From Oscillatoriophycideae cyanobacterium NC_groundwater_1537_Pr4_S-0.65um_50_18 (GTDB lineage: Bacteria; Cyanobacteriota; Cyanobacteriia; Elainellales; Elainellaceae): a stretch of DNA of 64,000 bases. The stretch is taken from contig JACQYI010000009.1 of NCBI GenBank assembly GCA_016208305.1, forward strand, positions 1 to 64,000, given 5' to 3'. Positions 1-64,000 of the stretch are shown piece by piece. The translations under genes were made by a program, and so were the position numbers. Under the pieces are notes generated by a model. It searched no databases. It was not told the origin of the DNA and saw nothing but the letters and a program-made list of their open reading frames with translations. The number at the start of each line of letters is the position of its first letter. Position 1 is the stretch's first letter.

Positions 1-142
<142 letters not shown>

Positions 143-172
143 ATTTAAGTTTGACCTTTTGAGTCAACTTGT

Positions 173-205
173 AAAGCGCCCTCCAATGGAGGGCGCTTTT
201 TGATT
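173..205 (+). terminator. Rho-independent terminator of psbA
   Basis: A perfect 12-bp stem (173-184 paired with 188-199, AAAGCGCCCTCC and its complement) closes a 3-base loop and runs into a T-rich tail. It lies 31 bases after the psbA stop codon. Confidence 0.9.
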
Positions 206-329
206 TTGAGGAGGCTACTCAGCATACTCAAGCACTAGAACAGGTTGTAACCGGCTCTGATTCCCAACTTAGGCAGCACGGGTTAGGATAAGGCTGACTT
301 TACTAGCATTTGGCTGGATAGCTGCTGAT

Positions 330-1268
330 ATGACAATTCTCATTCGTCCTTTGCAAGAGCATGAACTGCCGATCGCTGCTCAGATTATGCGTCTTGCTTT
401 TGGCACGTTTGTAGGTGCGCCTAACCTCACTGAATTCTTTAGCGATCTCAACTACATGAATCGCTGGTACGCCGACCCGCAAGCAGCTTTTGCCGCCGAA
501 GACCAGGGTCAGATTATAGGCTCTAATATTGCGATCAATTGGGGCAGTTTTGGCCTATTTGGGCCTCTGACGGTTCATCCTGACTATTGGGATAAAGGGA
601 TCGGGCAACGGCTGATTGAACCTGCGATCGCCTGCTTTGAGCGCTGGGGCACAACCCAGAATGGCTTTTTTACCTTTCCCAATAGCCCCAAACATCTAAA
701 GCTCTATCAGCGATTTGGCTTTCATCCTCGCAGCTTAACGGCTTTGATGTCAAAGACGGTATCGGTTGAGCCTTTGCCGTTGCAAGGTCTTGAATATTCT
801 CAACTCCCGCCTTCTGAGCAGGCCGCGTCTCTAAAGGCTTGCTTTGAGTTGACCCATACCCTGTACGACGGTTTGGATTTGAGTAGAGAAATCTCTACGG
901 TTGCAGCTCAAAACCTGGGAGAAACAATTTTGCTATGGGATGATACTAATCTAGTCGGATTTGCTGTCTGTCACTGTGGTGCGGGTACAGAAGCCGGGAC
1001 TCATAATTGCTACATCAAATTTGGGGCTGTGCGATCGGGCGCTGAAGCTGAGGCAAATTTTGAGCGGCTCTTGCAAAATTGCGAGGCGCTGGCCGCCAAG
1101 AAAGGACTTTCCTCTCTGAACGGCGGGGTAAACACCGAGCGCTACGCAGCCTATTACAAGATGCAGTCTCTTGGATTTCGGATCGAGCACCTAGGACTGG
1201 CGATGCATCAGCCCAATCAGCCCGGATTTAACCGTCCTGACGTTTTTGCCATTGATGACTGGCGATAG
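330..1268 (+). CDS. GNAT-family N-acetyltransferase
   Basis: A 312-residue protein whose N-terminal half has the GNAT acetyl-CoA fold. Residues about 5-140 contain the beta4-alpha3 core GPLTVHPDYWDKGIGQRLIE, in which D-K-G-I-G-Q-R is the pyrophosphate-binding loop (usually Q/RxxGxG/A). The second half (about 170-305) resembles a further degenerate GNAT-like domain, which would explain the length, twice that of a simple GNAT. Substrate unknown. The ATG at 330 is the first good start after the psbA terminator; no clear Shine-Dalgarno is visible. It reads in the same direction as the phosphatase at 1380 but is 111 bases away, so cotranscription is uncertain. Confidence 0.8.
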   Translation: MTILIRPLQEHELPIAAQIMRLAFGTFVGAPNLTEFFSDLNYMNRWYADPQAAFAAEDQGQIIGSNIAINWGSFGLFGPLTVHPDYWDKGIGQRLIEPAIACFERWGTTQNGFFTFPNSPKHLKLYQRFGFHPRSLTALMSKTVSVEPLPLQGLEYSQLPPSEQAASLKACFELTHTLYDGLDLSREISTVAAQNLGETILLWDDTNLVGFAVCHCGAGTEAGTHNCYIKFGAVRSGAEAEANFERLLQNCEALAAKKGLSSLNGGVNTERYAAYYKMQSLGFRIEHLGLAMHQPNQPGFNRPDVFAIDDWR

Positions 1269-1379
1269 TGCGGGCGGGTTATGCGGATAGCTTTATGCCT
1301 CTTTACGCAATAACTTGCTAAATCCGCCCCTATCATTGCATCTAATTGAATCCATGATCTAAGAGCGACTGCAAATCCT

Positions 1380-1877
1380 ATGACATCTCTTCCCTATAAG
1401 CTGCTATTTGTTTGCTTGGGTAATATCTGTCGATCGCCTTCTGCCGAAAACATCATGAATCATCTGATTCAGCAAAGAGGGCTACAGAAGCAAATCATCT
1501 GTGACTCTGCCGGGACTTCGAGCTATCACATCGGCAGTCCGCCCGATCGCCGCATGTCTGCCGCTGCCGCTCAGCGAGGCATCTTGCTTAAGGGGCAGGC
1601 GCGGCAGTTTGAGCCTCATGATTTTGAGGCATTTGACCTCATTTTGGCAATGGATCAAGACAACCGCAACAATATGCTGCGGCTCGATCGCGAGCAGCGC
1701 TATGCCAGCAAAGTAAAGCTAATGTGCGAGTTTTGCCGCACCCATAGCGATCGAGAAGTGCCCGATCCCTATTACGGTGGCGAGGCAGGATTTAACTATG
1801 TGATTGATCTGCTGACCGATGCTTGTGAAGGGCTACTGGACTCTGTTTTGCAAGAGATTCAGTTTGCCAAAAAATAA
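1380..1877 (+). CDS. Low-molecular-weight protein-tyrosine phosphatase
   Basis: A 165-residue cytoplasmic phosphatase of the arsenate-reductase-like LMW-PTP fold. The phosphate-binding loop C-x5-R-S is at residues 12-19 (CLGNICRS), with Cys12 the expected nucleophile and Arg18 the phosphate ligand. The general-acid aspartate sits in the DPYYGG motif near residue 130, typical of the family. Length matches family norms (150-170). Bacterial members act on phosphotyrosine in regulators, often with a tyrosine kinase; no kinase gene lies nearby, so the physiological substrate is unknown. It could alternatively have arsenate-reductase activity, as in some cyanobacterial relatives. Confidence 0.9.
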   Translation: MTSLPYKLLFVCLGNICRSPSAENIMNHLIQQRGLQKQIICDSAGTSSYHIGSPPDRRMSAAAAQRGILLKGQARQFEPHDFEAFDLILAMDQDNRNNMLRLDREQRYASKVKLMCEFCRTHSDREVPDPYYGGEAGFNYVIDLLTDACEGLLDSVLQEIQFAKK

Positions 1878-1944
1878 AGCCAAAGTCAACAATAGGGGCA
1901 TTCCGGAATCACCTACTGTTGCCCCGATTTGCTGTTGTTAAAAC

Positions 1945-2565
1945 TTAGCGTTGCTCAGACGATCGCCCTTTGAGCGTGCGAAATACCCAAACTCCAAAAG
2001 CGATTAACAGCGCGAGTACAACGAGTTTGGAAACAGGGCCAAGGTATTCATCAACACGCTCGTAGTTGTCACCTAGCAAATATCCGGCAAAAGTGAGAAG
2101 ACTGACCCAAGCCGTAGTTCCGAGGGTTGAATAGATCAAAAACTGCGACATGGGCATGCTGCTAAATCCGGCAGGTAGGGAAATTAGCGTGCGGATACCT
2201 GGAACCAACCGTCCAAAAAAGACGGCCTTGTTGCCATGTCGATAGAACCAACGCTTGGATTTATCAATCTCGGCGGCAGAAAGACCTAACCATGCGCCGT
2301 GGCGATCGATCCACAGTTTGATCCGCTCTTCACCCAAAATTTTGCCCAGATAATACCAGGGCAGCGCGCCTAACATCGTGCCAATCACGCCAGCAGCGAT
2401 GGCGGGCGCTAAAGCCATTTCTCCCTTGGCGGCTGTGAATCCCGCTAGGGGCATGATCAGTTCTGAGGGAATGGGAGGAAACAGATTTTCCAAAAACATC
2501 ATGAGGGCAATACCCACATAGCCCAAAGACTGCATCAAGTCCGTAATCCATTCAACCATGGGCAC
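1945..2565 (-). CDS. DedA-family membrane protein
   Basis: A 206-residue integral membrane protein of the DedA/VTT family, thought to be lipid scramblases or transporters acting on phospholipid or undecaprenyl-phosphate recycling. Near the N-terminus the ENLFPPIPSE motif is the family signature that forms a re-entrant helix; the second signature FFGRLVPGIRTLISLPAG lies near residue 115-132. Hydrophobic stretches cover about residues 15-35, 50-75, 140-165 and 175-195. It is encoded downstream of ahcY on the same strand, but the 248-base gap with a hairpin argues for its own transcript. The second Met (MVEW) is an equally possible start. Confidence 0.88.
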   Translation of the reverse strand: MPMVEWITDLMQSLGYVGIALMMFLENLFPPIPSELIMPLAGFTAAKGEMALAPAIAAGVIGTMLGALPWYYLGKILGEERIKLWIDRHGAWLGLSAAEIDKSKRWFYRHGNKAVFFGRLVPGIRTLISLPAGFSSMPMSQFLIYSTLGTTAWVSLLTFAGYLLGDNYERVDEYLGPVSKLVVLALLIAFGVWVFRTLKGRSSEQR

Positions 2566-2702
2566 CTCAAGCGCTACAAAAAGGTTCTACAACAGCTTCA
2601 AGGGCTGAGGCATCAAACACAGCAGTTTTCTGCTTAATAGAGCTTAACTTAATCGATCGATGAAGTCATGAAAAAGCAGGAAAGATATCTCTCCTGCTGA
2701 TG

Positions 2703-2734
2703 GCTATTTTGATCTATAGCTATTTTGATCTATG
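2703..2734. repeat. Tandem 16-bp duplication
   Basis: Two adjacent copies of GCTATTTTGATCTATA (2703-2718 and 2719-2734; last base differs). One of the short intergenic tandem duplications found across this window. Confidence 0.9.
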
Positions 2735-2744
2735 GCTGCTTTGT

Positions 2745-2777
2745 CCCACAACAGTTGCGCTAGGAGGCTGTTGTGGG
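2745..2777. other. Hairpin between ahcY and dedA
   Basis: A perfect 10-bp inverted repeat (CCCACAACAG at 2745-2754, complement at 2768-2777) around a 13-base loop, 37 bases after the ahcY stop. No T-run follows on the minus strand, so it may be a processing or stability element rather than a simple terminator. Confidence 0.6.
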
Positions 2778-2813
2778 CACGCCATGCGGATCTACGCCAA
2801 CCTCAGAATGCCA

Positions 2814-4118
<1,305 letters not shown>

Positions 4119-4138
4119 TTAACTAGCTTAACCAGAGG

Positions 4139-5869
4139 TCAAGCAAAAGTCGATTTAATTTTTTTGCGTCGCCATTGAGCATCTGCCTTGCGATCGGTAC
4201 AAATCTCTAATATTCGGATGCCTTGCGTGGGGAGTGGGTTGAGCCGCTGCACCAACTGCTGCCAGGATTGCATCCTTTCATACTCCACGCCGTAGGTGGC
4301 GCTCAGTTTGGCAAAGTCGATCGCCTGAGGGGTGGCAAAAAATTCTTCAAAGGGCGGGTCAAACTGGGCGATCGGCAAAGACTCAAAGATACCGCCCCCG
4401 TTATTATTAATCAAAACAATGGTGAGATGCCCAACAAATTTATGCCGCATCAAAAATCCGTTGGTGTCATGCAGCAATGCCAGATCGCCCGTTAAGAGAA
4501 CGCTGCTCTGCTGTCGGTGTGCCATCCCTAGAGCCGTAGACAGCGTGCCATCAATGCCATTGGCACCCCGATTAAAGCAGGGTCGAATCTGCAAATTTCC
4601 CGGCTGCCAGAAGCTCTCCATATCGCGCACAGGCATACTGTTGGCGACGAAGAGGGGCGTTGCTGGGGGTAAATGTTGCGACAGCAGCCAGGCAGCCTTG
4701 CCCTCAAACCAGGCTGTGGTGTTGCTGAGGGTGCCGTCAATAGCCTGTCTAAACTGCTGTTCGGTTTCGCACCACAGATGCAGGTATGGGGTTGGTGGCT
4801 GCGGTTGGTTGGGCATTAGGACAGCCAACTGCTCAATAGAAAGCCTGAAATGCGTCGTCTTGCCATGCAGCGGGTCGAGATTGCGATCGCCCTCATCGAT
4901 GATCCATTGCCGAGGTTGAGTTTTAGCCAACCACTGCCGCAGTTCTTTACTGGTCGGCATTTCGCCCACCCGAATGACCCAATCGGGCGCAAGCTTATCT
5001 GCAAGCTCGGCATCCCGCAGCATCAGGCCATAGGTCGAAACTAAGTAGGGATTAAGCTCGGCAAAGTTGCGTAGGGGCGAAAGTGCCTCTGCTAGCACAG
5101 GCAGCCCCAGCGTTTTCGCCAGATGGGCGATTGCTGCACAGTAGTCTAGGGGAGAATTGGGCTGAGCCACTCCGGCAATTAGAATACCGCGAGGCTGGAG
5201 CCATTGAGCCGGGATCGAAGTCTGAAGAGACGGACGGCATGACGCAATCTGGCCGCCTGTCTCCTCAACTGCCGTAAAAAAATCTGCTGGAAACTGAGCG
5301 GCGAGGGTTTGGGTCTGGGCTTGGGGGATGGGGGCTAGCGGGTCGCGAAAGGGGAGATTGAGGTGAACTGCGCCCGCAACCGGGTACAAAGTTCGCTCCC
5401 AAGCTTGAATTAGAACCTGCCGGAGATAGGGGAGGAGATCGAGCGACGGCACCGCCAACTCGCTGTACCCGTTGGGATAGGAGCCGAAAAGCTTTTGCTG
5501 ATCGATGGTTTGTCCGGCATTGCAGTCTCGCATTTCGGCAGGGCGATCGCCCGTCAGCACCAGCAGCGGCACCCGTCCTTCGCGGGCTTCAATCACAGCC
5601 GGATAAAAATTTGCACCTGCTGTGCCGGAAGTGCAGACTAAAGCCACAGGGACATGAGTTTGCCGCGCTTTACCCAGGGCAAAAAACGAGGCCGATCGCT
5701 CATCTAAGATGGGAATTGCCTCAATCTGAGGATGCTGAGCAAAAGCGATCGCCAACGGCGTTGATCTGGAGCCAGGACAAACGATCGCGGTGGTCAAACC
5801 CAGACGGTATAGCGTCTCAGCCAGGACTGAAGCCCAAACCGAGTTGATGTTGCTGAAATCAATTGCCAT
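4139..5869 (-). CDS. menD: 2-succinyl-5-enolpyruvyl-6-hydroxy-3-cyclohexene-1-carboxylate synthase
   Basis: A 576-residue thiamine-diphosphate enzyme: condenses isochorismate with 2-oxoglutarate (decarboxylated) in menaquinone synthesis, which in cyanobacteria leads to the photosystem I phylloquinone. The N-terminal Pyr domain carries CPGSRSTPLAIAF and the catalytic-glutamate segment LDERSASFFALG typical of MenD; the C-terminal PP domain has the Mg/ThDP motif GDLALLHDTNGF about residue 465 followed by INNNGGGIFESLP. Length fits the family (550-590). It lies 112 bases after menF and 53 before ahcY on the same strand. The intervening gap holds a 14-bp tandem duplication. Start chosen at the ATG giving the standard N-terminus. 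Confidence 0.97.
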   Translation of the reverse strand: MAIDFSNINSVWASVLAETLYRLGLTTAIVCPGSRSTPLAIAFAQHPQIEAIPILDERSASFFALGKARQTHVPVALVCTSGTAGANFYPAVIEAREGRVPLLVLTGDRPAEMRDCNAGQTIDQQKLFGSYPNGYSELAVPSLDLLPYLRQVLIQAWERTLYPVAGAVHLNLPFRDPLAPIPQAQTQTLAAQFPADFFTAVEETGGQIASCRPSLQTSIPAQWLQPRGILIAGVAQPNSPLDYCAAIAHLAKTLGLPVLAEALSPLRNFAELNPYLVSTYGLMLRDAELADKLAPDWVIRVGEMPTSKELRQWLAKTQPRQWIIDEGDRNLDPLHGKTTHFRLSIEQLAVLMPNQPQPPTPYLHLWCETEQQFRQAIDGTLSNTTAWFEGKAAWLLSQHLPPATPLFVANSMPVRDMESFWQPGNLQIRPCFNRGANGIDGTLSTALGMAHRQQSSVLLTGDLALLHDTNGFLMRHKFVGHLTIVLINNNGGGIFESLPIAQFDPPFEEFFATPQAIDFAKLSATYGVEYERMQSWQQLVQRLNPLPTQGIRILEICTDRKADAQWRRKKIKSTFA

Positions 5870-5898
5870 TAAAGATGAGGTTTAATACCTGGCGATCG

Positions 5899-5926
5899 CT
5901 TAATTCCCCTCACTTAATTCCCCTCA
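5899..5926. repeat. Tandem 14-bp duplication
   Basis: Two perfect adjacent copies of CTTAATTCCCCTCA in the menF-menD gap, 30 bases upstream of the menD start. Confidence 0.92.
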
Positions 5927-5981
5927 GTGTAAAAGATTCAGTGTAGGAGAAAAGGGTGACGTTTTGCCTCAGGAGGGTGCC

Positions 5982-7409
5982 TTAAGTCAAGGCTTGTAGG
6001 AGTGCCTGAAGCTTTAGCCTAACTTCTGCAAACTCTCGCTCTGGATCAGAGCCTGCCACAATTCCAGCTCCGGCGTAGAGACGGGCACGATTGCCTTGCA
6101 GCAGAGCCGAGCGAATGCCGACAATAAACTCAGCATTGCCTTGAGCATCCACCCAGCCTAGAGGCGCGGCATAGAGCGATCGCTCGAACTGTTCGTATCT
6201 TTGAATTTGCTGACAGGCAATAGCTCTGGGCATTCCGGCCACCGCAGGAGTCGGGTGTAGCTCGGCTAAAATTTCTAGCGGATGCCTATCTGTCGGGCAA
6301 GCGGCCTGAATGGGGGTATGGAGATGCTGAATGTTGGACAAAGGCAGCAGCACAGGGGCGATCGCATGGTGTGGCGCTAACCCCAGCCCTTCCAATCGTT
6401 TTGTGATAAAGTCTACGACCATTCCATGTTCGCGTTGCTCCTTGTCGCTACTCATCAACTGCTGGGCAAACTGCCGATCTTCGCTGATTGTTTTGCCGCG
6501 CGGAGCCGAGCCAGCCAGCGCATCCGTGGTTAGCGTCTGGTTTTGCAGGCTCAATAGCCGTTCTGGGCTGGCTCCAATAAAGCTTTGCCCTCTGCCATTG
6601 CCCGTCGAAAACACATAGCAGTCAGGATAGCGCTGCCGCAGATTGTGGAGCGATCGCCCTGCCTGAAACGGCAGCCTTGAAACCACATCGATTGCATGAG
6701 CCAAAACTAATTTGTGAAAATGCTGCTGTTGAATATCTAGCAGCGCTGAAGCCACTGCATTAGAGAAAGGAAATGTGTCACTAATTTGCCACTGCTTCAG
6801 CAAATCAGACATGGGATAAGGAAAGTTAAAGAGATGAGAAGATGTTGCTTCAATCGCTTGAGCCTGATGCCAAATAGTGTCCGTTAAATCTTCTAAATTG
6901 GTCTGAGGCTGAATTAAAAAATTGGCTAAAATCGCGCTGCGATCGCGCCAACGCACGACTTGCCACTGCGGTAAAAAAGCCGTTGCAGGGGCAAAAGTGG
7001 CGTCAGAGGGTGGGGCTTGATCAAAGAAAGCAAAGCTGCAAAAAAACCGAGGAATTGTTCCAGGAAAATCGTGAGAGCTGTTGCTAATCAGTTGATTAAA
7101 GCTGTCTTGAATAAACTGCTGAACCGTTAAGAATCGATGCGCTTCTGAAGCTTCAAATGACACAACAGAATCAATTGCTGCGATCGCCCACTCTTGTTCC
7201 CGATTCTCAAAATAGAAGTGGAGTTGATGGGGTTTGCTCCATTGATCTAAGACGGCCAGGGGATCGATCGAATCGATTTCAAAAAAAATGCTGGCAATTT
7301 TTGGTTGCTCATTTTCAATGGATTGGCGTTGACAAAACTCAAGAAATTGATGTAATTGTTTACAATTTTGAGAGAGGCTGAGTCCAGTGAAGGAGGATTG
7401 ACATAGCAT
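5982..7409 (-). CDS. menF: Isochorismate synthase
   Basis: A 475-residue chorismate-binding enzyme that converts chorismate to isochorismate, the first committed step toward naphthoquinones. The chorismate-binding domain fills the C-terminal half: segments ASPERLLSL, LAGSAPRG, the SNIQHLHTPI strand, LHPTPAVAGMPR and the final FIVGIRSALLQ ... YAGAGIVAGSDPEREF, which hold the Mg and carboxylate-binding residues. The N-terminal 200 residues are variable, as usual for MenF/EntC. The first gene of a probable menF-menD-ahcY unit. Anthranilate or aminodeoxychorismate synthase is less likely because menD is adjacent and the LxPTPAVxGxP motif is the isochorismate-synthase type. Confidence 0.93.
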   Translation of the reverse strand: MLCQSSFTGLSLSQNCKQLHQFLEFCQRQSIENEQPKIASIFFEIDSIDPLAVLDQWSKPHQLHFYFENREQEWAIAAIDSVVSFEASEAHRFLTVQQFIQDSFNQLISNSSHDFPGTIPRFFCSFAFFDQAPPSDATFAPATAFLPQWQVVRWRDRSAILANFLIQPQTNLEDLTDTIWHQAQAIEATSSHLFNFPYPMSDLLKQWQISDTFPFSNAVASALLDIQQQHFHKLVLAHAIDVVSRLPFQAGRSLHNLRQRYPDCYVFSTGNGRGQSFIGASPERLLSLQNQTLTTDALAGSAPRGKTISEDRQFAQQLMSSDKEQREHGMVVDFITKRLEGLGLAPHHAIAPVLLPLSNIQHLHTPIQAACPTDRHPLEILAELHPTPAVAGMPRAIACQQIQRYEQFERSLYAAPLGWVDAQGNAEFIVGIRSALLQGNRARLYAGAGIVAGSDPEREFAEVRLKLQALLQALT

Positions 7410-7480
7410 CGAGCGTAAAAAGATCCTTACGTACAGCTAGCTCTTAACAGCTTAAGTCTTATCATCTCCTAATTTCAGTA

Positions 7481-7545
7481 GATCGCAAATCAAGGTTTTA
7501 TAGTAGATAGAGCGCAGCACAAAACTCTATAAAACTGATCTTTAA
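7481..7545. repeat. Dispersed hairpin repeat, variant copy
   Basis: Begins GATCGCAAAT and contains a stem of GTTTTATAG (7495-7503) paired with CTATAAAAC around a GAGCGCAGC-containing loop. It resembles the family at 26267, 33783 and 55811 at one end only; a weaker member. Confidence 0.45.
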
Positions 7546-7615
7546 AGCATAGAAGAGCAGTTTCAATTTAATGAATTTAAAGGGCAACCATGATTTAAAT
7601 CAGATTTTTATTGCT

Positions 7616-7645
7616 TTTTATTGCTTTGAATTTTATTGCTTTGAA
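7616..7645. repeat. Tandem 15-bp duplication
   Basis: Two perfect adjacent copies of TTTTATTGCTTTGAA, preceded by a partial copy TTTTATTGCT. Confidence 0.9.
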
Positions 7646-7836
7646 CAAGAGGTACTACGATCCGTTCAAAAAAGTAAACAATAAGTTTAGAGCATGGCAT
7701 TGCAATCGAGCCGATGTTGAATAGAGAGATCAACCTCATCACTCTCTACGCGTCGGGAACCCGCTCGTCTCACAGAAAAAGTCGCTCCTTGTGCTTAGAG
7801 CTATCTCCAATTGGCTGCGTGGTCTGATAGAGAATA

Positions 7837-10002
7837 TCAAAGTTTTTTGCGCTTCCGAGACTTTTTGGCTGGCTGTCGATCGCCGCTTTTGGCTGCCCCT
7901 GTTGCTGGTGTTGACCCTGTAAGTTGCTCTGCTCCGGCAAGCTCACCAAATTTGGGACTCCAAAAACTGCCCTTTGCCGTGTAAAAATAAACGGCCTCTT
8001 GATGCTGGCTATCTTGACGAGCCGCGCGATCGGAACAGCGCAGCAGAGTCTTGTGCTGTCCGTCCTTCTGGTAGACATGTTCTTCCATCGGCTTATGGCA
8101 AACCGGGCAAGGATATGCGGTGAGCTTTCCTGAGGTAGACGACCGTTGCGGCAATGGAGCCTCCTGACTGGCATGAGACTCAGGCTGAGCCGTGTTGCGA
8201 CTGGCTGCATACCCCAAGCCCAGCATTTGCTTCCGCGCCTGTTCTAGGGCAGGGGCAAAATAGCCGCGATTCCATTCATTGAGCCAGCGTTCCCAATTCA
8301 GCTCTCCTTGGGCGATTTGGTCAAGCGATCGCTCCATTTCAGCCGTAAATGTAGGATCGACTAATTTCATCAGCAGTTTCTCTAGCGCCGCATCCAAATC
8401 TAGCCCCAGAGCAGTGGGCTGCAATTTTCCTTTGACCACCTGCACATAGTCCCGCTGTTTCAGCGTTTTGATTGTAGGGGCATAGGTGGAGGGTCTGCCG
8501 ATGCCCCTACGCTCCATCAACTGCACCAGCTTAGGCTCAGAATAGCGTGGCGGTGGCTGGGTTTGTTTAGGTTCAGCCTGGGCTTGCTGAAGCGTTAACG
8601 CTTGCCCCTGGCTCAATGCGGGTAGCTGTGCATCAGTCTGCAAGTTATGCCAGTAGCGAGCATAGCCTAAGAATTCGACCATTTGCCCTCTGGTTTCCCA
8701 ATATAAATCGCCCGATTGGGTCACCACCCGCGTCTTGCGCAGCCGCGCCGAATTGCACTGGGAGGCCACAGCACGCTTCCAGATCAACACATATAGCGCA
8801 AAATCATCGGCACTCAGCTCAAGCTTAAGCTGAGCCGAGGGACGGTGCAGATCCGTAGGGCGAATAGCTTCATGTGCCTCCTGAGAACCTTTGCGGCTTT
8901 TGTGGCGCGTCATCTGCTTGGGCAGATTGTCAGGATCATGTGCCTCTAGCCAACCCCTGACGGCCTGACAAAACTCTGGACTCAGGGCAACGCTATCGGT
9001 TCGCATGTAGGTAATCAAACCTTTTTCGTAGAGCGACTGCGCCACCTGCATGGTGCGATCGGGGCTGAGGTGCAATTTTGCTCCTGCGGCCTGCTGAAGG
9101 GTTGAAGTAATGAAAGGCGGTGGCGGGGCTTGGTGGGCTATTTTCCCTTCAACCACTTGTACGGTATGTGACTGAGTCCGGGCAATCTCTACTAAGCGAT
9201 CGGCTTCGGCCTGCGAGAGAACGCGATCGGAGGTAGGGGCTTCTTGGGTTTCTCCCGTATCATCTGCGATGTCGATGGGGGCGTCTTCTGGGCTAGAGCT
9301 TGGGCTGGAGCCAGAAGCGGTAGCGTTTCGCCGAGGGCGGGTTGAAGGAGCAGCGGTGTTGAGCCTTACCCGATAAAAGGCGCGAAAGCCCTCCTGATAG
9401 TCCACCCAGACTGACCAATAATCTTGAGGTTGAAAGGCTTGAATTTCTCGCTCTCGCTGACACAATAAATGGAGCGTAGCGCTTTGCACCCGCCCCATCG
9501 ACTTTGCGCCAATGTTGAGCTTCCAAACCACATGTTTGCTGCCCCGGTAGCCCACGAGCTTGTCTAGGCAATCTCTGGCTCTGCCAGCGGCAATGAGATT
9601 GGCGTTGAGGGGTCGTGGTTGGGCGATCGCGGCTCTCACGGCATCGGCAGTAATTTCGTGATACACCACCCGCTGAGGATTCTTGAGCCGCAATTCCTGT
9701 GCCAAATGCCAGCTAATCACCTCTCCTTCTCGATCTTCATCACAGCCCAGGAAGACGCGATCGGCCTGTTTAACCACCTGCCGCAGATCGGCTAACACTT
9801 GTTTACCCTTAGTTCCTCTAGGCACATAGCGACACTGAACACTATTTTCGCTTAGATCAAAACCCAGGGCATCTTCGCCATCGTCAGCCAACTCTCTTAC
9901 ATGCCCCATGCTGGCTTTAACGATCCAGCCATTGCCAAGAATCTGTTTTAGCTTGGCAATCTTGCCGGGAGACTCAATTAAGAGCAGATGAACCATCGTC
10001 AA
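7837..10002 (-). CDS. topA: Type IA DNA topoisomerase (topoisomerase I, short form)
   Basis: A 721-residue enzyme that relaxes negative supercoils by single-strand passage. The Toprim domain starts at HLLLIESPGK and carries the acidic metal-binding motif DEDREGE at residues 88-94. The 5Y-CAP domain has the active-site Tyr332 in ITYMRTDS. Residues about 214-262 are a Ser/Pro/Glu-rich insertion without family counterpart. Only one Cys cluster (CPVCH with a later LRCSD, about residue 645-670) remains of the usual zinc-ribbon tail, and the protein ends in a basic KKSRKRKKL. It is shorter than the main cyanobacterial TopA (about 850-900 residues, several ribbons), so it may be a paralogue. M1 or M3 could be the start. 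It lies alone, upstream of menF. Confidence 0.9.
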   Translation of the reverse strand: MTMVHLLLIESPGKIAKLKQILGNGWIVKASMGHVRELADDGEDALGFDLSENSVQCRYVPRGTKGKQVLADLRQVVKQADRVFLGCDEDREGEVISWHLAQELRLKNPQRVVYHEITADAVRAAIAQPRPLNANLIAAGRARDCLDKLVGYRGSKHVVWKLNIGAKSMGRVQSATLHLLCQREREIQAFQPQDYWSVWVDYQEGFRAFYRVRLNTAAPSTRPRRNATASGSSPSSSPEDAPIDIADDTGETQEAPTSDRVLSQAEADRLVEIARTQSHTVQVVEGKIAHQAPPPPFITSTLQQAAGAKLHLSPDRTMQVAQSLYEKGLITYMRTDSVALSPEFCQAVRGWLEAHDPDNLPKQMTRHKSRKGSQEAHEAIRPTDLHRPSAQLKLELSADDFALYVLIWKRAVASQCNSARLRKTRVVTQSGDLYWETRGQMVEFLGYARYWHNLQTDAQLPALSQGQALTLQQAQAEPKQTQPPPRYSEPKLVQLMERRGIGRPSTYAPTIKTLKQRDYVQVVKGKLQPTALGLDLDAALEKLLMKLVDPTFTAEMERSLDQIAQGELNWERWLNEWNRGYFAPALEQARKQMLGLGYAASRNTAQPESHASQEAPLPQRSSTSGKLTAYPCPVCHKPMEEHVYQKDGQHKTLLRCSDRAARQDSQHQEAVYFYTAKGSFWSPKFGELAGAEQLTGSTPATGAAKSGDRQPAKKSRKRKKL

Positions 10003-10180
10003 ACTTCCCTAAAATTCCCTATTGTGGCTTCTCTCACCTTTATTTATAGTACATGCGTTTTATGTCGGTAGAGAGAATCGTTAGCAGATAGATATATTAC
10101 GTTGCGACACTAGAGTGTTGAGTTATTGCAAGGATGTTTATGCTTGAAGAAGTAAGCTATTTGGCTTAAAGATGAAAGGG

Positions 10181-10208
10181 TGTTCTCGAAGGTGTGTTCT
10201 CGAAGAAG
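10181..10208. repeat. Tandem 14-bp duplication
   Basis: TGTTCTCGAAGGTG (10181-10194) followed by TGTTCTCGAAGAAG (10195-10208), about 80 bases upstream of the ethylene-receptor-like kinase. Confidence 0.85.
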
Positions 10209-10284
10209 CAGTTTGCTCTGATTATGAAGTTTTAAGTTGTAAAAGCCATGATGTTGAACCCGACAAAAAGGTGGCAAGGCTCCT

Positions 10285-11742
10285 ATGCTTGAACTCCTTC
10301 AAGAACTGGTGGGGACAAATGGATTCATTCCCCACGGACATTGCTATCTTTGGAATCCCCTGTTGGTGTGGCTGCATGTCTTGGCCGACACAGGCACAGC
10401 GCTAGCCTACTACTCCATTCCACTCATCCTGTTTTATTTTGTGCAGCAGCGGCGAGATTTACCGTTTAACTGGATATTTTTGATGTTTAGTGCCTTCATT
10501 ACAGCCTGTGGCACGGTGCATCTCTTAGAAGTTTGGACGCTCTGGCACCCGATTTATTGGATCTCTGGAGGCGTTAAGGCAATCACGGCAGTTGTTTCTT
10601 TGGGAACAGCTGTGGCTCTCTTCTGGTTGATTCCTAAAGCGCTAGCGCTGCCCAGTCCTGCTCAGCTTGAACTAGCCAATCGGGAGCTGCAACAGCAGAT
10701 TAGCGATCGCCATAAAGCAGAGCTAGAGCTACTTCACAGCCGAGATCTGAAAGAAGCGATCTTTGATGAATCAACAGATGCCATCTTTCTGGTAGATCCT
10801 CAAACTTTGTGCACCATTGACTGCAATCGCTGTGCAGTGGAAATGTTTGAAGTAGCCAGCAAAAATGAGCTAATTGGTATTGCAGGGCATACGCTACAGC
10901 ACCATCAGTTTAATGCTGATGAGTTAGAGGCGATCGCTCAAGAAATGGACAGCAAGGGCTTTTGGAGCCGAGAAATTGAATATTGCACCAAGACAGGCCG
11001 AATTTTTTGGGGCTACATTGCAGCAAATGTTGTGCATGTGGCGGGAAAAGCGCTCAACTTAGTACGCGTTAGCGATGTCAGCGATCGCAAGCAAGCAGAA
11101 CAGCAGCTTCAGCAGTCTCTCCGCGAGAAAGAGGTTTTGCTAAAGGAAATTCATCACCGAGTTAAAAATAACTTGCAGATTGTCTATAGCCTCTTGCGAT
11201 TGCAGCGCCGTCAGCTCAAAGATCCTCAAGCTGTTGAAGCTTTGCTAGAGAGTCAAAACCGGATTGAAACGATCGCTTTGATTCACGAAAAACTTTACCG
11301 CTCTAAAGATTTGGGCAGCATTGACTTTTCTGAATATATTCCTGGACTGGTGAGTAACCTATTTAGTACCTATGATGTTAACGATCGACGAATCACTTTA
11401 GAAACTAAAGTTGAACCTATTGCTCTCGATATTGACAAAGCGATTCCCTGTGGATTGATCATTAATGAATTGGTTTCTAATGCGCTGAAGTACGCCTTTC
11501 CATCTGCACAAACGGGACAAATTGATGTCGAAATGAGATGGGGAGAAGATGCCCAGATCACGCTCATTGTGGGAGATGATGGCGTCGGATTTTCGTCCTG
11601 TTTTGATTTTTCTCAGCCTGAAACGCTGGGTTTGCAGCTTGTTGAAGATTTTGTGGCTCAGCTCAAAGGTCAGCTCCAGATTAGCCGCCACGCAGGTACG
11701 CAATTTAGTATTACATTTCCGGGAGGTGTATATGCCTCTTGA
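10285..11742 (+). CDS. Ethylene-receptor-like histidine kinase (ETR-type sensor, PAS, HisKA_2)
   Basis: A 485-residue membrane sensor kinase. The first 120 residues form three hydrophobic helices that match the ethylene-binding domain of plant ETR1 with a constant offset of ten: Asp35 (ETR1 Asp25), Tyr42 (Tyr32), Pro46 (Pro36), Phe71-Ile72, and the Cu(I) ligands Cys75 and His79 in ACGTVHLLEVWT (ETR1 Cys65/His69). A PAS domain follows (about 155-268), then a HisKA_2 box EIHHRVKNNLQ with His290/291 and a HATPase domain (about 370-483, DDGVGF). AAGG precedes the ATG by a proper distance. The stop overlaps the next gene by 11 bases, so the pair is translationally coupled. Ethylene binding is inferred from conserved residues; the Synechocystis SynEtr1 relative is known to respond to ethylene. 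Confidence 0.88.
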   Translation: MLELLQELVGTNGFIPHGHCYLWNPLLVWLHVLADTGTALAYYSIPLILFYFVQQRRDLPFNWIFLMFSAFITACGTVHLLEVWTLWHPIYWISGGVKAITAVVSLGTAVALFWLIPKALALPSPAQLELANRELQQQISDRHKAELELLHSRDLKEAIFDESTDAIFLVDPQTLCTIDCNRCAVEMFEVASKNELIGIAGHTLQHHQFNADELEAIAQEMDSKGFWSREIEYCTKTGRIFWGYIAANVVHVAGKALNLVRVSDVSDRKQAEQQLQQSLREKEVLLKEIHHRVKNNLQIVYSLLRLQRRQLKDPQAVEALLESQNRIETIALIHEKLYRSKDLGSIDFSEYIPGLVSNLFSTYDVNDRRITLETKVEPIALDIDKAIPCGLIINELVSNALKYAFPSAQTGQIDVEMRWGEDAQITLIVGDDGVGFSSCFDFSQPETLGLQLVEDFVAQLKGQLQISRHAGTQFSITFPGGVYAS

Positions 11743-13366
11743 ACAAGATTCGACCCACCCAATTCAGGTGCTCATTGTCGAAGATGAGCGTATTGTTGCC
11801 CGTGATATCAAAGCCTGTTTGGAGGGCTTAGGCTACGCTGTTGCAGGGATGGCGACATCGGGAGAAGAAGCGATCGCTAAAGCCAGAGATCTCCGTCCTG
11901 ACATCGTGTTGATGGATATTCGGCTAGAAGGCAAGATGGACGGTGTAGAGGCGGCCCAACAGATCTGGAATAACCTTCAAATTCCGGTGATTTACGCCAC
12001 AGGCTACTCCGATACGGCAACCGTCGATCGCGCCACAGATAGCGAATTATTTGGCTATATTCTTAAGCCCATCAAAGAACGCGACCTCTACATTGCGATC
12101 AAAAATGCCCTGAAACAGCAGCAGCAGCAAACTTCTTTGGTTGAGCAGCAGCGCTGGGTGAGTACCATTCTGAAAGCGATCGGAGATGGCGTGATCGTCA
12201 CCGATGCTCAGGGGCGGGTGAAGTATCTCAACTTGGTTGCCGAGTCTTTGACCGGATGGACGCTGAATGAAGCCGTGAATCAACCGCTTTTGCAGGTGTT
12301 CTCTTTGGTGGATGAACAAACCCAAATGCCCTTGGAAAACCCCGTTACAGAAGTGCTGCGGACTGGTAAAACGGTCTATTTGGTCAATCCCGTTTTGTTG
12401 ACGACCAAAGATGGTAGGCAGATAACGATTGCCGACAGCGCTGCACCCCTGAGAGATGAGGCCGGGAACCTTACGGGGGTCGTGGTTGTTTTTCGAGATG
12501 TAGCTGAACGAGAACTGGTTCAAGAACGCGCGATCGCCCTGCAACGTAGCAAACTTCTAGAAGCTCAAATGTCTGAATTGCAGCGTCTTAGCCAGCTAAA
12601 AGATGACTTTCTCAGCACCGTCTCGCATGAACTGCGATCGCCCTTAGCGAATATCAAAATGTCGATTCACATGCTGGAGATGAGCCTGGATAGGCAGAGA
12701 TTATCCTCTCAAGATTCTGAGGAAAGCTCGGTAGGTGAGCGCATTACTCGGTATCTAAAAATTTTGCGCAGTGAATGTGACCAAGAACTTAACCTCGTCA
12801 ATGATCTTTTAGAGATACAGCGTCTAGAAGCCAATGTGACTCTGTTTGACTGGACGCCCATTGTGTTCTCGGAATGGATACCGGAAATCATTGCAGCTTA
12901 TGAAGGTCGGGCTGAGCAACAGCAAGTCCAGATTCGGGTGATGTTATCTGAAAGCATTCCCGCCCTGATTTCAGACCGCACGATTCTCTCTTCTGCCTTG
13001 AGTGAGTTACTCAACAACGCTTGTAAATACACGCCACCGCTTGGAGTCATTACCCTAAGCGCTCAAATAGCAGAACCCCTCAATGCTGCTGCAACTTTAA
13101 GACTGGTTGTGAGCAATACGGGCATCAGAATTTTGCCCGATGAGCTACCTCACATCTTTGATAAATTTTATCGTGCGCCCAGCTTAGCTAGTGCTGCCCG
13201 TTCAGGTGGGCGTCGCCAGCCGGAGGGTACAGGTTTGGGATTGGCTTTGGTGCAAAAACAAATTGCCTGCTTGGGTGGAACGATCGAAGCACAGAGCGAT
13301 CTTGATGAAGTTCGCTTTGTGATTCACCTGCCCTTAACTCCTACCCCTCATGCAGGCTGGCAGTAG
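11732..13366 (+). CDS. Receiver-PAS-histidine kinase hybrid protein
   Basis: A 544-residue protein with, in order, a receiver domain (residues 11-125, phospho-acceptor Asp62 in VLMDIRLEG, later Lys in ILKPIKERD), a PAS domain (about 145-265), a HisKA box STVSHELRSPLANIKMS and a HATPase domain ending with the G2 box GTGLGLALVQ. The start at 11732 is fixed by GGGAGG at 11721-11726, five bases before it; it overlaps the upstream ethylene-receptor-like gene by 11 bases. An in-frame extension to 11549 lies inside that gene and is not used. A receiver at the N-terminus followed by a kinase suggests a relay in which the first kinase phosphorylates Asp62 and so tunes this kinase. There is no output DNA-binding domain; the downstream target is unknown. 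Confidence 0.9.
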   Translation: MPLEQDSTHPIQVLIVEDERIVARDIKACLEGLGYAVAGMATSGEEAIAKARDLRPDIVLMDIRLEGKMDGVEAAQQIWNNLQIPVIYATGYSDTATVDRATDSELFGYILKPIKERDLYIAIKNALKQQQQQTSLVEQQRWVSTILKAIGDGVIVTDAQGRVKYLNLVAESLTGWTLNEAVNQPLLQVFSLVDEQTQMPLENPVTEVLRTGKTVYLVNPVLLTTKDGRQITIADSAAPLRDEAGNLTGVVVVFRDVAERELVQERAIALQRSKLLEAQMSELQRLSQLKDDFLSTVSHELRSPLANIKMSIHMLEMSLDRQRLSSQDSEESSVGERITRYLKILRSECDQELNLVNDLLEIQRLEANVTLFDWTPIVFSEWIPEIIAAYEGRAEQQQVQIRVMLSESIPALISDRTILSSALSELLNNACKYTPPLGVITLSAQIAEPLNAAATLRLVVSNTGIRILPDELPHIFDKFYRAPSLASAARSGGRRQPEGTGLGLALVQKQIACLGGTIEAQSDLDEVRFVIHLPLTPTPHAGWQ

Positions 13367-13592
13367 GTTGAGCACTAGGCTGAACGGTAAAGAGAGCGGT
13401 ATAGCCAGTATCTATATGATCCTAAGAATCATCCTAAAGACAGAGGCGATGTATCCCTTTGGATAGTCTACGGAAGGGTTATCAGCTTGATATCGTTATG
13501 TACATGGTGAATGACTAGTTGCTTTCACATCACAGTCATACACATCACGGTCAGCACTGTATTTATTACAGCATTTTCACGGGAGACATAGA

Positions 13593-13865
13593 ATGAACAT
13601 TTTAGCTTGGGTTGTGTTGGGTTTGTTGGCTGGTGCGATCGCAAAGGCGATTTTCCCTGGCTATCAAAGCGGTGGTTTTCTGGGAACGATGATTCTCGGT
13701 ATCATTGGTGCTTTTGTAGGCGGTAGCTTGTACACCTTCTTGACGACAGGAGCACTGGCGCTCACTGCCCCAGGTCTGAGCATTCCTGGCGTATTTATTG
13801 CCGTTCTAGGTGCAATCATTGCTCTTTGGATCTACTATGCGATCGGTCGTCGTAGCGCTGTCTAA
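13593..13865 (+). CDS. GlsB/YeaQ/YmgE-family small membrane protein
   Basis: A 90-residue very hydrophobic protein of the transglycosylase-associated (GlsB/YeaQ/YmgE) family. Three membrane segments are visible: about residues 3-20 (WVVLGLLAGAIAK), 28-52 (GGFLGTMILGIIGAFVGG) and 66-86. The G-L-I/L-A-G-x-I-A-K and GGFLGTMILGIIGAFVGG motifs are the family core. Function is unknown; members are often stress-induced. GGGAG stands about 10 bases before the ATG. A terminator follows. It sits alone after the two-component pair with 226 bases between. Confidence 0.88.
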   Translation: MNILAWVVLGLLAGAIAKAIFPGYQSGGFLGTMILGIIGAFVGGSLYTFLTTGALALTAPGLSIPGVFIAVLGAIIALWIYYAIGRRSAV

Positions 13866-13921
13866 GCACAGGAAATCATTAAAGCCAGCCCCCAGGCTTA
13901 CCTCTAAACGTCTAGACTTTC

Positions 13922-13952
13922 AAAAGCCTCTGCCATTGCAGGGGCTTTTGTC
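13922..13952 (+). terminator. Terminator after the GlsB-type gene
   Basis: AAAAGCCTCTGC and its near-complement GCAGGGGCTTTT (one mismatch) close a 4-base loop and are followed by TG/T-rich sequence. It lies 57 bases past the stop and can act on both strands (the MocR gene ends just beyond). Confidence 0.8.
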
Positions 13953-14004
13953 ATGTGAGGCACTACGGAGCTGAGCACAAGTATGTTTTGAAAGTCTTGC
14001 AAAG

Positions 14005-15546
14005 CTATGGGTTTAACGCCTTGGCTAATCGGCTGATGCCAACTTGAATCTCTGCCTCATCTAACTCGCTGTATCCAAAAATAAACTCACACCGCCTATC
14101 TATAGAATTTGCATTAGAAGAGTTTGGGTTAGAGTCTAGATCAGCGTTTGGCTCGTGCCAGTTGGAAGGAAGATAGCAAGGATGAGCCGACATGAGTCCG
14201 ATACCCACCTGGGCTGCTCGCTCCATGATTTCCTTAGCGTCTAAGTTGAGGTTCATTCTCACCATAATATGAAGCCCTGCTTTTTCTCCCAGTACAACCA
14301 TGCGATCGCCAAAGTGCTGCTTTAAACTTTGCACAAGCACCTGGCGGCGATGGTCATAGTGCGATCGCATTTTGCGAATATGGCTTTCTAGGTGGCCGTC
14401 TGCAATGAACTCAGCCAGAACCTGCTGCTCTAGGGTGGGGAGTTGGCGATCGCTCAACCATTTCATTTGCGTGAACGGCAAGACTAAATTGGAAGGCACA
14501 ATTAGATAGCCGATGCGTAGGGAAGGAAACAGAACTTTGGAAAAAGTGCTGATGTAAATGACGCTATGGTTGCGGTCTAATCCTTGCAAAGCCGGAATCG
14601 GGCGATCGCCATAACGGTATTCACTGTCGTAATCATCTTCCAAAATTAAGGCATGGTTTTGCTGTGCCCACGCCAGCAGTTCTAGCCGACGCGGCAAGGA
14701 CAGTGTCGATCCTGTCGGAAACTGATGCGAAGGCGTGACATAGACCAGGCGAATCTTCTGAATTTGGGCTTTCTCTGCGCCCTCATGGATTAGCTGATCC
14801 ACCTGTAATCCAGATTCATCGACAGGAACGGGGTATAGGCTTGCCCCATAGCTGAGGAAGACCCGTCGGGCGCTCAGGTAGCCCGGATCTTCTACCGCAA
14901 TGACTTCCCCAGGATCAATCAATAGCCGCATTACCAGATCGAGGGCTTGCTGGGTGCCATTGGTGAGGATAATTTGTTCGGGGTGGCACTGTACGGCTCT
15001 GGCTCGTGCTACATAACGGGCGATCGCCTCTCGCAAAGGGTAGTATCCGCGAAAATCGCTGGCATAGTCCAGCCAGTTTGGGGTTGCAGTGCAGTGGCGC
15101 GACAGCAACTTGCGCCATAAATTGAGGGGAAAGTCTTTGAGGGCAGGTCGTCCGTAGCGAAAGCTGATGGTGGCTTTAGGTTCGGCAGGCAGCGAAAAGG
15201 GAATCTCTGTTAGCCGTCTGCCCTGCTGCGAGAACTGAATGGGCAAAGCGGCCTGCTGAGTACTGGGTTCGACCTGCTGAGAGCAGAGTAAATCATCAGG
15301 CAGTTGGGCACAAACATAGGTGCCAGATCCCACAATTGTTTCTAAATATCCTTCGCTCAAGAGCTGTTCATAGCTTTGAGTCACCGTTGTGCGAGAAATG
15401 CTGAGGGATTGAGCCAGCGATCGCGTTGAGGGAATCCGCTGGCTTGGCAGCAGTCGCCCGGTCAAAATGGCCTGTCGCAGCTCTGCATAGAGCTGAGCAT
15501 GAAGCGGCTGGGGCAGGTGGCTATCAAGCGCGATCGGTAAGTCCAT
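14005..15546 (-). CDS. MocR/PdxR-type transcriptional regulator (GntR HTH + aminotransferase fold)
   Basis: A 513-residue regulator: residues about 12-80 are a GntR winged helix (AELRQAILTGRLLPSQRIPSTRSLA typical), and about 125-510 a class-I aminotransferase-like domain that binds pyridoxal phosphate, with the Schiff-base Lys in STFSKVLFPSLRIGYL. MocR proteins sense PLP or amino compounds and usually control a divergent operon by binding direct repeats. Here the divergent gene set (15690-17952) includes a PNPOx-like flavoprotein, and the 143-base shared gap contains a perfect tandem 16-bp repeat. Control of vitamin B6 metabolism is a reasonable inference, not shown. Confidence 0.9.
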   Translation of the reverse strand: MDLPIALDSHLPQPLHAQLYAELRQAILTGRLLPSQRIPSTRSLAQSLSISRTTVTQSYEQLLSEGYLETIVGSGTYVCAQLPDDLLCSQQVEPSTQQAALPIQFSQQGRRLTEIPFSLPAEPKATISFRYGRPALKDFPLNLWRKLLSRHCTATPNWLDYASDFRGYYPLREAIARYVARARAVQCHPEQIILTNGTQQALDLVMRLLIDPGEVIAVEDPGYLSARRVFLSYGASLYPVPVDESGLQVDQLIHEGAEKAQIQKIRLVYVTPSHQFPTGSTLSLPRRLELLAWAQQNHALILEDDYDSEYRYGDRPIPALQGLDRNHSVIYISTFSKVLFPSLRIGYLIVPSNLVLPFTQMKWLSDRQLPTLEQQVLAEFIADGHLESHIRKMRSHYDHRRQVLVQSLKQHFGDRMVVLGEKAGLHIMVRMNLNLDAKEIMERAAQVGIGLMSAHPCYLPSNWHEPNADLDSNPNSSNANSIDRRCEFIFGYSELDEAEIQVGISRLAKALNP

Positions 15547-15581
15547 CTATCCGCTAAACGCCTTTGAGTTAAAAGGGGTTG

Positions 15582-15613
15582 AAAGTGGCCTTGTACAAAA
15601 GTGGCCTTGTACA
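15582..15613. promoter_or_regulatory. Tandem 16-bp direct repeat, candidate MocR operator
   Basis: Two perfect adjacent copies of AAAGTGGCCTTGTACA (15582-15597, 15598-15613), with a degenerate third (AAATTGGCTCTTGTGG) near 15622. They lie between the MocR regulator and its divergent neighbour. MocR proteins bind direct repeats, so this is the best operator candidate; but similar short tandem duplications occur elsewhere in the window without such a context. Confidence 0.55.
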
Positions 15614-15689
15614 AAGGCATGAAATTGGCTCTTGTGGGAGTCCACTTGATTGTTTAGGCTAACCTTAGCAGAATTGAAGCGATCTAGAT

Positions 15690-16169
15690 ATGCCTACCCA
15701 ACAAGCCATTCAGATTAGGGCTGCAACTCTTCCAGAGGATGTCCTAATCGCTGAACACTTTTACCAGATGTGGCTCGATAATGACGTTTCCCCGGAGGCA
15801 ATGGTAAGCCATTGGCAAGAAATCGTATTGCAGTTTATCAAACAGGCTCGTCAAGAACTGGGTTATCAAGCTTTTGTGGCGCAGGTAAACGATCGCCCAG
15901 TCGGTTCGGTCGGGTGCCAACGATTTGCCGGACTATATCCCAATCTCATGGCGACAACGGAGCGCTGTGACGGCTATATCTGGGGTGTCTATGTAGAGCC
16001 AGCCTATCGCCACCAAGGCATTGCAACGCAATTGACTAAACGCGCAAACGCTTACCTTAAGGCGATCGGCTGCACCCATGCTGTCCTCAATGCTTCTCCG
16101 TCAGGCCAACCGCTCTACGCCCAATTGGGATTTACGGCAGGAAACTTGATGCGGCTTGATTTGCGCTGA
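15690..16169 (+). CDS. GNAT-family N-acetyltransferase
   Basis: A 159-residue single-domain GNAT. The acetyl-CoA site is the strand-loop GVYVEPAYRHQGIATQLTKRA around residues 98-118, where R-H-Q-G-I-A matches Q/RxxGxG/A; the C-terminal strand-helix LNASPSGQPLYAQLGFTAGN, with the Tyr before LGF, is also typical. Substrate unknown. It is the first gene of a plus-strand set divergent from the MocR regulator and so may be under its control; 112 bases separate it from the PNPOx-like gene. Confidence 0.88.
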   Translation: MPTQQAIQIRAATLPEDVLIAEHFYQMWLDNDVSPEAMVSHWQEIVLQFIKQARQELGYQAFVAQVNDRPVGSVGCQRFAGLYPNLMATTERCDGYIWGVYVEPAYRHQGIATQLTKRANAYLKAIGCTHAVLNASPSGQPLYAQLGFTAGNLMRLDLR

Positions 16170-16254
16170 TCGACTCAGCTTTATCCTGTTTCAATAGCTA
16201 CCACTCAAAATCTCCTCGGTTTCATCACCCAGGCCATCCTCAAGCCATTCTCTG

Positions 16255-16278
16255 ATTAAAGTAAGCATTAAAGTAAGC
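16255..16278. repeat. Tandem 12-bp duplication
   Basis: Two perfect adjacent copies of ATTAAAGTAAGC ending three bases before the ATG of the PNPOx-like gene; the duplicated AAGTAAG may act as a weak ribosome site. Confidence 0.85.
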
Positions 16279-16281
16279 ACC

Positions 16282-16974
16282 ATGAGTTCATTAGAAGCTG
16301 AAATCGATCCGACCTTACCCGTCACCCAACGCAGCCAAATCAAACGCTTGCCGCAACGAGGAGAGTACGATCGCGCTACCATTCACCAAATTCTGGATGA
16401 GGGTTTGGTCTGCCATGTGGGGTTTGCCGTAGACGCTCAGCCATTTGTGATTCCGACGGCCTATGGCAGAGTGGGCGATCGCCTCTACATTCATGGCTCT
16501 CCGGCCAGCCGGATGCTGCGAACCCTTAAAGAATCTGTTGAGGTCTGTGTCACAGTCACGCTTTTAGATGGACTGGTGCTGGCGCGATCGGCGTTTCATC
16601 ACTCTATGAACTACCGCTCTGTCGTCGTTTTTGGTGCAGCGACGATCGTTCAAGATGCAGCCGAAAAATTAGCGGCGCTGAAAGCCTTCACTGAGCATGT
16701 GGTTCCGGGGAGTTGGTCAACAGTGCGCCTACCCACGCCGCAAGAGGTGGCAGGAACGCTGGTGCTTTCTTTGCCCTTGACGGAAGCCTCCGCCAAAATC
16801 CGTACCGGAGCACCCGTCGATGATGAGGCGGACTATGCTTTACCCATCTGGGCGGGAGAACTGCCGCTGCGATTGGTGGCCTCTGCTCCGGTGCCCGATC
16901 CACGCTTGTCACCTGAGATTGAGCCACCTCCCTATGTGCAGCACTACACGCGTAATTTTCAACAGGGTGGCTAA
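16282..16974 (+). CDS. Pyridoxamine 5'-phosphate oxidase-fold flavoprotein
   Basis: A 230-residue protein of the split-barrel PNPOx-like family (FMN binding). The N-terminal RLPQRGEYDRATIHQILDEG, the strand FVIPTAYGRVGDRLYIHGSP with ASRML, and SAFHHSMNYRSVVVFGAA are conserved features of this subgroup of putative oxidoreductases, distinct from classical PdxH. It binds flavin in the cytoplasm; the substrate is unknown. Its divergent neighbour is a PLP-sensing MocR regulator, which supports a role around B6 or amino-compound chemistry. The ATG at 16282 directly follows a 12-bp duplication. A DMT exporter gene follows 57 bases later. Confidence 0.82.
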   Translation: MSSLEAEIDPTLPVTQRSQIKRLPQRGEYDRATIHQILDEGLVCHVGFAVDAQPFVIPTAYGRVGDRLYIHGSPASRMLRTLKESVEVCVTVTLLDGLVLARSAFHHSMNYRSVVVFGAATIVQDAAEKLAALKAFTEHVVPGSWSTVRLPTPQEVAGTLVLSLPLTEASAKIRTGAPVDDEADYALPIWAGELPLRLVASAPVPDPRLSPEIEPPPYVQHYTRNFQQGG

Positions 16975-17031
16975 TTCTAGCCATATCTCTCTAACCGCTT
17001 GCAAAAATCCAATTTTACAGAGTTCCATTTA

Positions 17032-17952
17032 ATGAGTATTCAACCTGGCGATCGATCTGCTGAGGCTCCTAAGAGCCTTGATCCCGAAACTCTAGGACTC
17101 GCCTATGGATTTTTGGGTGTCCTGGTTTTTAGTCTCACGCTTCCAGCTACGCGGCTTGCGGTCGCTGAGTTAAATTCAACGTTCGTGGGACTGGGACGAG
17201 CGATCGTCGCTTCTATGCTGGCAGCGCTGCTGTTGAAAATTACGCGGCAGCCTTTACCCGCTCAGCGACATTTGCCCAGTTTGGCCATCGTGGCGGCTGG
17301 AGTCATCGTGGGATTTCCGCTGCTGTCCGCTTGGGCAATGCGATCGCTACCTGCCTCTCATGGGGCGATTGTCCTGGGAATTTTGCCTTTGGCTACGGCA
17401 TTAGCAGGGGCATTTAGAGCAGGCGATCGCCCCTCCGCTGCGTTTTGGCTTTGTAGTAGCTTGGGCAGTGCGATCGTAGTCGGCTTCACGATCCTCTCTG
17501 GAGGTGGGGTGGTTCACCTTGCGGATTTGGCGCTGCTGGGGGCAGTTGCGGCTGCGGCTCTGGGATATGCCGAAGGCGGGCGGCTCTCACGGGAACTGGG
17601 AGGATGGCAGGTAATTTGCTGGGCGCTGGTCTTGTCGGCTCCAGTCTTGGCTGTGCCTGTGGCGATTGTTGTGTCTCAGCAGGGATTGCACGCTTCTGGG
17701 TCAGCTTGGTTAGGGTTTGGCTATGTTAGCCTGTTTAGCATGTTTCTAGGATTTTTTGCTTGGTATCACGGATTGGCGATCGGGGGAGTTGCCCGCGTTA
17801 GCCAGATGCAGCTTTTACAGCCTTTCCTCACCATTTTTGCTTCTGCGCTATTTCTTCATGAGCGCATTACAGGACTCACCATTGTCACAGCACTAGCGGT
17901 TGTTGGAGTTGTTGCCTTAGGCAAGAAGGCTCCTATTGCCCGCGTCCATTAA
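17032..17952 (+). CDS. EamA/DMT-family transporter
   Basis: A 306-residue inner-membrane protein with about ten hydrophobic helices arranged as two EamA repeats (about 20-150 and 165-300). GLGRAIVASMLAALLLK in the first repeat and LLQPFLTIFASALFLHERIT in the second are the usual DMT signatures (the last with the conserved Glu before the final helix). Members export metabolites or amino acids. The in-frame TTG at 16999 would add eleven residues; the ATG at 17032 is preferred. It is the last gene of the set divergent from the MocR regulator and could export the compound the set handles. Confidence 0.88.
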   Translation: MSIQPGDRSAEAPKSLDPETLGLAYGFLGVLVFSLTLPATRLAVAELNSTFVGLGRAIVASMLAALLLKITRQPLPAQRHLPSLAIVAAGVIVGFPLLSAWAMRSLPASHGAIVLGILPLATALAGAFRAGDRPSAAFWLCSSLGSAIVVGFTILSGGGVVHLADLALLGAVAAAALGYAEGGRLSRELGGWQVICWALVLSAPVLAVPVAIVVSQQGLHASGSAWLGFGYVSLFSMFLGFFAWYHGLAIGGVARVSQMQLLQPFLTIFASALFLHERITGLTIVTALAVVGVVALGKKAPIARVH

Positions 17953-17975
17953 TGAATTCACTCATGAATTCACGA
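17952..17975. repeat. Tandem 12-bp duplication at the EamA stop codon
   Basis: ATGAATTCACTC (17952-17963) followed by ATGAATTCACGA (17964-17975), beginning at the last base of the stop codon. Confidence 0.8.
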
Positions 17976-18361
17976 GCTAGTGTTGCTAAATTCCGGTAGG
18001 TCATACTCTAAGAATGTCCAACGATAGGCTTAAAATCACCCTTTCCGCATTCTCTATCCACTCATTAATTAAATCGATCGCTTGTGGTGGACAGTGTTCA
18101 TGAACAGGAATTTTTAGATAACTTCGGATAAAATCTTGTCCTAGATGTTCGTGCATCTATATCCAAAAGCTGGATAAAAGTAGGATACGGATATGCTGTT
18201 AGAAGTGGTGGAGGTCGTGCGGAAGAAGAAATAGCTTTGCTGATCGCAATGGTTTGGTGACAAGGGATGAACCTGACTAGACAGGGGTAATTACTTTCAT
18301 TGAATCCCAGGTAGAATGGAAGCCTAGCATCAGATTTAGCAGAGCTAGAAGTAAGCCCAAA
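17976..18361. other. Gap with possible small ORF only
   Basis: About 390 bases between the EamA and beta-glycosidase genes. No clear gene; a minus-strand 51-codon ORF (18001-18156) is annotated separately with low confidence. No terminator hairpin is obvious. Confidence 0.5.
18001..18156 (-). CDS. Possible small ORF or gene remnant
   Basis: A 51-residue reading frame from ATG at 18156, with a natural-looking composition (PVHEHCPPQAIDLINEWIE) and a helical C-terminal half. A stop codon directly precedes the ATG, so it cannot extend upstream. There is no strong ribosome site. It is not recognised; it may be the tail of a decayed gene. Kept because the gap has no other explanation. Confidence 0.25.
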   Translation of the reverse strand: MHEHLGQDFIRSYLKIPVHEHCPPQAIDLINEWIENAERVILSLSLDILRV

Positions 18362-19929
<1,568 letters not shown>

Positions 19930-19937
19930 GGTGAATC

Positions 19938-20414
19938 ATGAGCGATTGGATTCAAGTCAGAGGTCTTGTCCAGCAAGGGTATGGGGTAGCTTCGGGTAAA
20001 GCTGGAAATCCTCGATTCCCTCACGGCACGCTTGCCATGCAAAAAGCCTTTTTTCGTGAGCAAGGACTGAATCTAGAGGAATACTTTCTGGGCACCCTCA
20101 ATCTTTCGATCGCGCCCTATCGGTATGAAGTTAGAAAGGCAAAATATACGTTTAGAAACGTCAAATGGTCAGTCAATGATCCTGCCGAAGACTTCTCATT
20201 TTTTGATTGCCAAATTCTGACCCCTACCCATAAAAGATTAAGCGGCTTAATTTACTATCCCCATCCCGAAACCAAACCAGAGCATTTTCAAGCGCCTGAT
20301 GTGCTTGAAATTATCACGTCATTCATCAGCGACTTAAAGTATGGAGATGCATTGACTCTTGAAGTCGATCGCCAACAAATGGATATTGCTCCATGCAATG
20401 AGGTTAGGACTTAA
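19938..20414 (+). CDS. CTP-dependent riboflavin-kinase-like (DUF120-type) protein
   Basis: A 158-residue soluble protein. The pattern resembles archaeal CTP-dependent riboflavin kinase: an N-terminal strand [15 protein letters not shown] like the CTP-loop region, then a helix, then LGTLNLSI matching the hallmark GTLN, then a strand [16 protein letters not shown], and finally [13 protein letters not shown] with [11 protein letters not shown], matching the order EIIxP...LxxGDxVxI of that family. No P-loop or RibF-type bifunctional domain. The match is by eye and the insertion between the first glycine loop and GTLN is longer than in archaeal enzymes. It follows the beta-glucosidase by 8 bases, and its stop overlaps the mfd stop on the other strand. 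Confidence 0.5.
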
Positions 20415-23400
20415 ACCAAGGCGGGTTCTGGAAGTGCGCCTTTCATTCTGCCAAAATAATCCAGCAGGTTTTCTAACTGCTGATCGGCTTTCAGCGCTCC
20501 CAATCCACGCACCGTCACCTTTCCAGGCGTGTAGACAAAGCGAGACTTGAGATGCTCCGGCAGGTTTTCCTTCAGCAGATTCCAGGCTGGCTCCTCCATT
20601 GGGGTTTCCAGGAAGACATGCTGTTTGCCTTCTGGCTTGATGCGGCTAAAGCCCAGAGATTTAGCAACTTGCTTCAGCTCAATCACGCGCAACAATTGCT
20701 GTGCAGCTGAAGGAATGGCACCATAGCGATCGCTCCAATCTGCGGCAATTTGCGTTAGCTCTTTTTTGGACTGTGCCGAGGCCACCGCTCGGTAAGCGCT
20801 CATCTTTTGGTCGAGATCGGGAATGTAATCGGCTGGAATAAAAGCCGTCAAACTCAGATCAATTTGCGTGTCATCCACTTGAGGGATTTCCTGTCCACGG
20901 ATTTCCTTAATCGCGTCCTCCAGCATCTCCATGTAGAGATCAAAGCCGATCGCGTCCATTTGCCCCGACTGTTCTGCCCCCAGCAAATTTCCGACTCCAC
21001 GAATTTCCATATCTCGTACTGCCAACTGGTATCCCGAACCGAGCTGGGCAAATTCTTGAATCGCTCTTAGCCTTTGTCTTGCCGTTTCCGTGAGCTGACT
21101 CTGACGCGGATAAAACAGCCAGGCATGCGCCTGAATGCCAGCACGCCCTACCCGACCCCGCAATTGGTAGAGCTGCGACAAGCCAAATTTCTGGGCATCT
21201 TCCACCAAAATCGTGTTGACGCGCGGAATATCTAACCCCGACTCAATAATGGTGGTACAGACCAGCACCTCTGCATCGCCGTTGCTAAAGGTCAGCATCG
21301 TCGATTCCAGTTCGCCTTCCTGCATCTGTCCGTGGGCGATCGCAATTCTGGCCGAGGGCACCATTTCTCGAATGCGGGCGGCCACTTCCTCGATGCCTTC
21401 TACACGCGGCACCACGTAGAAAATTTGTCCGCCCCGGTCTAGCTCTTGCCGCACTGCTGTCCGCATCACTTCTAGATCGTAAGGCGACAGGTGGGTTTTG
21501 ATAGCGCGACGCGAAGGGGGCGGCGTGCTAATCAGGCTCATTTCTCGCACCCCCGACAGCGCCATATACAGCGTCCGAGGAATGGGGGTAGCGCTCAACG
21601 TCAGCACATCCACCTGCGTCCGCAAAGACTTGATCTTTTCTTTCTGGTTGACGCCAAACCGCTGCTCTTCATCCACCACCAGCAAGCCCAAGTCTTTGAA
21701 CTGCACCCCTTTCCCCAAAAGCTGGTGGGTGCCCACCACCACATCTAGCTCTCCGGTGGCGAGGCGCTGCTGAATGTCTTTGCGTTCTTCAGCCGTGCGG
21801 AAGCGATTGAGCAAGCCCACCTGGATTGGGTAGGGGGCAAACCGCTCCTTCAGGGTGTGATAGTGCTGCTGCGTCAAGATTGTGGTGGGAGCCAGCAGCG
21901 CCACCTGTTTGCCTGCCGTGATCGCCTTGAAAATAGCGCGAATCGCCACCTCCGTTTTGCCAAAGCCAACATCGCCACAGACCAGCCGATCCATTGGGCG
22001 CAGGTCTTCCATGTCGCGCTTCACATCCTGCACTGCCTTGAGCTGATCGGGCGTAGGCTGATAGGGAAAAGAGTCCTCTAGCTCCTCCTGCCAAGGGGTA
22101 TCTTGCGGATAGGCAAATCCCTGCTGTTGGGCACGTTGAGCATAGAGTTGCAGCAAGTCCACCGCCACTTTTTTGACAGCCTTACGCACCTTACTCTTGG
22201 TTTTTTCCCAAGCCTTGCTCGACATGCGGTTGAGTTCAGGAACGCGATCGCCCACTCCCCGAAACCGCGATAGCGCCCCCACCTGATCTGCCGCAACCCG
22301 CAATAGCCCGTCAGCATATTGCAGCACCAGGTACTCACGGGTTTCGTTGTTAATTGTCAGGCTTTCCAGCTTCAGAAACTTGCCTACCCCGTGGCTTTTA
22401 TGCACCACATAGTCACCGAGCTGCAGCTTGTTAGGATCAACCTGCTTAGAGGTCGCCTGTCGCCGCTTGCGGACATAGGTGGGCGTCGCTAGGGTGTGCT
22501 GCCCAAAAAACTCGCGGTCTGTAACCACCACTAGCCGAAAGGTCGGCAGAATGAAGCCCTCTAGCTCTGCCAAACCCGAATACTTAACTGCGGTCGGTAT
22601 CCGTTGTGATTGCAGCTTGTCGATCGCCAAATAATCGCGGGGGTTGGGCACAAACTGCGCCGGACAGTCATGCTCCTGCAACAGAGAAACCGATCGGGAA
22701 GGCTGTGCCGATATTAGCCACACCCCAAAGCTGCGATCGCGCTCCTGCCGCAAAATCTCTGCTAGCTTGCCAAATTGGTGCGGCGTAGAGGGTACTGGAC
22801 GGCTAGATAAATTCAGCCCCACGCCTTCTTCTGCCAGTTCCGAAAGCAAGAGGCGATCGAACCGATCAACCTGCTCTAAAGATTCGACAAAGCGGCGATG
22901 TATCTGGGGTAAGCGTTGCGCCGCCAGCTCTTGCCACTGCTCCTCGGCATGTTCAAACCAGCGATCACCATGTCCTCGGCATTGCTCCGGTTCATCGATC
23001 GCCACCAGCATGTTGGCAGGTAGGTAATCCAGCAGCGAGGCGGGCTGCTCAAAGGCAACGCCAAGAAATCGCCGCATGCCCTCTAGCATCTGTCCGGCTT
23101 GCAGTCGCTCTAGCTCTTCGGCAGAAAGCACAGCCGCCAGGTCTTTCGGCGCTGCCTCCCGCAACTGTTCTAGAATCATGGGGCTAAAGTTGGTCGTAGT
23201 CAGCACGAGCCGCTGCGTACTGTCGAGCGATCGCTGCGTCGCCGGATCAAACTCCCGAATTCGGTCTAGCTCATCTCCCAGCAGCTCCAACCGGACAGGC
23301 AGTTCAGAAGCCACCGGATACACATCAATAATGTCGCCTCGGCGACTCCACTGCCCTTCTATTTCCACCAAGGCTACGCGCTCATAGCCCAAATTGGTCA

Positions 23401-23893
23401 GCTGATGGCTCAGGGCTTCTAGGTCAATTTCGATACCCTGATTCAGGGTGACGCAGTAGCGGCGAAAGACCTCTACGGGGGGTAGATGGGTTTGCAGAGC
23501 GCGATCGGTCGTCACGATCGCCATGCCCTTGCCATCCGCAACGCCTTCACTTTGAAGATCGGCAAGCACCTGCAACTGTCCCCAGGTCATCTCCGACTCT
23601 GGATCAAACGGCTCATAGGGCGAGGCTTCTGAAGTCGGATAAAAATGGACGGTCTGCCAGCCCATCGCTTCAATCTGAGCGGCCCAGCGTCCTGCCTCTT
23701 CTAGGGTGGCAGTCACCACCAGCAAGGATCGCTGCTGCGCCTGCGCCAGTGCCGAAGCGACTAGACCTTTGGGCAAACGGGCAATGCCGTTGAGCGTCAG
23801 CACATGCTGCTGGCTAAGTTTGGTCAAGAGTTCTGAAGTGAGAGGCGATCGCCCTAGTGCCCGAGTAATTGAAGAGAGAGCCATATGCGCCAA
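20411..23893 (-). CDS. mfd: Transcription-repair coupling factor
   Basis: A 1160-residue ATP-dependent translocase that removes RNA polymerase stalled at DNA damage and recruits UvrA. From the N-terminus: UvrB-like damage-recognition domains (about 1-350), an RNAP-interaction (CarD-like) domain around 480-560 ([20 protein letters not shown]), the helicase core with Walker [19 protein letters not shown] (DEEQ box) and the [14 protein letters not shown] and [10 protein letters not shown] motifs, then the C-terminal TRCF domain ([17 protein letters not shown]). Length agrees with the family. Two Met residues near the start (M1, M4) are possible. Its stop codon overlaps the convergent gene's stop by two bases, so no terminator hairpin fits between them. 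Confidence 0.98.
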
Positions 23894-24066
23894 AGACGAA
23901 AAGCCTAGAACAGAGCTTAGAAATGGAAATCTGCCAGTTAAATCTGTCAGTTAAAAGACAGGCAGGTAAAGGGAAGATGATACCTCAAATTGATCCCTCT
24001 TGCTCCATTCTAGAAAGTTAGAGCGCAGGTTGGGTTTTAGAGGTGTTATGGATTGGCTTAAAGGGG

Positions 24067-25752
24067 CTAATCCTGCTCTTTAGCAGGAAATTCTTTGTCA
24101 GAAAACTCCTGCCGTACTGAAGGAGAAGGGGCAAAAGCTGGGCAGTAGCCATCAGGCGTGACCCTAAACCCAAACAGAGGCGAGACTTGGTTCCAGCAGC
24201 GCTGTCCTCGACAATGTAAGCAGTTATCGCAGCACTCGGTCTGCACATCGGGCGCTGTTTCACTCTGCTGCAACAGCTCACGGGGGGTCAGCCCACGCAG
24301 CACCAACTCTTCGCCCTGCCAACGAGCTTCCACCAGCCCTGTATCGGCAAAGTGCTGCCAGCGCGGATCGCTAACCACAGTGCTCGGTAAAGTAATGCTC
24401 ACCGCCGTATTAAATTCGTTTAGCTCACCTTCGTAGTGGGTTTCGGGTGCGGCAGGCTGCAAGAAAGTTTCACCGATCGGTAGCTCAACGCGGGTTCCGG
24501 CTGCGGGCATATGTAGGTGATAGCGATTTCGCAGCTCTTCGAGGCTTGTCAGGTCGCTGAGGTAGGCCGGAGAACCATGCACGAATATCACATGCTGGGG
24601 ACGCAAATTGTGAATTAGCTGTGTGGTGCTAGAACCGTCGCAGTGGTCGCCCAATAAATAAGTTTCCAGCATCAACTGTCCGGTCTGAAGCTGCGCCTGA
24701 AGCGGCAAAGAATCCGTTAGTTTCCGGGCGATCGCCGCCTCGATCGAGCCAATGCGTCCGGGCTGCTGCGGCACCAGCATCAGCCAAGGCTGAGTTGCAG
24801 ATTGAAAGTACTGGCTGAGGTCAACACTTTTGTCAGTCAAAACAATGCAGGGCGACTGCTCTAGCAAAGCCTGCTTTTCTGCGGGGCTGATCCCCACTGG
24901 AAACTGCCGCACTCTAGGTCGAATCCGCTCATCCCAAAACAAGGGCTGATGGCGAGCAAAGTTTTGTACAGTAGTCGGAAAGTGGCTCAGCATATCCAGG
25001 TAGGCGTTGCAGCCGATCGCCACACTGCCATCTACCCAAATATTCAGATCGCGCCCGGTAAAGTGATGGTGGCTCCGCAGCAGCATAAGCAGCTCTTGCC
25101 CCAGCCCCAACGCAGGAGTGGGCAGCAGCACAGACTGGCGATCGCTAACGGCGCGGTGAATGCGATCGGCCAACTGGTTTTCCTGCTGTCGGCGGTGAGG
25201 AAACCGCGCGGTGCCATAGCTGCCTTCAACAATCAGCACATCCGGCTTGATGCCGCGCAAATCTTCTAGCGGCAACCCATCTACCAAGCGCGAATTTGAC
25301 AGCAAAAAGTCCCCGGTGTAGAACACCTTGTAGGAGCGCTGCTCGGTGGTGTAGGTCAACAGCAAAGCGGCTGCCCCCGGCAGATGCCCTGAGGGAAATA
25401 GCTCAGCGCTTAGACCCTCCCGAAACTCTACAGGCGTCCGCCAAGGAAGCGCCTGACAGGCTACGGCCTTGCTGCGATCGAGAGAGAGCAGATGAGTCGT
25501 CACTTCGCTGGCGTAGATGGGCAACTGTGGAAACGCCTTGCGCAAGGCTGACAGCCCCCTGGCATGGTCAGAATGCGCATGAGTACAAAGCACCAGATCG
25601 GCGGGCGGAGACAGCTCATGTCCTGCAACTAGAGGCTGAATGTTGCTCAGTCCACAATCCAGCAAGATGCGGTGAGGCCCCATCTGCATCAGCAGGCAGA
25701 CGCCTTCGTTAGCATGACCTACCCCTAAAGGCAAGCATTCCAGGAGTTCCAT
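24067..25752 (-). CDS. Metallo-beta-lactamase-fold protein (beta-CASP-like, nuclease-related)
   Basis: A 561-residue protein. Metal motifs: THAHSDHARG at about residue 57 (HxHxDH), then SGHLPGAAAL and the aspartate-containing VFYTGDFLLSN near 145, as in RNA-processing beta-CASP hydrolases. The middle part (about 190-420) has the CASP-like insertion and ends in IFVHGSPAYLSDL. The last ~60 residues are unusual: a Cys-rich tail CCDNCLHCRGQRCWN, which could bind a metal or Fe-S cluster. RNA or DNA substrate is unknown; families of this type include RNase J/CPSF relatives. It is upstream of mfd on the same strand, 173 bases away, with no evidence of an operon. Confidence 0.8.
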   Translation of the reverse strand: MELLECLPLGVGHANEGVCLLMQMGPHRILLDCGLSNIQPLVAGHELSPPADLVLCTHAHSDHARGLSALRKAFPQLPIYASEVTTHLLSLDRSKAVACQALPWRTPVEFREGLSAELFPSGHLPGAAALLLTYTTEQRSYKVFYTGDFLLSNSRLVDGLPLEDLRGIKPDVLIVEGSYGTARFPHRRQQENQLADRIHRAVSDRQSVLLPTPALGLGQELLMLLRSHHHFTGRDLNIWVDGSVAIGCNAYLDMLSHFPTTVQNFARHQPLFWDERIRPRVRQFPVGISPAEKQALLEQSPCIVLTDKSVDLSQYFQSATQPWLMLVPQQPGRIGSIEAAIARKLTDSLPLQAQLQTGQLMLETYLLGDHCDGSSTTQLIHNLRPQHVIFVHGSPAYLSDLTSLEELRNRYHLHMPAAGTRVELPIGETFLQPAAPETHYEGELNEFNTAVSITLPSTVVSDPRWQHFADTGLVEARWQGEELVLRGLTPRELLQQSETAPDVQTECCDNCLHCRGQRCWNQVSPLFGFRVTPDGYCPAFAPSPSVRQEFSDKEFPAKEQD

Positions 25753-25760
25753 GACTTGCC

Positions 25761-25883
25761 CTAGTGAGCAGAGCCATTTCCATGATAGTTATCCGTATCG
25801 TAGAAGCCGTTGCGAGTGCCAAAGAAAAGGCAGGCGATCATAAAGATAGGGGTAAGACCCAACAAAATTAGCTTGACATCCAT
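25761..25883 (-). CDS. Small single-span membrane protein (40 residues)
   Basis: A 40-residue protein beginning MDVKLILLGLTPIFM with one membrane helix (about residues 4-22) and a polar tail NGFYDTDNYHGNGSAH. GAGGTG stands about 10 bases before the ATG, so it is likely translated. Its build is that of small subunits of photosynthetic or NDH complexes, but I do not recognise it as a named one. It starts upstream of the beta-CASP-like gene on the same strand and ends 8 bases before that gene's start, suggesting cotranscription. Confidence 0.7.
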   Translation of the reverse strand: MDVKLILLGLTPIFMIACLFFGTRNGFYDTDNYHGNGSAH

Positions 25884-26404
25884 AGACTTTTAACACCTCT
25901 GTTATTCAAATTAGGGCTGGCTTAATCTTAGACTCAAGCGCCTATCTGGGAATCCATACTGTGCAGGATGGAGCAAATATTAAAGTTGATCTTTTCTCAC
26001 CCTACTACGAAATAGGTTTACCCAGAGACTCTCAATATGCCACTTATGCCGCTCATGTCTCAGGTAAATTATCAGGGGGAAACAGGATGAATGGCTGAAC
26101 TGCACCCCAATTCTTTAGAAACCTAAGGCTTTGTAGACGTAGCCGCTTTGGGCTTATAGCGATTTTTGGATGAGTAAACTTGGGTGGGGGAGTCGGGGAG
26201 TCGGGGAGAGTGAGGGAGCGTGGGAGAGGAAATGGTGTAGATGTGGCTTTGAGAAAAAAGGTTAGCGATCGCAAATTAATTGACCTGTGATGGTTTTCTG
26301 GACGTGCTATGCAGAGTGCGGCACGTTCAGGAAATGATTGGATTTTGTTTAATCTGTGCTCCTTCAAGGGTTCGGTTAGAGCCTTCGGCTAGGAAATATT
26401 ACGT
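25884..26404. other. Gene-free gap with dispersed repeat
   Basis: About 520 bases without a convincing gene. Contains a purine-rich tract of GGGGAGTC-type units around 26180-26230 and a copy of the dispersed hairpin repeat (26267-26362). A minus-strand ORF across both is a by-product of these repeats. Confidence 0.6.
26267..26362. repeat. Dispersed hairpin repeat, copy A
   Basis: Starts GATCGCAAATTAAT and ends TTTAATCTGTGCTCC, imperfect inverse of each other; the interior forms a stem of TTTTCTGGACGTGC with GCACGTTCAGGAAA. Shares this plan with copies at 33783 and 55811. Confidence 0.65.
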
Positions 26405-27085
26405 CTAATCAATCAGGTGATGATCCATCGCAAAGCGAACTAGCTCTGCCCGATTGCTGGTTTCTGTCTTGCGTAGCAAGCTACTGACGTATTTCTCTAC
26501 TGTGCGAGAACTGAGGTGCAGCCGATCGCCAATCTGAGCATTCGACAGTCCGGCTGCCAGCAGAGTCAGAGCCTCTTGCTCTCGCTGCGTCAAGTCTATC
26601 GGCGGTAGGGTAGAGGCTTTAGGAGCCTGTGATGTCTTCTCGTCATCAGACGCAACACCGCCAAGGTGAGAGGGTGGAGAAGGCAGGTGCGATCGCCATT
26701 CGGTTTGAATGAGCTGCGATCGCTCTAGCAAATTCCGAATCACTGCACCCAACTCCTCTAGCTCAAAGGGTTTAGGCAAGTAGAGATCGCATCCGAGCTG
26801 ATAGCCTCGAATCCGCTCATCTACGCTAGTACGTGCCGTCAAAAAAATTACGGGGAGCAGCCGAAATGCAGGCTGGTGACGCACCTGACGCATCAGCTCA
26901 TAGCCATCCATCCCAGGCATGGTCACATCTGTAACGATCAGATGAGGCTGGTATCGCTCAACCATCTCTAGTGCCTTGCGACCGTCTTCAGCCATCACTA
27001 CCCAATATCCAGAAAACTCTAGATAATCGCTAATGGCTAGCCGAGTCCCTACATCGTCGTCAGCGACAAGAATGGTTAAAGGCAT
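26405..27085 (-). CDS. NarL/LuxR-type response regulator (Rre1/Ycf29-like)
   Basis: A 226-residue regulator: receiver domain from MPLTILVADDDVGTR with the phospho-acceptor Asp in LIVTDVTMPGMDG and Lys in LYLPKPFELEEL; a Pro/Ser linker; then a LuxR HTH (LTQREQEALTLLAAGLSNAQIGDRLHLSSRTVEKYVSSLL) at about 165-220. The start at 27085 is preferred because the receiver begins there; the longer frame to 27220 adds an unrelated 45 residues. The sequence resembles the cyanobacterial/plastid Ycf29 (Rre1) stress regulator, which pairs with the kinases Hik2/Hik34 in Synechocystis; this assignment is recognition by pattern. No kinase gene is adjacent. Confidence 0.85.
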   Translation of the reverse strand: MPLTILVADDDVGTRLAISDYLEFSGYWVVMAEDGRKALEMVERYQPHLIVTDVTMPGMDGYELMRQVRHQPAFRLLPVIFLTARTSVDERIRGYQLGCDLYLPKPFELEELGAVIRNLLERSQLIQTEWRSHLPSPPSHLGGVASDDEKTSQAPKASTLPPIDLTQREQEALTLLAAGLSNAQIGDRLHLSSRTVEKYVSSLLRKTETSNRAELVRFAMDHHLID

Positions 27086-27818
27086 GAGATATAGGAATAG
27101 AACAGCTTGTTCACCCTCACGGAGCTTAGAGATGGGTCGCAGCACATAGGTCGTTACGGTAATGTTCCAAACTTGCTGCTTATCTTTTTGGCCTATTTTT
27201 TGAAAGACGCTCAGAACCAACGCTGCAAAAAATAAACCCCAGAAATAACTCTGATATTAAAAGCAGTATCTAATAGAGTGCCTGAAGACAAAGTGTTTAG
27301 GTGCCCCTGATGGTGGATTATGGGCTAGAAACCCATAATTTGTGCCTTGTGAGCCTTCGCCTTCATATTGATTCTTGCTCTCTGTCGTTCTGATCTCTGT
27401 TGATCGCCTTATTCTTACTACTTTTAGCCTAAGCCAAGACCAAGTAAATTGTGGCACTACTGACCTAAGGGCTGAATCTTTTCTCCCTCAGATTCAGTCA
27501 TATCTATCAGTAAAACCTAATGGCTTAGCTATGGAGGAGCTTCAGCGCAAACAGGGAGCAATTTGAAACTACTAAAGAGCTACACCAAACCCATCTGGAA
27601 ATCAATGGACAGGCAAGAAACTGACACATTTAAGCCAATAATCATTATTACTAACCCAGAGAATGAGCCTGTGTTAACTAATGTAATTAATTGAACAAAA
27701 ATTTAAAATTCTTTATAATACTGCCTCCATGATACTATCTGTGTGGCTTTTGACTATCTGCATTTAGATTCTAAGGTTCCTTGTTCATTTGATTTGCGTG
27801 GTGTAGGAGACAGCAGGA
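27086..27818. other. Long promoter gap between divergent genes
   Basis: A 733-base gap between the divergent response regulator and oxidoreductase genes. A 63-codon plus-strand ORF (27375-27566) is not convincing. One clear hairpin is present: ATTATGGG (27317-27324) and its complement (27332-27339) with a 7-base loop. The region between 27650 and 27780 is AT-rich, as expected of promoters. Confidence 0.55.
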
Positions 27819-28904
27819 GTGCAAAATAACTTATCTGTTGGGCAAACAACAGGACATCGCCATTCCATAGAGCCAATTCGTATTGGCGTCATTGGTGTGG
27901 GCAACATGGGGCAGCATCATACTCGCGTTCTCAGTCTACTGAAGGATGTTGAACTGGTGGGGGTTTCAGACATCAATGTCGAGCGGGGCATAGACACCGC
28001 CAGTAAGTATCGCGTCCGGTTTTTTGAAGATTACCGTGATTTGCTAGGGCATGTGGATGCTGTCTGTGTGGCAGTGCCCACCCGCCTCCACCATAACGTC
28101 GGACTCACCTGCCTCCAGGCTGGAGTGCATGTGCTGATCGAAAAACCGATCGCTGCCAGTATTGCCGAAGCCGAGTCGTTGGTTAACGCTGCTGCCGAGT
28201 CTCACTGTATTCTCCAAGTCGGGCACATTGAGCGGTTCAATCCTGCCTTTCAAGAGCTAAACAAAGTCTTGAAAACTGAAGAAATTTTGGCTCTAGAAGC
28301 GCATCGCATGAGTCCATACTCCGATCGCGCCAATGATGTCTCGGTGGTTTTGGATCTGATGATCCACGATATCGACCTCATGCTAGAGATTGCTGGATCG
28401 CCCGTGGTCAAACTCACGGCTAGCGGTAGCCGAGCGGCCAACTCTGGATATCTAGATTACGTGACGGCTACTTTGGGGTTTGCCAGCGGCATTGTGGCTA
28501 CTTTGACCGCTAGCAAAGTGACTCACCGCAAAATTCGCCGGATTTCTGCCCACTGCAAAAACTCCCTGACAGAGGCCAATTTTCTCAATAATGAAATTCT
28601 GATCCATCGCCAAACTACAGCCAACTACCGGACTGATTACGGTCAAGTGCTTTATCGGCAGGATGGCTTAATCGAGAAAGTCTACACGAGCAATATTGAA
28701 CCTTTGCACGCAGAGCTAGAGCACTTTGTTAACTGTGTCCGAGGAGGAAATCAGCCTTCTGTCGGGGGAGAGCAGGCTTTGAAAGCGCTGCGGCTGGCTA
28801 GCTTGATTGAGCAGATGGCGCTGGATGGACAAGTCTGGCAGTCTACAGAGACTGAGATTCTTCATCCTGGCACGCCTTCTAATGGGCCAAAGATTGCAGT
28901 GTAG
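27819..28904 (+). CDS. Gfo/Idh/MocA-family NAD(P)-dependent oxidoreductase
   Basis: A 361-residue cytoplasmic oxidoreductase. The N-terminal Rossmann domain has RIGVIGVGNMGQHHTRVL (GxGxxG variant) and the family motif HVLIEKPIAAS (EKP) near residue 110; the C-terminal domain begins with VGHIERFNPAF, where the Glu-Arg-Phe-Asn-Pro segment is typical of one subgroup, often annotated in sugar or inositol metabolism. Substrate unknown. A GTG at 27819 is used: AGGAG lies about 12 bases before it. A strong hairpin follows about 95 bases past the stop. The gene has no evident operon partner. Confidence 0.85.
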   Translation: MQNNLSVGQTTGHRHSIEPIRIGVIGVGNMGQHHTRVLSLLKDVELVGVSDINVERGIDTASKYRVRFFEDYRDLLGHVDAVCVAVPTRLHHNVGLTCLQAGVHVLIEKPIAASIAEAESLVNAAAESHCILQVGHIERFNPAFQELNKVLKTEEILALEAHRMSPYSDRANDVSVVLDLMIHDIDLMLEIAGSPVVKLTASGSRAANSGYLDYVTATLGFASGIVATLTASKVTHRKIRRISAHCKNSLTEANFLNNEILIHRQTTANYRTDYGQVLYRQDGLIEKVYTSNIEPLHAELEHFVNCVRGGNQPSVGGEQALKALRLASLIEQMALDGQVWQSTETEILHPGTPSNGPKIAV

Positions 28905-28999
28905 GTCAAAACGATCCAGACTTGCCGTAATACAGCTATGGATTTTGTGGAGCGGCATATCTGAACCAAAACACAGGTTTTGCTAAAATCAAATACAGC

Positions 29000-29046
29000 A
29001 AAATTTCCCTGAAAGTCTCATTTTGCAAGGCTTTTAGGGAAATTTT
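29000..29046 (+). terminator. Hairpin terminator after the Gfo/Idh gene
   Basis: AAAATTTCCCTGAAAG (29000-29015) pairs with CTTTTAGGGAAATTTT (29031-29046), 16 bp with one G-T pair and a 15-base loop, ending in TTTT. A similar sequence (CCCTGAAAGTCT with CTTTTAAG) recurs near 60620, so it may also be a dispersed hairpin. Confidence 0.7.
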
Positions 29047-29183
29047 GATTGGATCATTGAGTCGAGTCAAGAATGTAGCTTTTTATCCAGAAACCCTGCC
29101 ATCCCAATCGGGACATTGGGGTAGTTCTGAACTAGGGCAGTTTAGAACCAACGAATTTGCGTCAGCTCTGAATCAGTCGAGCG

Positions 29184-30155
29184 CTAATAAAGCCGACTTA
29201 ACACGTAGTCAGCGAGTTCAATCAAAGCCTCACGGGGCTGCGAAGGGGCTAATTCGGCTAAGTTTGCGATGGCTTGCTGAGCATGATAGGCGGCCAGCTC
29301 GCGAGAGCGATCGATCCCCTGGCTGTTTTTCACAAGACCGATCGCCTGATCGAGATCTTCATCTTGGGCAAATTCTCTCTCGATTAGCGTTTCTAGATAA
29401 GGCTTTTCTTCCAGCGCATACAGCACCGGAGCGGTCAAGTTACCACTCTTCAGATCTGAGGCCGCAGGTTTTCCCAAAGCATCGCTAGAACCCGTAAAGT
29501 CCAGAATATCATCGACGATTTGGAAAGCAAGCCCAATGTGGCGGCCATAGCTATATAGACAGGTCGCCATTTCAGGAGAAACGCCGCTCAAAATACCTGC
29601 CGCCTTTGAGCTGTTGGCAATCAAAGAAGCTGTTTTGTTATAGCTTTTGTCTAAGTAAGCCTCAATCGATAAGCGCGTGTCAAATCGATTCAACCCCTGC
29701 TGAATCTCGCCTTCTGCCAGATTCATGATCACTTCAGACAGTAGCTTTACGACTGTCAAGTTATCCAGATTAGCGAGATACCAAGAAGACTGTGCAAACA
29801 AGAAGTCTCCAGCCAGTACAGCAATTCGGTTGCCAAAGTTGCTATGAACGGTCGGAACGCCTCGACGTAGCTCTGAGTCATCAATCACATCATCATGCAC
29901 CAGGCTAGCGGTGTGAATCATCTCAGTGATTTCGGCCAGCCGACGATGCTTGGGTGTGATGTCTTGATCAGGCATGGTGGCTCGGGAGATCAGCAGGACG
30001 ATCGCTGGTCTCAGCCGCTTTCCTCCTGCCCCAAAAAGGTGTTCTGCTGCGGCATAGAGAATAGGATGTCGAGCACCCACCAACTGTTTCAGATTCTCGG
30101 CAAGGAGATGTAAATCTGCTTCAACCGGGGAGAAAAGGGAGATGGCTGAGGTCAT
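29184..30155 (-). CDS. sds: Solanesyl/polyprenyl diphosphate synthase
   Basis: A 323-residue trans-polyprenyl synthase. The first aspartate-rich motif HDDVIDD (Asp88-Asp93) and the second DDILD (Asp215-Asp219), both Mg binding, are intact, as is the GGKRLRP isopentenyl-PP-binding motif at about 44-50. The residues before the first DDxxD are small (Ala, Ser), which allows long chains; in cyanobacteria this family supplies the C45 tail of plastoquinone. GGPP synthases share these motifs, but the PVHSNFGNRIAVLAGDFLFA pattern is the long-chain type. It stands alone. Confidence 0.93.
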   Translation of the reverse strand: MTSAISLFSPVEADLHLLAENLKQLVGARHPILYAAAEHLFGAGGKRLRPAIVLLISRATMPDQDITPKHRRLAEITEMIHTASLVHDDVIDDSELRRGVPTVHSNFGNRIAVLAGDFLFAQSSWYLANLDNLTVVKLLSEVIMNLAEGEIQQGLNRFDTRLSIEAYLDKSYNKTASLIANSSKAAGILSGVSPEMATCLYSYGRHIGLAFQIVDDILDFTGSSDALGKPAASDLKSGNLTAPVLYALEEKPYLETLIEREFAQDEDLDQAIGLVKNSQGIDRSRELAAYHAQQAIANLAELAPSQPREALIELADYVLSRLY

Positions 30156-30747
30156 GGATAGGCTGACTCTGGCTCTAAGTTTACGAAATTTTACATTATC
30201 TTACACTTATTCTAAGCTAACGCCTCCGCATCTGCCGTCGGCAAGTTTTTATTCCTTGAAAAATACTGGCTGGATATTTCACTGGATAGATTATGGAAGC
30301 ATGGTGTTCGGGTGATAATTTTAGGAGAAGTTTCTTAGAGAAACTTGCTAATTCTTTTACTGATCTCTCTCAGAAAGTTGGGAAGACTGTGTTAGCCTAG
30401 TGTATAAGGATTTCAAAATTTCATAAAGCCAAGCAAAGGCTTATGTCTCTGACGTGAGAGCCAGACTTTCAGCATATATTTCGAGCGATTGCTTGAAATT
30501 CAGAGCATCTTAGCAAAGCGCCTCCCCCACAGCAGCTCGGTAGAGTTCCTGTAGGTGCGCTACATAGGTGCCTAGAACTGTCTGCTTCGAGGGGGCTGCA
30601 AGCGTGAGCTGGCAAGCTGCTTTTTGCTTTTGGCTAGTTTTGAGTCACCCCATTAGAGGTTGGCTCAAAGTGTTGCTAGTGGCTTCGCATTTTTGCGAGT
30701 TTTGATACTCTTAATGTTCTTCTATATCTAATCCTCTATGCTGCCCC
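30156..30747. other. Long gap with possible structured RNA
   Basis: 592 bases between divergent genes. No protein gene is seen. Bases 30511-30640 can fold as described in a separate entry; the remainder is AT-rich and may hold promoters for both sides. Confidence 0.5.
30511..30640 (+). ncRNA. Candidate structured non-coding RNA
   Basis: Successive helices nest into a rod: CCCCC (30524-30528) with GGGGG (30591-30595); AGCAG (30531-30535) with CTGCT (30582-30586); AGTTC (30544-30548) with GAACT (30575-30579); and TGTAG (30550-30554) with CTACA (30560-30564) at the tip. T-rich GCTTTTTGCTTTT follows from about 30618. The nested order without conflict suggests an RNA, but I matched it to no known family (not tmRNA, RNase P or SRP RNA). 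Strand is inferred from the T-run. It could also be the 5' leader of the small ORF at 30748. Confidence 0.35.
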
Positions 30748-30849
30748 ATGACTTACGATTCTGTTCCTATGATTATTCCGATTTTGGCTACGGGCTATGT
30801 TCTCGCCGTGTACATCTTGCTTAGACTGGCTGAGCGTTCTGGGGCTTAA
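30748..30849 (+). CDS. Small single-span membrane protein (33 residues)
   Basis: A 33-residue frame beginning MTYDSVPMIIPILATGYV with one membrane helix (about 8-25) and a short charged tail LRLAERSGA. The length and build resemble the tiny subunits of cyanobacterial photosynthetic complexes; I cannot name it. There is no strong ribosome site. It is followed, about 115 bases on, by a perfect terminator, which makes a real transcript likely. Confidence 0.55.
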   Translation: MTYDSVPMIIPILATGYVLAVYILLRLAERSGA

Positions 30850-30965
30850 CTGTTTGGGTTGTTGCAGGGTTTGATAGGAAGGCGATCGCCCCTCATCTAA
30901 CCGCTGTGATCCTGAACTCATGTAAGACCGTTACATCACTGAATTATGCGAGACATGAAGTTAGA

Positions 30966-31005
30966 AAAATAAGCGCCACCCTTTGGGTGGCGCTTATTTT
31001 TCTAG
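30966..31005. terminator. Bidirectional terminator between small ORF and murI
   Basis: A perfect 16-bp stem, AAAATAAGCGCCACCC (30966-30981) with its complement at 30985-31000, 3-base loop, and T-runs on both strands. It ends the small ORF (plus) and murI (minus). Confidence 0.92.
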
Positions 31006-31106
31006 ACCTGTAGCTAAAGCTAGTTTTTCAAAAGCCTCGCGGAGCAGAGTCTCTGAAAAATGATCTGTACTCAGGGCCATTAAAACTTGCTATTCCTCGC
31101 AGCAGG

Positions 31107-32078
31107 CTACTCAGCCAGCTCAAGCGATCGAAACTCATGCGCCACGGCTGCAATATCGACCCGTTCGACTAGCGGCGTACAGCCGAGCCACTGGACAGAG
31201 AGACGGGCAAACGTCTCTGGACAGCCGCTGACATAAAACTGGGTGGGCAGAGCAACGCGAGCATTTCGCAACCCCAGCAGCTCTAGCTCCTGAGCGGCTG
31301 CCCCAATGACATGGATAGCTGGGTCAACCAAGCAGACCGATCGCGGCAAGAGCGACCTTAAGACCGGAGCTAAATGGGGGTAGTGGGTGCAGCCGTAAAT
31401 CAGCGTGTCAATTTGCTGCTCAATCAGCGGTGCCAGATACTCTTGAGCGACCTGGCGCGTATAAGGATCATGAATGCGATTGTGCTCAATGAGCGGAACA
31501 AATTCTGGACAGCCTACTTGCCACACCTGAGCCTGAGGCTCAATCTCACAAATCGCCTTGCGATAGGCATTGCTGGAGGCGGTGGCTGCTGTGGCAATGA
31601 CTCCAATTCTTCTGCCCTTTTGCACAGCGGCACGGGCACCCGGCAGAATCACTCCCAAAATAGGAATGTCAAATTCAGAGCGCACAGCCTCTAACGCCAG
31701 AGCAGAGCTGGTATTGCAGGCCATAATCACCATCTTCACGCCTTGCTGAGTCATCCAGAACAGAATTTCTCGCACGTACTGAAGAATTTCGGCAGGCGAT
31801 CGCATGCCATAGGGCAATCGCGCTGTATCGCCAAAGTACAGCACCGACTCTTGGGGCAACTGGCGATATAGCTCTCTGAGCACGGTTAACCCCCCAACCC
31901 CGCTGTCAAATAGCCCAATTCGGGCGCGAGCCTGAGCGCCATCAGATTTTTGGGGTAGGGTTTCAGGTTGGGAAAGGTGCATATTATGGGGCTGAACTGC
32001 TGAGCCTGTGATTGAGGCATCAGAGCAATTGAGCCGATCGCCGCCAGGTGAAAAATGAGACACCGGAATTTTCATCAA
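31107..32078 (-). CDS. murI: Glutamate racemase
   Basis: A 323-residue PLP-independent racemase making D-glutamate for peptidoglycan. IGLFDSGVGGLTVLREL with FGDTARLPYG, the first catalytic Cys in MACNTSSALAL, and the second in YGCTHYPHLAP are all present. The first 50 residues (to about ARARIG) are extra compared with the usual 260-290; the Met at residue 33 (31982) would give a more normal length, but neither start has a strong ribosome site. A terminator lies beyond its stop. No operon partner. Confidence 0.94.
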   Translation of the reverse strand: MMKIPVSHFSPGGDRLNCSDASITGSAVQPHNMHLSQPETLPQKSDGAQARARIGLFDSGVGGLTVLRELYRQLPQESVLYFGDTARLPYGMRSPAEILQYVREILFWMTQQGVKMVIMACNTSSALALEAVRSEFDIPILGVILPGARAAVQKGRRIGVIATAATASSNAYRKAICEIEPQAQVWQVGCPEFVPLIEHNRIHDPYTRQVAQEYLAPLIEQQIDTLIYGCTHYPHLAPVLRSLLPRSVCLVDPAIHVIGAAAQELELLGLRNARVALPTQFYVSGCPETFARLSVQWLGCTPLVERVDIAAVAHEFRSLELAE

Positions 32079-32188
32079 TTACTTAAGGATCTGAAGAATT
32101 ATAGGCTTTATGGAAATCTAGTCAAGATACTGCTCTACGCCCCTCCTCAAATTTGAAAAGGCCATTGCGAATCTTGACTGTCGATATA

Positions 32189-33613
32189 CTACTCAGATTT
32201 CTGCAATGATTCCAGATTTTCTGAATCTGGAGCCGTCTGAAAGACAATTCGCAGCAGCGGCGGAGCCACAAACGTTGTCAATATCACCATGACAATAATG
32301 GCCGCATTCAGAGAGCTAGACAAAATTCCTGTGGCTGAACCGACTCCGGCAAATACCAAACCCACCTCGCCTCGCGGGATCATGCCAATGCCGATCGCTA
32401 GACGATTGACGCCTTCTTTCCCCGATACCGTAGCCCCGGTTACCAATTTGCCAATAACAGCCACGACAACCAAAAACATCGCGATGATCAACCCCTCGCG
32501 GTTAGCAGGATTAATCGGATTGAGCACGCTGACATCGGTTTTGGCACCTACCACCACAAAAAAGATCGGGACAAACATATCCGCGATCGGTACTACCTGC
32601 TCTTCCAGCTCCTTGCGCTTTTCAGTTTCTGCCAACACTAGCCCAGCTGCAAAAGCGCCCAGAATGGCTTCTAGATGAATCGCTGCACCGATGTAGGCCA
32701 GGGTAAACGCAAAAATCAGCGAAGCTAGCAAGAGCTGTCCCCGCGTCTGCATCCCTTCGACCAGCGCCACAAAGTAGGGACTCAACAGCCGACCTAGAAG
32801 AATGGCACCGATCAGAAACACTGAGGCGCTGACGATCAGATAAATAATGTTGCTAATGCGAATTTCACCCGTTTTTGCCAAGCTAGCGACAACAGCCAGA
32901 ACGATGATGCCCAAAATATCATCGAGCACCGCAGCGCCAATAATAATTTGTCCTTCTTTGGAAGTGAGCTGCCCAATTTCAGCCAGCACTTTTGCCGTAA
33001 TGCCGATACTGGTAGCCGTAAGCGCTGCACCCGCAAAAATGGCCGGAACAGTTGCCACACCAAAAATTGTGATTAGCCCAGCTGTGCCTAGCGCAAAAGG
33101 AACCACAACCCCGACCACCGCAACAACCGCCGCCTGAGGCCCAACCCGAATCAGCTCTTTGAGGTCTGATTCCAGGCCAATTTCAAACAGCAAAATGATC
33201 ACTCCCAGTTCCGACAGCACTGAAATAACTTCGCTGATGGAGCCAGCAACGCTTTGAACAGACTGTGACTCTAAGCCTGCTGTGTTCTGCAACAGATCGA
33301 GAATTAGAGAATGAAAGCTTTCCTGAGCATCTGGGAAGATCAGCAAATTTAGAGCAGAAATGCCGACGATTACCCCTGCCGTTAGCTCTCCCAGCACAGG
33401 AGGTAGATTAACCCGGATGCAAAGCTCTCCGACCAGCTTGGCAGCAAAGTAAATGATGATGAGGCTGACTAGGACGCCCGCGAGCACAAATGGAGCTTCT
33501 GCGGCCTTGTCGATCGCTTCAGATGCTCCAGGTGCCCCAGATGCCCCAGATGCCTCGATCGCCAATAGAGGAAGGGCATTCAGGGCATTTGTCCAAATTG
33601 ATAGGTCAATCAT
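32189..33613 (-). CDS. CPA2-family cation:proton antiporter
   Basis: A 474-residue membrane protein with about 12 hydrophobic helices from residue 42 on, of the KefB/NapA-like Na+(K+)/H+ antiporter superfamily. The segments LPPVLGELTAGVIVGI and LFEIGLESDLKEL are typical of the family, as are GAAVLDDILGIIVLA (the ion-site Asp-Asp) and the terminal GMIPRGEVGLVFA. It lacks RCK/TrkA regulatory domains. The short N-terminal EASGASGAPGASE stretch comes from a GCCCCAGAT-type DNA repeat. The closest named cyanobacterial relatives may be NhaS3-type antiporters, but this is not certain. It is 110 bases upstream of murI on the same strand. Confidence 0.88.
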   Translation of the reverse strand: MIDLSIWTNALNALPLLAIEASGASGAPGASEAIDKAAEAPFVLAGVLVSLIIIYFAAKLVGELCIRVNLPPVLGELTAGVIVGISALNLLIFPDAQESFHSLILDLLQNTAGLESQSVQSVAGSISEVISVLSELGVIILLFEIGLESDLKELIRVGPQAAVVAVVGVVVPFALGTAGLITIFGVATVPAIFAGAALTATSIGITAKVLAEIGQLTSKEGQIIIGAAVLDDILGIIVLAVVASLAKTGEIRISNIIYLIVSASVFLIGAILLGRLLSPYFVALVEGMQTRGQLLLASLIFAFTLAYIGAAIHLEAILGAFAAGLVLAETEKRKELEEQVVPIADMFVPIFFVVVGAKTDVSVLNPINPANREGLIIAMFLVVVAVIGKLVTGATVSGKEGVNRLAIGIGMIPRGEVGLVFAGVGSATGILSSSLNAAIIVMVILTTFVAPPLLRIVFQTAPDSENLESLQKSE

Positions 33614-33701
33614 GCATGTCCAAAACTCGTCCTGTCCAATGTACAGGTTTCTTTATGAACAAGGGAGTATCTTTCTACTCACATCTTGCCCCTTTCTCAA
33701 T

Positions 33702-33729
33702 GTGTGGGTTTCAGCGTGTGGGTTTCAGC
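33702..33729. repeat. Tandem 14-bp duplication
   Basis: Two perfect adjacent copies of GTGTGGGTTTCAGC, followed by a small GGCGC/GCGCC hairpin. Confidence 0.9.
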
Positions 33730-33782
33730 GGCGCTTCACGCGCCCCGCTCTTGTGCAAGATATGGACGAAATAGCCCTTAAA

Positions 33783-33864
33783 GAGCGCAAATTAATACAC
33801 CCAGTAGCATTTAGGAAGGGGTGCGCTTTCCAAATGCCACTGGGTTTTATTCAATCTGTGATCC
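33783..33864. repeat. Dispersed hairpin repeat, copy B
   Basis: Starts GAGCGCAAATTAAT and ends CAATCTGTGATCCT. The stem CCCAGTAGCATTTAGGAAG pairs with CTTTCCAAATGCCACTGGG, nearly perfect, around a GGGTGCG loop. Same plan as copies at 26267 and 55811. Confidence 0.7.
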
Positions 33865-33918
33865 TAAACAGCAAGAGCTAAGCAGCAAGAGCGCAGTGGA
33901 TTTGGCGACTGCGAAACC

Positions 33919-34731
33919 TTACAGAAATACCCGATGCTGCAAAGAGGGCATTTGCCGCCGCACTTGTTCCAATCGCATTGGCTCGATCGTGGCGATCGCT
34001 ACGCCAGGTTTTTCTCCAGCATCCGCCAGAATGATGCCCCAAGGGTCAATAATGACCGCATGCCCATGCGACTGGCGCACGGCATTGTGCCGCCCGGTCT
34101 GAGCCGGGGCAATCATATAGCAGGTGTTTTCGATCGCCCGCGCTTGCAGCAAAATCTGCCAGTGATCTTTCCCGGTGTAGGCCGTAAAAGCAGCGGGGAC
34201 AATGAGCACCTCTGCGCCCATGTGAGACAGGCTTCGATAGAGTTCTGGAAAGCGGACATCGTAACAGACCGACATGCCCAAGCTGCCTAAATCTTTGGAA
34301 TGGTAGACCGCCGGGAGGTGAGTACCCGCCAAAACACTCTCAGATTCTTGGTAGGTGTTGCCATCTGGCAGGTTGACGTCAAACAAATGGACTTTTTCGT
34401 ATCGTCCTAGCTCCTCACCGCCGGAGCCGATTAAAACTGCCGTGTTGTAGACCTTGCCATTGCCAGTGGGCACTGGAAAACCGCCGCCCAGCAGGGTAAT
34501 TTGATACTTCTGCGCCATCGTCTTAAGAAATTTTTCGCTGGCTTGAGCGATCGCCTCGGCTTGAGACAGTTTGGCCTGTTCGTCTCCTAAAAACGAAAAG
34601 TTCTCAGGCAAACACACCAACTCAGCCCCTTGCCGGACTGCAAGGTCGATCAGATCTTCTGCTTGAGCCAGATTTTTGCTCAAATCTGGCAGACTATTCA
34701 TTTGCACAGCAGCGGCACGGTAAGACTTCAT
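33919..34731 (-). CDS. Carbon-nitrogen hydrolase (nitrilase superfamily amidase)
   Basis: A 270-residue cytoplasmic amidase. The catalytic triad is visible: Glu43 in LPENFSF, Lys113 in EKVHLFDVNLPDG and Cys156 in SVCYDVRFPELYR. The pattern is that of the Nit1/Nit2 branch, which includes deaminated-glutathione amidase and omega-amidase, both metabolite-repair enzymes; which of these applies is not decided by the sequence. Length is normal (260-290). It is flanked by gaps of about 300 and 830 bases, so a monocistronic gene. Confidence 0.9.
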   Translation of the reverse strand: MKSYRAAAVQMNSLPDLSKNLAQAEDLIDLAVRQGAELVCLPENFSFLGDEQAKLSQAEAIAQASEKFLKTMAQKYQITLLGGGFPVPTGNGKVYNTAVLIGSGGEELGRYEKVHLFDVNLPDGNTYQESESVLAGTHLPAVYHSKDLGSLGMSVCYDVRFPELYRSLSHMGAEVLIVPAAFTAYTGKDHWQILLQARAIENTCYMIAPAQTGRHNAVRQSHGHAVIIDPWGIILADAGEKPGVAIATIEPMRLEQVRRQMPSLQHRVFL

Positions 34732-35564
34732 AGCAACAGGATGATGTAGCAGAAACTAGACGTAACTCAGGATCGCACAGTTTGGATACCTTAAGTTTAG
34801 CCCTTTGCCAAACAAATACAAAATTGTAGACAGACGCAAATTTTTCCCATTCAAGCGGCTTGTCTAAATTTAAATTCGTGCTTAATTTTTAGATTTCATC
34901 TTGTTGAATTTAATTGATCGCTCATGCATTAAATAGCAATTGAAATTTGTTGTTTCTGCTTGATTTATTCTTTGCTTTATTGCTTCTTTAAAGAGAATGC
35001 TTTGTCTTCTTCTTCAAAAATAAGTAATGGCTTTAGTCAATGCTGTAATCTACCCATAAAGTAGATTGGGGACTGATAACCCATGAGCGAACTACATATT
35101 TCCGCTCAAAAATAAAATTAGAAATTCTATTTTAGACAGATGCAATTCCTAAAAATTATATTTTTGCCCCTTCATTAAAGTCTTAGTAAAATCCTTCAAT
35201 ACCTCAGTTGCTAAATCTGGGTTCGCACACTTTAATAACGGTTGTGAGGGTTCGTAATTTATGATTTGATGCGTGTTTACGACTGTGAAACCTACGACTT
35301 TGCAAACTCAAGCCCTCGTATCCAAGCCATTGCTGATGTGCAGGTTGTCACTTGTGCCAGGATACTTATGCCGAGATACTTGTGCTGAGAATGCTTGTGC
35401 TGAGAATACTTGTGCCGAGATATAAGGATCTCATCCCTTAGCCAAAACCATTTAGTCAAAAGCACTATCCATCTGCAAGGCAGCATCGAGTCACTTTGCT
35501 CATCAGGGTTCTAGAAACTGACGGCTAATGATCGATTGTTACTGTACAGGCTCAACTTAGAAGA
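34732..35564. other. AT-rich gap with tandem repeats
   Basis: 833 bases of low-GC sequence. Contains a hairpin AATCTAC/GTAGATT (35047-35067) and a five-unit 14-15 bp tandem array (35355-35426). The minus-strand ORF across it (35292-35486) only translates the array. No convincing gene. Confidence 0.6.
35355..35426. repeat. Five-unit tandem array (14-15 bp units)
   Basis: Units begin at 35355, 35369, 35383, 35398 and 35413, around a consensus TGCYGAGAATACTTG. The outer units are more diverged. Confidence 0.85.
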
Positions 35565-36095
35565 ATGGCAAACCTGAATTCTCTCAGCTTTAAAGCTGTT
35601 GGCGCTTCTGCTCCTTACCTCCATCTTATGCGAGAGCAGAACCCCTTTTTATCAGATTCCCTATTGCATGACTGTAGGTATGAAGTTGACAAAGTGGCAG
35701 CGGTGATTGAGCCGTTATTAAATGCCCCTAAACGGTGTCGTGCCACCTCTCTCTATGTGCAAGCGGTCACTACAGGCAGAAATACCTTTCTGGCAACCAA
35801 TTTAGTTCCCGATCGCATGACTCAAATCACGCCGATCGCGCTCAGTTGGTCAATTGGGCGCAACCCTGCTTGCGCAATTCCGGTCAGGCATAAGACCGTT
35901 TCTCGCTATCATGCGTTGATTGAGTACCACTCTAGGCATGGGCTGTACATTACAGACATAGGGAGCTGCAATGGTACCTGGGTAAATCAGCGCCGCTTGA
36001 TGCCCCATGAGCGACGTATTTTGGGCGATGGCGATCTGATTCAGCTGGGCAAGCTGCAAATGGAATTTTTTCTGGTTGTGTTTCAAATGTGGTGA
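35565..36095 (+). CDS. FHA-domain protein
   Basis: A 176-residue cytoplasmic protein whose C-terminal half (about 88-170) is a forkhead-associated domain that binds phosphothreonine. The diagnostic residues are SIGRNPACAI (Gly-Arg), VSRYHALIEY (Ser...His) and GSCNGTWVN (Asn-Gly). The N-terminal 85 residues have no recognised domain. FHA proteins act as adaptors for Ser/Thr kinases; no kinase is adjacent. It is 61 bases before the VanX-like gene on the same strand, a possible operon. Confidence 0.9.
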   Translation: MANLNSLSFKAVGASAPYLHLMREQNPFLSDSLLHDCRYEVDKVAAVIEPLLNAPKRCRATSLYVQAVTTGRNTFLATNLVPDRMTQITPIALSWSIGRNPACAIPVRHKTVSRYHALIEYHSRHGLYITDIGSCNGTWVNQRRLMPHERRILGDGDLIQLGKLQMEFFLVVFQMW

Positions 36096-36156
36096 GGAGG
36101 ACGATACTGCCTAATTAGGCTATGGCTGAATCAGCCGACTTCTGTAGAATTTCTAT

Positions 36157-36888
36157 ATGAAACCCTACCAACACATTGCGATCGTGGCCTGCCATGAGCC
36201 ACTGCTGCCCATCTTACCCGATCGGTTTGCCTTAGAAACGCCCCATCCTTACATCAAGCTGGGGGCACCCTACGGAGATAAATCGCCTTATTACCTACGG
36301 CAAACGGTTCTAGAACGCCTTTGCCAGGCGCAGGCAGGGTTACAACAGGCTCATCCAGGTTGGCGTATCCAAATCTTTGATGCTTACCGACCTCTAGCAG
36401 TACAGCAATACATGGTGGACTACACCTTTGCTGAAACGGTTCGAGCCGAGGGGCTTGTCCTAGAGCAGCTAACAGAGGCGCAGCGCCAAAGCATTCTGAC
36501 ACAGGTCTATCAGTTCTGGGCTGTCCCCAGTTCTAACCCCAATACTCCCCCTCCCCACAGCACAGGCGCCGCTGTAGATGTCACGCTGGTCGATGCTGCG
36601 GGTGAAGCGATCGACATGGGTTCCCCTATTGATGAAATGTCTCCGCGATCGCACCCCGACTACTTTGCCTTAGGGGGAGAGCAGAGCGAGGGAGATACAG
36701 CCTTAGAAAGCGATCGGGCGCTATTTCACACCCATCGGCAGATCTTAAAGTCTGCAATGACTTCTGCAGGTTTTCGACAGCATCCTGGAGAATGGTGGCA
36801 TTTTTCCTGGGGCGATCAGCTCTGGGCTTGGTTGATGTGCCAGGAAAATCCTGCCGTTGCCGTAACGGCTCGTTATGGAGCAATCTAA
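36157..36888 (+). CDS. VanX/DdpX-type D-Ala-D-Ala dipeptidase
   Basis: A 243-residue zinc peptidase of family M15D. Zn ligands and catalytic residues are recognisable in HSTGAAVDVTL (His, Asp), and in the C-terminal EWWHFSW (Glu base and second His). The RIQIFDAYRPLAVQQ segment with its Arg is also family-typical. Such enzymes split D-Ala-D-Ala (peptidoglycan recycling) or, in vancomycin clusters, prevent its use; no van genes are present, so a cell-wall or dipeptide-recycling role is more likely. No signal peptide is visible. Confidence 0.9.
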   Translation: MKPYQHIAIVACHEPLLPILPDRFALETPHPYIKLGAPYGDKSPYYLRQTVLERLCQAQAGLQQAHPGWRIQIFDAYRPLAVQQYMVDYTFAETVRAEGLVLEQLTEAQRQSILTQVYQFWAVPSSNPNTPPPHSTGAAVDVTLVDAAGEAIDMGSPIDEMSPRSHPDYFALGGEQSEGDTALESDRALFHTHRQILKSAMTSAGFRQHPGEWWHFSWGDQLWAWLMCQENPAVAVTARYGAI

Positions 36889-36976
36889 GGGGTCTGTGGG
36901 GGATCTGTGGCCGCAATCTATGCGATTGCCTTGACCTGTTGCCACATCCCTACAAAAGTTCAGTAGACTATAAAAC

Positions 36977-37007
36977 TTCTGTGGACGCGCTCCGCGCGTC
37001 CACAGAA
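36977..37007. terminator. Perfect hairpin between convergent genes
   Basis: TTCTGTGGACGCGC (36977-36990) and its complement (36994-37007), 14 bp with a TCC loop. It carries the GCGCTCCGCGC core also seen in other hairpins of the window, and separates the VanX-like gene from the minus-strand lipoprotein gene. Confidence 0.7.
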
Positions 37008-37050
37008 ACCTCATAAGACATGACTGTGACAAAGCCGTTTCAAAGACTTG

Positions 37051-37500
37051 TTAGTTTGTCGTGCAGTAGGTATTGACCTGATTAACCAAAGGCCCTTCCT
37101 GATCAGTTGCTGTCTTCAAAGCATCAAAGGCGGTTTGCGCCGCCGCCGCATCCTTAGCGCCTGCTGCCGCTACCAGATCGCGGGTAGCTTTGCCAGTATC
37201 GGTGTACATGCTAATAAAGCGGGTCTGAAATCCTTTGAGCTGCTCATCGCCAATCTGGAGGCCTTGCATATCGGCCTTGGCTTTGTCTGCCGCCGTAGCA
37301 ATCTGAGACATGGCGGCTACATTGTCAGGGGTTGCGGTCTGAGTAACGTTTTGAACGGCAGACACAGCCTCATTGGCAACTTTGATCAATTTGTTGCACT
37401 GAGACACTTTGTTGTCTGAACAACTGACAAGAAAACTAAGAGCGGCGAGGGTTGAAACGGCGATCGCCCGCTTGCAGAGTGGCGAATCCAAAAACGTCAT
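37051..37500 (-). CDS. Predicted lipoprotein of unknown function
   Basis: A 149-residue protein that begins with a lipoprotein signal: basic start, hydrophobic IAVSTLAALSFLV, then the lipobox LVSC (Cys about residue 27). The rest is alanine-rich and helical, with two more cysteines (one near the N-terminus and one three residues from the end, YCTTN) that may pair after export. The start at 37500 is preferred over 37545 because AGGAG precedes it by seven bases. Not recognised; probably periplasmic and membrane-anchored. It has no operon partner. Confidence 0.7.
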   Translation of the reverse strand: MTFLDSPLCKRAIAVSTLAALSFLVSCSDNKVSQCNKLIKVANEAVSAVQNVTQTATPDNVAAMSQIATAADKAKADMQGLQIGDEQLKGFQTRFISMYTDTGKATRDLVAAAGAKDAAAAQTAFDALKTATDQEGPLVNQVNTYCTTN

Positions 37501-37698
37501 GCATCTTCTCCTGAACTGGCTGTCAAACAACTGTCTATTAAACACATGTGGCTGTCAAACCCATGTCAAAAATAGAGGGCTGTGTCTAGTTATAAGTTGC
37601 CTCTGAGCAGAAGTACAGAGGCGATCGAAATTCTAAACCTGAACTTCAGATTTAAATCTAAAGCTTTGTATCAAGGTCTAAATTTCTTTGACAGAGTA

Positions 37699-38175
37699 TT
37701 AGACATCCAGCGGATTGAGGCGAGACATGGCCCATGTGGTGTAAGTGCCAATAGGACTCCAGATCAGGTAAGGAATCAGGAGAATCAGCGCCCACCCAGA
37801 AATCTGCGCCACCCAAATCGCCAAGATCACAGCCAGAACGCCTCCAGCGCCACCAATTAAAGTACCCACTTTCAAGCTTTGCATTCGCAACATAATTGGG
37901 CTGTAGGCCAGAGTAACTAACTCCAGTAGCACATATAGTCCCATGAGCAGCCAGGTCTGAGAACTGCCTGGATCTTCTTCCCAAATTAAGGTGGCAGATG
38001 CAGCACCACAGGTAAAAACAAACGTCCAGATAAAAGGAATTGCCTTCTCAAAGGTCAGCCATCTCGGACGAGTCAACCGATTGAACCACTGAGTGCCTTT
38101 GGGCGTAACTAGGCTACCAATCGCGAAAGCCAAGGCAAGCATAATGCCGCCAATAATCATCCAGGGTTTGATCAT
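37699..38175 (-). CDS. TspO/MBR-family membrane protein
   Basis: A 158-residue protein with five hydrophobic helices. The family motifs WFNRLTRPRW near the N-terminus and YLIWSPIGTYTTWAMSRLNP at the C-terminus are clear. TspO proteins bind tetrapyrroles and sterol-like ligands, and act in stress or porphyrin control. The start at 38175 places the first helix near the N-terminus as in the family; the ORF can extend to 38259 (28 extra residues). It lies just downstream of sufS on the same strand, separated by 131 bases. Confidence 0.85.
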   Translation of the reverse strand: MIKPWMIIGGIMLALAFAIGSLVTPKGTQWFNRLTRPRWLTFEKAIPFIWTFVFTCGAASATLIWEEDPGSSQTWLLMGLYVLLELVTLAYSPIMLRMQSLKVGTLIGGAGGVLAVILAIWVAQISGWALILLIPYLIWSPIGTYTTWAMSRLNPLDV

Positions 38176-38306
38176 GATTTGCCCTTGGCTCTCCTCGCCG
38201 CTACGTCTAACGTCAGTCTTATCTGTTAGCAGCGTGGCAGAGTACGGGGGGGTTTGCAATCACTCCAGAGAATCATTTTAGGCAATGCCTCATTCGGCGA
38301 TGGATT

Positions 38307-39557
38307 TCATGCAAAAATGCCGCCAAAGAACTCGATCGCTTCCCGCAGCGCTACGATAAACGCATCAATTTCTGCCTGGGTATTGTAGAAGTAAACGCTG
38401 GCGCGTGCAGTCGATTGCGCCTTCACAATGCGGTGCAACGGTTGAGTGCAGTGGTGTCCGGCACGGATGGCAATACCTGCCTGATCAAGAATGGTTGATA
38501 AGTCGTGGGGGTGAACGGCTCCCGTCGTAAAGGATGCCAACCCAGCGCGATCGCTCCCCTGGGGGCCATAGAGCCTGACTTCGGGAATTTGCTGGAGCTG
38601 CTGAACAAGATGAGTCGTTAACTCTTGCTCGTAGGCATGGATATTTTCCATCCCTAAGCTATTCAAATAGTCAATGGCTGCACCCAAGCCAACTGCTTCA
38701 GCGATCGCTGGAGTTCCGGCCTCAAATTTGTGAGGCAAATCGGCATAGGTGGCGTGATCGAGAAACACATCTGCAATCATTTCACCGCCGCCCAAAAAAG
38801 GAGGCATCGATCGCAACAAATCCAGCTTGCCATACAAAAAACCAATGCCTGTCGGGGCACACATTTTGTGACCAGAGGCCACCAGCCAATCGCAATCGAT
38901 CGCCTGAACATCAACTGGCATATGGGGCACGCTCTGGCAGGCATCGATCAGCACTCTTGCCCCCTGCTGATGCGCCAGACGGACAATTTCCTCAACGGGA
39001 TTAATGCAGCCTAGCGTATTGGAAACATGGACGATCGCCACCAGCTTAGTTCTATCGGACAGCAGCGATTTGTAATGCTCCAGATCAAATCCCTGCGTTT
39101 CAGAGAGCTGAACAAACTTCAAGACAGCTCCGGTGCGCTGCGCCAAAAGCTGCCAGGGAATCAGATTGCTATGGTGTTCCATCACCGACAGAATCACTTC
39201 ATCGCCAGACTTGAGGTTGGCATTGCCCCAGGCATAGGCCACCAAGTTGATAGCTTCGGTAGCATTGCGCGTATAGACAATTTCCTGACGAGAAGCAGCA
39301 TTGACAAAGGCAGCAACTTTATCCCTTGCGCCTTCGTAGGCATCGGTTGCCCTCGAACTCAAGGTGTGCACCCCGCGATGCACATTGGCATGATCATGCG
39401 TGTAGTAATACTGCAACGCATCTAGAACGGCCAATGGCTTTTGGGAGGAGGCAGCGTTATCCAGATAGATCAGCGGCTTGCCGTGAATCTCCTGATCGAG
39501 GATCGGAAAGTCGGCACGGGTCTGAGCGGCAAGGGTGCGAGCTTGGGTGAAAGTCAT
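38307..39557 (-). CDS. sufS: Cysteine desulfurase SufS
   Basis: A 416-residue PLP enzyme that takes sulfur from cysteine for Fe-S clusters. The PLP Lys lies in [18 protein letters not shown], and the persulfide-forming Cys in [11 protein letters not shown] near the C-terminus. The start at 39557 (MTFTQARTL) gives the usual length; the open frame reaches 39683 but the extra 42 residues (rich in Ser, Pro) look non-coding. It is the last gene of the sufBCDS block on the minus strand, 46 bases after sufD. Confidence 0.96.
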
Positions 39558-39603
39558 GGAGAGTGAGGAGGTGAGGGATGAGGAAGGGAAGGCGAATAGG
39601 TGG

Positions 39604-40953
39604 CTAGTTTCGCACTGCCATGCTGCGGCATTGCACGAGTTCGGAGAGGGTGCGGCGGAGAGAAGCGATCGCAATTTTCTCAATCACTTCATAGGCAAAG
39701 GCATAAACTAAGAGCTGACGCGCATCGGCAGCATCAATTCCCCGACTTTGCAGATAAAAGACTTCATCGGCTTCGAGCTGTCCGACGGTGGCTCCGTGGG
39801 TGCATTTAACGTTATCGGCAACAATTTCGAGCTGCGGCTTGGTATCCACACGGGCTTTAGAGGACAGCAAAAGATTGCGGTTGAGCTGTCCGGCATCGGT
39901 GAGTTGTGCGGCGCGTGGTACAAATACCTTGCCGTTGAAAATCGCATGACCTTTATCGTCAATGATGCATTTGTGGAGTTGGCGCGTCGTGCCGTGGGGC
40001 TGGGTCAGGGCGATCGTGCTATGGGTGTCTCCTATCTGCTCACCATGTAGCAGAGTCAGGCCATTGAGCGTAGTCTCAGTCTGCGCTCCGGTCTGGTAGA
40101 TTTCTAGGTGATGGCGAGACAGCTTTGCCCCCAAACTCACTGCATTGCAGGTATAGCGTGAAGTACGGGCTTGAGAGACGGCTGTTTTGCCAATGTGAAA
40201 GGCGTGATGTCCGTCGCGCTGAACGCGGGTATGGTTGACCTCAGCGTTATCGGCAATCCAAATCTCAGTTACAGCATTGGTGAGATAAGAGCCTGAACCG
40301 ATCGCCCCATAGTCCTCAATCAGCGTTACGGCACTATTGGTTTCTGCCACCACCAAAACGCGCGGCTGAATCAGAGCTGCATGGCTGACCGTTGAGAGAA
40401 ACAGTAGATGAATGGGAATATCGATTGCTACACCTTTGGGCACCCAGAGGATGGCTGCATCCGTCAGTCCTGCCGTGTTGAGAGCCGTAAATATTTCATT
40501 GGCTCCAGACTGCTGACCCAGATAGGGCTGTAGGCGATCGCTATGCTGCTCAGCCAGAGCAGATAGGTTGCCAACGATCAAACTTGCAGGCAGATGGGTA
40601 AGGTCAGATAACTCCGGGGCGTAAACGCCATCCACAAACACAAGCTGATCTGCTTCTGGCAAGACAAAAGGAGCAATGGCTGTCGTCCCGATCTTTTGAG
40701 TTTTAACGGCTTCTAGCGGAGTTTGCAGCAGAGCCGACAGGTCGGTAAAGCGCCATTCTTCGTCGCGCTGCGTCGGGAAGGTCTGCTCCTGCACCCGTAG
40801 GGCAGCGTGATCGCGTAGCTCATTCAGCCAAGGGCGATCGATTCCAGAGAGGGGCGATCGCTGCGCCAGCGTCAGCAGATCGGCCAGGTAGGCCGCCCGT
40901 TTTTCTGAGGCGGTCAGCGTCACTTCTGAGGGGAGAGAAACCTGAGTACTCAT
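39604..40953 (-). CDS. sufD: Fe-S cluster assembly protein SufD
   Basis: A 449-residue partner of SufB in the SufBC2D scaffold. The C-terminal parallel beta-helix core with [48 protein letters not shown] (conserved Cys-Thr-His-Gly) and [15 protein letters not shown] is diagnostic. Its start overlaps the sufC stop by four bases (ATGA), so the two are translationally coupled; sufS follows 46 bases on. Confidence 0.97.
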
Positions 40954-41738
40954 GATGCTGCTCCTGCTGCCGCTTCTTCCAACACCCAGTCATAGCCGCG
41001 TTCTTCTAACGCCAAAGCCAGCTCCTTGCCGCCCGTGCGAATGATGCGCCCGTTGGCCATAACATGAATGTAATCGGGAATGATGTAGTCTAGCAATCGC
41101 TGATAGTGGGTAATTACGACGATCGCATTCTCAGCCGTAGAAAGCTGATTGACGCCGCCTGCCACAATTCGTAGGGCATCAATATCTAGCCCTGAATCGG
41201 TCTCATCGAGAATGGCCAACTTTGGTTCTAGCAAAGCCATTTGCAGGATTTCATTGCGCTTCTTTTCGCCACCCGAAAAACCTTCGTTGACGCTACGGCT
41301 GAGGAAGCTGGCATCCATTTTCACCACATCTAGCCTTTGCTGCACCAACTCATCAAAATCAAAAGCATCCAGCTCTTCTTCACCCAAATGCTTGCGCTTG
41401 GAGTTATAGGCAACACGCAAAAAGTCTAGGTTGCTGACTCCAGGGATCTCTAGGGGATATTGAAAGGCCAGAAAAATCCCCGATCGCGCCCTCGCTTCCG
41501 GCTCTAGCTCTAGTAGATTTTGTTCCTGAAACTGAATTTCTCCGCCCGTGACTTCATAGGCCGGATGACCTGCCAAGACTTTAGAAAAAGTGCTTTTCCC
41601 AGAGCCATTCGGCCCCATAATGGCATGAATTTCTCCGGCTTTGACCTCTAGGTTCATGCCCTTGAGAATCGGCGTTTCTCCTACGCTGGCCGTTAGATTC
41701 TTAACAGATAAAACGGTGCTGCTGTTATCAATAATCAT
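40950..41738 (-). CDS. sufC: Fe-S cluster assembly ATPase SufC
   Basis: A 262-residue ABC-type ATPase of the SufBCD complex. Walker [10 protein letters not shown], the signature SGGEKKRNE and Walker [13 protein letters not shown] are intact, and HYQRLLDYI carries the switch His. Not a membrane transporter component. It overlaps sufD by four bases downstream, but is 667 bases from sufB, an unusual gap that contains a MITE-like insertion. Confidence 0.97.
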
Positions 41739-41928
41739 GCTCTAGCCTTTAACAACTCTAATCACTTACATCTCATCACTTCAGTCGCTAGGACTCATGA
41801 AATAGAAAATCTATGTAAGTTAGGTTAAGACGTAAAACCCAATACCCACATGGGTTTTGCGATCGCCAACCCATCCTACAACTCATTCCACCCACCTAGT
41901 TACATCTGACTGAATCCGCTTCAAAATC

Positions 41929-41956
41929 TTGAATCCGCTGTTTTGAATCCGTTGTT
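41929..41956. repeat. Tandem 14-bp duplication
   Basis: TTGAATCCGCTGTT followed by TTGAATCCGTTGTT, in the sufB-sufC gap; a further TGAATCCGCTT lies 20 bases upstream. Confidence 0.85.
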
Positions 41957-42035
41957 TTAAATACGTCCTACAGACCATGCCCCGAATTCTAAATCTTAAA
42001 AATCTTGAAATGGCAGATAGATTCACTTCACCTTA

Positions 42036-42198
42036 GAGGATGTTTGATAAGTCCAACTATGGGTAGCGAAACGTTTCAGATCCCCCTAAATCCCCCTTAA
42101 AAAGGGGGACTTTGAATTCATTTCCCCCCTTTTTAAGGGGGGGCAGGGGGGATCAACAGGTGCCTAAAATTACAGCCGACCACTTTTTAAACATCCTC
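42036..42198. mobile_element. MITE-like element with terminal inverted repeats
   Basis: A 163-base non-coding element. The ends GAGGATGTTTGATAAGT (42036-42052) and its near-complement ACTTTTTAAACATCCTC (42182-42198) are inverted; it is flanked by TTA on both sides (42033-42035 and 42199-42201), consistent with a 3-bp target duplication as in IS5-type transposition. The interior carries GATCCCCC/GGGGGGATC and CCCTTTTTAAGGGG stretches common in cyanobacterial genomes. It encodes no transposase, so movement would need an enzyme in trans. Confidence 0.8.
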
Positions 42199-42375
42199 TT
42201 AGACCAACTTAACAAAGCAAAAACTGCCGAGAGCTATGCCCATGCAGGTTCTATAAAAATAGCGGTTTCTTTAGAACCAATTACTAACGCCCAAAACTGC
42301 TCTTTCAAGAGCAAGATCTCAATCGGTCTTCGAATGCAGGAGCTTTTGCCTTCAGAAAATTGAGTTCAATTGAAT

Positions 42376-42397
42376 AGGGTGAGCATTGCCCACCCTA
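42376..42397. terminator. Hairpin after sufB
   Basis: TAGGGTGAGC and CCCACCCTA form a short stem nine bases past the sufB stop. It could end part of the sufB transcripts and so split the operon; there is no T-run on the minus strand. Confidence 0.4.
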
Positions 42398-42405
42398 CCA
42401 AGAAA

Positions 42406-43842
42406 TTAACCGACACTGCCTTCAAGCTTGAGACTAAGGAGGCGATCGGCTTCCACCGCAAACTCCATAGGCAGCTGGTTAAACACATCTTTGCAAAAGC
42501 CACTGATAATCATCGAAATCGCGTCTTCTGCCGAAACGCCCCGCTGAGCAAAGTAAAACAACTGGTCTTCCCCAATTTTGGAGGTCGAAGCTTCATGCTC
42601 CACTTTAGCCGTGTTGTTTTGCACTTGAATATAGGGGAAGGTGTTTGCCCCAGCCTGATCGCCAATGAGCATTGAGTCGCACTGGGAATAGTTGCGTGCG
42701 CCGTCTGCCTTAGGTGAAATCTTTACCAGACCCCGATAGCTGTTTTCAGACTGGCCTGCCGAGATGCCTTTAGAAATGATCGTACTGCGCGTATTCTTAC
42801 CAATGTGAACCATTTTGGTGCCTGTGTCGGCTTGCTGGCGGTTGTTGGTCAACGCTACAGAATAAAACTCACCGATCGAATTATCCCCCACCAGCACACA
42901 GCTCGGATACTTCCAGGTAATGGCCGAACCCGTTTCTACCTGTGTCCAGGAAATCTTGGAGCCTACACCCTGGCAAAGGCCACGCTTGGTGACAAAGTTA
43001 TAGATACCGCCTTTGCCCTCTTTGTCTCCGGCATACCAGTTCTGGACGGTGGAGTATTTGATCTCGGCATTGTCGAGCGCCACCAGTTCCACTACAGCCG
43101 CATGTAGCTGATTGGTGTCAAACATGGGAGCAGTACAGCCTTCTAGGTAGCTGACAGAGCTGCCTTCTTCGGCAACAATCAGCGTTCGCTCAAACTGTCC
43201 AGAGTCGCCGTTGTTAATTCGGAAGTAGGTTGATAGCTCCATCGGACATTTTGTGCCCTTGGGAATGTAGACGAAAGAGCCATCGCTAAATACCGCCGAG
43301 TTGAGCGCGGCAAAAAAGTTATCGCCCACTGGAACAACACTGCCCAGATATTTCTGAATTAGTTCAGGATACTCGCGCATCGCTTCCGAAATGGAGCAGA
43401 AAATTACGCCATCCTTTGCCAGCTTTTCTCTGAAGGTTGTAGCCACTGAAACGCTGTCAAAAATGGCATCGACGGCTACGTTAGACAGGCGCTTTTGCTC
43501 TGAAAGCGAAATGCCTAGTTTCTCGAAAGCATCTAGCAAGGTTGGATCAACCTCATCTAGACTGCCGAGCTTTTCTTTTTGCTTGGGAGCCGAGTAGTAG
43601 ATAATTTTTTGATAGTCGATCGCTGGATAGCCCACTTCTGCCCAGTTAGGCTCTGCCATTTTTAGCCATTGACGATAGGCTTTAAGGCGAAACTCCAGCA
43701 TAAACTCAGGCTCGCTTTTCTTCGATGAGATCAGGCGAACCACATCTTCGCTTAAGCCTGCCGGAATCACATCCGATTCAATATCAGTGACGAAGCCGTA
43801 CTTATAAGGTTGGTTGACTAAAGAGGTAACCGTTGTCGTCAT
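42406..43842 (-). CDS. sufB: Fe-S cluster assembly protein SufB
   Basis: A 478-residue scaffold subunit on which Fe-S clusters form. The central and C-terminal beta-helix contain the family motifs [56 protein letters not shown], and [14 protein letters not shown]; the C-terminal [14 protein letters not shown] is also conserved. Length is standard (470-480). It is the first suf structural gene downstream of ftrB on the minus strand, 190 bases away, and the farthest from sufC because of the MITE insertion. Confidence 0.98.
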
Positions 43843-44003
43843 AGTGGCTGGGGGGTGGCTGTGTTCTCTCGATCGCTAACAAAAGAGGATTAAAACTTAA
43901 ATTCTTAAACCTGACTCCTCAAATCTTGACTTCTCAAATACAAGAGAGGCAAACTTCAGACTCATTGCAATACTCATTACAAACTCAGTAGAGTGCTGCT
44001 TCA

Positions 44004-44022
44004 GGCGGACAGAGCGTCCGCC
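44004..44022. other. Hairpin between sufB and ftrB
   Basis: GGCGGAC (44004-44010) and GTCCGCC (44016-44022) form a 7-bp stem with loop AGAGC, ten bases past the ftrB stop. Confidence 0.5.
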
Positions 44023-44032
44023 CTACATAACA

Positions 44033-44395
44033 TCAACAGTGGTTGGTCGTCGCCCGGATCTCGTCAAAGCCAATTTCTTGCTGCTCACCTGCAAAATCAT
44101 TGTCGGGGGTGAGAAACAGCATACAGTGACACTCTTTGCGCTCTCGCATGGGGACACAGGGGCAATTCCAGTAGGCAGCAGCAGCTTCTGCAACCTTGTC
44201 TTCATAGTGCCGACAGGGACACAGGGGAGCGCCCAAATCATCCTTATGCTTTGCCAAACCTTCAATCACAACGGCCGTGACGCTTGGATCGACACAAAAG
44301 TAAGTGTCTGTCCGCTTGGCATAGCTTTCGGAAAAGCTGCGCATTAGCTCTAAATTTTTATCTGATGCTTGGGTGGTTTGTGAGGTTGTGTTCAT
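44033..44395 (-). CDS. ftrB: Ferredoxin:thioredoxin reductase, catalytic beta subunit
   Basis: A 120-residue subunit carrying the 4Fe-4S cluster and redox-active disulfide that reduce thioredoxin with ferredoxin electrons in light-dependent redox control. The signature cysteines are all present: one in FCVDP, CPCRHYEDK, NCPCVPMRERKECHCMLFL. Length matches the family. Its start is 57 bases from the nearer SufR operator (44452), with the second at 44492; sufB follows 190 bases downstream on the same strand. This placement suggests that ftrB, a Fe-S enzyme, shares the suf promoter; this is inference. Confidence 0.97.
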   Translation of the reverse strand: MNTTSQTTQASDKNLELMRSFSESYAKRTDTYFCVDPSVTAVVIEGLAKHKDDLGAPLCPCRHYEDKVAEAAAAYWNCPCVPMRERKECHCMLFLTPDNDFAGEQQEIGFDEIRATTNHC

Positions 44396-44451
44396 CTCAA
44401 GGAGTTCATCTCAATAGAGCGAGAGGGTGACCAATAGCTTTATAATTAAAA

Positions 44452-44465
44452 CAACTTGGCTGTTG
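44452..44465. promoter_or_regulatory. SufR operator, site 1
   Basis: CAAC-TTGGCT-GTTG matches the known SufR operator pattern CAAC-N6-GTTG exactly. It is 57 bases upstream of ftrB and about 250 upstream of sufR, in the shared gap. Confidence 0.85.
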
Positions 44466-44491
44466 CGTAAGTACATTCTAAAGCACTTTAG

Positions 44492-44505
44492 CAACAAAAA
44501 AGTTG
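44492..44505. promoter_or_regulatory. SufR operator, site 2
   Basis: CAAC-AAAAAA-GTTG, a second exact CAAC-N6-GTTG match, centred 40 bases from site 1 (about four helical turns), placing both on the same DNA face. Two sites with this arrangement are consistent with cooperative control of both directions. Confidence 0.85.
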
Positions 44506-44660
44506 TTAAAGTCAAAAACCAGCTTTTTTAGTCTACTATTTTGCCTGGACGCTCTGAGACGATCGCCGAAACTTTCTGAAGCTCCCTGAAAGCTAAAATC
44601 TGAGAACTAAGATCCCAAAAGCAAAAAACAGTCTGGAAGCTAAGATAACCTGGACGCCAA

Positions 44661-44705
44661 GACACTGGAAGCTAAGACACTGGAAGCTAAGACATTGGAA
44701 GCTAA
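44661..44705. repeat. Three-unit 15-bp tandem repeat before sufR
   Basis: Three copies of GACACTGGAAGCTAA (third with one change), directly before the sufR ATG; two diverged 17-base copies precede. The array is in frame with sufR and open back to a TAA at 44641, encoding repeated LEAKT. Confidence 0.9.
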
Positions 44706-44712
44706 GACAGCC

Positions 44713-45390
44713 ATGACCGCTACGCAGCAACCTTCCACGAAACAACACATTCTGAATCACCTGCTAAAGCAAGGTCACGCCACTGCACAAGATCTTGCCC
44801 ATCAGCTAGAAATTAGCGCTCAAGCCACGCGTCGGCATCTCAAAGATTTGGAAGATGAAGGACTCATTCATCATGAAGCTATTCAGGTGGGCATGGGTCG
44901 TCCTAACTATATCTATAAGCTGAGTCAGATCGGACATGACCAATTTCCCGATCGCTATGACGAATTTGCCGTTTCCCTGCTGACGACGCTAGCGGCAACC
45001 GTTGATAAAAAACAGTTCAGCGATATTTTGCGTAAACAGTGGGAGCAAAAAGCCTTAGAGTATCGCGATCGCCTAGGCAGCGGCTCTTTACAAGAGCGAG
45101 TAGCGGCTTTGGTTAAAATTCGCCGTGCTGAAGGCTACATGGCAGAATGGCATTTGGTTGATGCTGAGAAGCTCGATGCAGCAGGGATTGACGCTAAAGA
45201 GATGGCCGCTCCCCACTATGTGATTACAGAATACAATTGCGCCATTTCTCAAATCGCTGAATCGTTTCCTAGCGTTTGTGGACATGAGCTAGAAATGTTT
45301 GAACTGGCGCTGGAAGGCTGCAAGGTAGAACGAACCCACTGGATGGTAGGGGGCGAACACCAGTGCGGTTATCTGATACGGGTCAAGTAA
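44713..45390 (+). CDS. sufR: Fe-S cluster biosynthesis repressor SufR
   Basis: A 225-residue DeoR/ArsR-like repressor that binds an Fe-S cluster and represses suf when clusters suffice. The N-terminal winged helix (HILNHLLKQGHATAQDLAHQLEISAQATRRHLKDLEDEGL) is followed by a C-terminal cluster-binding part with Cys in VITEYNCAI, SVCGHELEMF, EGCKVERTHWMVGGEHQCGY: the four cysteines typical of SufR. The ATG at 44713 gives the family's usual N-terminus; a TTG at 44695 and open frame further upstream exist. It is divergent from ftrB-sufBCDS across two SufR operators. Confidence 0.95.
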   Translation: MTATQQPSTKQHILNHLLKQGHATAQDLAHQLEISAQATRRHLKDLEDEGLIHHEAIQVGMGRPNYIYKLSQIGHDQFPDRYDEFAVSLLTTLAATVDKKQFSDILRKQWEQKALEYRDRLGSGSLQERVAALVKIRRAEGYMAEWHLVDAEKLDAAGIDAKEMAAPHYVITEYNCAISQIAESFPSVCGHELEMFELALEGCKVERTHWMVGGEHQCGYLIRVK

Positions 45391-45406
45391 TGCGGTGTTG
45401 CTCAGT

Positions 45407-45498
45407 CTCAGTCGATCGCAAATTAGGGTTTTGTGGCGCGCGGAGCGCCTTTGTAATCCAGCTTTTAGAAAAATAGGAGGACTTTGCGATCGACTGAG
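45407..45498. repeat. Inverted-repeat element between sufR and cupin gene
   Basis: CTCAGTCGATCGCAAA (45407-45422) is repeated as its exact complement at 45483-45498, 16 bp, with a 60-base interior that contains GGCGCGCGGAGCGCC. It resembles a tiny non-coding element; part of its interior recurs in the terminator at 49958. No target duplication was found. Confidence 0.7.
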
Positions 45499-45557
45499 TC
45501 TCAATGTGAGTTTTAGGGGAAATGGTCTTGTTAAAGCAGTCAGAGGCTTGTAAAACA

Positions 45558-45917
45558 ATGGAAAAGGTCAACCTCGCAGATAAACTCAGCCTGTTTCACG
45601 ATCACTGGAATCCTCATGTGGTGGGCGAACTTAACGGGCAGCAATTAAAGCTTGTTAAGTTTCAAGGCGAATTTGTCTGGCATCATCATGAGCAAGAAGA
45701 TGAAATGTTTTTGGTGGTCAAAGGCAGCTTTCAGATGGAGTTTCGAGAGCGCACGGTTGAAATGAAGGAAGGCGAATTTATTGTCGTGCCTAGGGGCGTT
45801 GAGCATCGTCCTGTCGCGGCTGAAGAAGTCCATGTGATGCTGTTTGAGCCTGCCTCGGTACTCAACACAGGCAATGTGCAAAATGAGCTGACCGTGCCAG
45901 AGTTAAATAAAATTTAG
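45558..45917 (+). CDS. Cupin-domain protein
   Basis: A 119-residue single-domain cupin. Metal-binding motif 1 is seen as VWHHHEQEDEMFLVVKGSF (His-His-x-x-x-x-Glu) and motif 2 as GEFIVVPRGVEHRPVA (with His). Such cupins bind Fe or Mn and act as isomerases, dioxygenases or sugar-binding proteins; no substrate can be told. The start at 45558 keeps the usual length; the frame extends to 45522. GAGG stands about 11 bases before the ATG. Confidence 0.88.
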   Translation: MEKVNLADKLSLFHDHWNPHVVGELNGQQLKLVKFQGEFVWHHHEQEDEMFLVVKGSFQMEFRERTVEMKEGEFIVVPRGVEHRPVAAEEVHVMLFEPASVLNTGNVQNELTVPELNKI

Positions 45918-46067
45918 GGCAGTCTTCAGAAAGCCATGATGTGGGGTTAGGTCGGTAAAGCCTAGACGGGAACATGCCTGAGGCATCATGGCAACGGCCT
46001 AATTTACCCCTACGATAGGTAAGCCCAAAAGCTGGACTTGCAAAAATCTGAGGACATCGTTTGAACT

Positions 46068-46469
46068 ATGTTTGATCAACCTTCAACGCCAGAGTTTTTG
46101 ACCTTTGAGGAGGTAGCTGAGGTCGATAAAGCCTTACTCACCTCACGAGAAAAGTTTTCTGCTCGAGTTGCGCTGTACTCTCTCCGATCGCTCAAGCTAA
46201 TCGCCCAAAGATATGAGATGGCGATCGCTGATCTGAGTCCGCAGCAGATTGCTGACTGGGTTGCAGCCGATCCCATTTTTCAGGCCAATCCCGCCTTTGA
46301 TGAAGGCTTTAAGGGTTTCTTTACGCAACTTGTCATCTCATCGCTGAAGCCGCTAAAGCAGGTTGCGCTCAGAGAAAATGGGGCGATCGAGAACTTGACC
46401 GTTCCCCAAGTCCTGGCTTGGTTTGAGCAAGAAGCCAAGCTGCGGCTTGAAAACAGCTCACCTCAATAG
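46068..46469 (+). CDS. Hypothetical protein (133 residues)
   Basis: A soluble, largely helical 133-residue protein without recognised motif. It begins MFDQPSTPEFLTFEEVAEV, has two similar halves of about 55 residues, each with LKxLxxVAL/IAQRYE-like helices ending in a SPQQIADWV or TVPQVLAWF segment, which suggests an internal duplication. GAGGA precedes the ATG. No neighbour clarifies its role. Confidence 0.65.
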   Translation: MFDQPSTPEFLTFEEVAEVDKALLTSREKFSARVALYSLRSLKLIAQRYEMAIADLSPQQIADWVAADPIFQANPAFDEGFKGFFTQLVISSLKPLKQVALRENGAIENLTVPQVLAWFEQEAKLRLENSSPQ

Positions 46470-46500
46470 GATGTAAAACGGAAATTTACGAACCAGGCGT

Positions 46501-47235
46501 TTAGGACTGGATAGGCTCTGGAATGACGTTGAGCCGCCCTTGGCAGAAAAGGTGTCCATTTTCCACCCGCAATTGACGCAGATTGACCTCTGTTCCCAAG
46601 TCAGCCTCGTACTGCTCAAACGCTTCTAACGGTGTGCCTTGCTCTGCATTGGGAGAGGGCAGCCATTCTGGGCGATCGAACCGTAGACGAGAACCCTCGA
46701 TCGCCACTAGCCCTGTTCGCAGCGTAAACGGAATACTTTGGTCTGCCACCATTAGCTGAAGCGTCACAATCAGGCGATCGCCCTGCAAAACTAACTCTGG
46801 CGAGTGGAAATCGGTAAGGCGATCGCCCCACAGCTCTGTATGGGGATCAAGAAGACTAGACCGCAACAGAGGCAACAGCGTTTCTTGCAAAGCTTGACCC
46901 AGCAAGGAAGACTTTAGAGAAGCGTTCAGATCCGCTTGAGAAAGCTGAACCTCTGCCTCAATGGGAATTGCAGCCAATAACCTCAAAGGCTTTCCCTGCA
47001 AAACTTGACTGAGATTAATCCGAATTTCTCCTGCTGTTAGGGCAACCTGTGCAATGTGGATGCCCCGGTAGACGGCCTGTTGAGCCGTAACCTCAACTCC
47101 TGGAATACATCCCGTCAGAATCTGGCGATCGCTCCCTGCAATTTGAAAGGCGAGATGGGCGATCGACTCCACTTGAGATCTGAGCCACAGCCAGATGGCA
47201 GGAGACAAGACCTTGCTGATTAATCGACTCGGCAT
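46501..47235 (-). CDS. DUF2993 (LmeA-type) lipid-binding protein
   Basis: A 244-residue protein. Residues about 40-140 (CIPGVEVTAQQAVYRGIHIAQVALTAGEIRINLSQVLQGKPLRL) match the LmeA-like DUF2993 pattern: tubular lipid-binding domains of cyanobacteria and actinobacteria. The N-terminus (SRLISKVLSPAIWLWLR) is hydrophobic but has no clear signal cleavage site, so membrane association is uncertain. No operon partner; it is convergent with the gene at 46068, ending 32 bases apart. Confidence 0.75.
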   Translation of the reverse strand: MPSRLISKVLSPAIWLWLRSQVESIAHLAFQIAGSDRQILTGCIPGVEVTAQQAVYRGIHIAQVALTAGEIRINLSQVLQGKPLRLLAAIPIEAEVQLSQADLNASLKSSLLGQALQETLLPLLRSSLLDPHTELWGDRLTDFHSPELVLQGDRLIVTLQLMVADQSIPFTLRTGLVAIEGSRLRFDRPEWLPSPNAEQGTPLEAFEQYEADLGTEVNLRQLRVENGHLFCQGRLNVIPEPIQS

Positions 47236-47792
47236 AACCTACTCAAAGCAGTCTTCAAAGCTTACCCACCAAAAATCGGCAAAATAATGCATGAGTAAAT
47301 ATACTCACCATTAATCATCATAGCTTAGGCAGAATCGCCTTTTTCTAAATGTCATGGAAAGCTAACATAATGCCGTTTTGCCAGCAGGCCGATAAAATTT
47401 CTAATGTCAAGCTTTCATGACATTACGATCCCCGTTTTTCCTGCAATTCCATAAAACGTCCTAGAATCGGGCAGCTCAGCCTCTTGCTTCCCAGAGGAAT
47501 TTTCTGCACTATGTTAGGTACAGATCTGATCCCCACGATCCCAAAGAAAATCGATGGAATTGTCTAAATCTGTGCTGTTTAACTCTTTTGACCTATGACG
47601 TTTCATCTGATACAGCCCTTTATGACTCAAGGCTCTGTGATTTTTACTGATGGGGCATGCCAGACCAAAGGCTAATTTGGGGCAGTTTTTGAGGACTTAA
47701 TAGGTCGCTACTGCGATCGCACTGCTGCTTAAGCTTGCTATTAACTCTGAATCAATATTTGAATCACATTTGAACAACCGGAGGTATGTTTT
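47236..47792. other. Promoter gap before the repeat-protein gene
   Basis: 557 AT-rich bases without a convincing gene. The final stretch carries GGAGG (47780-47784), an excellent ribosome site for the gene at 47793. No repeats or hairpins of note were seen. Confidence 0.5.
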
Positions 47793-49907
47793 ATGTCAGC
47801 TCAGCGTCCACCCCTGGAGGAAATGACCCTCCGACAACTCCGTCGAATTGCCAGCGAGCTGAATATTTCCCGCTATAGCCGAATGCGTAAAGATCAGCTC
47901 TTCAACGCTATTCAAGAAATTCAGCGGCTACAATCTGCTCCTGGCTCAACTCGTGTTGTAGAAGCTCAGGCAGAAGTAGAGGCCGCAAAGTTTGATGTTG
48001 GGCAACCCGCTCGCGTTAGCGTTGCTCTGGCTACCGTGGATGAAGTTTTGCCAGAGTTGCCTAGCGGCTATGGCGAAAGCTGTATTGTGCTGATGCCTCG
48101 TGATCCCCAGTGGGCATACGCCTATTGGGATGTTTCCAATGCCAGTAAAGAGGTTCTGCGTCGCCAGGGCGGTGTACGGCTAGCGCTGCGATTTTATGAC
48201 ATCACCAACGTGAATCTAGAAGTTCAGCGTCCCCACAGTTTGCAGCAATATGAATGCGACGAGCTGGCCAGAGAGTGGTATTTGCCAGTGCCCGTTAGCG
48301 ATCGCGACTACATGATTGAGATTGGCTATTTAACTTTAGAAGGTCGTTGGTTGGTACTGGCGCGATCGGCATCTGTAAGAATTCCGCCCGTCTATCCTAC
48401 TGATTGGATTGATGACCAATTCATTACGATCGATTGGGATGAAGACCTACGCAGCAAAACTTTTCTGAAACTAGTGCACCCTGCTCGACAGCTAACGTCG
48501 GTTAGCGTGGCTGAGCCTGTTGTTGAAACGGCATTTGTCTTGGCTAAAGGGGCTGAATCAAAGCGATCGGCAGGATCTGTGTTTGGTTCAATGCATCAAG
48601 TCCCAGAAGAGGCTATCAGCTCCTACATTTTCCCTTCGGGTATGGGGCAATGGGCTTCTGGAGCCGGTCAAGCCTCATCTGAGGTTTCGGGCGTGGGCAT
48701 GGTTTCTGGTATGGGTGCGGCAGGCATGTCGGGTGTCGGTGCAGCTGGCATGTCGGGCATTGGCATGACCTCTGGAGTCGGCATGGGTCTAATGTCGGGC
48801 GTCGGCGCAGCAAGTATGTCGGGTGTCGGCGTCATGTCTGGCGTTGGCATGACCTCTGGTGTCGGTATGGGATCTGGCATGGGTCTCATGTCAGGCGTAG
48901 GCGCAGCGGGCATGTCGGGTGTCGGTATGTCAGGCGTTGGTATGGCAGGCTTTAGCTTGACCTCTGGCGTGGGTATGCTGACGTCAGGCGTGGGCGCAGC
49001 GGGAATGTCGGGTGTCGGGATGTCGGGCGTTGGGATGTCGGGTGTTGGGATGTTGGGCATGTCGGGCGTTGGGATGTCGGGCATCGGCGCAACGGGCATG
49101 TCGGGCGTTGGCATGATATCGGGTATGGGCATGTATACGACATCAGGAACGGGTATGTCCGGTGTGGGCATGTCGGGCGTTGGGATGTCGGGCGTTGGGA
49201 TGTCGGGCATGTCGGGCGTTGGCATGATGTCGGGTATGGGCATGTATACGACATCAGGAACGGGTATGTCCGGTGTGGGCATGTCTGGTGTGGGCATGAT
49301 GTCGGGCATTGGCGCAATGGGAATGTCGGGCGTTGGGATGTCGGGAATGTCGGGTGTTGGCGCAATGGGAATGTCGGGCGTTGGGATGTCGGGAATGTCG
49401 GGTGTTGGAATGATGTCGGGCATCGGCATGTATACGACATCAGGAACGGGTATGTCCGGTACTGGCATGATGTCGGGCATTGGCATGTCTGGTGTGGGTA
49501 TGATGCCTGGCGGTATGTCCGGTATTGGCATGATGTCCGGTGTGGGCATGATGTCTGGTGTGGGCATGATGTCCGGTATTGGCATGATGTCGGGCGTGGG
49601 CTTCTCTGCTTCTATGCCTCCTATCCGTCCCCATAAATTCTGGATGGTGGCCGAAGCTGAGCTGATCATTCATGGCGTTACGGAAGCCGGTGCTAATGTG
49701 ACGATCGCCGGGCAGCCGATCAAGCTCAATCCTGATGGCACGTTTCGCATACAAATGTCTTTCCAGGATGGCGAAATTGACCTCCCAGTCATGGCAGTCG
49801 CAGCAGATGGAGAGCAGACGCGATCGATTCATCTAAAGTTCAAGCGTGAAACCCTAGAGCGTCACGCCAACCCTACCGAGGCATCTGTAGAAGAGTGGCT
49901 GTCTTAA
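47793..49907 (+). CDS. DUF4912 protein with a long MSGVG-type repeat region
   Basis: A 704-residue protein in four parts. Residues 8-45 form a Rho-N/SAP-like helix pair (EMTLRQLRRIASELNISRYS ... KDQLFNAI). About 95-200 is the DUF4912 domain (SCIVLMPRDPQWAYAYWDV ... YMIEIGYL). From about 298 to 603 there is an uninterrupted series of Met/Gly/Ser/Val units, mostly MSGVG and MSGIG, with MYTTSGTG inserts repeated three times. The C-terminal 90 residues return to the DUF4912-like segment (FWMVAEAELIIHG...). The reading frame is fixed by GGAGG eight bases before the ATG. Such proteins are thought to be structural or nucleic-acid associated; no function is established. The repeat DNA is also open on the other strand. 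A perfect 16-bp terminator follows. Confidence 0.9.
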   Translation: MSAQRPPLEEMTLRQLRRIASELNISRYSRMRKDQLFNAIQEIQRLQSAPGSTRVVEAQAEVEAAKFDVGQPARVSVALATVDEVLPELPSGYGESCIVLMPRDPQWAYAYWDVSNASKEVLRRQGGVRLALRFYDITNVNLEVQRPHSLQQYECDELAREWYLPVPVSDRDYMIEIGYLTLEGRWLVLARSASVRIPPVYPTDWIDDQFITIDWDEDLRSKTFLKLVHPARQLTSVSVAEPVVETAFVLAKGAESKRSAGSVFGSMHQVPEEAISSYIFPSGMGQWASGAGQASSEVSGVGMVSGMGAAGMSGVGAAGMSGIGMTSGVGMGLMSGVGAASMSGVGVMSGVGMTSGVGMGSGMGLMSGVGAAGMSGVGMSGVGMAGFSLTSGVGMLTSGVGAAGMSGVGMSGVGMSGVGMLGMSGVGMSGIGATGMSGVGMISGMGMYTTSGTGMSGVGMSGVGMSGVGMSGMSGVGMMSGMGMYTTSGTGMSGVGMSGVGMMSGIGAMGMSGVGMSGMSGVGAMGMSGVGMSGMSGVGMMSGIGMYTTSGTGMSGTGMMSGIGMSGVGMMPGGMSGIGMMSGVGMMSGVGMMSGIGMMSGVGFSASMPPIRPHKFWMVAEAELIIHGVTEAGANVTIAGQPIKLNPDGTFRIQMSFQDGEIDLPVMAVAADGEQTRSIHLKFKRETLERHANPTEASVEEWLS
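48684..49610. repeat. Coding tandem repeat array (MSGVG units)
   Basis: About 900 bases of near-15-base units like ATGTCGGGCGTTGGG inside the DUF4912 gene, with longer units around ATGTATACGACATCAGGAACGGG occurring three times. The repeats differ at synonymous positions, so older than a fresh expansion. Confidence 0.9.
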
Positions 49908-49928
49908 TAGCTATGTCTTAATAGCTAT
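49901..49928. repeat. Tandem 14-bp duplication over the stop codon
   Basis: Two perfect copies of GTCTTAATAGCTAT, the first including the stop codon of the DUF4912 gene. Confidence 0.9.
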
Positions 49929-49957
49929 TAAGTCTTCTCGACTTTGAAATCCAGCTT

Positions 49958-49998
49958 TTAAGGTTTTGTGGCGTGCGCCACAAAACCTTAATTTTTAT
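49958..49998 (+). terminator. Strong terminator of the repeat-protein gene
   Basis: A 16-bp perfect stem, TTAAGGTTTTGTGGCG (49958-49973) with its complement (49976-49991), followed by TTTTT. Its core GGTTTTGTGGCG recurs in the element at 45407-45498. Confidence 0.9.
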
Positions 49999-50057
49999 GA
50001 ATGCCCCACGCGATCGGGTAAGGCGCAAGAGCTTTTGAGGGGCAATAGCCTTCGTAG

Positions 50058-51806
50058 CTAAAGCAACAGCCGCTTATCTTCGGCTAAAAGTCTCTCAAAC
50101 TCCTCAGCAGAAATTGCCGGACTAAACAGAAAACCTTGCAGCGCATTGCAACCCTGTCGGCGGAGAAAGGCAAGTTGCTCTTGTGTTTCAACGCCCTCTG
50201 CCACCACACGCAAATTCAGGCTGCGAGCCAATGCTGTAATGGCTGAAGCGATCGCCCCATCCTGATCGGGACTGACAATATTGCTGATAAAAGCTCGATC
50301 GATTTTGAGGGTATCAACCGGCAGTTGGGTCAGATAGTTGAGAGATGAATAGCCTGTACCAAAGTCGTCAATGCTGACATGGACGCCTAATTCTCTAATC
50401 TGTTGCAGCGTGATTAGACTGGCTTCTACATCTTCCATAATGGTGGCTTCAGACAGCTCGATCGCTAATAAATCAGCATCTAGCTCTGTTTCCTGCAAAA
50501 CTTGCGTGATCGATCGCGTGAGGCCGGGCTGCTTAAACTGATAGGCCGAGAGGTTGACCGACATCCGCAGGGGCAGCAAATATTTTGATTGCCACAGTTT
50601 GGCCTGCAAGCAAGCCATGTGTATCATCCATGCGCCGATCGGGACAATCAAACCTGTCTCTTCTGCCACCGGAATAAAGCTGAAAGGCGGCACTGAACCT
50701 AACTCGGTACTCTGCCACCGCAAAAAAGCCTCTGCCCCAATAATTCGCCCGGTCACTAGATTGACCTGAGGCTGATAGTGAACCTTTAGCTCCGATTTGT
50801 CCAAGGCTCGTCGGAGTCCGGTTTCTAGGATGTGGCGATTAGCAGTAGCCTGAGCGATTTCGCCGCTGTAAAACTGACAGCGAGTATTGCCTTGATCTCT
50901 GCCCCAGTTCATGGCAATGACGGCATGGTTGAGCAAGCGATCGCCAGAGCTACAGTCGTTAGGATAAATCGTGCCGCCCATGTTAATTTGAATCCGCAGG
51001 GACTGATCCTGAATCAGGTAGGGAGCCGATAGCGTTTTGAGAATTTCCTCGGCTGCCAGAGCAATGTCGCCGTTAGAGTCACCGTCTAAGTTGCAATCGA
51101 GATCACGGCTGGGTAACAAGATGCAAAACTCATCGCCGCTGAGTCGGGCAACCGTATCATTGCTCATGACGCAAGCTTTTAGCCGTTCGGCCACTGCCTG
51201 CAATAGCGCATCGCCTGCTGACTGACCAAAGCGAACGTTGACCGCTCGAAATCGATCGAGATTGAGACACAACACTCCGATCGCCCTAGGGCTGAGCTTT
51301 GCCTGAACTAATGCTTCCTGAAGGCGATGCTGAAATTGAATACGATTGGGTAGCCCCGTGAGTCCATCTCGAAAAGCCATTTGCCCCAACTGTTCTGCCG
51401 CCCGCTTCATTTCGGAGACATAGGGTGTGGTGATGGCAGCCTGCTTGTAAAGTCGTGCAGCGATCGCCTCACCCAAATCATCACTGGTAAAAGGTTTAGT
51501 GAGATAGTCATCAGCCCCCAAGTTCATGCCTCGCCGAATGTCGGCTCGTTCGGCCTTGGCCGTTAGAAATATAAATGGAATGCGAGCCGTTTCAGGATTG
51601 CGCCGCAGGGTTTGTAGAACCGCATATCCATCCATTTCTGGCATCATGATGTCGCAGAGGATGATATCTGGAAGATACTGCTGGGCTAACTGTACGGCTG
51701 TGACACCATTCGGTGCAGCAACACCTTGAAAATTCATTAGATTCAGCATTTGCAAGATTTCTTCCCGCAAAGAAGCCGTATCTTCAACAATTAGAATAGT
51801 GGTCAT
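50058..51806 (-). CDS. Response regulator with GGDEF and EAL domains
   Basis: A 582-residue regulator of cyclic-di-GMP. Order: receiver (1-125; DIILCDIMMPEMDG), GGDEF-type domain (about 150-305) and EAL-type domain (about 325-575). The GGDEF signature reads SGDEF and the EAL signature reads EAF (GAEAFLRW), so both catalytic motifs deviate; DDFGTGYSSLNYL of EAL domains is intact. Activity of either domain is therefore uncertain, and the protein may act as an effector. Its start is 47 bases after the PAS kinase's stop on the same strand, so the two likely form one signalling unit. Confidence 0.92.
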   Translation of the reverse strand: MTTILIVEDTASLREEILQMLNLMNFQGVAAPNGVTAVQLAQQYLPDIILCDIMMPEMDGYAVLQTLRRNPETARIPFIFLTAKAERADIRRGMNLGADDYLTKPFTSDDLGEAIAARLYKQAAITTPYVSEMKRAAEQLGQMAFRDGLTGLPNRIQFQHRLQEALVQAKLSPRAIGVLCLNLDRFRAVNVRFGQSAGDALLQAVAERLKACVMSNDTVARLSGDEFCILLPSRDLDCNLDGDSNGDIALAAEEILKTLSAPYLIQDQSLRIQINMGGTIYPNDCSSGDRLLNHAVIAMNWGRDQGNTRCQFYSGEIAQATANRHILETGLRRALDKSELKVHYQPQVNLVTGRIIGAEAFLRWQSTELGSVPPFSFIPVAEETGLIVPIGAWMIHMACLQAKLWQSKYLLPLRMSVNLSAYQFKQPGLTRSITQVLQETELDADLLAIELSEATIMEDVEASLITLQQIRELGVHVSIDDFGTGYSSLNYLTQLPVDTLKIDRAFISNIVSPDQDGAIASAITALARSLNLRVVAEGVETQEQLAFLRRQGCNALQGFLFSPAISAEEFERLLAEDKRLLL

Positions 51807-51853
51807 TGCGTCTTTAATGGCTAGTCGAAGGAAGGCGAAGGGTCAAAGCGATA

Positions 51854-53506
51854 TCAAGTCAGGGGAGATTGAGCAGAACAAAATCGGGGAATGGAAACCG
51901 TGAATCTGCTGCCCAAACCTACTGTGCTGTCAAACTGAATGGTGCCACCATGTAAAGTCGCTGCATATCGAATAATGGCAAGACCCAAGCCCGTACCAGG
52001 AATGCTGCCTGCATTGCTAGCGCGATGAAACGGCTCAAACAAATGCACTTGATCGGCTAGCGGGATACCAATACCCTGATCCTGAATTTGAAAGGTAATG
52101 GACGCTGGCTCATACTGTAGTTTCAAACGCACTTCGCCACCATGCGGAGAATACTTAATTGCGTTTGAAAGCAAATTGGTGAGAATGTGACGCAGCAGTT
52201 TTTCATCAGCAGAAATGAGTCCATCCGGCTCGGCTTCATCGCCAACCTGCTCGAATGTGAGGCTATGGCGATCGCTCGCCAGACCCAACTCATCCAAAAT
52301 ATCCTGACAGAGCTGAGGTAAATTTAGCCGAGTCGGATTGAACTGCATTTTGCCAGCCTCGGCTTTGCCAATCAGCAAAACTTCCTCTAGCAGTTGAGTC
52401 ATGTTGCGCACCTCTGCCTGAATTTTATTGAGGCGCTCTAGCTTTTTCTCTTCGCTAAGCTTATGCCCAAAAGATTTCAGCAAATCGCTAGAGGCCATGA
52501 TGGTAGCCAGGGGTGTCCGAAACTCATGGGAGGCCATAGAAATAAATCGAGACTTTAGCTCTCGCAGCTCTCGCTCTTGTTCTAGAGCGTTTTGAATCTC
52601 GGCTTCGGCCTGCTTGCGCTCGGTAATGTTGCGCTGAATGGCCACCCAGTGGGTAAACCAACCCACTTCATTAGCCACCGGGGCAATGCTCAACTCAGCC
52701 CAAAACTCAGTCCCATCTTTGCAGTAGTTAACTAGCTCCACCACAACGGGTTGCCATGCTTCTAGCGCTGTCCGAATTTTACTCAGGGCTTCAGGATCAG
52801 TGTTTTTGCCCTGCAAAATCCGGGGAGTTTTGCCGAGAGCTTCCTCGGCTTCATAGCCCGTAATCTTGGTAAAGGCTTGATTGACATAGAGAATGCGAGG
52901 CCCTGGCAGATCTAGCGGTGTAGCCTCTGTAATGATGATGGGATCTTTGGCCTGCATCACCACAGATTGCAACAGCCGCAAGCTTTGCTCTTGCTGTTTG
53001 CGGTGGGTAATATCGTGACAGGTAAGGACGATGCCCGCCACAGTTGGCTCATCTATTAAATTGTGGGCAATCACTTCTAGAATGCGCCACATCCCTGTTC
53101 CATCTTGAATCTGTAGCTCAACAACGGCTCCTGCCCTAGGCGATCGCGATACTTTAGCCAGCAGATCCTGAGCTTGAGCCAGGTCTTGAGGATGCACCAA
53201 CGCCAAAATATTGCAGTGCAGCCAAGTTTCGGCTTCGTGACCCAGCAATCGCTGAATCGATTGGCTGGCATAGTCGATGATGCCCGTCTCCGAGACCACA
53301 ATGATGACATCTGAGCTGTTTTGCACCAATGACTGAAACCGCTTTTCGCTGTGTCGTGACAGCGCTGCTCCGGCTTTCTCTAAGGCAAAGTGGCGATCGA
53401 ACCATATATCAAACCATGTGACAATGAGCGCCGCAGCCACGAGGATTAAGGCGGCCAAACAAATTGCCAACAGCGATCGCTCTAGAATTGGCAAAAAATC
53501 TGACAT
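51854..53506 (-). CDS. PAS-domain sensor histidine kinase
   Basis: A 550-residue kinase with a single N-terminal membrane helix (about residues 12-32), two PAS domains (about 55-165 and 185-300, with PAC-like GTEFWAELSIAPV), then HisKA (SMASHEFRTPLATIMASSDLL, His in SHEF) and HATPase (N box NLLSNAIKYS, GTGLGLAIIRY). No receiver of its own. The partner regulator follows 47 bases downstream. PAS ligands (flavin, heme, quinone or light chromophore) cannot be told from sequence. Confidence 0.93.
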   Translation of the reverse strand: MSDFLPILERSLLAICLAALILVAAALIVTWFDIWFDRHFALEKAGAALSRHSEKRFQSLVQNSSDVIIVVSETGIIDYASQSIQRLLGHEAETWLHCNILALVHPQDLAQAQDLLAKVSRSPRAGAVVELQIQDGTGMWRILEVIAHNLIDEPTVAGIVLTCHDITHRKQQEQSLRLLQSVVMQAKDPIIITEATPLDLPGPRILYVNQAFTKITGYEAEEALGKTPRILQGKNTDPEALSKIRTALEAWQPVVVELVNYCKDGTEFWAELSIAPVANEVGWFTHWVAIQRNITERKQAEAEIQNALEQERELRELKSRFISMASHEFRTPLATIMASSDLLKSFGHKLSEEKKLERLNKIQAEVRNMTQLLEEVLLIGKAEAGKMQFNPTRLNLPQLCQDILDELGLASDRHSLTFEQVGDEAEPDGLISADEKLLRHILTNLLSNAIKYSPHGGEVRLKLQYEPASITFQIQDQGIGIPLADQVHLFEPFHRASNAGSIPGTGLGLAIIRYAATLHGGTIQFDSTVGLGSRFTVSIPRFCSAQSPLT

Positions 53507-53669
53507 GGGAAACCAGGTTGCAGGGCAGGCCGTAGGTACGATTTATGCGCTGATTAATGTGTACCAACTCTCTCAAAGTACCCTGTACTCCTGGTTCCGT
53601 ATCAGCTTCTTAAGCGCAAGGTATGCCTCTTAAAATCAGTTTCACAGCTGGATAATGCTCTCTAAACCT

Positions 53670-55757
53670 CTAGACAGCTTGCGCCTGGATGGCAGTAATC
53701 GCGATCGTATTGACGATATCTGTAACCGTACAGCCTCGGCTCAAATCATTCACTGGTTTACGCAAACCCTGCAAAACTGGGCCGATCGCGACCGCATTGG
53801 CCGATCGCTGCACCGCTTTATAGGTATTGTTTCCTGTATTCAAGTCAGGAAAGATAAACACCGTCGCATGCCCTGCCACAGCGCTGCCAGGCAGTTTGGT
53901 CTTCGCCACACTTTCATCCACTGCCGCGTCATACTGAATCGGCCCTTCTACCTTGAGATCAGGACGCTGCGATCGAATAATTTGGGTTGCCTGCTTTACC
54001 TTATCGACATCTTCGCCCTTGCCCGACTCTCCGGTTGAGTAAGACAGCAGAGCAATCAGCGGCTCGATGCCAAACATTTCAGCCGTCGCCGCTGAGCTAA
54101 TGGCAATATCGGCCAGTTGTTGAGGGTTGGGGTTGGGGTTAACTGCACAATCGCCGTAAACCAAAACGCGATCGTCTAGGCACATGAGAAAAACGCTAGA
54201 GACGATCGAGCATCCTGGCTGCGTGCGAATAAACTCTAGCGCTGGGCGAATCGTGTGCGCCGTCGTGTGCAGCGCTCCTGACACCATGCCATCCGCCGCT
54301 CCTGTATAAACCATCATCGTGCCAAAATAGCTGACATCCCGCATCATGTCGCGGGCAAAGTCTAGAGTAATGCCCTTGTGCTGGCGCTGCTCAAAATAGG
54401 TTTGGGCATAGGCTTCATGCCATTCTGACTGCATCGGGTCGATGATGTGAATGCCGTCTAGGTTTAACCCTAGCGCCGCAATTTTTTCCCGAATTTCTGT
54501 CTCATTGCCCAGCAGCGTTAGCTCCACAACGCCTCGCCGCAGCAAAATTTCTGCTGCCCGCAAAATGCGCTCTTCTTGTCCTTCTGGTAAAACAATATGC
54601 TGCTTGTTGGCTCGCGCCCGTTCGATCAGGTCATACTCAAACATCAACGGCGTAATTCGATCGGATCGGGAAACCGAAATTTGCTCCTCCATTCGGACAA
54701 CATCAACGTGGGACTCAAATAGGCCGAGGGCTAAGGCAATTTTGCGATCGTTGTCGGGCGTAATTTCGGCATGGACTTGATTGATCTGGGTTGCCGTTTC
54801 GTAGGTGTCAATCTGGACGCTGAAGATGGGCACTGTCCAGCGGGTCATCCCTTCTATTAGCTTTTGCAGCGAGGGCGCTAACGCAAGACCGCCCGTGAGG
54901 ATAATGCCTGCGATGTTGGGATAGCCATCGGAAAACGTGCTGGCCAAACAGCCCAAAATCACGTCCGCCCGATCGCCAGGTGTAATGATCAGCCCCCCTT
55001 CTTCCAGATAGCTTAAAAAGTTAGCAACCTGCATGGCAGCTACCTTAAAGCTCAGAACTTCCCGGTTGAGCAAGCCGCCTTCGCCATACAAAAGCTGGCC
55101 ATTGAGGGCGTTGGCAATCTCGGCCATTGTGGGTTTTGCCAGCAGCGTTTCTTCTGGCAACACAAACACCGGATCTTTGCAAACCCAGATTTTTTCTACG
55201 GCCTCTAAAACAGCCTGATGTTGAGCAGGCAAAACCCGGTTGACAATCGTAGCGGCGATCGCACATCCTGCCTCTACAAAGGTTTCGCGATCGGTACGCA
55301 GGGCATCAATCACTTCGGCGGGTTGCTTGTCCTGCGCATTCACCACCATAAAAATCGGGGCAGACAAGAGGTTTGCTACCCGCGTGTCAAAGTTGTCTAC
55401 AAAGGCAGAGCCAAGATCGGAGGCGTCAATGCCCTCGCATAGAACAAAATCACATTGCCGTTCCAGCGCTTTGTACTTTTCAATCACTCGCTTTAGCAAT
55501 TCATCGTAGCGACCTTCTGCCACCAGCGATCGCGCCTCTTCGTGGGTAAGGGCATAATGCGTTTCGTAGGGAAGTTCGTTCGCGTAGCGGCTACGAATTA
55601 GCTCAATGTCATTGTCATGAATGCTGCCTGCTTGCACCACCGGACGAAAGAATCCTACTTTGTCAATGCGCTTAGACAGTAGCTCCATCAACCCCAGTAC
55701 AACCAGAGATTTGCCGCTATCAGAGGTGATCGCTGCGATGTAAAGATTGTGTGACAT
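53670..55757 (-). CDS. pta: Phosphate acetyltransferase (long form)
   Basis: A 695-residue enzyme that interconverts acetyl-CoA and acetyl phosphate. The N-terminal 220 residues are a BioD-like P-loop domain (SDSGKS), next a DRTGG domain (about 225-340), and the catalytic PTA domain from about 370 (LPEGQEERILRAAE ... GDCAVNPNPNPQQLADIA, AGHATVFIFPDLNTGNNTYK). Length and order match long bacterial Pta. No ackA is adjacent. A dispersed repeat lies 54 bases upstream. Confidence 0.97.
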   Translation of the reverse strand: MSHNLYIAAITSDSGKSLVVLGLMELLSKRIDKVGFFRPVVQAGSIHDNDIELIRSRYANELPYETHYALTHEEARSLVAEGRYDELLKRVIEKYKALERQCDFVLCEGIDASDLGSAFVDNFDTRVANLLSAPIFMVVNAQDKQPAEVIDALRTDRETFVEAGCAIAATIVNRVLPAQHQAVLEAVEKIWVCKDPVFVLPEETLLAKPTMAEIANALNGQLLYGEGGLLNREVLSFKVAAMQVANFLSYLEEGGLIITPGDRADVILGCLASTFSDGYPNIAGIILTGGLALAPSLQKLIEGMTRWTVPIFSVQIDTYETATQINQVHAEITPDNDRKIALALGLFESHVDVVRMEEQISVSRSDRITPLMFEYDLIERARANKQHIVLPEGQEERILRAAEILLRRGVVELTLLGNETEIREKIAALGLNLDGIHIIDPMQSEWHEAYAQTYFEQRQHKGITLDFARDMMRDVSYFGTMMVYTGAADGMVSGALHTTAHTIRPALEFIRTQPGCSIVSSVFLMCLDDRVLVYGDCAVNPNPNPQQLADIAISSAATAEMFGIEPLIALLSYSTGESGKGEDVDKVKQATQIIRSQRPDLKVEGPIQYDAAVDESVAKTKLPGSAVAGHATVFIFPDLNTGNNTYKAVQRSANAVAIGPVLQGLRKPVNDLSRGCTVTDIVNTIAITAIQAQAV

Positions 55758-55810
55758 GATGGCGTAGCTCTTAGAAAAAGAACAAATCGATCGGCAGCCT
55801 CACCGACTGA

Positions 55811-55908
55811 GGATCGCAAATTGATTCCCCTGTCATTGTTTTTTGCAAGTGCCGTCCGGAGCGCGATACTTCCAAAAAACGACTGAGTGTTATTTAATCT
55901 ATGATCCT
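55811..55908. repeat. Dispersed hairpin repeat, copy C
   Basis: Starts GGATCGCAAATTGAT and ends TTTAATCTATGATCCT, inverted relative to one another; inside, CATTGTTTTTTGCAAGT can pair with TACTTCCAAAAAACGA around a GGAGCGCG loop. Same plan as copies at 26267 and 33783. Confidence 0.7.
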
Positions 55909-56073
55909 TACTCAGAAAGATCGGTTTCAAAAACTGCGTCTTGAGCAGTTTAATCTGATTTTTGGCTCAAGCCAAAATATTGAGAGATACATCCAATCAT
56001 TAGCGTTGAACCAGAGTTTTAAACGGGTAGGGGGTATAAATTAGATATCTTGGACTGAGGCTTGTCTGAAGGC

Positions 56074-56115
56074 GTGAATCATTGCGGGTGAATCATTGCG
56101 GGTGAATCATTGCGT
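56074..56115. repeat. Three-unit 14-bp tandem repeat
   Basis: GTGAATCATTGCGG at 56074, 56088 and 56102 (last base varies). Confidence 0.92.
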
Positions 56116-56170
56116 GGCGGAAGGTCTCAACTGCGCCCTGGCTGACTAGAGTGCAGCTGTAGATTGGGTA

Positions 56171-56198
56171 ATTGTGTGAGCGTAATTGTGTGAGCGTC
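56171..56198. repeat. Tandem 14-bp duplication
   Basis: ATTGTGTGAGCGTA followed by ATTGTGTGAGCGTC, 68 bases before the caspase-FGE start. Confidence 0.88.
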
Positions 56199-56265
56199 TT
56201 AGTTCTCCTATGAAAATTTGAAAGAAGCGATCGCCCACTGGGGCGAAGGCGGCGACAAAACTGCG

Positions 56266-58128
56266 ATGGGTAAAAATTGGGCCATTGTGATTGGTGTTAA
56301 CAATTATGAGTCTTTGCCTCGTTTGAAATATGCCAAACGAGACGCAGAACTCATGCGCGACTTTCTCATCAAGCAGGCAAAGTTCGATCGCGTTTACCTG
56401 TTTTCAGATGATTCTCCAGATTACGAAGGCAACTCCACCAAGCCCACGGTGGTCAATTTACGGCGGGTGTTGCGGCAGCTATTCAACCAGCCCTGCTTAA
56501 GCCGGGGTGACAACTTTTGGTTCTTTTTTAGCGGACATGGCACGCGCTATCAAGATCAGGATTATCTGATGCCGATCGATGCCGATCCAGGTGATATTAA
56601 CCACACAGGGATTGCCACGCAATATATTAGCGATCGCCTCAGCCGCTGCGGTGCCGATAATGTTGTGTTGGTTCTGGATGCCTGCCGCAACCAGGGGGGC
56701 AAAGCCTTACCCAGTATGGGCAGCTCTACTGCACTGCTAGCTGGGCAAAAGGGAATTATTAGCCTGTTTTCATGCAGTCCTGGACAGCTATCCTATGAGG
56801 TCGATGCCCTGAAGCAAGGCGTATTTACCCATGTCTTGCTGCAAGCTTTGGGAAAGGTAGGCCGCTGTGCTACCGTTGAGCAATTGAACCAGTACATGAA
56901 AAGCCATGTGCCTGAGCTGCTATACCACCACCACAAACATAGCGGTCAAACTCCCTATACGCGCGTTGAACCGATCGAGCGATCGCATTTGATCTTGATG
57001 CCGCAATATGCGGAACCCGCCGATATTGAAGCGCTGAACCAAGCCGCCGCAGCCCTGCGTAGCGATAACTCGGCGTTAGCAGAGCAATTGCAGTCACGGG
57101 CGATCGCGGCAGAAGCGATTCTGGATCAAGCTCCGCCTGCAAAGCCATTTTCGCGCCGCCGATTAATTAGACTTGCGGGTTTTGCCGCAACCGGAATAGG
57201 TCTGGGAACTGTAACTGCGGTGTTCACTCGCCCTAGTCTTTCTCCTACACCGAACGACACCCCTTCTAGTACTGCGCTGCCTCAGCCCGATCGCTCATCG
57301 GCGGCATCTGCAACCTTTTCACCCTTTAGCTTTAAGGTCGTCACTGTCGATGCTCAAGGTCAAATCAGCGAACCACAGCAGCAGCAAGCCCAACACTTTA
57401 TTCAAGATTTGGGCGGTGTTGCCCTAGAAATGGTGGTAGTTCCAGGCGGCAATTTTGAGATGGGATCGGCTGCATCGGCAGCGACAAGTCCTGTTCACGC
57501 TGTCGAGGTGCCCACCTTTGCGATGGGCAAGTATGCCGTGACTCAGGCTCAGTGGCAGGCGATCGCCCGTCTCAATGCCGTTGGAAAAATCCTTGAAGAA
57601 AATCCCTCTCGGTTCAAAGGAGCCAACCGACCCGTAGAACAAATTTCTTGGCGAGAAGCGGATGAATTTTGTAAGCGGCTGTCTCGCCACAGCGGACGCG
57701 CCTATCGGCTGCCCAGCGAAGCCGAGTGGGAATATGCCTGTCGCGCCGGAACCGTAACCCCTTTTCACTTTGGTGAAACTCTAACGCCTCAGTTGGCAAA
57801 CTATGGCATGAGCCGCCTGGAAACCACTCCAGTCGGATCTTTTGGCGTTGCCAATGCCTTCGGGCTGTATGACATGCATGGCAATGTCTGGGAATATTGT
57901 GCTGACCAGTGGCGCAAAAATTACGACAATGCGCCCAGTAACGGCAGCGCCCAGCTTGATAGCAATCCCAATTACACTCGCGTCATTCGGGGTGGGGGGT
58001 GGCTCAATGGTATGGATCAGTGTCAGACGGTCTTCCGCATCCACTATGGCGAAGATGTGAAAAGTTGGACACTCGGCTTTTGGGGTGGATCAGACTTGGG
58101 ACTCCGGGTGGTTTGTGATCTGAGCTAA
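56266..58128 (+). CDS. Orthocaspase fused to a formylglycine-generating-enzyme-like domain
   Basis: A 620-residue protein. The N-terminal caspase-like (C14) domain has the catalytic His91 in FFFSGHGTRYQDQDYL and Cys140 in VLVLDACRNQGG. A predicted membrane helix follows (about 295-320, LAGFAATGIGLGTVTAVF), then a Pro/Ser linker. The C-terminal 250 residues are a formylglycine-generating-enzyme (SUMF1)-like domain: MVVVPGGNFEMGS, YRLPSEAEWEYACRAG, LYDMHGNVWEYCAD, VIRGGGW, and LGLRVVCD. The start at 56266 is used because it opens the caspase fold; a TTG at 56218 adds 16 residues. Such fusions are known in cyanobacteria but their function is open; a membrane-tethered protease sensing ligands through the FGE fold is inference. 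Confidence 0.9.
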   Translation: MGKNWAIVIGVNNYESLPRLKYAKRDAELMRDFLIKQAKFDRVYLFSDDSPDYEGNSTKPTVVNLRRVLRQLFNQPCLSRGDNFWFFFSGHGTRYQDQDYLMPIDADPGDINHTGIATQYISDRLSRCGADNVVLVLDACRNQGGKALPSMGSSTALLAGQKGIISLFSCSPGQLSYEVDALKQGVFTHVLLQALGKVGRCATVEQLNQYMKSHVPELLYHHHKHSGQTPYTRVEPIERSHLILMPQYAEPADIEALNQAAAALRSDNSALAEQLQSRAIAAEAILDQAPPAKPFSRRRLIRLAGFAATGIGLGTVTAVFTRPSLSPTPNDTPSSTALPQPDRSSAASATFSPFSFKVVTVDAQGQISEPQQQQAQHFIQDLGGVALEMVVVPGGNFEMGSAASAATSPVHAVEVPTFAMGKYAVTQAQWQAIARLNAVGKILEENPSRFKGANRPVEQISWREADEFCKRLSRHSGRAYRLPSEAEWEYACRAGTVTPFHFGETLTPQLANYGMSRLETTPVGSFGVANAFGLYDMHGNVWEYCADQWRKNYDNAPSNGSAQLDSNPNYTRVIRGGGWLNGMDQCQTVFRIHYGEDVKSWTLGFWGGSDLGLRVVCDLS

Positions 58129-58245
58129 GGAAAATCTGAGTTAGAGAAAACGAGTTATCAAAGCAAAGCGATCGCCTCTTTATCAGAAGCGATCGCCCTT
58201 GAGCTAATTTAATTCAGCGAGCTGATTCGATCTTAGTGGTCGAAT

Positions 58246-59922
<1,677 letters not shown>

Positions 59923-60034
59923 TTATGCCGGACAACTCTGTGCCGGAACGAGACTGATGGGTCAGTCAAACAACTCAGGATTTAGATTCGGGACTTTAGA
60001 AGCCAATCTAAAATCCGAAATCTAGCCTCCAAAA

Positions 60035-60346
60035 TTAGTCAACGATCGCCAAAATATCTTTTTCAGACAGCAAGACATACTCTTCAGTGCCTAGCTTGAT
60101 GTCGGTGCCAGCATACTTGGAGTAGAGAACCTTGTCGCCGACTTTGACTTCTACTTCTTGACGGGTGCCATCATCGCTGCGCTTGCCAGGGCCGACTGCG
60201 GCGATTTCACCGACTTGGGGCTTTTCCTTAGCGGTCTCAGGCAAGAAGATGCCGCCTGCGGTTTTTTCTTCTGAAGCAGTCACCTTGATGAAGACGCGAT
60301 CGCCTAAAGGCTTGACGGTAGAAACGCTTAAAGATACTGCTGCCAT
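60035..60346 (-). CDS. groS: Co-chaperonin GroES
   Basis: A 103-residue cap of Gro[35 protein letters not shown] contains the mobile loop, and [21 protein letters not shown] the beta-barrel. The ATG at 60346 gives the normal N-terminus and is preceded by GGAGAG; the frame extends five residues to 60361. First gene of groESL; the operator CIRCE lies about 120 bases upstream. Confidence 0.97.
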
Positions 60347-61417
60347 AGATATTCTCTCCAAAACATTTAGACTAGGTGGGATGGGTAATCAGCAAAAAGG
60401 CAGCCCCTCATCGGAACTGGCATAATCGCTGCGATCCTCGGAAACCTTGGGTTAGAGTTTAAGCTTAGCACTCTCGACCTCTGAGTGCTAATTTAGCGGA
60501 CTGAGGTAGATGATTGCAACTCTCTACTCTGTCTTTAGAAGTACGGGTTCCCGAACTTTCAGATTTGAGAGTCCTCAAAAGGGAATAAGGCTCTGTAAAA
60601 TCAGGTTGAGCCAAAGTTTTCCCTGAAAGTCTTGTAGAACAAGCTTTTAAGAAAAAATCTGGATTAGATTTGAATCGATAGCGCGCTGAAGGTCAAAACT
60701 CTGAAAGTACGGTACAGAGGAAGTTTGCTGTAGATTTGATGCTTTCTTCAGAAAGCGATAGGGAACGTATTATGTCAGTAAAGATCTGGCAAAGAACCTA
60801 TCCCTTGGGGAATGATATGTGACACCATATTGGCGTGGGCTTAAGCAGCGATCGCTCTATGGGCGCAGCCGTCTTCATTTTGTAGCCTGTGAGTCTCTTA
60901 GAAAGTGAGACTTGCAGAATATGAAGACCGGGGTACTTGTGGGTTGCGGCAGTTGTGAGTTGCCAGACTTGTGACCTGCGGGACGGTAACCTGCGGGGCA
61001 TTTTGGTTGATTCAGGGGCAAAAACATTCGGGCATGACTATCACAATTTGCCGTTTTTATTGACCTGAGTTGAGCGCTGAGGAGAGTGTCCCTGTGAAGT
61101 ATTTGAATTGCGATTTTGGAGCCTTATTTACGGCGATCTTGACGGTTTCAGCTCTGGTGATTCTTGTGCCGGAAAAGCCGAAGCCCATGTTTCAAAAATC
61201 GATGGGTACGCTACCCATTTCAATTTTGGTATGCGCCCGACCGCTAGATACGCCGACTTTCAGTGTTCCCGCATTTAGTTTGGCGGCATCCGGCCTTCAG
61301 GATGTTTTAGTCAAATAAATAGAGGGAAGAAAAAGACGGATTCTGCTGGATAGCATAAAATCCGACCAGACCCGGAATACGCTATGAAGAACGAGCCTCT
61401 CATTTCAATCCCAATCA
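60347..61417. other. Long gap with groE operator
   Basis: 1071 bases. The near part holds CIRCE (60465-60491). The rest has a hairpin-like sequence near 60620-60660 (resembling 29000-29046) and GTGA/CCTGCGG-type imperfect duplications around 60950-61000. An 82-codon plus ORF (61070-61318) begins with TTG and resembles nothing; not called. Confidence 0.6.
60465..60491 (-). promoter_or_regulatory. CIRCE operator of groESL
   Basis: TTAGCACTC-N9-GAGTGCTAA, a perfect CIRCE: binding site of the heat-shock repressor HrcA. It lies about 120 bases upstream of groS, so groESL is presumably HrcA-controlled. Confidence 0.95.
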
Positions 61418-61690
61418 ATGGCTCAAAGTCCCCAGCAGAGAATGACCTTTGATGCGTTTATGGATTTGGCGCTATACCATCCTGAATATGGCTACTCTGT
61501 TGCCCATGTGGACGTAGGCGAGGATTCCCTGACGCTAGAAGTCGTGAGCGATCGGGGCAAAATAGTGGCGATCGTCCAGGTTTTGAACCGCTTTGGGTTA
61601 CGAGAAGTAGCGCGCACAGGCAAGGTGTTTCTCATTCGCGAGTCGGGCGTGAACACCAAATTTCTTAAGTCGCTGGAAGCAAAGGTTTAA
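61418..61690 (+). CDS. Hypothetical protein with MidA-like N-terminus
   Basis: A 90-residue protein. Its first part, MTFDAFMDLALYHPEYGY, reads very like the N-terminus of MidA/NDUFAF7-type methyltransferases, but the methyltransferase core is absent; from about residue 30 the sequence (DSLTLEVVSDRGKIVAIVQVLNRFG...) is a different small alpha/beta domain. It may be an independent small protein or a remnant joined to another gene. Begins with ATG; no strong ribosome site seen. Function not known. Confidence 0.55.
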   Translation: MAQSPQQRMTFDAFMDLALYHPEYGYSVAHVDVGEDSLTLEVVSDRGKIVAIVQVLNRFGLREVARTGKVFLIRESGVNTKFLKSLEAKV

Positions 61691-61843
61691 TTTTTTAAGG
61701 AAGCACGCTAAGGGAGTACAAAACCCGCTTCAGAAAATCAAAGACGATCGCTGATACAGAGAGGCGATCGCCTGATTCTGTCGTGGAGGAATTTTGGTCA
61801 AAGGGTTGAAGTTAACTGAAACCGCAGATCGAAAGACACGAAA

Positions 61844-62059
61844 TCAGGCGGCAACGTTAATGTAAGCAGATGAAGTCGTCGGAGGCGGAATCTCTAATCC
61901 CTCCAGTTTCAATCCTTCCAAGTGAAACGAGACAGCCTCTCGCATGTTCTGTTCTACTTCTTCGCGGGTAGCTCCAGTTGAAATACAACCCGGTAAGTCG
62001 GGAGAGTAAGCAGAATAGCCTGTTGGGGTTTGTTCAATCACGATGAGATACTGCATCAT
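61844..62059 (-). CDS. hicB: HicB-type antitoxin
   Basis: A 71-residue protein with the partial RNase H fold of HicB: YLIVIEQTPTGYSAYSPDLPGCISTGATREEVEQNMREAV is diagnostic (D-L-P-G-C). The tail EGLEIPPPTT... is also typical; a C-terminal DNA-binding domain is absent, as in short HicB. Its start overlaps the hicA stop by four bases, so both are made from one transcript. Confidence 0.9.
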   Translation of the reverse strand: MMQYLIVIEQTPTGYSAYSPDLPGCISTGATREEVEQNMREAVSFHLEGLKLEGLEIPPPTTSSAYINVAA

Positions 62060-62241
62060 TTCAGACCTGCTTGTTTGAGGATGCTGTTGAAGGTTCCGAG
62101 TGCCAAATCATCACTCAATTTTCCGGGAATAGTAACCAAACCTGGCTTGATAGGATGCTTGTATTGGCGATGACTGCCTCGTGTCCGAGCCAAGTACCAT
62201 CCATCTTGCATAATTAACTGGATCGCATCTCGAACCTTCAT
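62056..62241 (-). CDS. hicA: HicA-type mRNA interferase toxin
   Basis: A 61-residue toxin of the YcfA/HicA family with a dsRBD-like fold. GSHRQYKHP contains the catalytic His (usually in GSHxxy/f), followed by LVTIPGKLSDDLALGTFNSILKQAGL, all family-typical. It cleaves mRNA when not bound by HicB. Placed first in the hicAB pair, overlapping hicB by four bases. Confidence 0.92.
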   Translation of the reverse strand: MKVRDAIQLIMQDGWYLARTRGSHRQYKHPIKPGLVTIPGKLSDDLALGTFNSILKQAGLK

Positions 62242-62329
62242 GATTCAAGCTTAGGTAGGTGGGTAGAGCTTGTCAACGTGTTGTCAACCACCCGATTGCC
62301 TCTCCAGCTCTTGTTTGAGTGAATGCATT

Positions 62330-62443
62330 TTAATCAGCAGGGTGAGAACCCCGATCGCTTTTGGACAAGATCACCAATGCTTTATCAATTTCCCGCACCT
62401 TGATGCCGCGCAGGGCAGTTAGGAGTGATCGTGCACTGCTCAC
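62330..62443 (-). pseudogene. Possible gene remnant upstream of hicA
   Basis: A 37-residue frame from GTG at 62443 (LRGIKVREIDKALVILSKSD) that continues open to about 62460. It reads as coding but lacks a start of quality and is too short for a domain. May be a remnant of a third gene of the toxin-antitoxin locus. Low confidence. Confidence 0.25.
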
Positions 62444-62504
62444 CTCACTTGCTGAAATAGGCTACAGAGGTTAGCTTGAGAGTCAGCAAAATTAAGGGCT
62501 AAAA

Positions 62505-63281
62505 ATGGAAGAATCTAATCAATTCGCAACAATAGAAATGGAAGAAATTCACCAAGAATCTGATAGCGTATGGTCACAGCTTTTGCAGAATTTTGGCGGA
62601 TATGGCGGTTGGCGAAATAACTCAGAACTTTGTACTAAACTTCATACTAAGCTAAACAGTTTTAGCTCTAAACACATTGATAGTGCAGAACACGTAGAGA
62701 TAGTGCTCTACTCTTTGTCAAGAGGTTACTGGCTGATGAAGGCTGCATTGGATTGGGAAAATCCATATGCAGGGAAGGAACCCATATCACCCTTAAGTGT
62801 GTCTATGCTACGAGGGCTGCAATGGCGGCTTGTGATGGCATACAACGCTTTTGAGTTAATTTGCGTAGCATTAATGCAATCTAAGACTTTATCGCCCAAA
62901 ATTATTAGCGATTTTGTACAAAAGTGCCAGTTGAAGGAGTATGCCGATCCAATCACTTCTCCAAATAAAGACCGTGCTGGGCTGAAGCAATGGTTGGATA
63001 GTTCTGTGATCACAGATGAGGGTACAGAGGGCGAAGCGTTACTAGACTTTCTTGGATTGAGATGTGGCGATCGCAAGATGTTTCAGAGTTGGGTACTGGC
63101 GGAAAGCCCTGTAGATACCTGGGATGGAAGCATTTTACTAGCTAAGGCTCTACGCAATATGTCGGCTCACGGAGCACTATCCGCCAGTAAGGTGGGAGAA
63201 CTTGGCTTACGCCAGCCATTGGCAGTTCTACCTGGTGATCTTTCTGAAGTAGTTCACAAAGCGCTCCAGCAACTATTGTGA
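62505..63281 (+). CDS. Hypothetical protein with HEPN-like RxxxxH motif
   Basis: A 258-residue helical protein of no recognised family. Near the C-terminus ALRNMSAHGALS contains Arg-x4-His, the arrangement of the catalytic motif in HEPN RNases. The upstream half (VEIVLYSLSRGYWLMKAALDWENPYAG) looks like the first long HEPN helix pair, with an insertion of about 100 residues between. It is next to the hicAB toxin-antitoxin pair, a typical neighbourhood for HEPN toxins; its own antitoxin (often MNT) is not seen. Starts with ATG; no strong ribosome site. Confidence 0.6.
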   Translation: MEESNQFATIEMEEIHQESDSVWSQLLQNFGGYGGWRNNSELCTKLHTKLNSFSSKHIDSAEHVEIVLYSLSRGYWLMKAALDWENPYAGKEPISPLSVSMLRGLQWRLVMAYNAFELICVALMQSKTLSPKIISDFVQKCQLKEYADPITSPNKDRAGLKQWLDSSVITDEGTEGEALLDFLGLRCGDRKMFQSWVLAESPVDTWDGSILLAKALRNMSAHGALSASKVGELGLRQPLAVLPGDLSEVVHKALQQLL

Positions 63282-63689
63282 GAGGCTACTCTTTTTAGAT
63301 TTCATCAAATTCTGACACTTGCATAGGTAATGGAAGCCTTCATTTACTAACCAGTTCGATCGCAACAGCGTTCGTAGATGGGTTTCGTCAGACAATAAAA
63401 ATATGGTGGGAAGGGCAATTGAGTAGACGAAGTGGCGGGGCACTCCACCAAACTTCACCTTCAATACTCGGAACATTGACTTCAAAACTTAGAGTACTGA
63501 AGTCAATACTCGGAACCTTAAGTTACGCTCGCCTTCCTCTAACCTCAGAACTCGGAAAATTGACCAAAAGTGCTGACCTTATTTGTGCGATCGCCCTCAG
63601 GTAGATAGGAGCGATCGCACGATTGGAAAGAGTAAAGGGCGATCGCACAATGCTACGATCTCACCATAGATTCTGATATCGCCACCGCA
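63282..63689. other. Gap with repeated motifs
   Basis: 408 bases without a convincing gene. Contains TCAATACTCGGAAC twice (around 63460 and 63505) and several GCGATCGC sites near 63586-63650. A 70-codon minus ORF (63273-63485) overlaps the end of the HEPN-like gene and is not called. Confidence 0.5.
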
Positions 63690-63938
63690 ATGTCTACACT
63701 TCTCAAGCCCTCTACTCTAATTCCCAAAGGACTGCAAGTTCAGCAAATTAATAACCTCACCCTGTTCAAATTCACAGATGAATTAGGCGATCGCTTGCAA
63801 ACCCTCCTGGACAAGAAGAAAGCAGATGCTCTCACCTCAGAAGAAACGCTTGAGCTAGAAGCGATCGGTGAACTTGACGAGATTTTTAGCTACATCAACG
63901 TTGTCATGGTTGCTAGAGGTAATGGGCATTTGAGCTAG
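63690..63938 (+). CDS. Small acidic hypothetical protein
   Basis: An 82-residue protein, rich in Leu, Glu and Lys, with a helical core (DELGDRLQTLLDKKKADALTSEETLELEAIGELDEIF). Proteins of this pattern are common in cyanobacteria, frequently upstream of a small HNH-type nuclease, suggesting an antitoxin-like or regulatory role; this is recollection, not shown here, and the next gene lies outside the window. ATG start; no ribosome site of note. Confidence 0.7.
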   Translation: MSTLLKPSTLIPKGLQVQQINNLTLFKFTDELGDRLQTLLDKKKADALTSEETLELEAIGELDEIFSYINVVMVARGNGHLS

Positions 63939-64000
63939 CAGGGGGGTAATACTTGAGCGTAAAACGATCGTTTCAGACAACATCTAAAGAACATGACTGC

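Follow-up and report, generated by a model that had tools for sequence, protein, structure and literature searches.

A lineage-specific SGxG repeat array in the linker of a cyanobacterial Rho_N-DUF4912 protein

The window, by which we mean the whole 64,000-nucleotide stretch analysed (positions 1 to 64,000 of contig JACQYI010000009.1, assembly GCA_016208305.1, from an Oscillatoriophycideae cyanobacterium), encodes a 704-aa protein in which about 300 residues of Met-Gly-Ser-Val repeats separate a Rho_N-DUF4912 head from a conserved tail. The locus raises the question of how such a repeat came to lie within this protein and what it might do there. The features of the gene are as follows.

47793-49907, forward strand: gene for the 704-aa Rho_N, DUF4912, SGxG array and Ig-like tail protein (ORF listing, Pfam)
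47814-47912, forward strand: Rho_N domain, aa 8-40, a helical head with conserved SRYSRMRK (Pfam PF07498, E 3.3e-11)
48069-48416, forward strand: DUF4912 domain, aa 93-208, predicted fibronectin-III-like beta sandwich (Pfam PF16258, E 1.2e-41)
48573-48641, forward strand: conserved linker start GSVFGSMHQVPEEAISSYIFPSG, aa 261-283 (orthologue alignments)
48681-49601, forward strand: SGxG repeat array, aa 297-603, 46 cores, consensus MSGVG(M)
49131-49154, forward strand: first MYTTSGTG unit (aa 447)
49242-49265, forward strand: second MYTTSGTG unit (aa 484)
49428-49451, forward strand: third MYTTSGTG unit (aa 546)
49602-49625, forward strand: junction FSASMPPI, found in similar form in many short-linker orthologues
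49626-49904, forward strand: conserved Ig-like tail, beginning FWMVAEAELIIHGVTEAGANVTI (sub-threshold Glucodextran_B match, E 4e-4, aa 619-677)
48668-49669, reverse strand: antisense open frame of 333 codons (ORF listing)

The initial annotation had placed the repeats between a Rho-N/DUF4912 head and a DUF4912-like tail. The head was borne out by matches to Rho_N (43.4 bits, cut-off 24.9) and DUF4912 (142.1 bits, cut-off 29.4) above the Pfam gathering scores, and these were the only Pfam families over cut-off in the protein. The tail could not be upheld as a second DUF4912, for BLASTP of the DUF4912 domain against it returned no alignment at E <= 100, and its sole Pfam matches were sub-threshold hits to the Ig-like families Glucodextran_B and Big_6. 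The protein has the small N-terminal Rho_N domain in common with transcription termination factor Rho and differs from it in the absence of the Rho core, to which no NCBIfam match was obtained at E <= 0.01.

The array comprises 307 aa (G 108, M 66, S 51, V 34), and its limits fall 3 and 9 bases from the 48684-49610 first proposed. When the residues were shuffled 1000 times at constant composition, SGxG cores averaged 6.3 and never exceeded 15, against the 46 observed. Of the 45 intervals between cores, 42 measure 8, 6 or 5 residues, and the MYTTSGTG inserts recur three times as described earlier. Methionine makes up 21.5% of the array versus 2.8% of the remainder of the protein; at 10.9% overall, the protein has the highest Met content of the window's 39 non-overlapping ORFs with 150 aa or more, for which the median is 1.9%. 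Cys and His are absent from the array, and Glu and Pro occur once each, the latter in MMPGGM. Synonymous and non-synonymous differences between tandem copies were counted on four arrays chosen from 19 TRF rows. Pooled over three of them, pS was 0.34 and pN 0.07 (synonymous differences 15.5/45.8 sites, non-synonymous 10.5/143.2), and the fourth (111 bp) gave pS 0.34 and pN 0.225 in an ungapped comparison confounded by indels. This excess of synonymous over non-synonymous differences fits selection acting at the level of the peptide.

It is highly improbable that the repeat is an assembly artefact or that the open frame opposite it is a gene. The initial annotation had attributed the opening of the opposite strand over more than 330 codons to unit composition, and over the array the 333-codon frame indeed remained fully open in 500 of 500 synonymous recodings; it thus follows from the amino-acid sequence, and an antisense gene at 48668-49669 was rejected. 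As to assembly error, head and tail were not joined in 9 of 80 named loci from relatives, and the contigs of six of these (L087, L090, L092, L097, L105 and L129) stop no more than 6 bases from where the match ends, indicating that the region is hard to assemble. Against an artefact, exact repeats within the array extend to no more than 56 nt, and similar arrays turn up in independently assembled genomes, one of them a single 5.5-Mb contig (G011) whose copy without Rho_N carries a 291-aa linker with 32 SGxG motifs. Together these two points make assembly error unlikely.

A search for the repeat in other cyanobacterial DUF4912 proteins, which the initial annotation had suggested, traced it to a short linker. 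All 60 genomes searched, the window's own among them, returned a protein match, and DUF4912 was present in 61 of 62 same-class genomes; 50 of the 60 contained an assembled Rho_N copy with the tail, the rest being partial, left out or without a joined head and tail. These cyanobacterial proteins resemble that of the window in possessing Rho_N, DUF4912, an SGxG linker and the Ig-like tail, and differ in linker length, since most sampled linkers are shorter than 45 aa, as in 49 of 71 head-to-tail ORFs of named relatives (at least two of the 71 being copies without Rho_N), whereas the array alone measures 307 aa here. The usual short linker approximates VGMWAVPTxSGLTMSGVGMSGVGFSASAPPI, and most short linkers already hold one to three SGxG motifs, the first of which (PSGVGMW) retains its S, G and G in every one of the 29 short orthologues aligned. 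Among assembled Rho_N copies outside the window's family, the linker contains at least one SGxG in 20 of 22 and none in two. In other classes of the phylum, the tail was recognisable behind DUF4912 in four of eight genomes, with linkers mostly devoid of SGxG.

Linker lengths span 18 to 457 aa across the genomes sampled, and linkers of at least 60 aa were found in 16 of 28 assembled Rho_N copies of the window's family versus one of 22 outside it. The longest belong to an uncultured Oscillatoriales (457 aa), Okeania (431 aa) and Spirulina (276 aa); long arrays are present in these and in Elainella, with smaller gains in Microcoleus and Tychonema. The SGxG expansion is thus lineage-specific and has occurred in several lineages. 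Other motifs have grown in some genomes, namely SSYxV repeats, which fill the 432-aa linker of Microseira wollei (L118), and GSxQHVA in L042 and L143; the SSY and GSxQ elements in question are those of the conserved linker start. The whole linker is therefore the evolving object, of which SGxG is the commonest unit seen. Judging from these alignments, the array most likely formed when the SGxG motifs of a short ancestral linker were multiplied by repeated in-frame tandem duplication. The initial annotation had also considered that the repeat might occur in all relatives as a known, characterised domain. The motif is indeed usual in relatives, but there it sits in a short, uncharacterised linker, of which the long array is a variable expansion.

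Comparison of 43 arrays with at least 10 SGxG motifs revealed a unit density of 0.10-0.165 per residue, part of which steadiness is built in since the arrays were chosen by SGxG (the set is distinct, although at least one array is a truncated copy of another). Independent support for the core therefore comes from the short-linker alignment and from the small genomes of family f2, apparently picocyanobacteria-like, in which a Met-free SGxG linker (e.g., NESGSGLWASGRNESGLGG) was found in four of four. At position x the 43 arrays mostly have V, I, M or A, and the core is usually followed by a hydrophobic residue (M, L, I or V).

These comparisons bear on a Met-specific role, be it the metal binding or redox sink raised in the initial annotation or a redox-switched condensate. 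The 66 Met among 307 array residues invite such a role, and there is a precedent in yeast Pbp1, whose droplets melt upon Met oxidation according to excerpts of PMC8394241. The same excerpts describe Pbp1 as self-associating. Pbp1/ataxin-2 and the window protein are alike in their Met-rich low-complexity regions, and Pbp1 has domains for RNA binding; LSm and LsmAD, however, have no Pfam match here, and Met is unsteady in the DUF4912 family. Met content ranges from 7 to 24% over the 43 arrays, several of which have only 7-10% Met together with Met-free YTQSGVG and LTE units, and the f2 linkers dispense with Met altogether; Met was accordingly rejected as a steady array feature. Such poor conservation, in addition to the lack of Cys and His and the single Glu in the window array, renders metal binding or a redox sink unlikely as a family-wide role, and we consider a Met-specific function very unlikely overall. 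A local redox effect in Met-rich arrays such as the window's is possible.

To what extent the array is structured was addressed with an AlphaFold2 model built on 48 orthologues. Mean pLDDT by block was 92-95 for Rho_N (residues 11-40), 74-94 for DUF4912 (residues 101-200) and 84-93 for the tail (residues 621-690); in the array, all residues but one fell below 50 and no secondary structure was predicted. The array is therefore predicted to be an intrinsically disordered, repetitive region between folded domains, for which the flexible scaffold or phase separation named in the initial annotation is a possible role. A second run on a short orthologue with 29 sequences was poorer (mean pLDDT 59.9). 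The DUF4912 model, itself a prediction, superposed on the FN3 structure 6mfa (VIA Z 9.5, rmsd 3.0, 89 aligned residues, 8% identity) and gave a best Foldseek E of 1.2e-4, and PDB sequence matches up to E 1 were confined to Rho N-termini (3l0o, 7oqh). Elastin and elastin-like polypeptides, built of GVG/VPGXG repeats, are disordered, uncharged chains of short Gly-Val-rich pentads. The array shares this Gly-Val-rich, uncharged and apparently disordered character, and differs in lacking VPGXG and in having one Pro in 307 residues.

We tentatively regard the array protein, with somewhat less than even confidence, as a core cyanobacterial Rho_N-DUF4912 protein in its long-array form, in which the repeats would act as a disordered multivalent tether or scaffold and their number would set its valence. 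The array would be a weakly sticky, multivalent tether joining two folded beta-sandwich domains, and its units of the form SG-hydrophobic-G-hydrophobic could make many weak contacts with one another, possibly also with the units of a partner, from which we propose that repeat number sets both reach and valence. We infer that the array may self-associate, and the Rho_N head, presumed to bind nucleic acid, would place the scaffold there. Some observations count against the tether reading, one being that certain linkers lack SGxG, as in the two of 22 outside the family and in Microseira with its SSYxV repeats.

A second expanded copy was identified in the window's own genome. The protein, encoded on another contig (C60), has 1397 residues with PBP_like_2 and three DUF4912 domains over cut-off, the same Ig-like tail, and a 309-aa linker holding 42 SGxG motifs; by eye it has a signal-peptide-like start and a transmembrane stretch after the PBP domain. 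By the positive-inside rule for membrane proteins, the portion with the DUF4912 domains and the array should lie on the cytoplasmic side. It was the one convincing further array protein in this genome, where the search otherwise returned two weak matches (E 0.006 and 0.16). Two proteins on own contigs C55 and C50 (L004 and L007) have two DUF4912 domains each without an array, preceded by N-terminal parts that appear PBP-like by eye.

Twenty-five genomes encode a Rho_N copy alongside one without Rho_N, and in these the SGxG unit numbers of the two copies co-vary (Spearman 0.83; r 0.72 on independent contrasts, p 5e-5), as do the linker lengths (Spearman 0.68; contrast r 0.55, p 0.004), and no such correlation was detected with inter-domain length or genome size in the same comparison. 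For the SGxG-number contrasts, the rank correlation was 0.41 (p 0.04), signs agreed in 15 of 24, and r stayed at 0.60-0.79 when any one contrast was dropped. Gene conversion between the paralogues was rejected as the main cause of the parallel growth, since spacers are barely more alike within a genome than when shuffled (0.50 versus 0.44; 231 of 5000 shuffles reach this value; 13 expanded pairs), which suggests that the two arrays, although they tend to be long together, grew mostly through separate events.

The main rival to the tether reading is near-neutral slippage, in which the linker tolerates added units, its length drifts up in some lineages with function unchanged, and merely a flexible, mostly uncharged composition is retained. 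This explanation is a serious one, though we lean against it. It would account for the great length differences among related genomes: the linker of the same-genus genome G003 (identical in sequence to that of Drouetiella hepatica, L010 and L081, so that the window probably belongs to that genus) has 172 aa and that of the window 328 aa, a gap that fits a length-indifferent linker and so weighs against the tether. It would also account for the growth of different motifs by lineage (SSYxV, GSxQHVA). Tandem repeats are somewhat richer in the flanks of long-linker named loci (28.0 versus 15.6 bp/kb), a weak, non-significant excess (Spearman 0.19, p 0.12, 65 loci) that leaves room for general slippage. 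Moreover, the co-variation depends much on three contrasts, r falling to 0.37 (p 0.09) without the three largest, which again tells against the tether. Slippage does not so readily explain why two paralogues of one genome expanded with co-varying unit numbers when the inter-domain linker did not follow, nor the excess of synonymous over non-synonymous differences, clear in three of the four tandem arrays and weak in the fourth.

Alternatively, the SGxG units might be short linear motifs that dock onto a separate partner instead of each other, as the VTG/Y repeats of CsoS2 do onto the carboxysome shell, repeat number then setting avidity. Retention of SGxG in short linkers and in the picocyanobacteria-like genomes suits this idea, for which CsoS2 of the alpha-carboxysome provides a precedent of weak multivalent repeats that drive assembly (excerpts of PMC11365436). 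In the same excerpts, the CsoS2 repeats comprise (V/I)(T/S)G triplets 8 residues apart, Cys pairs, a Lys and a Tyr. The CsoS2 middle region and the array are alike in their disorder, predicted for the array, in their short conserved repeats and in their weak multivalent contacts, which for the array are proposed; the array differs in lacking Cys and in its accompanying domains, and no Pfam match to CsoS2 was found. The wide variation of SGxG flanks is loose for a docking motif. In addition, none of the neighbouring genes is widely conserved across 63 named loci plus the window: the commonest cluster, which is a broad kinase/response-regulator group, was seen in 23 of these 64 stretches, and the next ones in 21, 20 and 18, the window not being among them. 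A conserved operon partner was rejected on this sample. A neighbour gene in nine of the 64 stretches, the window included, is one that we take to be DUF2993-like. Docking onto a separate partner appears unlikely on balance.

Returning to the tether, the membrane-anchored paralogue would put an SGxG array and tail at the membrane, and because it has the same units and the same tail as the Rho_N protein, the two could share an assembly. In its boldest form, the Rho_N paralogue on nucleic acid and the membrane paralogue, with its periplasmic phosphate-binding-like domain, would co-assemble through an expandable SGxG code, a speculation to which we attach little probability. If it were true, a matched and evolvable repeat valence would link the envelope with the nucleoid or the transcripts in bacteria without Rho. 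We know of no described counterpart of a repeat-coded tethering system of this kind.

Rho proper (NCBIfam TIGR00767) scored over cut-off in none of 64 same-class genomes, compared with 12 of 82 others of the phylum. A Rho_N domain is presumably present in chloroplast RHON1 as well. That protein has been reported to resolve R-loops (excerpts of PMC10761990). The same-class result agrees with the statement in excerpts of PMC10287535 that cyanobacteria lack Rho. An entry of Nostoc 7120, all2705, is listed as 'Rho termination factor' in the part of PMC8147232 at hand and may be a member of the Rho_N-DUF4912 family. The mainly open-access literature searched yielded no description of an MSGVG-type repeat or its DUF4912 protein and none of a DUF4912 function, the sole paper there that mentions DUF4912 being a cotton transcriptome.

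The family is near-universal in the oxygenic cyanobacteria sampled and figures in the sources searched solely as a domain of unknown function. Disordered repeat scaffolds are already known; what is new here is a motif-grown, expandable linker in a near-universal family, occurring in paralogous pairs. With linkers running from 18 to 457 residues across two kinds of copy, the family constitutes a natural test of the way in which a disordered bacterial linker is tuned by its repeat number. It also offers a first handle on a Rho_N protein in bacteria where no Rho was detected, as well as on the phosphate-receptor-like paralogue of that protein.

Several minor observations were made beside the gene and its relatives. 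In Microseira wollei L118, about 430 residues of SSYxV repeats without an SGxG array are encoded at 8001-10403. In the window, the 14-bp unit TGTCTTAATAGCTA stands in about two tandem copies at 49900-49928, so that the stop-codon region of the array gene is duplicated. Between this gene and a convergent gene identified by eye as GGDEF/EAL-like lies a perfect 15-bp stem with a 4-nt loop, followed by a T-rich stretch (49958-49991; the segment 49940-50006 folds at -22.7 kcal/mol, z -5.3), which is probably a bidirectional intrinsic terminator. The ORF at 56218-58128 appears by eye to combine a caspase-like peptidase with a formylglycine-generating-enzyme-like (sulfatase-modifying) domain.
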